Source: Liolophura sinensis (lineage: Eukaryota; Mollusca; Polyplacophora; Chitonida; Chitonidae). From it: a DNA stretch of 64,000 nt. Under the pieces are notes generated by a model. It ran no database searches and had not been told where the DNA came from. It saw only the letters and a program-made list of their open reading frames with translations. Position 1 is the first letter of the stretch; each line of letters opens with the position of its first letter. Position numbers and translations under genes: made by a program. The stretch is from positions 56,742,512 to 56,806,511 of the forward strand of contig NC_088301.1 of the NCBI RefSeq assembly GCF_032854445.1, written 5' to 3'. Positions 1 to 64,000 of this stretch are shown here, in pieces.

Positions 1-3000
1 GTGTGCACAAATTCATTACATTACATTCTTTCATTACACTCACTTGTGGCGGAGGTTCGCACTCTCTTAGTGTTTCTGAATAAATTGTATGAATAAATTT
101 GTCCGTCAATTTCATTTGTGTACAAGCACACTCAAAGCGTGTATATATAGCGAACATATGATGTATAAATGTATATGGGATATAACAGAGAAAACATTTA
201 CATTCCGATTTATTAAGCTGGGTACGTATGAGATATACATTTGTGAAATATAGGTTAACACGTGTCTACTGAGTGACCAACCCTAATTCTCTATATCATT
301 TTACAAAAGATAAGCGATTTCATTCCTTTACATCACGAGACACATATAAGTGTAGTTTGATTTGAAGACACCTGTGGCTTCACTAGATTAAGTAGAGTTG
401 TTAGCACTATAGTACTGTAGTTTTAAGGTGTTCTGGGACTGACCAAACAGTCTGATACCATCTGTCTACATGTATAGCCATATGCTACAGACATTAAGGC
501 AGACTTCAACATGATATGCTGTCTGGACACTGCAGACTACGACGTCCGTCTCCATTCACGCAGTCATGCAAATTGCTTTTCCGTATAGTGAACCCATATA
601 GAGCCATCTTAACATTGGCTAGGAATAATATATAATACAGTAGCATTTGCTCCATTATGCCGGCCACCAGAAATAATCCAAGGGTATCCCTGTGTTCTGT
701 TTGGGCCATTAAAAAGAACACTAAAGTCTAGTTTCCACAGCTTAGTCGAGATTTACAAAGGCCTTTAATTTGTTACAAACTCGAGTTTATATACAGTTCA
801 ATTATCAATTATATACAGTGATATTTGGAACGTCCTTGTAGTCTAGCCTGTCATAAAATATCAATGGTTTCAATTCGCTACTTCTGTACTAAACCATGGG
901 TCAAGACAAGAGCTCTGGCGCGTGAATGTGGGACTTTAAGATTTTCTTTTTATAATCATTGGGCGTATAATTATTTTCGTGTTCACAATACATTGTTCAA
1001 AAGGCATATATTACTGTAATTAGATTCACGTTTAAGTGGCATAACCACAGATTTGTCTTTTGTTGTGTCCATTAAAGACCTCCTGATGTCAGATATCAAC
1101 AAATTTACTTTTCACCATATCTTGGGTTATGCCAAACATAGCACAACAATAAAGGGCTCAAAATAATCATTATTAACCACTAGTGAATATGTACAACATA
1201 TATGAAACCACTAGAAATTAAGATTAATCTATTCATGTTCAAAGAAAATGGCATGGACTAAAACATGCACATCTCTTTGCATTTATCGTATACATGTTGG
1301 CCTACAAACTTTCATGTAAAACAACACTCAATGTGTCATGGGGCGCCACCTGTGCTTTTTAAACCGCAAACTTTGCATAATTAATTTGACACTGTCGTTG
1401 TCAGAATTGTTAAAAAAAAATGTGAGTAGGGTGCCTGCTTGTTTTGTGCCATAGTCTGCATCATTAAGTCTAAAGAACAGAAAGTTCTGCACTAACTTGT
1501 ACATGCCTTACAAGGCACGGTTCCATGTAATTAGAAAGGATTTAATTCGTGTATGGTTTTAATATAGCCTGTATACTCTGTGTTCTGAGGATTTTTTTAA
1601 TGGGTTGGTTATTGTGCTGTGTAAAATAGAGACAAAAATACAGCCAAATACAGTTATGCACATTTTGTGATAAATACCACGTCGGGATACTCTTAACGCA
1701 ATACATGTACGGTCCGACCTCTGAGCTGGAGGACCACTTGGAGCGGCTGCGGCCATAAGGTGCTAGCTAATCACCCAACAGCGTCGGGTGCTACAGTAAT
1801 TTGACGGCTGAAACAGGAATATAGCTATTTAATTTTGCCACTTCTTTACATTTGGAGTGATGAGGTATGCATTTTCTTCACGTTTTTCATTCGATACTGC
1901 TCGTGGTTTTTGGAGGAATGCTGAATGTGGCACCATACCGAAAACCGGGCTCTCTGTGATACAAATTCTGGCAGCCTGGTAGATTTGAGACTTGAGTATG
2001 TAGCTCTCTTACTGACAGAGGTACAGAGTGATAGCCAACGAAATGGGGCGGGAGGGGTATCAGCAGTTCAACTATGGATCATTGGTTAAAGGTCACAGAG
2101 AAAAAGTATGGAGAAAAATAAGGTGGCGGAGAGTGATAAGATTTCCATCAGAGTACTAGTGCTTGTCTCCTTACAGTGCTCAAATCTTTCACTTAGTTTC
2201 TGACCTTTTTAAAGGATTATTGTCCAGATTTATTATTTATTCATAATTATTTACCGGGTACGCTGCATGTGTTGTGTAAGTGAGTTGAAAAAATATAATA
2301 AAAACGGGCACGTTAATCTGAATGGTTTGGTACTTAAAATCATTAGATAATGAGGATGGTTTTATGCATTTTTTCTGCAGTCGGTAGTTTTCGCCAAATT
2401 ACGTCATACAAGTCCAACCTTTACAAGCTGTCAGGTCTTCACCATTTAGACAGTGTTGAAAAGGCTAAAAGAGTGACAGCAGACTATCAGATGTCTCCAC
2501 AAAATGGTTAGCTGGTCTGCATACAGATGGAAAAGCAGTTTGTCGAACGACCCGGGAGTTAGTTTTTAAAAGTTCTGAATGAATTGATCTACAGTACAAG
2601 ACTGAAGAATTTTGCACCTACCAACAAGCAACGGCATGTTCTCTTGCCATTTTACAATGCCTGCCCTTGGTTGTGAAGTCTAAGCCTTAGACCCAGAATG
2701 TCACTCTTTATTCACCCCTGAACACAAAGGTAAAAGGCAAATGGAAACCCTATTGAGTCATGCGTCTTTCAGAAATTAGAATGCATACAAAAAGGCTGGA
2801 TGTTCAAAAGTAGCTACACTGGCCTTAGCTTTCGAAACAACTTCATAGCAAACTACTGCACAAGCAATATTTTTTAGTTGATAATTTGCGTCATAATACA
2901 CTTTCGGTCAGCCAGTTGCACATCCAACTATATCACTTCTTAAATTGAAATCTAAATATTGGACCTGACTTTTTAACTCAATATGACACATAATAGGGAG

Positions 3001-3319
3001 GGAGAACAATGCTGGATTTAACTACACTGGGACCCAAAGTTTCTTTTTTGCTTCACAGAGTGGATGACATCTGGCATGTCGAGAATGATTTCGATATAAA
3101 GCTAGGAGAAGGACGGTACCATACCTCCTCACTTTCTTTAGCACCTGACGTGTACATATATACATCTAATTGTATTCATGAAATAGTTTCAGTCTTCCAG
3201 AATATTGCTATAGAATATATAATAAATGCTTTCATCAATTATTATGTTACTAACTTTCAGGCAAAGTCATAAGAGCTCGTTCTTCTAAACTCTTTGTTGT
3301 ACCTTTGTTTTTCTTCAGA
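1..3319. other. 5' flank, no gene recognised
   Basis: AT-rich sequence upstream of the GalT-like gene. Short open frames occur on both strands, but none resembles a known family or has convincing splice sites. One dispersed repeat (1490-1700) has a second copy near 28.3 kb. An open stretch at 2381-2508 follows a good acceptor-like 'ttttttctgcag' and could be a non-coding or terminal exon, but nothing in its translation is recognisable. The first spliced segment of the downstream gene seems to begin after the acceptor at about 3319. Confidence 0.5.
1490..1700 (+). repeat. dispersed repeat, copy 1
   Basis: This segment aligns over roughly 200 bases with 28265-28475 in the same orientation. The best block is the shared 'aattagaaaggatttaatt' followed by 'cgtgtat'. 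Downstream both copies have 'gggttggtt' and a matching 'ATGCCAC/ATACCAC' end. Divergence is moderate and there is no coding potential. It is probably an old interspersed element, but its ends and family are not defined from two copies. Confidence 0.7.
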
Positions 3320-3399
3320 TGGTCCCTACAAACTGAGGCTCAAATATAAATTGACCCAGCACACACATCTCTCTAATGGCCAGCTGATGTAAGTGAGCA

Positions 3400-6300
3400 A
3401 TGAAGGTGAGGATGACTTCCACAGTCCAGATGAAGAGAAGTCATTTGATTGGCATCAGCTTCATTATTATGCTTGTCCTCTATGTGGTCTTCAGTTCACT
3501 GCGACTAGGTTGGCTCAGCTCTTTGCATGGACAGTCAGATGATGCTGGAAGCTCCCATGGCAGTGGCACACTAAAGAGGGGGAAATACAGCGTCTGGCCG
3601 GATTTTAGTGTAGCTTTAGACAAACAGGTACAGTAATAAAAAAAAACATTTTTTTTGGAATGTTTCAAATGACTGAAAGGCAACAAAAGTTTTATATTGT
3701 GTTTTATGGGGAAATTATTTTTAGAAAAGGAAGGAAAATGAATTTTTTTTTTGTTTGTTCTTGACATTTTTATGATTTTTCTGTTTTTCAAAACTTTCCA
3801 TTCCTGTATATAAGTCCTCAACAGGACAAATTGCTAGGACAATCCACACTTTTGACAACGAGATGATTTTTACATTTTATTTTTATTTTACACTCACATC
3901 TGACAATGGAAAAAGTCTGCGGGTAAAAGAAGAATTTGAATTTTGTCAATTAATGCAAGCAGCGGTGTTGCAAAGCGAACATGTTATAGTCCTATACCTG
4001 TTCGTTTTTCCGTGCCATGATGTCTTTACTGTGATAATTTTCAGTTGAAAAAATACAATGATAAATTGGGTAAAACTGGAGTACAAGCTGGGTTATTCTT
4101 GATGCAAGGACACTTTTGCATTATTTCTAGAAAGTGTTTAAGTTTTGCCGTCCACTGCATATATCAGTGGGTCGTGTTATTCCTTTCCTCTCGCATGTGT
4201 ATATGTGTGCAGCTTGTAAATACGTGTGATTTGTGAGTACACTGTACTACAGGTCATAACAGTTTTTTATGGAATATTTACGTAACAATTGTAGCCTGAC
4301 TGGTTCGTCAAAAACTGCTGGCCAGGTGAGAAGCTTTCAGTAAGTGCCGTGTCACAGGTGATGGGCAGGTGGGCTGAAGCTCTTCCCTTGCACTGCAGGT
4401 AAGTCTGTAGAACACTTACTGTTAACAGTAATGGTATCTTTTCTCACCACTAAATATACACTCTTAAAGACAGCAACTGGCTAAAACATATTTCAATCGA
4501 AGCAGGATACTCAAACTTTCTAAAAAGTACTTTATTATTTTAATGAGATTTCACCAAATAACACGTAGAACAGAATGACAGAACTGCACAAATGGCTGGT
4601 GTGAGTCGGGGCAGTCATCTTCAGAAATTTATCCAATCAAACATTGCTAACAGATTGCCTGCCTAAGCTGTGATGTAGCCTTTACCCATTCACTCCATGA
4701 AGTGACATATGATAACACAGAACTAGTGCACAAGACATAATTTTGAGATCATTTACAGTGATTTAGTTTAGTGACGTGTAGCCGAAGAGTCATTTCAGTA
4801 AGTGTTGTGAGGCAGGTCTGCAGGTGTATCATTTACGGACCACCACAAACGTATAATCAGGTGATTTACAAGCTGTGTAATATTCAACTACGGCATCACA
4901 AATTATCTCAGACTGTAGCATTCGTCTCCCCAAATACATTTTTTGTCGTTCATTTTAGTGTTTAGTCAGCAGTTTCTAAATAACAAATACTAGTATCAGA
5001 GTCAATGAAAAATTTATGAGGGATGACAAAGGCTTACGAGAATGAGAAGATGGCATCTCACAGGACAACACTTAAAATTAATTAAACCTTATAAATTTTT
5101 TTTCTCTGAATTAATTACAACTGAAGAATTTAAATTTTGCTCCTTCGTCTTTCTAGCGTACAAGGGATGTTTTTTTCTGTCATCTGTCTTTTATATAATA
5201 CAGTAAAATTATTGAAACACTGTGTTCAAGTCGAGGTGCTTTCTCTGCAATAATTAGGTCAGCACTGCTTTTATCTTAGAAGCCATCGCTACAAAATTGA
5301 AACATAAAATCCTGCGGCAATCAAATGCCTGGATCAGCATGAGTGAACCTTAGATTTATTGTTTCAGAATTGAGGATGAATCTAGTTGTACAACAATCCA
5401 ATTGTAATTTTGTAACCTTTTATTAGGGGTCAAAATCGTCAAAAATAATAAAGCACAATCCCACTGGAGGTTTTGACCTGAACCAGGAATACCCGGCCGT
5501 TTATCTGCAGCTAGGTTACTTAAACAGGGTCGCTGGAGTTCCCTGTAAATGATATAGTAGGCCTGCTGTATTAACAGTTCAAGCAGTGGAAGGAGTATAT
5601 CCTTTTTCTAAGAAAACTATATCTGTCACTTGGGTCTTCATCTCTGTAGTCCAAAACTTTTATCTGCCATAGACTACTGCTTAGACTATTAATCGGAAAA
5701 TACCTTTGATGTTAGAGAGCTAGAGTAACGTGATGTCACGTTGTTCTCGATAGTGGAGACGTGCTGAATCTGTGTCAAGATGAAGTTTCACTAAACTTTT
5801 AGTGGGTTAAAAGAAATCTTGAAAAAACATTTAATGCTGGTTTAAGATACTTAATAAACATTAGTCATTGGCTGTCTTTCACTTTAGGGGCAAAATTGTG
5901 TGCAAAATATTTGCAATTGCCAATACAGACTTTTAGTGGATGTATTGTTGGTTTTGGCCTATGTTATCACATTACATGTGTTGACAACTTGTTCTTTCTT
6001 GTTGTGTATTTTGCATATTTATGGTTATAAGATAACAATGTTTTGCAAGTGTTATGGTATAGAGAATCTCTGTTTCCTTTTTCAGCGAGATGTACAAGAC
6101 GTTTGTGACGATCTTTGATGTGAAAACGCTAAAAACAAAGGTATTGATAGAAGGTCCTTTCGCTAAGAAGGTGAAGAAGTGGCTCGGAAACAACGAAGAT
6201 TTGTTTCAGGAAGCTAATGACCAGGTGACTCCAGCATATTCTTTTCTGATTTATGTTTTTTAGAGTGTGGTGATAGCATCTGAATCTGCTTGAGCCATAA

Positions 6301-9300
6301 GTGACATGTCCTCGCTAAATATTTTCCAGGGGTATTATTTTCTGTGAATGATATTTTCCCCATGAAGACATCTTTTTCAGCTGTTGCTGGTTTTGGTGTG
6401 GCTTAAATCAAGCACTTAATCAGCGTATGTACTGCATATTACCTCTTCCTACCAACTGTGTTATTGCATCTACTAATGATCGTCTACATGTGATCCATAC
6501 ATATGTGTATCCTTTTTTTCCATTTCTTGGTTATTCCGATAATGAAATTTCCAAATAAACTCGATACATGTATGTAAGTAATTTTCTCAATACACTTATC
6601 TCATGTTGGCTTCTCCTTTAGTTGTAATGTGTCAAGGCCTGCCATCAACATGAAGATGGTCTTGGGTTTGCTCCGGGGAAGTGAAATGTTCAAGAGTACA
6701 ACCTAAAACACCAATGAAATAAATAAATTGATACATAAATCATTACAGCACTCATGTAATTCATTTCTCCAACAGACTGTGATCAAAATTTATAATTTTT
6801 ACACTAATGAACAAGTTTTGATCAACCCACTTCGAGACAAGCGGCCAATTGCTAAACCACAAAAGCCAGAGAGGGAGTTGTGAGTATAGAAATTATTTAT
6901 TTGTCAAGCACCAAATATTAATTTTTCTTACTTAGTCCAAGTTGCTTATGAGAACAGGCCAAGAAACTGTGGCATAAAATCCGATATTATCTGTGCATGC
7001 AAAAGTGGGATTGAAAGAAAGTTGCTGTATNNNNNNNNNNNNNNNNNNNNNNNNNNNNNNNNNNNNNNNNNNNNNNNNNNNNNNNNNNNNNNNNNNNNNN
7101 NNNNNNNNNNNNNNNNNNNNNNNNNNNNNNNNNNNNNNNNNNNNNNNNNNNNNNNNNNNNNNNNNNNNNNNNNNNNNNNNNNNNNNNNNNNNNNNNNNNN
7201 NNNNNNNNNNNNNNNNNNNNNNNNNNNNNNTAGGCAATAATCTTTTGTTGGTGCTCAATATGGCAATTCCCGCAGTCTAATAATTTGTTGAAGACCACTT
7301 GTCTAGCACCAATATGGAGTATATGTCCGTATGTCTGTACGTCACATGAAAATTTAACAGTAACTTGCCAAGGGTTGGTGATTAATCAGGTACTTTTTTC
7401 CCCCCACCCATGAAACTGAAATATCAATCTCATCTGTGAAGGTTTTGCAATTCAGAATCGTTAATTAAGTTCCGAAATTGAACAGGCCTTATAACTTTTT
7501 CAAACTTCAGAATCATTTTAACATTATAAATAGAACAGTTCACTGATATAGCCCATTTAATATTCAAAAACAACAAAGTAATGTGCAACAAATATTTCGA
7601 GACCTGCTTTTGTAGTGCACAGCTTTAAAATACTGAGAACTTCCAGGTTAGTAAATGCATGTGAACAGATCTGTGTTTCTGAAAGCCTAAGCTCAGAAGG
7701 ATGAAACAGATCAGAGATTTGGCAGAAACCAAAGACAACAATCTTCTACAAGAACATAAGTCAGTGTTTGTTGTTTCATTGTCAGATTCACTGCTCAAGA
7801 TCACTTTACACGACTTGAGTCTGAGCATTCTGTGTCTGCCTCAAATACGTTTAAGTGGGATAAGTGGGCATGGATTGATCTTGACCAAACAGCATCATCC
7901 TCTCAACTGGAATGAAGAACAGTTCATGGATCTCATGAAGACAGCCATGAAATGGTACATATACCAGTTATGTAACTGTTAAGCGATTGCTATGTTTGTT
8001 ATTACTTTCAGAAGAAAAAAAAAAAACAACATAAAAAAAGTGAAATAAAGAAGGGATTCTAAACATGAGTTGTTGGCTGTTAGGATATTAAGTATTCATT
8101 TTAATTATTCTTTTTATTGTCTTTAGGGTTCCAAGCTCGAAATATTAAAATTCTTTTCAGACAGTGTGTTGTTAGATACGTGACAGTTTGGCTGTTGCAC
8201 AGTTACACAGTGTCATTTTGCAAACTGCTCTGTACTGAAGCAGAAGCTTGTAAGGGGTGAAACTGGAGGCATAGTGATAGTAGAACATGTTGATTTGAAC
8301 TACCATGTCATCTCTTGTCTTTTAAAATCTGAACTGTCATGGCAGTGGTGATCAAGATAATCTGCAATCGTTCTGTGTCATGGTTTCCTGCTCATTTTGG
8401 GCTATATGTGAACGTATACTTTGTTTACATCAGAATATCTTAATTCCGACCAGTTTATAAGTTAGTTTGAAACATATTGTCTGATATTGACTTCTTTTAC
8501 TTATGTGACAAGTTGTATAAATTATGCCATGTCTGTGTATCCTGTTGAAAGCATTTATATGATTGCTCATATATAGTTACTGTAAATCTTTTTAACCTCT
8601 AAAGCACTTTTTGTCTGTGGACTTTATGCATACAATTATTATGAAAATGACCCCCAAAATGGTTTGTTTGTGTCACTAAAGATGCAAGCTTCAAAAAACT
8701 GAAAAGATTTTTTCTCTACAGCCCATAGTTCTCCCACTAATATAAAGTTTCAAAATGTTGATATCAGTGGTGTGATTGTTCATGTATAATTTATATGATG
8801 TGAGTGCTCGTGTATGGTCTGTATGAGTGCTCATGTATGGTCTGTATGAGTGCTCATGTAAGGTCTGTATGAGTGCTCAAGTAAGGTCTGTTTGAGTGCT
8901 CATGTACGGTCTGTATGAGTGCTCATGTAAGGTTTGTATGAGTGCTCATGTATGGTCTGTATGAGTGCTCATGTAAGGCCTGTATGAATGCTCATGTAAG
9001 GTCTGTATGAGTGCTCATGTACGGGTCTGTATGAGTGCTCATGTAAGGTCTGTATGAGTGCTCATGTAAGGTCTGTATGAGTGCTCATGTATGGTCTGTA
9101 TGAGTGCTCATGTATTGTTTGTATGAGTGCTCATGTATGGTCTGTATGAGTGCTCATGTAAGGTCTGTATGAGTGGCTCATGTATGGTCTGTATGAGTGC
9201 TCATGTATTGTTTGTATGAGTGCTCATGTATAGTCTGTATGAGTGCTCATGTAAGGTCTGTATGAGTGCTCATGTATGGTCTGTATCGGTCTGTATGAGT

Positions 9301-12300
9301 GCTCATGTATGGTCCTGTATGAGTGCTCATGTACGGTCTGTATGAGTGCTCGTGTATGGTCTGTATGAGTGCTCATGTATAGTCTGTATGAGTGCTCATG
9401 TAAGGTCTGTATCGGCCTGTATGAGTGCTCGTGTATGGTCTGTTTGAGTGCTCATGTAGAGGTCTGTATGAGTGCTCATGTAAAGTCTGTATGAGTGCTC
9501 ATGTAAGGTCTGTATGAGTGCTCATGTAAAGTCTGTATGAGTGCTCATGTAAGGTCTGTATGAGTGCTCAGGTAAGGTTTGTATGAGTGCTCATGTACGG
9601 TCTGTATGAGTGCTCATGTAAGGTCTGTATGAGTGCTCATGTACGGTCTGTATGTGCTCATGTCTGGTCTGTATGAGTGCTCATGTATGGTCTGTATGAG
9701 TGCTCGTGTATGGTCTGTATGAGTGCTCATGTATGGCCTCTATGAGTGCTCATGTACGGCCTGTATGAGTGCTCATGTACAGTCTGTATGAGTGCTCATG
9801 TATGGTCTGTATGAGTGCTCATGTACGGTCTGTATGAATGCTCATGTATGGTCTGTATGAGTGCTCATGTATAGTCTGTATGAGTGCTCATGTACGGTCC
9901 GTATAAGTGCTCATGTACGGTCTGTATGAGTGCTCATGTACGGTCTGTATGAGTGCTCATGTACGGTCTGTATGAGTGCTCATGTATAGTCTCTATGAGT
10001 GCTCATGTATGGTCTGTATGAGTGCTCATGTAAGGTCTGTATCGGTCTGTATGAGTGCTCATGTCTGTATGAGTGCTCATATATGGTCTGTATGAGTGCT
10101 CATGTAAGGTCTGTATGAGTGCTCATGTATGGTCTGTATGAGTGCTCGTGTATGATCTGTATGAGTCCTCATTTATGGTCTGTATGAGTGCTCATGTACG
10201 GTCTGTATGAATGCTCATGTACGGTCTGTATGAGTGCTCATGTATGGTCTGTATGAGTGCTCGTGTATGATCTGTATGAGTCCTCATTTATGGTCTGTAT
10301 GAATGCTCATGTAAGGTCTGTATGAGTGCTCATCTGTGGTATGTACGAGTGCTCATGTATTGTTTGTGTGAGTGTTCATGTATGGTTTTTATGATTAGTG
10401 TGAGTGTTTGTGTATGGATTGTATAAGTGCTCATTTATGGTTTGTATGAGTGCTCATGCATGATTTGTATGATTGCTCATGGGTATTTTCCTGTTGAAGG
10501 TTTGAGGTGGTGCAGGCCCAGGACACATCCTTTTCCTACCCTGTGATCATATGGGATCTCCTGCCTCATGCCAGTGCCAGTCAGATTCACCCACACATAC
10601 ACACTAATCTCAATGCTGAGCGATATTATGGTGAGACTGTTATACTTTGTTGTATTATTCATTGGTTCTAATGTATGGTAAATGACGGCCGCTGCGAGTT
10701 CAAGTCCAGCTCATGCTGGCTTCCTTTGGGCTGTACGTGCGAAGGTCTGCTGATGGTCGTTCCCTAGTTTTCTCCCACCGTACAGTTGGTGGCCATTGTA
10801 TAAGTGAAACCTACTATATGTACAAAGTAATGGTTGTGAGCAAGTTCATAGTCTGAGCACTGAAGAAAAAAAAAATGTTCTTATTCTTGAAGTCTTAAAA
10901 GGCTCCAAGTAAAAACATAATCTATAAAACTGTCATGTGTATTGAAAATCTATAAAGTCAGTGGTTATAAGCCCATGAAAATTCATTGTTCCCTTGCACT
11001 TAAAAATGTAACTTAACAACAAGCGAAAAAGTAAAATTTTGTCTTCTCAAAGGTATACAAAATTCAGACTGGTTGTCCTCATACATTCATGTATTTAGCA
11101 GTTTGAAGAAATCCAGTGAAACATTGTTCGGTCCAAATGCATACCAAAACTAGCATACATGTATATACTTTACAAGAAGTCTCACTGAAATGCGGTGATG
11201 AGCAGAGACATTATGTAGAGTGAAAATATACTTGTAGTATGATTGTGATTTAAATGTGGCTGTTTGTTATTGCCAACAGGTTACCTGGAGAACTGGCGGT
11301 CAGCTGGTGAGCTGTACTATCACGACACCAGTCGCAATTACTTCACTGACCTGGCAGGTACTCACAAGGCTTTGAACCTCTCCATCCAACTTGGAGAGGC
11401 AGTCGCTTTTGCTCACTTGGTATGTTTGGATATATGACTGCCCTTTAAATTTTATCAAGACAGTGAAATGATAGTTGGGTATTTTTGATGTCAGTGAGGT
11501 TTGTTTGTATTATGAAAGCAGGTAAGACGGACCGAGTTTTACTCAACATTAAATGGCCGAGGTGGTTAGCGTGCTAGTGAAATGCAGAGACAAAGATGGG
11601 GGAAGGTCTGCTAGCACCGTGGGTTTCCCCGAGGCTCTGTCAGATTTCTTCCCACCATAATGCTGGCCGCCGTTGTATGAGTGAAATTTTACAGTAAATA
11701 ATATGAGAAAACTTGTCTTATATCTTGACCGGCCTGGATAGCACAGTTGGTAGAGCGTCCGCTTCGGGACCGGTAGATCCAGGATCAATCCTTGGTCGAG
11801 TCACACCTAAGACTTTAAAGAGGAAGTTGTAACTTCCTCGCTTGGCGTTCAGCATGAAGGGGATAGTGCAACGACTGGTTGACCCGTATCAGTATAATGG
11901 CTCGGGCGGGGCAGCTTACTTGCCTTCGGTAAGGTAAGTCGTCTCAGTGATGCAGCACTAAATAAAAGAGCGGTGGAAATCCGTCCTGCAACAAGTAGGC
12001 ACAATTACAAGTGCATGCACCCTAATGATTCCTTCGTCGTCATATGACTGAAAAATTGTTGAGTACGACGTTAAACCCCAAGCACTCGCACTCGCACTCT
12101 TATATCTTGATTAGATTATATGCTGAGTGTCGTGGCCAAAGTATTAAGATTAGATGTTGAGGAGAATTGAAATGAAACAGGAACAATAGTTTTTCTCATT
12201 CTTGATAAATACCATAAACCTGGAAGCATGATAAGTGATAAGGCAAACTTTATGTGTCTGTAAATAATACTGTCACTTGTCTCAGGTGGATGTTCCCTTT

Positions 12301-15300
12301 TCATGTCTTCATAGCTATATTAAATTTAATTAAAATATCTCTTTGTAAAATTGTAACTGTTAAACCTGAAACCTTGACATCATAATTAATAATATCATAA
12401 TTGTCCAGACATTGTTAAGATTGGTCATGGTGACTTTTTCTTTCTTTTTTTTTCATAATGAAACAGGTAAAGTTTTTATTTTAATGTTCTGAGCATATAA
12501 ATCAGATAAATATTTCATGATTTCCATCTGAAATTTATTGTGTGCTCCTAGATCCCGAGGAAAGATGATGAAGTCGTAGTGATGAGCCGTCTTCCAGATG
12601 AAGACTTTTTCAAGCTAATATATTATACTGTGAGAGGTAAATCACAACTTTGTTTTATTGTTCATGTGGCCAGTATTAATTAACAAAACTTTGGTTTATT
12701 GTTCATGTGGCCAGTATTAGTTAACACAACTTTGGTTTATTGTTCATGTGGCCAGTATTAGTTAACACAACTTTGGTTTATTGTTCATGTGGCTAGCATT
12801 AGTTAACACAACTTTGGTTTATTGTTCATGTGGCCAGTATTAGCTAACACAACTTTGGTTTGTTGTTCATGTGGCTAGTATTAGCTAACACAACTTTGGT
12901 TTATTGTTCATGTGGCTAGTATTAGCTAACACAACTTTGGTTTATTGTTCATGTGGCTAGTATTAGCTAACACAACTTTGGTTTATTGTTCATGTGGCTA
13001 GTATTAGTTAACACAACTTTGGTTTATTGTTCATGTGGCCAGTATTAGTTAACACAACTTTGGTTTATTGTTCATGTGGCTAGTATTAGCTAACACAACT
13101 TTGGTTTGTTGTTCATGTGGCTAGTATTAGCTAACACAACTTTGGTTTATTGTTCATGTGGCTAGTATTAGCTAACACAACTTTGGTTTATTGTTCATGT
13201 GGCTAGTATTAGCTAACACAACTTTGGTTTATTGTTCATGTGGCCAGTATTAGTTAACACAACTTTGGTTTATTGTTCATGTGGCCAGTATTAGTAAACA
13301 CAACTTTGGTTTATTGTTCATGTGGCCAGTATTAGTTAACACAACTTTGGTTTATTGTTCATGTGGCCAGCAGTAGTTAACATAACTTTGGTTTATTGCT
13401 CATGTGGCTAGCATTAGTTAACACAATTTTGGTTTATTGTTAATGTGGCTAGTATTAGCTAGCACAACTTTGGTTCATTGTTCATGTGGCTAGTATTAGT
13501 TAACACAATTTTGGTTTATTGTTCTTGTGGCCAGTATTAGTTAACACAATTTTGGCTGTTGTGGGTGAAATTTGCTAGTGATGTTTTTTTCTTCTCTCAG
13601 GCAGTCCTACTGATGCCCTGGATTTAAGATATTAATTTACATTATGTGAAACCTGCAAACATGTTAATCAAGTTTATAATTTATGTGTTACTTTTACCAT
13701 CTAATATTGTCACTGACCTATCATGAATATTTTGATTGTTTGTACAATAAATGAATGTTTTATATAATTACTACCATTAAATGTGCTTGTCTAGTGAGGT
13801 GGAAAAGTTAGTTGCCAGAGATTAAATTTTTTCTATATTGTGCTTATAAATTTGTGACAGCTCTTTATTTTTATTCATATGTCAGCCTTCATAGAAGACA
13901 TGGAGAAATTTTGCTTCAGTCTGGCCGTAGCATTACCAACAATGGTAAGTTCTTGTGGGAGTTGTATGATCCGTGATCATCTATTACCCTTCAATGGAGT
14001 TAGTGTTTTGTTTCTTGTGTGCCACAAAATGCAGCTACCAGCCTGGTTAAGGACGGTTGGTAGAGTGCCCGCTTCGGGAGGCGGTAGATCCAGGGTCAAC
14101 CCAGGGCCCCTTACTCAAGTTGGCTTCCTCTCAGGCCGTAGGTGGCAAGTTCTACCAGCAACAGCTAGATTATCCTGGTTACCCCAGGGGTTACCCCAGA
14201 CTATGCCTGGTTTTTCTCCCACTGTTATGTTGGCAGCTGTCCTGTAAATGAAATATTCCTGAGTACTGTGTGAAACACCAGTCAAACAGATACCGATTTT
14301 ATATGTCTAAGTCAAACAGTCTAAAACCTCAACACACACTGCACTGAAGAATTATAATTAAATATTTATTTTTCAGGGTGGTGACAAAACTGGACAGATA
14401 CCGGCCTTTGCCCGTATAGTGACCAGAGGTTCTGTGTCCAGTATACGCTCAGACATTAGCTCTGTGGATCTCTTTGTGGTAAGAAGGAATGCTTTTTCTG
14501 AAATCAAACAACTCCTGACATGATGATGAAGTTGAAATCTGTGGCATCTATGTACCACAAGTCATTTCATAGGAATACACCTTTGGTAGATTGGAAGAGA
14601 GTAAATGAATTGTGTCGATGTTTTGTGTTTAGCATAGTAATTAAAGTGAAAATGTTTATGTGAAGTTTATTTTAATTAATTTAATTTGATTTATTGGAAT
14701 AAATTTATTTTTTGCTTATCAACTGCTAATAGAGGAAGAAATATATTGAATTATTTTTGTCTCATAATGTTTATCCCTCTAGAATTTGTTTTGTTATAAT
14801 TATGGCCCTTTGAAAGCATGTGTGAGTTGAAGACTTTGCCCCAGAATCAAGAAGTGATCTTGAACTTAAGTTCAAATTTTGATCATTAAATTTTTTATGT
14901 TACTTTCTGATATTTTACCTTAAATATCTTGTTACCTAAGAAATAACAATTTTAATGTGATTGGAGGCTTAAGTCTATTATCGGTTCGTGATCCTGGGGC
15001 TTGGAGCACTCATACAGAAGGATACGTGGATGCAGGCTTATTGCTTGTAGCTCATGGCTCGTAGTTCATTGTAAATATGACAGATGACTTTTATGCAGGG
15101 CTACCATATGTCCTCTTACAAACCTCTGAAATAGCAGGAAGCCTGTTGAATATTAACAAACATTCTGCCAGGTGTTGACTTATTTTTTTTTTCAAGTAGG
15201 TAAATTATCCCAAGATCACATATATGTTCGGACACGTTACACCTTAATCCTTTTGGGCTGTTAAACTGCGTTGTTATTAGATGGATGCTTGTACCCTAGT

Positions 15301-15573
15301 TTAATAGGTGTTTTTGTAATTGAAATCACTTCCATAGTATTATTTATTTTCATGAATACGTTCATGAAAGTGAAAAAAGAGAACTATTTTATCAAAAATA
15401 AATTACATGCATATCTGAGTCTTATATGCAGTCTAATCTTCCATTGAAACTGTTTTTTTTTTATTTCTTCTTTTCAGGCCTCAAATGTGAACATAGACCC
15501 ATACAAAGTCATTGGATACATCAGGAATTCTGTGGCTAAACGTTATACAGATACTAGTGGTGCATCATTTTAA
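3400..15573 (+). CDS. Type II membrane protein with GalT/HIT-like domain
   Basis: Coding exons read from splice sites: 3400-3627, 6090-6224 (or from 6086, see findings), 6776-6879, about 7856-7954, 10500-10630, 11280-11419, 12552-12636, 13886-13944, 14377-14478 and 15478-15573 (TAA). Joined, they give 392 residues without anything lost in the 7031-7230 gap. Residues about 12-34 are a hydrophobic signal-anchor (ISFIIMLVLYVVFSSL) after a basic N-terminus, so a type II, probably Golgi/ER-lumenal topology is inferred. The exon at 10500 carries QIHPHIHTNL, which resembles the HxHxQ/HxHxH catalytic triad of galactose-1-phosphate uridylyltransferases and HIT hydrolases. Later exons (ALNLSIQLGEAVAFAHL, RGSVSSIRSDISSVDLFV, NVNIDPYKVI) look like the GalT-type C-terminal half. 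I do not know an experimentally assigned function. Substrate is not predictable; nucleotidyl transfer or hydrolysis is inference. The zinc-type CxxC expected in GalT N-halves is not seen and may lie in the gap. Confidence 0.75.
6605..6735 (+). mobile_element. Degenerate type-1 SINE fragment
   Basis: The stretch keeps 'ggcttctcctttagttgtaa', a damaged 'tggtcttgggtttgctccgg' body and the tail 'aaaacaccaatgaaataaat'. These match in order the better preserved copy at 17340-17605. The 5' head is missing. It lies in an intron of the GalT-like gene. Confidence 0.7.
7031..7230. other. Assembly gap (200 N)
   Basis: Exactly 200 consecutive Ns, a round number typical of a placeholder rather than a measured gap. 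It falls between GalT-like exons 6776-6879 and 7856-7954, just where a further exon could lie. Open frames that run across it are artefacts. Confidence 0.99.
8771..10482 (+). repeat. 23-bp minisatellite, about 70 copies
   Basis: Tandem array with a 23-bp unit close to TATGAGTGCTCATG followed by TATGGTCTG. Copies differ mainly at the 'tatgg/taagg/tacgg' position. Each unit contains the short inverted repeat ATGAG-TG-CTCAT. A variant pair ('tcgtgtatgatctg' then 'gtcctcatttatgg') recurs at 10146 and 10261, exactly five units apart, showing segmental amplification. The array fills most of the intron between the exons ending at 7954 and starting at 10500, and degenerate units reach to within about 20 bases of that acceptor. 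Confidence 0.97.
10680..10830 (+). mobile_element. Type-1 SINE, partial
   Basis: Retains the B-box-like 'gcgagttcaagtccagctca', then 'tgctggcttcctttgggctg', 'tctcccaccgtacagttggt' and 'gtataagtgaaacc'. It lacks the head and the AAATAAAT tail. It is inserted in the GalT-like gene just downstream of the HPHIH exon, in sense orientation. Confidence 0.8.
11556..11705 (+). mobile_element. Type-1 SINE with internal deletion
   Basis: Has the head 'ggccgaggtggttagcgtgc', then jumps to the distal body ('ggtttccccgaggctctgtc', 'cataatgctggccgccgttg', 'atgagtgaaat'). The B-box region is missing compared with 17340-17605, implying an internal deletion of about 60-80 bases. It lies directly upstream of a second, different SINE. 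Confidence 0.8.
11728..12108 (+). mobile_element. Type-2 tRNA-derived SINE, near complete
   Basis: Begins with a tRNA-like head: the A-box TAGCACAGTTGG fits the RNA polymerase III consensus, followed by 'tagagcgtccgcttcgggac' and a degenerate B-box ('ggtagatccaggatcaatcc'). The body continues through 'gaagttgtaacttcctcgct' and 'caacgactggttgacccgta'. The 3' end is 'gactgaaaaattgttgagta' plus 'cgacgttaaaccccaagcac' and a short (CTCGCA)n tail. This head-body-tail order is typical of molluscan tRNA SINEs. It sits in a GalT-like intron. It is not a functional tRNA gene because the arms do not pair properly. Confidence 0.85.
12640..13556 (+). repeat. 41-bp minisatellite, about 22 copies
   Basis: Tandem array of a 41-bp unit, TTAACACAACTTTGGTTTAT followed by TGTTCATGTGGCCAGTATTAG. 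Variants (GGCCAG/GGCTAG, AGTTAAC/AGCTAAC, TTTATTG/TTTGTTG) are shared in blocks. The rare TTTGTTGTTCAT form occurs at 12861 and 13107, exactly six units (246 bp) apart, with matching neighbours. The first degenerate unit starts within a few bases of the splice donor of exon 12552-12636. Confidence 0.97.
14041..14278 (+). mobile_element. Chimeric SINE: type-2 head, type-1 body/tail
   Basis: The first about 60 bases ('ggttggtagagtgcccgctt', 'cgggaggcggtagatccagg') match the tRNA-like head of the type-2 SINE at 11728. From 'gttggcttcctctcaggccg' onward ('tctcccactgttatgttggc', 'gaaatattcctgagtactgt', 'gaaacaccagtcaaa') it follows type 1. It lies in the intron between GalT-like exons 13886-13944 and 14377-14478. 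Confidence 0.8.
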
Positions 15574-17205
15574 GGAGAGTATTTGTGGGCTTACTTTTAG
15601 TGCAAATTTTTATATGGTCGCATATTTATTATTACATGGAAATAGGGTGATGTCATATGGATGCTTTGATATAGAAACCGTACTGTTTTAGGCAGGATTT
15701 TAATGCTACTAATATGACCATACTGCCTGTTATAGGGTTCTTAAATTTGCTACATGGCGTGTGTTCACATGCATTCTTATTTAATATGATGTTATTTAAA
15801 TTAAAATGTACACTTTGTCAAAGATTTACAAATCTTAAAACATAAAACTTAAGTTGTAAAAAATTTATCTTATCAGCTTTAATGTTGTTGTGCATAATTG
15901 ATAATTGTTACATTTACGTCCTTACAATATCATGACATACATTGTGCAAATAATATTTATTGGTGAGAAAGTGTTTCTTATTTTTAATGGTGTCATTTTG
16001 TCTGAGAATTCATATGGCTCATCATTTTCTGGATTTCTAATATTTGTCGTTTACATATTTTTATGGCTGGCTGTATATTTAAGAAAATGACGATTTTCAA
16101 AAGTTTTCACATTTTACATGTAGATGATTGTGACAGTCGACTTTTAGATGGCAAGAACTGAAGGCTTTGGAATCTGACCAAAATGTCAGATATCTGGCTT
16201 TCATATGTACTGATACCACTAACGAATTTAATACACAGAAATACCCCCTTGTAAAATTTACTTACATGTAGAAATGATAAGATCTATACCTAGACTTTTT
16301 GTAAATTTGGCTAGATACTGTTGTTAAGTGTCCTCATGTTGTATTTATTTCTGTTTACAGTCATCATAACCTCTCTTTCTCATCTCATCTTTTTTTTTTA
16401 GTTAGACTCACTGCTGTTTTGGCTCACTGTGGTATGAAATATTATACAGGTGTTTTACCTATCCACTTGGGTCAAAGAAAATCATAATACACGCTTTCTC
16501 AACCATACCTTCCTGTGGTGAGAGAAAGACTATATCTACCTAAAGCTATGTTAGTGAAATATTTGACTTTCATTTCAAAAGAAGACAGAAGTAGTGCTTA
16601 ACAGGCAAAAATATTGGTACACTGTAAATGAATATCATTGGATTGTTTCATATGCATCTATTGTCTAGTTACTCTTTCACTTATACATTTCTTTTATAAC
16701 TTCACATGTTAGATGTCGTCCATTGAAGTTTGAAAACTGGTATTTATTATCAATCTGAAATTTAGAAATGTTGCTCATAGTTGTTTTAAGAGTTTTACAT
16801 CAAATAATTTTTTGACATCAAAATCTGCCAAGTGTTGCAGCCAGTTGGAATGACAAGATGTGAAATATTGAACAAAAAAACGTTGGGTGTGAGAAATTTT
16901 TGTTCAGTATGATGTAATTTTATGGATCACACATGGAAATGCTACATGTACCTTGTATGACTATAAATGCAGCAAGAAAGTCCCGTAAATGATTTCGGTT
17001 TTGTGCAAATTTTTTTTTGCCCATGTTTAGTGTGTATACCTCTCCCTCATTATAACATGCTTCAAAATAACACACTGAGATATAAAGCAATCACAGTTGT
17101 TTCTTGCACACATATATGTACATACTTTGGAAAGTTTAATTTAGGAAAACTTTCACATTTTTTATCTTCTTTGCGCTCAGATGATTGGTTATAGTGCTAC
17201 TTTTC

Positions 17206-17211
17206 AATAAA
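17206..17211 (+). terminator. Candidate polyadenylation signal, GalT-like gene
   Basis: AATAAA, about 1.6 kb after the TAA at 15573. Weaker A/T-rich variants occur earlier, so the true cleavage site is uncertain. Confidence 0.35.
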
Positions 17212-17339
17212 AGCTACGCCATTACGATCATGTGGCTTACATCCAGCAGCTCACTGTGCCTGTTCCTATATTATATATATAACAGACTATCAGTCATTAA
17301 AGATCAAACTTCTATAACATACATTCCTTACAACACTGT

Positions 17340-17605
17340 AGGGGCTCAGTAGTTCAGATGGTTAGCATGCTAGCGCAGCGTAATTACCCAGGAACCTCTC
17401 ACCAGTGCGGTCGCTGTGAGTTCATGTCCAGCTCATGGTGGCTTCCTCTGGTTGTACATGGGAAGGTTTTCTAGCAACCTGCGGATGGTCGTGGGTTTCC
17501 TCTGGGCTCTGTCTGGTTTCCTCCCATCATAATGCTGGACGCCGTTGTATAAGTGAAATATTCTTGAGTACGGCATAAAACACCAATCAAATAAATAAAT
17601 AAAAC
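17340..17605 (+). mobile_element. Type-1 SINE, full-length reference copy
   Basis: The best-preserved copy in the window. It has the head 'agttcagatggttagcatgc', a B-box-like 'gtgagttcatgtccagctca', 'tggcttcctctggttgtaca', 'ggatggtcgtgggtttcctc', 'catcataatgctggacgccg' and 'gtgaaatattcttgagtacg', ending in 'aaaacaccaatcaaataaat' plus further AAAT repeats. At least ten other copies or fragments in both orientations are scattered through introns and intergenic DNA. Confidence 0.9.
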
Positions 17606-17654
17606 ACTGTAGGCGGATGTTTTCCCCAGACAACAGCTTTGTAATGAGAGAGTG

Positions 17655-17683
17655 GTGTGTGTGTGTGTGTGTGTGTGTGTGTG
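17655..17683 (+). repeat. (GT)n microsatellite
   Basis: A pure GT dinucleotide run of about 14 units shortly downstream of the SINE at 17340. It creates spurious His-Thr open frames on the minus strand. Confidence 0.97.
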
Positions 17684-19185
17684 GACTACAATCCATTTAT
17701 GACATAACAATGGCTCAAGACCCTGCTTCACACTAGTGCTGTCTCCCCATTGTATTTAACTATATTTGTAAAATGGTAAATGCTTTTTATCGTCTTAAAT
17801 GTATGTGTACATGTATGTATGTGTATTTCTATAGAGCAGTATTCATGTGTTAAAACTGAATATTTTATGGCTTTTTCAATATTGAATGAGTATGGGTGTG
17901 TATGTGCAGGTTGCAGTATTCTTTTAAGACTGTGAATGTTTTAAATTTTTGTTGGTAATACCTACTGTGGGTGATTATGGACATGTACTACATGAATGTA
18001 CTTGTGTGGGTGATCATATAGATCAGTTGCAACGTCCTTGCAAAACAGTGGGTTTTATGGTAAGGTTTATATATTGTGGGTTAAGTATTTTTATATACAT
18101 GTACATACTACTATTTGATGTATGGAAATGGTTGCCGTGAGTTCAAGTAGGAAGTATACTGCAGAAACATATTATGTTCAACATTACCATTCTCAGAGCA
18201 AGTGTCATGGACTTTTTATATCCAATTATAAAGGCTTTTCCAAATCACCACAATTTAAGTGCTGAAAAATAGCCAGGGTATATGTATTAGTGAAAATGTC
18301 AAAGCCTTTCAAGAATGTATTAGTGCCCCAAGAATTTTGCTCCAGGGTGTTTATAATATACATTCAGATTTTATTTATTTTTTTAGTTGAATCTGAAAGA
18401 TTTAATAAAGCTGTACATGTGGTTTTAATCAAGTGAAAGTTTGTGAGTGACAGGCCCATGTCTTCACTACCCGACCATAATTCCTCAACCCTTTCAACTA
18501 TGAAAGAACCACTTCCAGTGCATTTTATGGACCTTTATAAATTGATTTTGACGAAACTTGGTTGGGTTGGCCAAATTCCAGGCGTTCAAGAAATGAAAGT
18601 CTTCACAGTGTAACCCTCTCAAAATATGCTTGACTAAACAACTTGGAAACATTGAAAAGGTTGCAGAGTACATGTATTTTTATTACATTTTTGGGTGAAA
18701 TGCAGAGGTTTAAGTCCTTCTCTTGATAGCTAAAACATACTGGGTATAGATGTTATGGTGGTGATTTTAAATTTGCTGTAAAATGTATACGGACAGTTAC
18801 ATATTTGGCTTCCTGTTTCTTACAGAGTGGAATGTTAAAGTGACATTTGTTCATCAATGTCAGCTATAATGTTAACTCCACATTATATCTGTCTTATTCA
18901 CGTCACATCAGGAATATATTTATGTCTCACAAGGCAAATAGGATGGAATCTACCAAAGACTTATCGATTAAATGGTGTTGTACATTTTAAATCTTTTTTC
19001 ACAACCACTGTGTCAGTTATTTTCTGTAAGGCTTTATTCATATAATCTAGTCTTTTACATTGGCACTGAATGACATGTACCTCTTTAAAAATAGAAAATC
19101 GTGGTTACCATCATAATTCTAATCGATCTCAAGTTACCTTTTCAAGTTTCTCAGACTTGAAGCCTATGCAGTTGGCTTTAACATC

Positions 19186-19318
19186 CTGGGCCTGGTTTCA
19201 CGAAGCGTCTTGACATTACAAGCTTGCAACTACCATGACTATGTATTACCTACAGTACTGGTTGCTGTGGTAGTTAAGTGAATGTAACGTTAAGAGTGCT
19301 TCATGAAACCGGGCCCAG
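19186..19318. mobile_element. Foldback/MITE-like element
   Basis: A 133-bp near-palindrome. Its left end CTGGGCCTGGTTTCACGAAG matches the reverse complement of its right end (ending GAAACCGGGCCCAG) with few mismatches. The homology continues inward, since 'cttgacatt...caactacca' mirrors 'tggtagttaag...aatgtaacgttaag'. There is no coding capacity. Non-autonomous DNA transposon or foldback repeat is the likeliest class. No clear target-site duplication was found. Confidence 0.75.
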
Positions 19319-19730
19319 TTTTAATTATATACATGACACTACTAAATACCATTGTTCGTCTACTTGCACTTGTTTTTCAGGTTAAAAATATGGTTAAAAA
19401 TAAAATGGTCAGGTCGACAAACATTTTCATGTGTTGTGAAATTATTTTTGTGTTACTGCATGTTCCTCACTGATGCCTTTTTATTAAAGCATATGTACTT
19501 AATCATGTAGTATCCAGTATTACAAGACTTCTTCTGTTTATCAAGTGTGTGTTCTTAGTTGAGAAATTTCAACAAGTTGGTAACCATATTCTAAATAATC
19601 TCCACCCGTCTTTTCATCCTTAATAGCACACATATTAAAGAGTCACCTTATGGAATATACACCCATGATTGTCAAACAAATCAAGTCCTAACTGACAACA
19701 AACTGGAGTTATCTTAGGATGTTTACCTTT

Positions 19731-19736
19731 TTTATT
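19731..19736 (-). terminator. Candidate polyadenylation signal, DRC11
   Basis: 'tttatt' on the plus strand reads AATAAA on the minus strand, about 175 bases after the DRC11 stop codon. A second signal-like run follows nearby. Confidence 0.5.
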
Positions 19737-19910
19737 ATTTACATTTTATTAAAATTTCAGGACACCACTTCCTTGTCATGATTTCAGTCAAATTGTTTTC
19801 TTTAAAATGACACTGGTCACAATTTTGTAAATATCACAGATGCTTTGTACATGCAGTTCTACATGGTTAAGCTGTCAGCCCACATATCAGTGAAGTGGCG
19901 TTGTTTTGGC

Positions 19911-22900
19911 CTATTTCTTCTTCTTGCCCTTTTTCCCCTTCTTCCCGCTCTTCTTGCCTTTGCCGCCTTTACCTCCCTTGCCACCGTCATCCTCATCCCC
20001 AGCAGCTGCCTTGGCCCTTTTCTTACCCAGAGGTGTTTTCTTGTACCACTCCTTCAGAGATTAAAACATTGTTGCAACATTTATTATATGCACTAGCTAT
20101 GGATAGGATTTGTTCAAATCTACACTGTTCTCATGGGTATGTATTGCAGTAGACCCAGTGGGGCACTTGTAAAACTCCTTCCTATCTGTAACAAAACAGT
20201 CCAAAGTATAAACCCTTCTTTTGTGTTCTTTTGTTGTGTCACAATTATCAGTGTATGTATGCTCATAAAACACTTATGCAGTATACAAGCACTATGCGTA
20301 CAATGTATTCTGCTGCGCTTGGGATCTGTTGTATAGCTTTTGCCTTTGTATGGGGTCATCCATGCTGTGCAACACCGACAAAGTTAAACAGTTCTGTACA
20401 TGGTGTGAACTTAGCGCGTGCTCAGTTTGATACACGATATGATATCTCTTTCTCGCAGAAAAAAAGTGAAGGTCAAAGGATCATTTACTCTTTTATGTTA
20501 GCATGCAGAGCATAACAAGTTATAAGGTGTGGAAAACAGGTATCTAACTCACTGTAAAAGCCTCCTCTTCCTCCTTGTATATGGGGTCAATCCTAGCTAG
20601 AGGAGAGATGAACTCCACTGCTTGGAGAGGCTTTTTGGATAGAGTCTGAATGCGGCGGTCAGTGAGGACCTGATGGATAGCAGTCACCATGTGGCCAGGT
20701 GTGTAGCCCTCGGTCACTTTGGACAGGGAGCTAATGTCCAGTGTTGGACCCAGGACACCACCATGTTTGGTGATCATACGTCGCCACAGCACTAGAAAAT
20801 TAGAAACATTCATGAATAAACGTATCAATTTTACTTACTTCACTTCATACAGGCAACAAAATTTAATGTAATTGTAAGAACTACTTGTAAGTTTGATTGG
20901 CAAGTTCCAAGAATCTAATAGGTACAAGTACATCTCTGTTGAAGATATATTAGGACATTTTTGATTGTTACATTTGAGAAAAATTTGAATATGTAAAAAA
21001 CTTCTGTAAGAGATTTAACCTTTGCTGTGGTGAAATAAGCAACCTCAATGTTTTAAGCCCTTATTTGGTCACAGTAGCTGACAATATCAAAATGAATCAG
21101 CTTATCTGATAAATATGAACCAGTTTAGAACTAGTAGATCCCAACATAGGAATCAATGAAATGGACTTACAATGTCTGGTAGCGTAGTCTGGTCTTGGAA
21201 CTAAAATTATTTTTTGATAGCATGTTGTCAGGGGTTTCATATCTGCCTCAAATGGACATCTTGAGGTCCCAATTAGCATAATTCTGTCTTCTGGTTTGAT
21301 GGTTTTCAAAGCTTTAGGCAGTTCCTTTTTCAACCTCTTTGGGTCAGTCTGAATTGAAAAATAAGCCACTGTTACAGTACCTATAGTAGCAAAATTATAT
21401 TTTCTAAATCCAAAAGTCTCCCAGATTCAAACTGCATTATCTATCATAAATTTGACTACATTATTATATTTTTAATCCTTGTGACTGAGAGGGCTGGAAA
21501 CCATTACAAGCAATGGTTTTAATGAAATTGCTCTCTATATCCTGGTCTCTTCTTTTATGTATCAGCAAAAATGCTGTTTATTAATTTTTTGTTTCAGCTT
21601 ATGTGACTTACTGGGTCAGTTTTTGGTATCTTCTTCTTAAACATTTTTTCACATTCTCCAACGTAGAACACTGTGGGCTGCAAGGCTCTTCCCACCTGAG
21701 AGTAAAAACGCGTACATTTTAACAGACTAACAGATTAACAGACATTGTCCTGTGTGTAGCTATCAATTCATCTTTTGGCATGTATTATACCTGTATTAAA
21801 ACCTCCCTACCTGAGGCCTGGGTAGAGACCTCTACTGCCAAGAAAAGTGGCAGAGGTTGCTAATGAGATTAATGAGCCTCAACATGTAGGTATGGTTTAA
21901 AGCAGGTGAGAGAAATGATGGGCTATGCATGAAGTCCAGGTGTGTGTTGTAATATGTGATACTTGAAGACAACCAACCATGCATGATGATGACCTTATGG
22001 AAACAAATTTATCAGTGGTTCATCATAATGACAAAAGGCTAACTTTGGGGACACAAGGTTTCAATCAAGTGCCATCTCTGTCAGGGTGGGCGTGCATAAC
22101 AGAAAATCCGTGTTAGTAACAGTACCTTGAAAATAAGATGCATAAGCATTTTGAGTCCATCTTTGCCAGGGTACTTTTCGACAAGGTTGGTAGCTGACAG
22201 ATCTATGAGGTTGGCTCCCACTTCGCTGCAGATGGCCTCAACAAGCATCCTTTTTCCAGTGCCGCGTGGGCCAGCAATTAGCATGGATTTGATCAGGGGA
22301 GCTCTCTCGTGGACAGCAGGGGACCCTAACCAGGAAGACAGATCCAGACATAAACAAGACTGGAGACAGTGGAGCCTTAAGTATTATGTATGTACACACA
22401 CTGCTTTTAAAATAGAAGACAGGCTACATTTTAACAACTAAATGTAGCAAACACAAGGAAGCCAGGGTCTGTTTTGTAAAGTGTAAGTAGCATTACATGC
22501 AACTGCCACCACAATGTAATACTTTGATCTGGTACTGGGTGTCATGGTAGTTATTTGCACAGCACATACACTTTGTGATTGTACACTAAAGAGAAAATAT
22601 TGGCTTATTACCGAGTGGAAGGATGGCAAACTCTGTGACAACCCTGCGAACATCACTGAGTGAAGGCATAGGTTCAATGCTGGCCTGTCTGAGTGTTGTA
22701 CCCAGGTAATTGTACTCTCCTTCGTAGTCTGAGAGGGAAAGTTTGTTGCAACGGACCAGGATGCCTTGGCTAACCAGTTCCTCGTACAAAGAGTCCATTG
22801 TTCTGAAAATTACAATTAAATGCAGACCATCAGCAAATTCTTAACATTGTAATCTACTTGTACTTTTTCTCCAAAGAGTGTTACCTTTTGGCACTCAATG

Positions 22901-25900
22901 ATATATCACCTAATAACGAAAGGAATTGACCATTAGCTAATGCTGCTGTTAGAGACAATCAGAAATACTATAGTAAACTTTGGGTGTTTTATTATTCCAG
23001 TTTGTCAGTAGATTACCTAATAAAGACTGGTGTGTAATCGAATCAATTTAAAGGAATATCTCTTATAACTATATGTATTCAGGCTTAACTGTTGACTCAT
23101 TATTTGGTCATGTGAGATATTTGTGTCAAAATAATTTAGTTCATTCGATCATCAAGGCAAAGAGAGATTTGGATAGGAAATCTATAAGTGACCAGTCAGG
23201 TATGACAATAACATACCTGTCAGGTGTGAGGTCTTTCTCCTTCTTTCCTTTCTTTCCCTTCTTTTTACCACTCTTCTTCTTCCCCTTCTTCTTCTTCCCA
23301 GACTTCTTTCCTTTCTTTCCCTTGTCTCGATCTACAGCCTGTCACACATTAAATGACATCACTGATATTATGTATGGTATGTTGCAAAGTATAATCATTT
23401 CTTTAAAATGAATTACTTGATAATGCAAATAAAATAAAATCAACTTACCATTTTCAAGTTTTTCAGCTCTTGCCTCATCAGCTCATCCACCTGTAAACGC
23501 ACTTCTTCCTCGACTTCTTTACGCTTTTGCTCTTTTATTAACTCAGAATCATGCTTTTGAGCAAAGTTCTCAGTTTCATCCCTGGGCTCCCACACACCTG
23601 TTGATGTAATACAATGAAACCTGTTAATCATGTAATAAAACTACTCCGTGTTCCTTAATATACACATAAAAATGTATACATCATTAGTTTAATATGGGAA
23701 TACGAGAGATTACAATCCATGAGGAGTAGTCCCCAGGATGTCTAAAGTGCTCTGTCTTGGATCCACTTAGAGAGGTACATGTATAATAATAAATATTTTA
23801 CAGCATTAATACTTGCCTTTGTATTCCTTGGTGGCTTCATCAACAGCTGGCACAAAATTGGAGGGTGCCATTTTCCATCCTTCCTCTTCCTCCTGCATAA
23901 AGGAATAAGTATAAATTCAGGATCACAATTACTCAATGCTCGACAAAGTTCTTAAACTGAAAGCAATTCATTAAATCCACCAACAACTTTACCAACATTT
24001 CCACTCCCCAGAATGTACTAGACATAAGTGTACTGCATCTTCTTAGCAATATTTTATGATTTGGCTGTCTGCTTCAGAGTACCTTAAACTACACACTTAC
24101 CTCATCATCTTTTCCTTTGCCCTTCTTTCCTTTTTTATCTTTCTTATCTTTCTTCTTGTCTTTTTTATCCTTTTTGTCCTTTTTGCCTTTGCCTTTGTCT
24201 TCTGCCTGTATATTAGAAAAAGAGAGTGAAATGAATGAATGAATGATTATGGCTTAATGCCACATCGCAGTCAATAATCAAATGGTACGGCATGTAGGCA
24301 GTTGCTCACTGTTTTCAAATAAGGATATTAAAAATTGCTATTAGAGAGAAAAGTGTTTTTAAGAAAAAAAATCAAAAATAAAATATTTAATGTACTTTAT
24401 TACAGATCTTGGTAAAAAGGTGTACAATTATAAAATATGAAAAACTGACCAACATAATCTGTAAACAACTCCTATGTAGGTCAGGTTTTCATTTGTAAAT
24501 TAACAATAGTGATTTACTTTTGCTTTCATTTCTTCTTCCAACTCTGCTGGATCTTTCTCTTTAAAAATTAGAGCTGATCCACCATCATCTTCATCTGGGT
24601 ACTCCGGAAATTTACCTGTGGCATCTCTAGGTAATTGAAAAAAAAAAAGCCAACAACTTATTTTTTGAAGCCATGGATGGCAATCAGCGATATAATCATA
24701 AATGTTCACTAATGTAGAAGGATTGTAACATGTGGAGGGGAAAGCATGAGACAGTGTAGATACTGTACATGTTAAAACAACAAATTTGACTAAATATATA
24801 GCTAACACGACTAAAAAAAACATTTCGAGTGAAGAAAGGTAAAAAAATGAATAAACAAATAAACACTGGGGAATCCAACCTGCACTCTATGAACCATTGC
24901 CTAATCTGATCCTGCATGGTTTCTTTCATGTCTGGTCCCTCCGTCTCCCGGATCTTATCCTTGATGGTTTCCAAGGCCTGCTGGTATTCCTGCTCATGCA
25001 TATCCTGGGTGATTCTCCTCTGATTCTCTGTCTTCACTGCCAATGCCTGTGGGGTGTTCTTCTGGTGTGTGGGTAACGGAGGTGGGAACTGTAATCATAC
25101 ACAAACCATGGAGATTGCTGCAGTTATAGATCAAGTGATCACAAGTGTGGAACTGACTATCTTTCCCGGCTGTGGAACTGACAATCCTCCCCTGGTTTGG
25201 AACTGACAATCTTACCCAGGTGCTGAACTGACAATCTTCCACAGGCATAGAACTGACCATCTTCCACAAATGCGGCATGTATTTTTATTTCCACCATAAA
25301 TGTACATCTCTGAATAAGTCACAATGTTTAATTGTTTACATGTGTAAATGAACCATTCAAATCTAATCAATGAGATTTTATCATAAATCAAGGTAACATA
25401 ACACATATATACATGTCTGTGAGAAATCCGTGCATTATGTACATGTAGGTTTGTGGAGTAATAGAAATTACCATGCCAATGAAGACCATCTCATCTTCTC
25501 TTTCTCGTTTTGTTCTGCGTCTCTGTGAAAACCCCTTCCAAACCTTGAGTCAATGCAAAAAAAAAGATGATCATCTTGGATAACTCGAAAAGCTGATCGT
25601 CATTATGATAATATAACAAAATCATAAACACTTTCATATTAAAATAAAGCCTTGAAAATTTTCTGAAATGTCTGTTTTATGTGTGTTTATATAGTGTATA
25701 AATAAAACTTTCCAGCAGCTACATGTACTGATATGTACAGAAATACCTTTATGTGAAATCTTGAAAAATTATTTTTGTTAATACATGTTATATGACCAGC
25801 AATTTAAACAAAGAAAATCCTTTATAGTGAGCTTTGTAGCTGTGTTCCAACCTTCTGAATTCGTATGGCAGCAACATCTGGATCAAGAGTTGGTGCACCC

Positions 25901-28582
25901 TGAGTGGCAGCCTGTCTCTCACGCTCTTCTTGTTGTCGAATGTCCTTCATAAATTTGGCACGGAGTCTACCTTGCCTGGCCCTTTCATGCACTTGGATCA
26001 TATGGATGGCCTCTTCTACAGACATTTTCATTTCATTTTTCTCCTAAAACTCACAAGCATAGTTCATCAGAGTACATCACTTTAAAAGAAAACAAATAAT
26101 ATAACCTCAGCTATTCAGGAAGAGAGGTGGAAACAGACCTAATCAGCCCCAGTCATTTCTGGCGGAGGTGCTTGGTAACTCAATAAATCAGTTATTAACC
26201 TGACATTACCGTAATATGGCAGTGCTTTTGATTTTCTCAATGTGATCAATTTTTGCTTCCTCTGAACTGTGATATCTCAGTTATGCAACACCACAAGGCC
26301 ATTAAGCTATGCTTTTTAAACTTCATGTGGGAGTTTTTATCGATGTATATATACACTTAGTCAGGTGTAAAGCAATTTTAAACTTAAGAATGTGTACCAA
26401 CACATGACATCATCATGGCTGTTAATGTGGTATATATGCCTTATGTAGAGTCCATCATCAAACACATGTAACATTGCATAATAACTTACTGTTTCTTTTT
26501 CTTTGGGTCCCATTTTGGCCAGAATTTGGCCAAGAACTTTCTCTCTCTCCTTCAGAGCTTTGGCTCTCTCATTGGTGAAGTATTTTGGGATTGGCATTTC
26601 TACATCATTCTGGAAAGGGGAGTTATTAATTAGCAATAACAAATGGTATGTTTGTGGACATGCATTATCTTGCAAGTTTATCACATTGCATGCACTAATG
26701 TTTAAATGGCAAAAATGAGCCCTAAGTGTCCACAGTTTACTTTTATTGATATTAGTCTTGCTTTTAGAGTACATTGTACATGTACTTTTAAGTTCCCATC
26801 TTACTTAAAATTGACAAGTGCCATGCAAATATGGTTGTTACTGTGAGTACAACACAACTATGAAAAGCGTTTCTTTGAGAGGAAAAAGACTTAAAAAAAA
26901 ATGAATGTATGTATCCAAAAATCATACATCCAACACTTGTATTACTACAAGTACATCAATGTTGTTAACATAAGGCTTATTCACAACATGACCAACTTAC
27001 AGGTGTCAACTTCAGATCAGACAGGACATCATCAAAGTAATGAAACTCTGAAAATTCAAGGTTGACCATTTCATGTTTTATCTCCAAAATTCTTCCCATT
27101 GTGCCATCCAAACAGTGACGAAGAATACGTCTCTTTTGTGGGTGAACAATCTGATCATAGCACTGTTCCAGTTTTCGGAAAATCTGTATATATTTAATAT
27201 ACATTGTTGCTAGAAGCTGAAATGCTGCCATACGATCCTGAGGAATAAAGGAAAAAAATTAAACGAAATAATATAAATACAAAGTTCGAAGTACATTTTT
27301 TATTATTTAAAATTTTTTTTATCGTGTGAAAAGGTCAAATGTTAACTAGAAAGATCAATTGGTGATACATTTACAATAATATTGTAAGTAAATACAAACC
27401 TTCTCTGGCTTTGGAGGCTCTGCAGGCATTTCTTGCACAAGCAGGTCGGCAATAGCTGCCTGGGCCTCCGTCCATTGTCGGCCATAAGTACTGAAGAAAA
27501 AATGTAAAGTACACCTTTATTCGTTTATGGAAAACAAACAATAACAAATAATTCTTAAATCAATTTTGGGTACCAAGCCTTAAAACAAGCATGTAGCAGG
27601 ACAGGGACAATGTGCCTCTTGTATGAAATAGTATCGTGACAGTAACCAACTGTTTGGTACAGGACAAAACTGCCATGTAAATAACATTATAACTTTTTAA
27701 TGAAATGGATAGCTGGAAAATTTTCCCCACATCATCTTCATTATTTCAACTTTGCAGGCTTGAGTATGTACAGATGCACCATGACTGATGTAATTATAAA
27801 ACCCTTAAAAGCTAGGCATAGGTCAATTTGTGATAAGTAACTAGACAAAGTCAACCTAGTCATAACACTCATGTCAATAGGTTTTACAAAACCTTGCAAT
27901 CATGAGAAATCATCATCAACTGGGTGCAAGTTCGCTTAGATCCGGATACATAGCTGCTATGAGTCGCAAAAAAGTAGAACCGGATTATGTTCAACTCCAG
28001 CACAAATATCGATAATCGCAATCCTACGTAGGTTCACTAAATGCAGCATCCCATGCAATGCTCCCATTTGCTTTCAGATGTTCACTGTTCCCAGTCAGCA
28101 AAAACCCAGTTGCTCTCAGTTGCAAGGGTAATCTACTCCTGATTTAAACTTTTGTCAATAACAATTACAGAATTCATGACATTAAAAGCAACCGTTATTT
28201 TGTGTCATACTATGCGTCGTTAGGTTTAAAATTTTTTGCAAGTTTTTTGAAAGTTTTTGCACGTTCCAACTTCTAGTCCGTGCCATTGTCTTGAAACAAG
28301 ATAATGCCATATAATTAGAAAGGATTTAATTCGTGTATAGTCTCGACATGACCTATGTGTGTTTTAAGGATTATTTTGATGGGTTGGTTGTTGTACTGAG
28401 TAAAAAAAGTACAAACAAACATTCAAATACAAAACTGCACTTTTTCTGACAAATGCCACATCATGACACCATGGCTTAAACAAACCACGTGTGCTTGAAC
28501 CCAAATTGTTAATAACGAATTACAGATAAAAGGCATAAATGCATGTAGATACACAGTAAAAGTAAACAAACCTATGCGACAT
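19911..28582 (-). CDS. IQCA1: DRC11 / IQ and AAA domain protein 1 (IQCA1)
   Basis: Subunit of the nexin-dynein regulatory complex of motile cilia and flagella. Eighteen exons join in phase to 841 residues, close to the human length of about 820. Exons (5' to 3'): 28582-28572, 27490-27400, 27237-27001, 26609-26490, 26043-25852, 25543-25472, 25088-24880, 24626-24518, 24205-24101, 23892-23817, 23597-23449, 23338-23217, 22802-22612, 22325-22126, 21695-21612, 21348-21171, 20791-20553, 20051-19911. One IQ motif spans the 25852/25543 junction ([17 protein letters not shown]). The C-terminal AAA domain has GPRGTGKR in place of Walker A, VFYVGECE at Walker B, then LIGTSR, and PRPDYATRH as the arginine-bearing segment. 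Three Lys/Gly-rich tracts occur (exons 9, 12, 18). The intron after exon 10 starts with GC. The 11-nt first coding exon (MSH plus two bases) is the least certain; all other exons are strong. Confidence 0.95.
25146..25270. repeat. 25-bp degenerate tandem repeat
   Basis: Five copies of a unit beginning 'ggaactgacaatcttccc', with AACTGA at 25151, 25176, 25201, 25226 and 25251, exactly 25 bases apart. The copies are diverged elsewhere. It lies in the DRC11 intron just upstream, on the coding strand, of the exon starting at 25088. Confidence 0.9.
28265..28475 (+). repeat. dispersed repeat, copy 2
   Basis: Second copy of the element at 1490-1700, in the same orientation, sharing 'aattagaaaggatttaatt', 'tgggttggtt' and the terminal 'ATGCCACATC'-like end. 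It lies inside the first DRC11 intron, about 100 bases from the small first coding exon. Confidence 0.7.
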
Positions 28583-28955
28583 ATTCCAAGGCAAATGTCT
28601 ACTTCTGTTCCATAGGGAGAAAACACTGCGTATGCTCGCTAAAGCTTATGTGAAGCCGTTTACATTGATGAACACGCGTCGGCCATAGTGTTTACAAATT
28701 CCATGGGAACCAGTGAAACGAGAATTTGCGAGAGGTACGGACCGGAAGTAACAGTTACTTCCGATCAGAATTTTCGACAGGATTGTATTTTGTTTTATTC
28801 AGGCTTGATATACGTGTTATTAAGAGCATCGTGTCTGATGAAATCGTCTCCATTTTTACATTGACGTTTTATTTTAGCAATAGAAAACCGAGAAAGTGCG
28901 TATACAGTTACAAGCACAGTTTGATTTGTTGCGTCGGTAAGGCCAGGTGAAAGGT
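28583..28955. promoter_or_regulatory. Putative bidirectional promoter, DRC11 / BAP31
   Basis: The interval between the DRC11 start (28582, minus) and a candidate non-coding first exon of the BAP31-like gene. It is locally richer in CpG than its surroundings and holds a palindromic double ETS-type site (28743-28763). A donor-like AAG|GTAAGA at 28953/28954 could end a 5' untranslated exon spliced to the acceptor at 30485. No TATA box is obvious. This is inference from position and motifs only. Confidence 0.5.
28743..28763. promoter_or_regulatory. Palindromic double ETS/GABP-type site
   Basis: CGGAAGTAAC, one central A, then GTTACTTCCG: a perfect 10-bp inverted repeat. Each arm contains CGGAAGT, the core bound by ETS-family factors such as GABPA. 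Its position between two divergent genes fits a shared promoter element. Confidence 0.6.
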
Positions 28956-30503
28956 AAGATGGTTGTCACGAGTTCGTTACAATCATATGCACATCGGCAA
29001 AATTGCAGGCATTGAATTCTCGGCATGTCTGTCACTGTCGGTAAATGCGGAGAAAGTGTCTTAAACCGTGCACATACTGTGTTAAAGATAAAAACTAAAC
29101 CTGAAATTTAAACGTTTTAATTTGTTCATGCTTCGACTAACTGCATGACCGTGATCGGCCTAGTTACGTTGATCAGGGAGGGCAATGACCGACCGGTCAC
29201 CTTGGCCTCGTCTGATCCAAATAGTCTAATATAGGTCAAGTCGAATGCGTAGACCAGAATGTCTGTTATAGGTTTAAACATTACGGCTGGTAAGAAATCG
29301 TATCTTCATAATCATTACACAGCATCTTGCTTATTTAAGGTTGATATTGGTTAGTGACAGGTTTATATGAAGCCATTGTCAGTCAGTCTGCCCAAATGTA
29401 GTTATTCGTTGGATGAGGGATGCACAAACTGGCAAACAATAGGTGACTTTTTGGATTAAGTTTAAAGTTTCTTTTAAGGTGACATGGAGTACTGGAATAG
29501 GAAGCTGATACTGCATTTATTGGGACAGGAAGTGAAAATTCTGCCTGTAAGGCATGAGTACCATCAGTCAGTGATCAACAAAAACAACTGTCCAGTCAAA
29601 ACCTGGTTTTGGACTTATGAGGCCATGACACAGACTTTAGTATTAATGACCATGTTATTTAGGGAGTGTTTTCACAGAGATGTCGCTATGTTATGGCTGA
29701 AATATTGCCGATGTGCCTTTAAGCACTAATCATTCACTCACAGAGGTGCTGGGGCAGTAATTGGTTTTGATTATGCTGTTTTGCAGATATTAGATATTAG
29801 CAGAGATGTTAAAAAAAAAAAAAAGAAAGCTGAGCTATTACTAGTTTAGGGAGTTGTAAGGACCAGGGTCATATTTGCTTGTCACATCACTTACATCAGT
29901 GTATTCATGCTACCCTGAATGAGGCTGTCCATATATGGAGGAGACCCTTTTCAGATGTAGTCCATGTGACAAAAGCATGTAATAGCTGCACATACACATT
30001 CAACCCTTCCCATGTTTATCTGTCTTAAAGATGTCTGAACCACGTTTCTAGCACATCAGCGTGCATGGTGTAGTGGTATAAACAACTGGTTGCGGACCCG
30101 ACATATTGTCTAATAGGAGTTCAAATCTAAAGCATTTCACAACAAAGTAAAGCCTTTCAAGAATAGAAACCCCAAATAATATAGCGCAGATATCTCATAT
30201 ATGACAGTGACTCATGACAAACTAGAATGATACATGTCTTATTTAGGCTCTTTTTTTTGTATGCAAATCGAACATCTCCCCATTCAATTTTAAGCAATGA
30301 AAAATCAGTAAAAGCACCTGACCCTGGCAAATAAAAGATGTCAGAATGCACCTGGAAATCAAGACGTAAATATGACCCAAGTCTTTACACCTCTCCTAGT
30401 TTGCAAAAAGGACATTTTAGATGTCTACGATACTGCGTCTTTTCATCTGTTCTCTTCATAATGTCAGTTAACAATATCTTTTCAGATTGTTAAATAAAGT
30501 AAG

Positions 30504-33500
30504 ATGAGTTTGCAGTGGACGTTCATAGCAGTGTTTCTTTACACTGAAATTGCTCTGGTCATATTGCTTCTTCTACCTTACATCTCTCCTACCAGGTAAC
30601 GTTTTTCAATAATCAGTCAATACCTGGTATTTTGTATTGTGTTTACTTTTATAATATCATTGTATTTACAATGAATTATGAGTATTTTGTATTTAATTTG
30701 CCATACCTTAATGAAATTGAATTACCGGTTATAAAAGGTTTTCCTCCCAAAAAACTTGTTCTTGTGGTATGTGTTTTTTTTTTTTTATTACATATTAAAT
30801 TACATTAAAGTTGTATGTAAAAGTTTTATAACATCAACGATTGGAAATTTGCAGATTTTTTAATATTTAATACACCTGTTTTAACTCTTATTTTCAATTA
30901 CAGATGGCAGAAGATCTTTCGTTCTCGTCTGTTGCAAAGTTTCACAGCATACGCCAATTTGTATTTTAGTGTGTTCATAATTGTCTTGCTTCTCTTGTTT
31001 GTAGGTATGTATTTTTTGCACGCATTTCATTCTTAACTGAAACATTGTCGTACAAATCTTTTATAATATTAGATAGAATTAATATTGGCTAAGGATAGTT
31101 TGTGTGTGTATCATATTTCGATTACAGTAAATGACCATAAGTTTCGTCCTCAGACTTGGAAAGTGTATCCCATGATTCATTGCATTGATCGTGGATGTCA
31201 CGGACTGGGCACAGCGGAAGAGCTTCGAGGGTTATCATGGACAGTTCCCAAATGTAATAAACAAGCTCACGCTTCACTGGGCAGCCATTCTATCCTCCAG
31301 CCCTCAACACTTCATGCTTTCTTCAGTTTTAATCATGATGAATTTAGTACATAAAGGCTAACATCACAAAAGGTGCACTTTGATTGTTTTATGATCGCCA
31401 TTTTTTTCATGAAAGGGAATTCGGGAGAAAAGTCTCTGGAGATTGAGCTTGAACACCCAGTACCTTTAGACATGTGGAGTGACATGTCAAATATCTGTTA
31501 ATTTACAGAGCTCTCCAGATACTAAGCTATAACAAAAGTTAGCACCCTACGAATCCTTACGTGCAAATTACCAGCAGATAATGTCAAACTGATGTTAAAC
31601 AACTTACAACAGGGCTCGAAATTTCCATATGTCTAATGTGTCAACAACACAGTTAAAACCAGTCTGACTCTTGATATGCTTGATTCGCACACAGTACTAC
31701 TAAAAAAGGGTTGAAGATAGTTGTGGTAGCTTTTGGAAACCAAGTTTTCAATGTCTAATGGGTGGGTTGTGTGGGGGGGGGGGGGATCTGATTTCAAAAG
31801 ATGAGAAAGGTAACTCTTCTGCAATAGAACAGTTACGATTGTAAGGAAACAAAATATGTGCATAGAGTGACATACTTTATTATAAGGGAGATTGATGACA
31901 GATATTTCTCAGTGAAAATTTTTGTACCTGAAATACATGTGTACTAATATGTGTGCATAATGAGGGCTCAGAATGGTAACCGTTTACAAGATATTGTGCA
32001 ACGTGACTTCCATGTTATCTGAACAATTGTTCGCTGTTTTGAGGCCTGCAGTGTACACTGTAGTATTTGTACTGGTATGACTATGGCTCGAGACAATGTT
32101 TGAAATTACAGGTTGTGATAGTCATCACCTGACTTTCTTCAGTGTAATTCATGGGTGTCATTCTAAATGGTTAGTTAGGAGATCTGCACACCTTGCTGTC
32201 AGCGACTTGTTGGCGCAGATTAGGGCCATAGCTGCCATGCAGGGTAATGAAATGGGTAGTGGGGCTAATCACTTTCTTGTGTCCATCTTGCCGCAAACTC
32301 GGCACATGCGAAAGTGGACAACAGAAACTGATGGGCGAAACTTTCTCACTTACCGTATGATTGAAATGATAAAATTCATTTACAACTCATATTTAGCCTG
32401 TGTCCTCATTTTTACTTAGTACAGTCACTGTATGATTACTACTGAAGATAAATGTTAAGTATTCAGTGGACCTTACCATGAATCATTTCAATATAGTGTA
32501 ACACATGATCAAGTATTTGTCATTACCAAACATGTTATGCTATCCTGTGTAAAGATACAAGACAGAATTTAACCAATTGCATTTTCATACCTCACAGATG
32601 CAATTAGAGAGGTGCGGAAGTATTCAGTTCCTCTAGAGGAAGTAGATGCAAGAAATAATCCCAATGCTGAGGGCAAAACCATCCACATGAAACTTTTCCG
32701 AGCCCAGAGGAATTTTTACATAGTTGGTTTCGCCCTGTTCTTTGGCTGTGAGTATCATATGCTATTTAGTGTATTATCTATGACGCTACATTGCGCCCAT
32801 ACCTTAAGTCTATGTTACGCACTGGTGAAAACCTAACCTTTCAGGTTTCCATGTCTCCATATTTCACCTAAAGTTAGGTGTGTAAATATTCCCTTTGTGA
32901 AGCTCATAAAGGCCTAAATACTATTGACTCCCACACTTAAGTTTTCTGCTAAGAAATTAGTCAAACTTTACAAAAAAAAACCTCTTACATGGCTCTATAT
33001 AAGGTGCGTGAATCAATCATAATCTAGCAAAATGTGTTGCGTGAAAAATGCCAAACTTTAGTGAAGTACAGTAGGTGTCGTTCTCTATCTTTTATATAAA
33101 ACAGAAAAATTAAAATTTCCCTTGGTCTTCGTGTTTGAGTAGAAGTTTTTGCCAAACAAACATTTTTAAGTAGGTTTACAAAGTAAGGTCTGTTGTCCAC
33201 CTCTCACCAGTTTCATGGGGTCACTTAATAAAATAGTTTATAGTTCAACTTTTGAATTTCTGTACAGAATGGAAAATGTCTAGCTGTATCTGAGGAGAAG
33301 GATTGAGCTTAAGCCATAAGGCTGATCTTAATGACAAAGGCTGTAAGCTTTCTGTTGGTTTATTTAGGGTTGTGAGGCGCCTTGTGGACACTGTTGTCTC
33401 GGCAAGGCCACTCTGCTCGCTGAGGGAGAAGCAGCAAGGAACAGGCCCAGGGAGCAACATTGGCAGCTCAACAGATGCTGGAGAAGAAGGAAAATAAGGT

Positions 33501-34644
33501 CAGAAAGCAGAAGCTGGTGTCTCAAAATCTTTTGTATCACCTTTATTTGTCCTTAGGAATATTACGTATTCACTGCAGATCCATGCATGTACGAGGATAT
33601 CCAAGGATCGTGTAGTGTCTGCATGACGATATACATGTAGATGATCAGTTGTGCATTGCTTCGTCGCGGTTCAGCCTTCTGTAACAACAATTTAGTCATC
33701 AGTGTTTGGTCAAGACTTTATGGAACAGTATGATTTTAACGCTGCCTGTAAGCAATGCATCATATTGTCAATCACTTCAATCCTTTTCCGGGAATATATG
33801 TGTTTTGGAATTACACAGAAGTGGAATGTATTACTAAGTCATCTCTTTGTAACAGGATAATAATGATTGAGGTGAATGCTGGAGAATTGCAGGAGGCTCT
33901 GGAGAAGACCAAAACCGAACTCCGTAAGACAAAGAAAGGTTTGTGTTAAAACACCAAGATCAACTAAATGGTGGATGTTTAATTCAAAAGAGTTTCTTCT
34001 GCAAGCTGAAGGATAATGTGTATGGTTTTACCTTTTTTTGTTTGTGCTTCTTTTTATCAGTTTTTCTCTGCATGTTATCCTAATATTGGATACAAAGTTT
34101 CTTGCTTCTGTTTATGTGTTGAAAGGAATGGAGTTTCCACACCATGTTCATGTACTTGTTTTATTTTAGAACTGGAGAGCACAAAGAATAACCTAGATGC
34201 CATGTTAAGCCAAGCTAAAGCCACAAACAAAGAGTATGACAGACTTCTGAAGGAGCATGAAGTCTTGCAGGTGAGTTGACATATCGTTTGCACATTGTAT
34301 CTTTCACTCCGTGGTTATTTACAAAATTAAAGAAACTGTGTTGTAGGGTAACATTGCAACAAGATACCATGAGTGGTTGTATGCATAGATGTATTGTGCC
34401 AGTAGCTGTGTTGCTTGGGTAGAAGATTCGGCTTCTAGTTTCTAATTTGTTTTTTCTTAATTGAGTGATTTAGGGGCTGTTGAATTCTTAGTTGCAGCAT
34501 ACAGTGTTTAATAAACTGGCAGACTGATGCTACCTGAATATTATTCCTTTCTGTTGTTGTAATTTACCTGTGATAAATGTTTTGTTTTTACAGAGGAAAC
34601 TAGCCCTCCAAGGTGGAGGAGATGAAACAAAGAAAGATTCTTAG
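30504..34644 (+). CDS. BCAP31: BAP31/BAP29-like ER membrane chaperone, frame-broken
   Basis: B-cell-receptor-associated protein family: an ER membrane protein involved in export and quality control of membrane cargo and in apoptosis signalling. Exons: 30504-30595, 30904-31004, 32598-32747, 33368-33498, 33856-33938, 34170-34270 and 34594-34644 (TAG). The N-terminus MSLQWTFIAVFLYTEIA starts TM1. TM2 is YFSVFIIVLLLLFVG and TM3 is FYIVGFALFFGW followed by VVRRLVD. A C-terminal coiled coil (LQEALEKTKTELRKTKK, NKEYDRLLKEHEVLQ) ends in KKDS, a dilysine ER-retrieval signal. The upstream 'cttttcag' at 30485 implies at least one 5' untranslated exon. Odd: exon 33368-33498 keeps the family sequence only by reading three frames in turn, and exon 33856-33938 has one apparent extra T, so no intact frame exists as written. 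BAP29 versus BAP31 is not separable here. Confidence 0.88.
31773..31785 (+). repeat. G homopolymer
   Basis: Run of 13 Gs in the intron between BAP31-like exons 2 and 3. Such runs are error-prone in sequencing. Confidence 0.9.
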
Positions 34645-35890
34645 AAAATCGCTGTTTTCTGATTTGAACAACTTTTCCTGTGATTTAATCTTGTCTTTGA
34701 ACTTCATATATGGTATTTGACATCTCTTGCCTCTGGAAGCATTGACTAAGGTTTAAGCACTTCATACTGTGAGATCTTTCTGTTTCATTTATACTAAACA
34801 CTCATGAAAATGTTGTTGATTGAAATTTGGGTGCTCTTTGTGTTAAATCTTAACATACTAGTACTGGGGTAATTAGTATAATTTTGTTTTAGTGATGTGT
34901 TTTATTATGATTTGTGTTTGGTTGATGGGAAAAGAGCTTGGCAAGCAGATACAGTAGCTGCATATTGAATCTGTGACAGCAGTATAGAATCAGAAGTACA
35001 AAAGTATTGTATGTGTGTCATCGTTATTTTTCTCATTTTGAAACCTTACTTGTGTTTTATCTTAATACAAGGTGATCTTTTCTTTTTGAGACTATCAAAA
35101 TTGAGAATTTGTGTTTTGATAACAATCATTGAAATATTTATTTCACCCTGTAATTTTATGTACTTTGACTTGTTTTATAAGTTTCAGGATTTTAATGTAA
35201 ATTCAGAACAGTGTTCTTAGATGCTAAGGCTGTGGTCAGCATAAAGTCTTGATTCCTTTTGGCATTGGTTGTTTTAGAAAGAGCCTGGTTTAGTTGGGGA
35301 TGCTAAGCTTAAATCAAGTTGGTGTCTTGCTCATTACTTGGAATCCCATGCTCATTACTTTGAATTCTATGGATAATTGTAGATAATGGGATATTAATCA
35401 TTTAGTGTAGGAGATGCATTCTACGAAGTTTGATATATACATGTATGTATGTGCACAGAGGTGTCTGGTACTTCTCATGTAGTACATGTGAATCACTCTA
35501 TGCTTTATAGTTATCTTCACATTATCAACAGGTCTTAAAAGAACCCACTAAGAAACAAGATAAAACTGCATCATAACATTGAATTTACCTGCATCCTTAA
35601 ATGTCTTCTGTATTAGATCTAAGATCACAGATGTAGTTATGTCTGCATCTGTATTTTGTTGTAGTAGTATGTTTGAGTTACAGTTTTACTGTTGAGAATA
35701 TTTATCGTATAAGAAAGGTATAGTATTTACAAGTACTACAACACCCTAGATATAATCACCATTACACGTACTGTATTTAAGTACTTGGCCTATGTTTTCA
35801 CTGACTTGCATGTTTCACTGTTTTACCGTCTCCTTTGATTGTATAGTGGATATTTGTGGCCTTTTATATCGTATGTACATTCAACCCTGT

Positions 35891-35896
35891 AATAAA
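35891..35896 (+). terminator. Candidate polyadenylation signal, BAP31-like gene
   Basis: AATAAA about 1.25 kb after the stop codon at 34644, followed by a T/GT-rich stretch ('ttctttgttgtttctgg') as expected downstream of a cleavage site. Confidence 0.5.
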
Positions 35897-35999
35897 TCAC
35901 TGCGTTCTACTTTATACTTATAAGTTCTTTGTTGTTTCTGGACCCATTCTCAGTTTAGTTGTCACTGGTTTGGTATAGCTCCATTCACTTGGAAAGGGC

Positions 36000-36210
36000 A
36001 TTTATAGCCAAGTGGTTAGCATGCTAATGCATGAAAAATGGCTCGAGCCTCTCACAAATGCTGCCACTGTCAGTTAAGTGTAGCTCTTTCTGGCTCTCCC
36101 TCATTCATAGGAAGGCCTATGAATGGTCATGGGTTTTCCCGGGAAACTGATTGGATTCCTCCCATCGTAATGCTGACTGTCGGCTTCAGATGAGACTTTA
36201 TGTATGGTAT
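36000..36210 (+). mobile_element. Type-1 SINE, diverged
   Basis: Has 'ccaagtggttagcatgctaa', 'gagcctctcacaaatgctgc', 'gaatggtcatgggttttccc' and 'tcctcccatcgtaatgctga' in the type-1 order. The tail is lost. It begins about 100 bases beyond the BAP31 polyadenylation signal. Confidence 0.8.
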
Positions 36211-38144
36211 GTAGAATCATGTTGATGTGAACTAGATTACCAATTAATCTGTGGCTATTATGATAAAACTTTTGGTTTCCACGGCAAAAAAATGAAAATA
36301 GCCAGTCTCAACAACATTCTTACAATTGGAAGTATAACTGCTGAAGATGAGGATTTCATATTTGCTACACCTTTTTATACTGAATTGAACTTGGTTCCTT
36401 TTCACTGTGACTTTGACCAAATTTCTGGTTGTCATGGCAACCAACTAGAAACTGCATTTTTCCATGAGGTGATCGCAGTACAAGTTAAACCACTGTATAC
36501 AATGATTTTGTATTTGGAAACTAGGTTCCTATTTAAACTGTGGCTGTTTCAGTCAAGTTTGAGGTTTAAGTTTAATGACTTGATTGCACAATGTTTACAC
36601 AAGGTGTGAACATGGTTATTAGTCATTCCATTTCATACAGGACTGCAGCAAACTTGTTTCCTTTTTTTGGATCAAATTTTGGGTTTCCACATCAGTAGAG
36701 TGAAAACACACTTTGTTATGCGAGCACAATAACAATCAATAACAATAGTGGTTGCATGTAGGTTCATCTGATGATAGAGTACTTCTTATTCAAAACAGAT
36801 CTGGACTGATGAAGCTTATATTTTCTAAAGGAAATCAACTGAAAATTGGTTCATTATTATTATTTTGCTTTGTATGGTACATACAAAGCTGTTAAATCTG
36901 CCGATGTGATTAGGTGATTCACACGGACTTCCTTCTAAATTTCCATCATCATAGTAAAAGTTAAAGGGATTCACTCTTAACCCTAGGACCTCCCCTGTAC
37001 CGTCATACATCATCATTCATGGTATTCCCAATTTTAATTCCACGTGTATTTCAATTTTCTACGACTGATAGTAATGTACAAACCAGTATAATTTTACCAG
37101 AAATATTAGCAGAATGTTTAAGAATTACATGTGATTATTTTGTATGAATGTGAGGGTCCCCTGACACTTGAACCCTGGATCAACCATACCTAGAAAAGAA
37201 AAAGACCAACACAGTGTGAATATTTCTTCATTCATCACCTCTATTTCACACAAACACACTACATTCTTAACAATCTGTTGAGAAAGACATGTACCTGTTT
37301 CCTGCAGTACCGTTATATCACCAGGTAATTTATTATTGTGCACTCCTTAACATAAAATAGTGACACTTGTGGAGGTAATATTAAGATCAATGTATACACA
37401 TGTTCATATAATATAACCTAGAATCTTCCAAATGATGGGGTCAGATGTACACATTAATGCAAGTTCATTTTCATTTGGACATAGCAAATATCATTACTTC
37501 TATCCAAACAACTTCCAATCATGCTGAACTGAAAGGAAAGTCAACCATAGATTTGTAAATAATCTCAGAGTACTATTAAACAACAGAAAAGCAGAGAGGA
37601 CAAAGTGAGATTTCTAAAATGTAACTGCAAGTAATAAAATACGACCAATAAATCTCACAATGTAAAGGAGCTTCTGGTCCTTGGTTAACACCCAAGGAAA
37701 TGCTCGCGTTGCAGTGAGATCCAGTTATAACTGTGGATAATTCACAGCTGAATTGCAACAGGCACATACATGTATCTGATTTGCTATGATAATGTATGCT
37801 CTTGTCAGAGATCTTCAGCTGAAGGGTTTTTTCATACATGATTGTGTTCATGGTGACTGTACAAAAACAGTACTCGAGTCTAAGTATCTCGTGTTTCTAT
37901 ATTACCCACTTATATATTTCTATATGGCCCACTTTTTAGACATTACATGTGAAGATAAATGTTTTCACTTAAAACTAAAAATAGAAGTAAATAATGCAAA
38001 CCAAAAGAGGATAAATGGCAGTGTGAGAGGGTCCACAGAAATGAAGGTGTAAAATGACCCAGTGGAGAAAGGAACAAATAGTCTCGCAAAACCTCTAGAT
38101 GCCTAGTGTTAAGTTTTTAAAAATAGCGTTGTTGCTGAAATGAT

Positions 38145-38205
38145 TGCTTATTTATTTATTTGACTGTACTATGGTGGGAGGATCCAGGGCAGAGTTTGTT
38201 AAACT
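38145..38205 (-). mobile_element. Type-1 SINE 3' fragment
   Basis: 'atttatttatttgactg' followed by 'ctatggtgggaggatccagg' is the reverse complement of a type-1 tail joined to part of the body, with the middle deleted. Confidence 0.6.
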
Positions 38206-39192
38206 GATAAAATGTTTAAAATACAAGTTCATGTACAAGTAGGATAATGAGGCATTATTTCAAGTTGAATCTTGTAGTGCATTCCGAGTACAGCCATAAG
38301 ATTGTATGTACATGTACAAGACCACACACCAGAGACCTAAGCAATTACTGATTGTTTCTCATGTTCAAAATCACCTGTTTAACTAATGGATGCAGAATTC
38401 TCCATGGCAACATTCCCTGCCTCCACGCGACTCCAAATTAAGGGCCACTGATACAAATGGGCTAATGCTCACAATACATATACAATATGGATGGAGTAGC
38501 ATGCTGGCACTAAAGTAGAAGACAAACATGTATATAAACATCTATGAAAGAATGGCAGCGACACAACTTTATGTACAGCAGTGAAAGACAACACACTATA
38601 ATGGCCATGGACAGTTCTTAAATAAATATACTACCTTGTTTATATTGAAGATCACTGGTATCATGATTTGAATGTGAATTTGTAAAGTAAAGTCACCCTG
38701 TGGTGACAAAATGCACATCACAGCAGTCTTCAGTCTACAAACATCAAACCACTGTATTTCTAAAATCACAAATGCATGATTCATTTCTTCAAACAATCTA
38801 TGCACCTGTACATAGTGCTCATATCGGTCTCCAGCCTTCAGGAAAACACTTTTATAGTCACTCCATCTTGATATTAAATATACCTCCCAAACTATGTGTA
38901 TATATAGTACCAAGCAAACGTGTATATCAAATATCCTATCAGTATATACATCTTGTCAATTGCATTTTTTACATAGCTAAATATACTGTCCATATAAAAG
39001 TAGGTGTTCCTGTTGGCTAGTAATAAAATTACTAGTACCGGTACTGCTCTGTACACACTTATTTACATAAAAAACGTAACAGATGCTGTCTTACACACAC
39101 ATCACGAAATATACAGAAAAGCTACAGTGTTTGTATTACTAAGGTAGACATACTAAAATATGGATTCAATCCTCCTAAATTTAAAGCTGCCA

Positions 39193-58333
<19,141 letters not shown>

Positions 58334-58530
58334 TGTTCCGTCTGCTCGAGCTGGAGGTGTGGTGATTCTAAGCCAATGAAATGAACGAACTCACGGGGAC
58401 GGTCGTCGACATTATATGACGTCAGAGCATCCAAGGTCAAGGCTCTCATCGACCCACGTGTTGTAAACTGACAGCTGTGAACCGATAATGTACCTAGGAA
58501 ATCAACACGCCGCAGCGCAGTAAACAATTA
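58334..58530 (-). promoter_or_regulatory. HDHD5 promoter region
   Basis: Directly upstream of the HDHD5 ATG and CpG-richer than the flanks. It holds a palindromic CRE, TGACGTCA (58417-58424), an E-box CACGTG (58455-58460) and an inverted CCAAT box (58373-58377). The ATG itself lies in CAATGGCGGC, resembling a YY1-type motif at start sites. No TATA box was seen at a suitable distance. Binding is inferred from motif match only. Confidence 0.55.
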
Positions 58531-60104
58531 AACATTTCCTTTATTTAAGTTTTCCTGAATATTCGATGAGTAAATACACGAATCGAAAAACTATCATTTA
58601 AATATCGTGATTAGCAAACAAATATGAAATGGTGTAAATATAACATATGTTTCTTTGTTTGCTTGCATGAACACATACATGCATGTATATTTCCATGTAA
58701 CCTGCCGTCAGCAAACAAGAGGTCAAATTATGAATAACCATCATCAGTGCTAACAATTACTCCAGAACAGCCTGTCGTCGAACTAAGATACAAATAATTT
58801 TCATTCTTCATACCAATGTCAAGTCATACTATCTGGACATGAGATCGTTATGTATTTTTCGTTGTGTTTGTTATGTAAGAATGGGCCTCTTTATTTACAT
58901 GATGGAGTGGAAATTTGATCTCGGGAGATTCTTCCCTCTACACGACTTGGCATACAATTGATATGTTCGATTTTGTGTGATTCTAGACTGAATTCATGTA
59001 TAATATACGTACAGTTAATTCGAAAATATATCCAAACTGCGTGTCAGTTTTTCTTCTGCCACACGCAGATGGTATGTTTGACCTTTGATTTTGTTTTTCT
59101 TTTAGCGCAGTTCACAGAATTGTCGGCGTATCCGGTTACTTACTTATACTCACATTGCCCTCCATATCCTTGTCATCAACAGCAAAAGCTGTGACTAATA
59201 TCCTGTCAGAGTAAAAAATCTCAGTTTTATATTTCGTTTGCTTAGATATATCCGTGCAGTTAAACGTATGTTAAATATATAGTCAACGATATATTTCCAT
59301 TTCTGCAGGCATTACATAGTACTTCAAAACTTCAAAGAGTTCCACTATTACGCTAAAGAAATGAACCATGTCCTATTAAAGATCAGAGTTACTTACATAT
59401 AGGCGTGCTACTTGGGCTTTCGCCTTGGCTGTTACAAACAGCAAATCTTGACAAACCACTATGTATTCTCCGTTCTCAGGATAGATTTACATAGAAAGTA
59501 AAACTAGCAAAAGGTATCAGTCATTTGGATTTGTCATTTGGTTGTTTCGCAATAAACGCGTCACTTCATGTCCAAGACAAATCATTTTATCATAAATCCT
59601 GTATATACATTATAACCTATGCTTACGCTGGCACTTCCGTACTAGAAATCTGTCAGTTTGCTTATGCCGTTGACAATATTAACCTGTCACATGCGACTGT
59701 TAAGACAGATCCCAAAATATCTTGTTTTGACTGTAGGTGCGTTATATATATACATGTGCTGAGTATGTTTTCCGTAATATCATGGATATGTAATGTATGT
59801 CATAATAAATCTTGATCGCATTTGTGTGTTGTCATTCAACACTGTGCTCTGTACAACGACGACAAGAGCTGAACAATGCGCAGAATAGAGCTTACCGTAC
59901 ACAGATTTTGCCGTGCAACAGGTGCTCCTCCATGCCCCTAGCATGAGCACGGACCACTGTGTTATATTACGGGTACGAAACACTTTGGATGCCCTATATT
60001 TATGGGTCACTACATACACCGTTACCAGTAACTACCTTTAATGAGCACTCACGCTCGCACAGTCGTAGAGGCATGCATACACAGAGTGTATAATACATAA
60101 TCCA

Positions 60105-60183
60105 CTCACCGTAATGCTGACTCCGTCGTATAAGTGAAATATTCTTGAGTACGGCGTATAAGACCAATGAAATAAATAAATAA

Positions 60184-60187
<4 letters not shown>
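60105..60187 (+). mobile_element. Type-1 SINE 3' end
   Basis: 'accgtaatgctgactccgtc', 'gtataagtgaaatattcttg', 'agtacggcgtataagaccaa' and an AAAT tail. The tail passes directly into the TA microsatellite, which probably grew from it. Confidence 0.85.

Positions 60188-60260
<73 letters not shown>
60188..60260 (+). repeat. (TA)n(CA)n microsatellite
   Basis: About 27 TA units followed by about 9 CA units, continuous with the preceding SINE tail. It generates a spurious Tyr-Ile open frame on the minus strand. Confidence 0.97.
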
Positions 60261-60595
60261 GAGCCAAATACATTGCGTGTGAGGTTATAAAACTAGTTAT
60301 AAAAGATTATTTTCTTCTGTTTTTTTTTCAATAGCAAAGTCATTCTTTTTGCTTTGCCATTACCGTGTTTTGGAAAAGAAAAGCATAGACTGTTAAAATG
60401 ATGTGTTTGCTTCGTGTTCCATAAGTGTGCAAGGGCGTTTGCTAAAATTATTTATATATTTTACATTATGTTTTTCGTTCACTCTTTTGTTTTTCTGTTG
60501 GTGTTGATATGAAAGTGTCAAGTCACACGAGGTCATTTGTAGGGTAGAGGTCAAGGTTGTGTAGCCATCTGTGTTTTGTATGAACTCAGAGGAAT

Positions 60596-63500
60596 ATGGA
60601 CATCTTGAAAGCAGAAATAGCAAGAAAGAGAAAACAACTGGAGCAATGTGAAGTGGTGGTAAGTAGTTGACATTCTACTTATGTCATTTGATGTTTGCTT
60701 GTGTATGTTTATCTGAAATCAGGTCAAGGAAACATGTCAAATATGCCAGGTACGTGTAACGAAAATTGACGTCTGTATGACTCTTAGCTGTGTTTTGAAT
60801 TCACGTTCAAATATATCCTCATTTTAATCACCACTTTGAATTTGTCTCTTTATAAACCATCATTAATTTCCTGACTCAGGTTTGATTCTTGACATTATTG
60901 CTTTCAGAGCTACCAGCTGGTCACACAAAATATCTCTCTTTTTCCCCTGACTGCGTTAGATACATATACCGTAAAAAATATAAGAAACTCAGATATGTTG
61001 GAGTACAGTTTATCATAAAATGACAACATAGTTCTTTGAGGTTAAAATGCTCTCAAACTAAGCAATGTTTTGTCCATGTATATATGTTGTGTGTGGTGTT
61101 AATCGTTCATAAAAAAACTAATATTTGAATGTTGAGGTGCCTCATAATTTAATTTTGAGATTTCTGTTACATTATTTATGCTTCCTTACCAGTCATGGTT
61201 GTTTTGCTACAGGCTCCTGACAAAAAGTTTTTCAAACGAGGGGATCTGGCTAAGAAACAGGAAGAAGAATATTGGAAAAAGCAACAAAGGTTCATCTATG
61301 ACCCTGCATCACCAAGTACTGTAAGTCAATTTTAAGACCATTAAATTCTCAATAAAATCTTTATTTTCATGTTTTGGTATTTGTGATTCTGGACTGGTGT
61401 GTCAATTAATTTATAAAACTAAATCTAAAGTTTGGTGCAAAGACAATATGGTCATTTCACATTGTCGATAAATTGATTTAACTCTTTTTTGCACACTAAA
61501 TAGTAAGCTGAAATCATAGGACCTTCTGCTTCAAAATTTGTTCACATTATCAGAGCAGCAAAGAAGAGGCGGCCACAGAGAAACAAGCAGCAGAAAATCT
61601 GAAGAAAGAGGAAGAGGAGAAATTTGCTCAACTGCCTCGAAAAGAGGTAGGGAATGTTTTGAAGAACATTTATATGTTTTTATTACCTTGGTACATGTAT
61701 AACTAGAATTGCTACATCATTAAATGTGGCAAATAATTCACTCATTGTCCTCTTGTTTGTTGTTATTCAAACTTACCTGTTAGTATTTGGATTTTGTAGG
61801 TTATCAGGCGGCTACGAGAGAGGAATGAACCAATCCGGCTGTTTGCAGAATCAGACTTTGAAGCATACATTCGTTTAAAGAAACTGGAGGCTTTAGAACC
61901 TGAAGTTAATAAGGTATGGTTATATTGAACTCTACAAACTTTTTGTACAAGTACTTCTATACATATTCTCTGACCCAACTACATGTATTAATATTTCTTT
62001 AACCATCAGCTCATAAATATAACATTTCGGTTGATTCTGTTTATGCAACAGTATAATTTTTTTTTAAAGAGTTGAACAGGGTTATGATAGATTCCATGTT
62101 GCTTGCTGTTATGTCTGTTCAAATCTTTGCTGTAAAATTTATGTGTGTTCATTCCCTTTATGTCCATGGTATTTCTTCAGGGTTTTGAAAATGATTTTCA
62201 AGCTGCAATGGAGAAAGTTGACAAGGAATATCTGAATGATCTTTTAAACTCTGGAGGAGAAAGTGATGGGAATTCTAATGATGTCTCGGTTAAGGATGAT
62301 GGCACTACAGAGGAAGATATGAAAGTAAGACTTTCTGTAAGACTTACCACTGATCTGTTAGTTTTTGAGACCAATCATATACCACTGAAGAATAGTATTT
62401 TCTATAGATGTAAAACCTGTCAAAGCATTTTGAAGCAGTCATTGAAAATGGCTCTACCATAAATTATATACATGCATAAGTTCAGTGTAGCAGAATTTTG
62501 TTTGCGAGGTTATTGGTTTTAAATTTTGAAGTTTTTGTAGGTTTGAAAGATTTTCCAAGCTTAATCTAGAAAATTTGAAACTTCATTTGTTATTTCCAGA
62601 AAATGAGGGATGAACTTGGTCAAGGGGACACAGATAAAGATCAGGAGACCATTTTGAGATACTTAAAGGTTAGGTTTGCTTTGCATTTTTTTAACCATCA
62701 AATTAATTAATCATTATAAATTAATAATGGTAACTACAACATCTGATAGAAATATTGTATTTGCAGGACAAAAATTTTGTAAATACATTTTTCATGTTCC
62801 TGAAAATTTAGCACCATTTAGATTTCACAGTAATGTATCATTTTGTCTTTAGATGTGATTCATTGTTTGAAGTATTCTTGTGTGATTCTTGCTCTCCAGT
62901 TTTATTGAACGTTGGGGAGAAACCTTAAATGCAAGGAATGAGGAATACAAGCGGAGCATCAAAGGGAAGATGGCTAGTGCCACTCATACTCAGACTGTAG
63001 CATACATGAAGCCTCTCTTCAGACACCTCAAGCAAAAGGTATTTAAATGTGTGTGTAGCATTATGTCTCTTGGCAGATTTTCACCTGTGTGGATTCTGTG
63101 GTCCCATTTGAAACACAGATTTTCCTCAAAATTACTTTTGGTTGTGGGATTAGGTGATCATTGTATGTTCAGTTGTGTGTTCATTTGAAGAAGAGTCCTC
63201 ACAGGACGTAGTTATCCATGTGTGTAATAACTGAGCATTTACCATACTTCTTCTAAGAATGGAATTTCAACTGCTTCAGAAGTTGCAGCATCAAAACTAA
63301 AGAATTACAAAGTATACATGAATATGAGTTTTTCAGACGTGATGGTTGTTAGGTATAAAAGAAACAATCTCTTCTGTTGTAGAAAAGTTGAGGTGGACAT
63401 TTTGGAAAGCATGGGTTGAAATCACGCGTTATATGATGGACAGAAATTACCTGAAGGTCTGTGATCTTTAACTTTTTTTTTATTGAAAATTTGCAAATGT

Positions 63501-63855
63501 AGTGAAATTTTAGCATGTGTGGAAAACTCTGCATTTGTAATCTGTGTTTTTTTCTTGATTTCTCTTGTGAAACCACTTGATATATGTACATGTATTAAGT
63601 TCAGTATTCTTACTTTCAAGTTACATCGTTTGGTAAAATAAATTCTTTTATGTTTCTTTATGTGTATGTGTTCATCCCAATATTTTGCTTTTTTTTTCAG
63701 GCTATGATGTTTACTTAGAAATGGCTATAGGAAATGCTCCTTGGCCTATTGGTGTTACCATGGTTGGTATTCACGCTCGAACAGGGCGAGAAAAGATTTC
63801 CTCCAGATATGTGGCCCATGTCTTGAACGACGAAACTCAGAGGAAATATATACAG
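60596..63855 (+). CDS. PRPF18: PRPF18, pre-mRNA splicing factor 18 (3' end outside window)
   Basis: Nuclear U5-associated factor acting in the second catalytic step of splicing, with SLU7. Exons: 60596-60658, 61213-61320, 61554-61646, 61800-61913, 62181-62324, 62600-62668, 62900-63038, 63383-about 63456 and 63701-63855. The N-terminus [16 protein letters not shown] is diagnostic. The PRP4-like/SFM motif [19 protein letters not shown] is in exon 4. The Prp18 domain includes [16 protein letters not shown] and the hallmark [20 protein letters not shown], ending QRKYIQ at 63855. The final exon with the C-terminus lies beyond 64000. Exons 1-6 join cleanly. Exons 7-9 need small corrections to stay in frame (T run at 62900, A run at 63383, G run at 63413, start of 63701). 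With those corrections the conserved stretch matches the human length residue for residue, so the gene is probably intact and the consensus faulty. Confidence 0.93.
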
Positions 63856-64000
63856 GTATATAATTATTCTATAATTTGTGACTTGTCCTTATTAATCCAA
63901 GAAAATGAAATCAAGTAGAGTAGAGGTTATTTGAAAAAATGACTTCCAGAAATTTTATGTAAATTTGTGAATAAATATTGTATATTTCTGAATCCTGTTT

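Follow-up and report, generated by a model that had tools for sequence, protein, structure and literature searches.

BAP31 is a membrane protein of the endoplasmic reticulum, and the known members of the family (BCAP31/BCAP29) are built as a transmembrane region followed by a coiled coil and a dilysine C-terminus, the KKXX form of which has a recognised role. A literature search for a chiton BAP31 found no paper. The gene analysed here lies on the plus strand of a 64,000-nucleotide stretch of Liolophura sinensis DNA (contig NC_088301.1, 56742512-56806511; the window, to which all positions refer) and has the same order of parts. Compared with known BAP31, however, the chiton gene as deposited is broken five times in exons 4 and 5; otherwise it presents nothing unusual. 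A second described system is relevant, namely the residual indel errors of unpolished, low-coverage long-read assemblies, with which the damaged patch shares clustered one-base indels between intact flanks.

The gene consists of seven coding exons separated by six introns with GT-AG ends and spans positions 30504 to 34644. Exon 1 (30504-30595) begins MSLQWTF, contains the first transmembrane stretch and gives a first-exon match to PF05529; it is intact, as are exon 2 (30904-31004), with GT-AG sites, and exon 3 (32598-32747), which runs from DAIREVRKY to FFG plus a final T and matches PF05529 at 54.3 bits. The breaks are confined to exon 4 (33368-33498) and exon 5 (33856-33938, EVNAGELQEALEKTKTELRKTKK). 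Exon 6 (34170-34270), reading from ELESTKNN to KEYDRLLKEHEVLQ, and exon 7 (34594-34644), ending in KKDS and a stop, are again intact. Exons 1-3 and 6-7 thus remain open and keep their phase as far as the KKDS at the C-terminus, in agreement with the earlier note, which had described the exons on either side of the damage as sound.

When the protein was translated with an X at each break, the breaks being placed as in the earlier note, it scored 138.6 bits against PF05529 (the Bap31/Bap29 transmembrane region; curated cut-off 22.7) and 39 bits against PF18035 (the C-terminal coiled coil; curated cut-off 30). The coiled coil, including exons 5 and 6, matches the solved structures of human BAP31 and BAP29, and the KKDS-stop that closes exon 7 supplies the dilysine end expected of a family member. 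A continuous frame across all exons is not present in the deposited sequence, where the first in-frame stop is a TGA at 33373-33375 and the protein would end after 116 residues. This failure of the frame concerns the intactness of the deposited copy and not its membership of the family.

The breaks were placed by a frame-tolerant alignment of exon 4, and then of exons 3-6, to human BCAP31, a single family member whose sequence agrees with the PDB sequence in its coiled-coil part. Exon 4 scored 91 in this alignment and 45 when no frame breaks were allowed, as against a maximum of 34 both in 400 random 131-mers from the window and in 300 codon shuffles of the exon, which bears out the original observation that this exon carries BAP31-family sequence in three frames. 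Five one-base breaks were found across exons 3-6: a loss near 33373, gains near 33387 and 33406, a loss near 33434, and a gain at 33865-33868. Frame penalties of 8, 10 and 12 returned these same five breaks, whereas penalties of 4 and 6 added further breaks elsewhere and a penalty of 15 left three. The fifth break recovers the apparent extra T reported at 33867-33868, by which exon 5 has 83 bases in place of the 82 expected. Frame breaks are thus truly present in the sequence as deposited.

Within exon 4 our placement differs from that of the earlier note, which had described three single-base losses, the first at 33368, and a net loss of one codon. Position 33368 is a splice junction, and it is intact: the T that ends exon 3 and the GG that opens exon 4 together encode W, so that WLVRRLV aligns with human FLLRRLV. 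The three-loss description also overlooked an in-frame LLSRQ block at about 33391-33405; once this is included the exon contains four breaks (-1, +1, +1, -1) with a net change of zero, and its length of 131 bases fits the flanking phases. The residues between the breaks, WLVRRLV.LLSRQ.TLLAE, match human FLLRRLVTLISQQATLLAS, and the peptide WLVRRLV.LLSRQ.TLLAEGEA aligns without gaps with human FLLRRLVTLISQQATLLASNEA. Against the Pfam Bap31 profile, the sequence read through five breaks scores 66.2 bits and extends to profile position 137/138, compared with 58.9 bits and position 126 for the version first proposed, and the earlier placement was set aside.

The damage is clustered. Five one-base indels of both signs fall in the 214 coding bases of exons 4 and 5, and the remaining 495 coding bases contain none; the probability that five events scattered at random over 709 coding bases would all land in these two exons is about 0.0025, a post hoc calculation. 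The breaks adjoin runs of two bases and span 33373-33868, or about 500 bases, while the widest interval consistent with the intact exons, from the end of exon 3 to the start of exon 6, would be 32748-34169. The length of the poor patch would therefore lie between about 500 bases and 1.42 kb. On the minus strand at 20547-27258 lies an IQCA1/DRC11 gene, 615 residues of which match the solved DRC11; no frame break was seen in these residues, a query of joined open exon pieces that shows open exons rather than every exon boundary. As a rough genome-wide control, two tables of dynein heavy-chain domains were inspected by eye and contained no exons split between adjacent frames. The patch therefore looks local and not typical of the assembly, and since such patches are uncommon here, an origin by error requires a locally poor read, which counts somewhat against it.

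The assembly, GCA_032854445.1, was published under the name L. japonica (PMC11068029), later corrected to L. sinensis (PMC12441733). It was built from 14x HiFi data from one SMRT cell, with a mean read length of 8,347 bases, by means of hifiasm at default settings, purge_dups and YaHS, and the published method describes neither polishing nor gap filling (PMC11068029). The lowest contig coverage was 0.96 (PMC11068029). The HiFi reads (SRX20411988), Omni-C reads (SRX21911526) and RNA-seq samples (SAMN35319765 to SAMN35319769) belonging to the assembly have been published (PMC11068029); the RNA was taken from a different individual. Spread over a heterozygous diploid, 14x would amount to about 7x per haplotype, a depth at which a Poisson model leaves some 3% of positions with two reads or fewer. 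One or two reads might then define the contig locally, hifiasm would have no other reads against which to correct them, and slips beside two-base runs would persist in the sequence if no later polishing took place. It is very probable that the frame breaks are consensus errors in a thinly covered patch of no more than 1.42 kb, and this is their likely origin. In support of consensus error, the downstream exons 6 and 7 are undamaged in frame, in splice sites and in the terminal KKDS. Residues typical of the family are also conserved between the breaks, and there is therefore no sign of the substitutions expected from neutral decay. On the other side, HiFi slips occur mostly in longer homopolymers, and the position of these breaks beside runs of two bases, a departure from the residual long-read indel errors to which the patch is otherwise similar, counts against error.

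Raw long reads have an error level above the roughly 2% of indels in this patch, where the family residues remain recognisable. Gap filling with raw long reads, suggested in the earlier note as a possible cause, is thus not borne out, the patch being too clean for such reads and the published method describing no such step.

The mitochondrial contigs of the same assembly were considered as a gauge of its error rate. In one contig of 108,685 bases (C99), mitochondrial DNA is repeated head to tail in at least seven laps (L015-L020, L022). Around COX1, six of its laps share the same 15 differences from a second mitochondrial contig (C632); in one lap, 8 bases of COX1 are missing. Over 4,341 bases, 15 substitutions separate the two contigs (L021 in C632, L015-L020 in C99), though the DNA reportedly came from one individual. 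The concatemer was set aside as a gauge, since near COX1 there is hardly any difference between its laps, as is expected at high depth.

Of the explanations that take the broken frame as biological, the one that survives best is that in the sequenced animal one allele of the only BAP31 gene had recently become null and that purge_dups dropped the intact haplotype. Heterozygosity is 1.24% and a single haplotype was kept (PMC11068029), and one null allele of BAP31 would be viable if it were recessive. Against this stand five separate one-base events within about 500 bases, with none elsewhere in the gene, and the absence of visible loss among the family residues. Natural decay mixes longer indels with substitutions and extends across the whole gene; here, contrary to what a decayed allele or unitary pseudogene would show, all five breaks lie in exons 4 and 5. 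We regard this explanation as unlikely, and in its explicit form, a genuine null allele of the only BAP31 gene produced by five clustered one-base changes in about 500 bases, as quite unlikely. The earlier note had left the choice between poor consensus and a decayed allele open. The former is much the better supported, because slips of both signs are clustered beside two-base runs, the flanking exons are intact, the gene is single-copy and the assembly rests on 14x HiFi data with no described polishing; the decayed allele is the less likely of the two.

It is very improbable that the deposited gene is a true pseudogene whose intact counterpart is absent from the assembly. The assembly does have 1,110 gaps and 2.0% missing BUSCOs (PMC11068029), in which an intact copy could be missing. 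However, the seven exons and six introns are all present with their splice sites, so this is not a processed copy, for which loss of the GT-AG introns would be expected, and the five undamaged exons look conserved. Protein, Pfam family and DNA searches, in which only the best candidates were scored, found neither a second BAP31 copy nor a haplotig in the assembly, gapped as it is; the second intact copy for which the earlier note had proposed a genome search was thus not found. The DNA of 33200-34300 matches itself alone, and weak additional protein matches (E 0.55 and above) were attributed to chance. The flanking stretches 31000-33400 and 34100-36100 match elsewhere only as dispersed repeats. 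One of these, of about 1.2 kb, occupies 31123-32358 in intron 2 and has many genome copies at roughly 64-82% identity; another, of about 85 bases, lies at 35990-36100 and has at least 39 copies among the matches listed, at 74-88% identity. Elsewhere in the window, a run of 200 N at 7031-7230 is presumably a scaffolding gap.

It is scarcely credible that programmed frameshifting, very short introns or some other unusual splicing restores the correct reading. To bridge the four breaks of exon 4, either introns some dozen bases long or four frameshifting events within 70 bases would be needed, and the frame obtained by plain splicing runs into stops within the shifted stretches. The AG at 33838-33839, from which a frame would run open into exon 5 (SSLCNRIIMI-EVNAGEL), would spare only the fifth break; its pyrimidine tract is the weaker one, and its use would bring hydrophobic residues into the linker. 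Because that AG would open the frame into exon 5, the fifth break is nonetheless the least certain of the five.

Very probably, then, the chiton has an ordinary, functional, single-copy BAP31 gene at this locus, with five single-base consensus errors in the deposited sequence, and the broken frame is no biological novelty. The patch provides a site at which to test how frequent such patches are in a 14x unpolished HiFi assembly. For annotation, proteins predicted at this locus would be truncated or would lack exons 4 and 5, and there is a risk that chitons could be mistakenly recorded as having lost BAP31.
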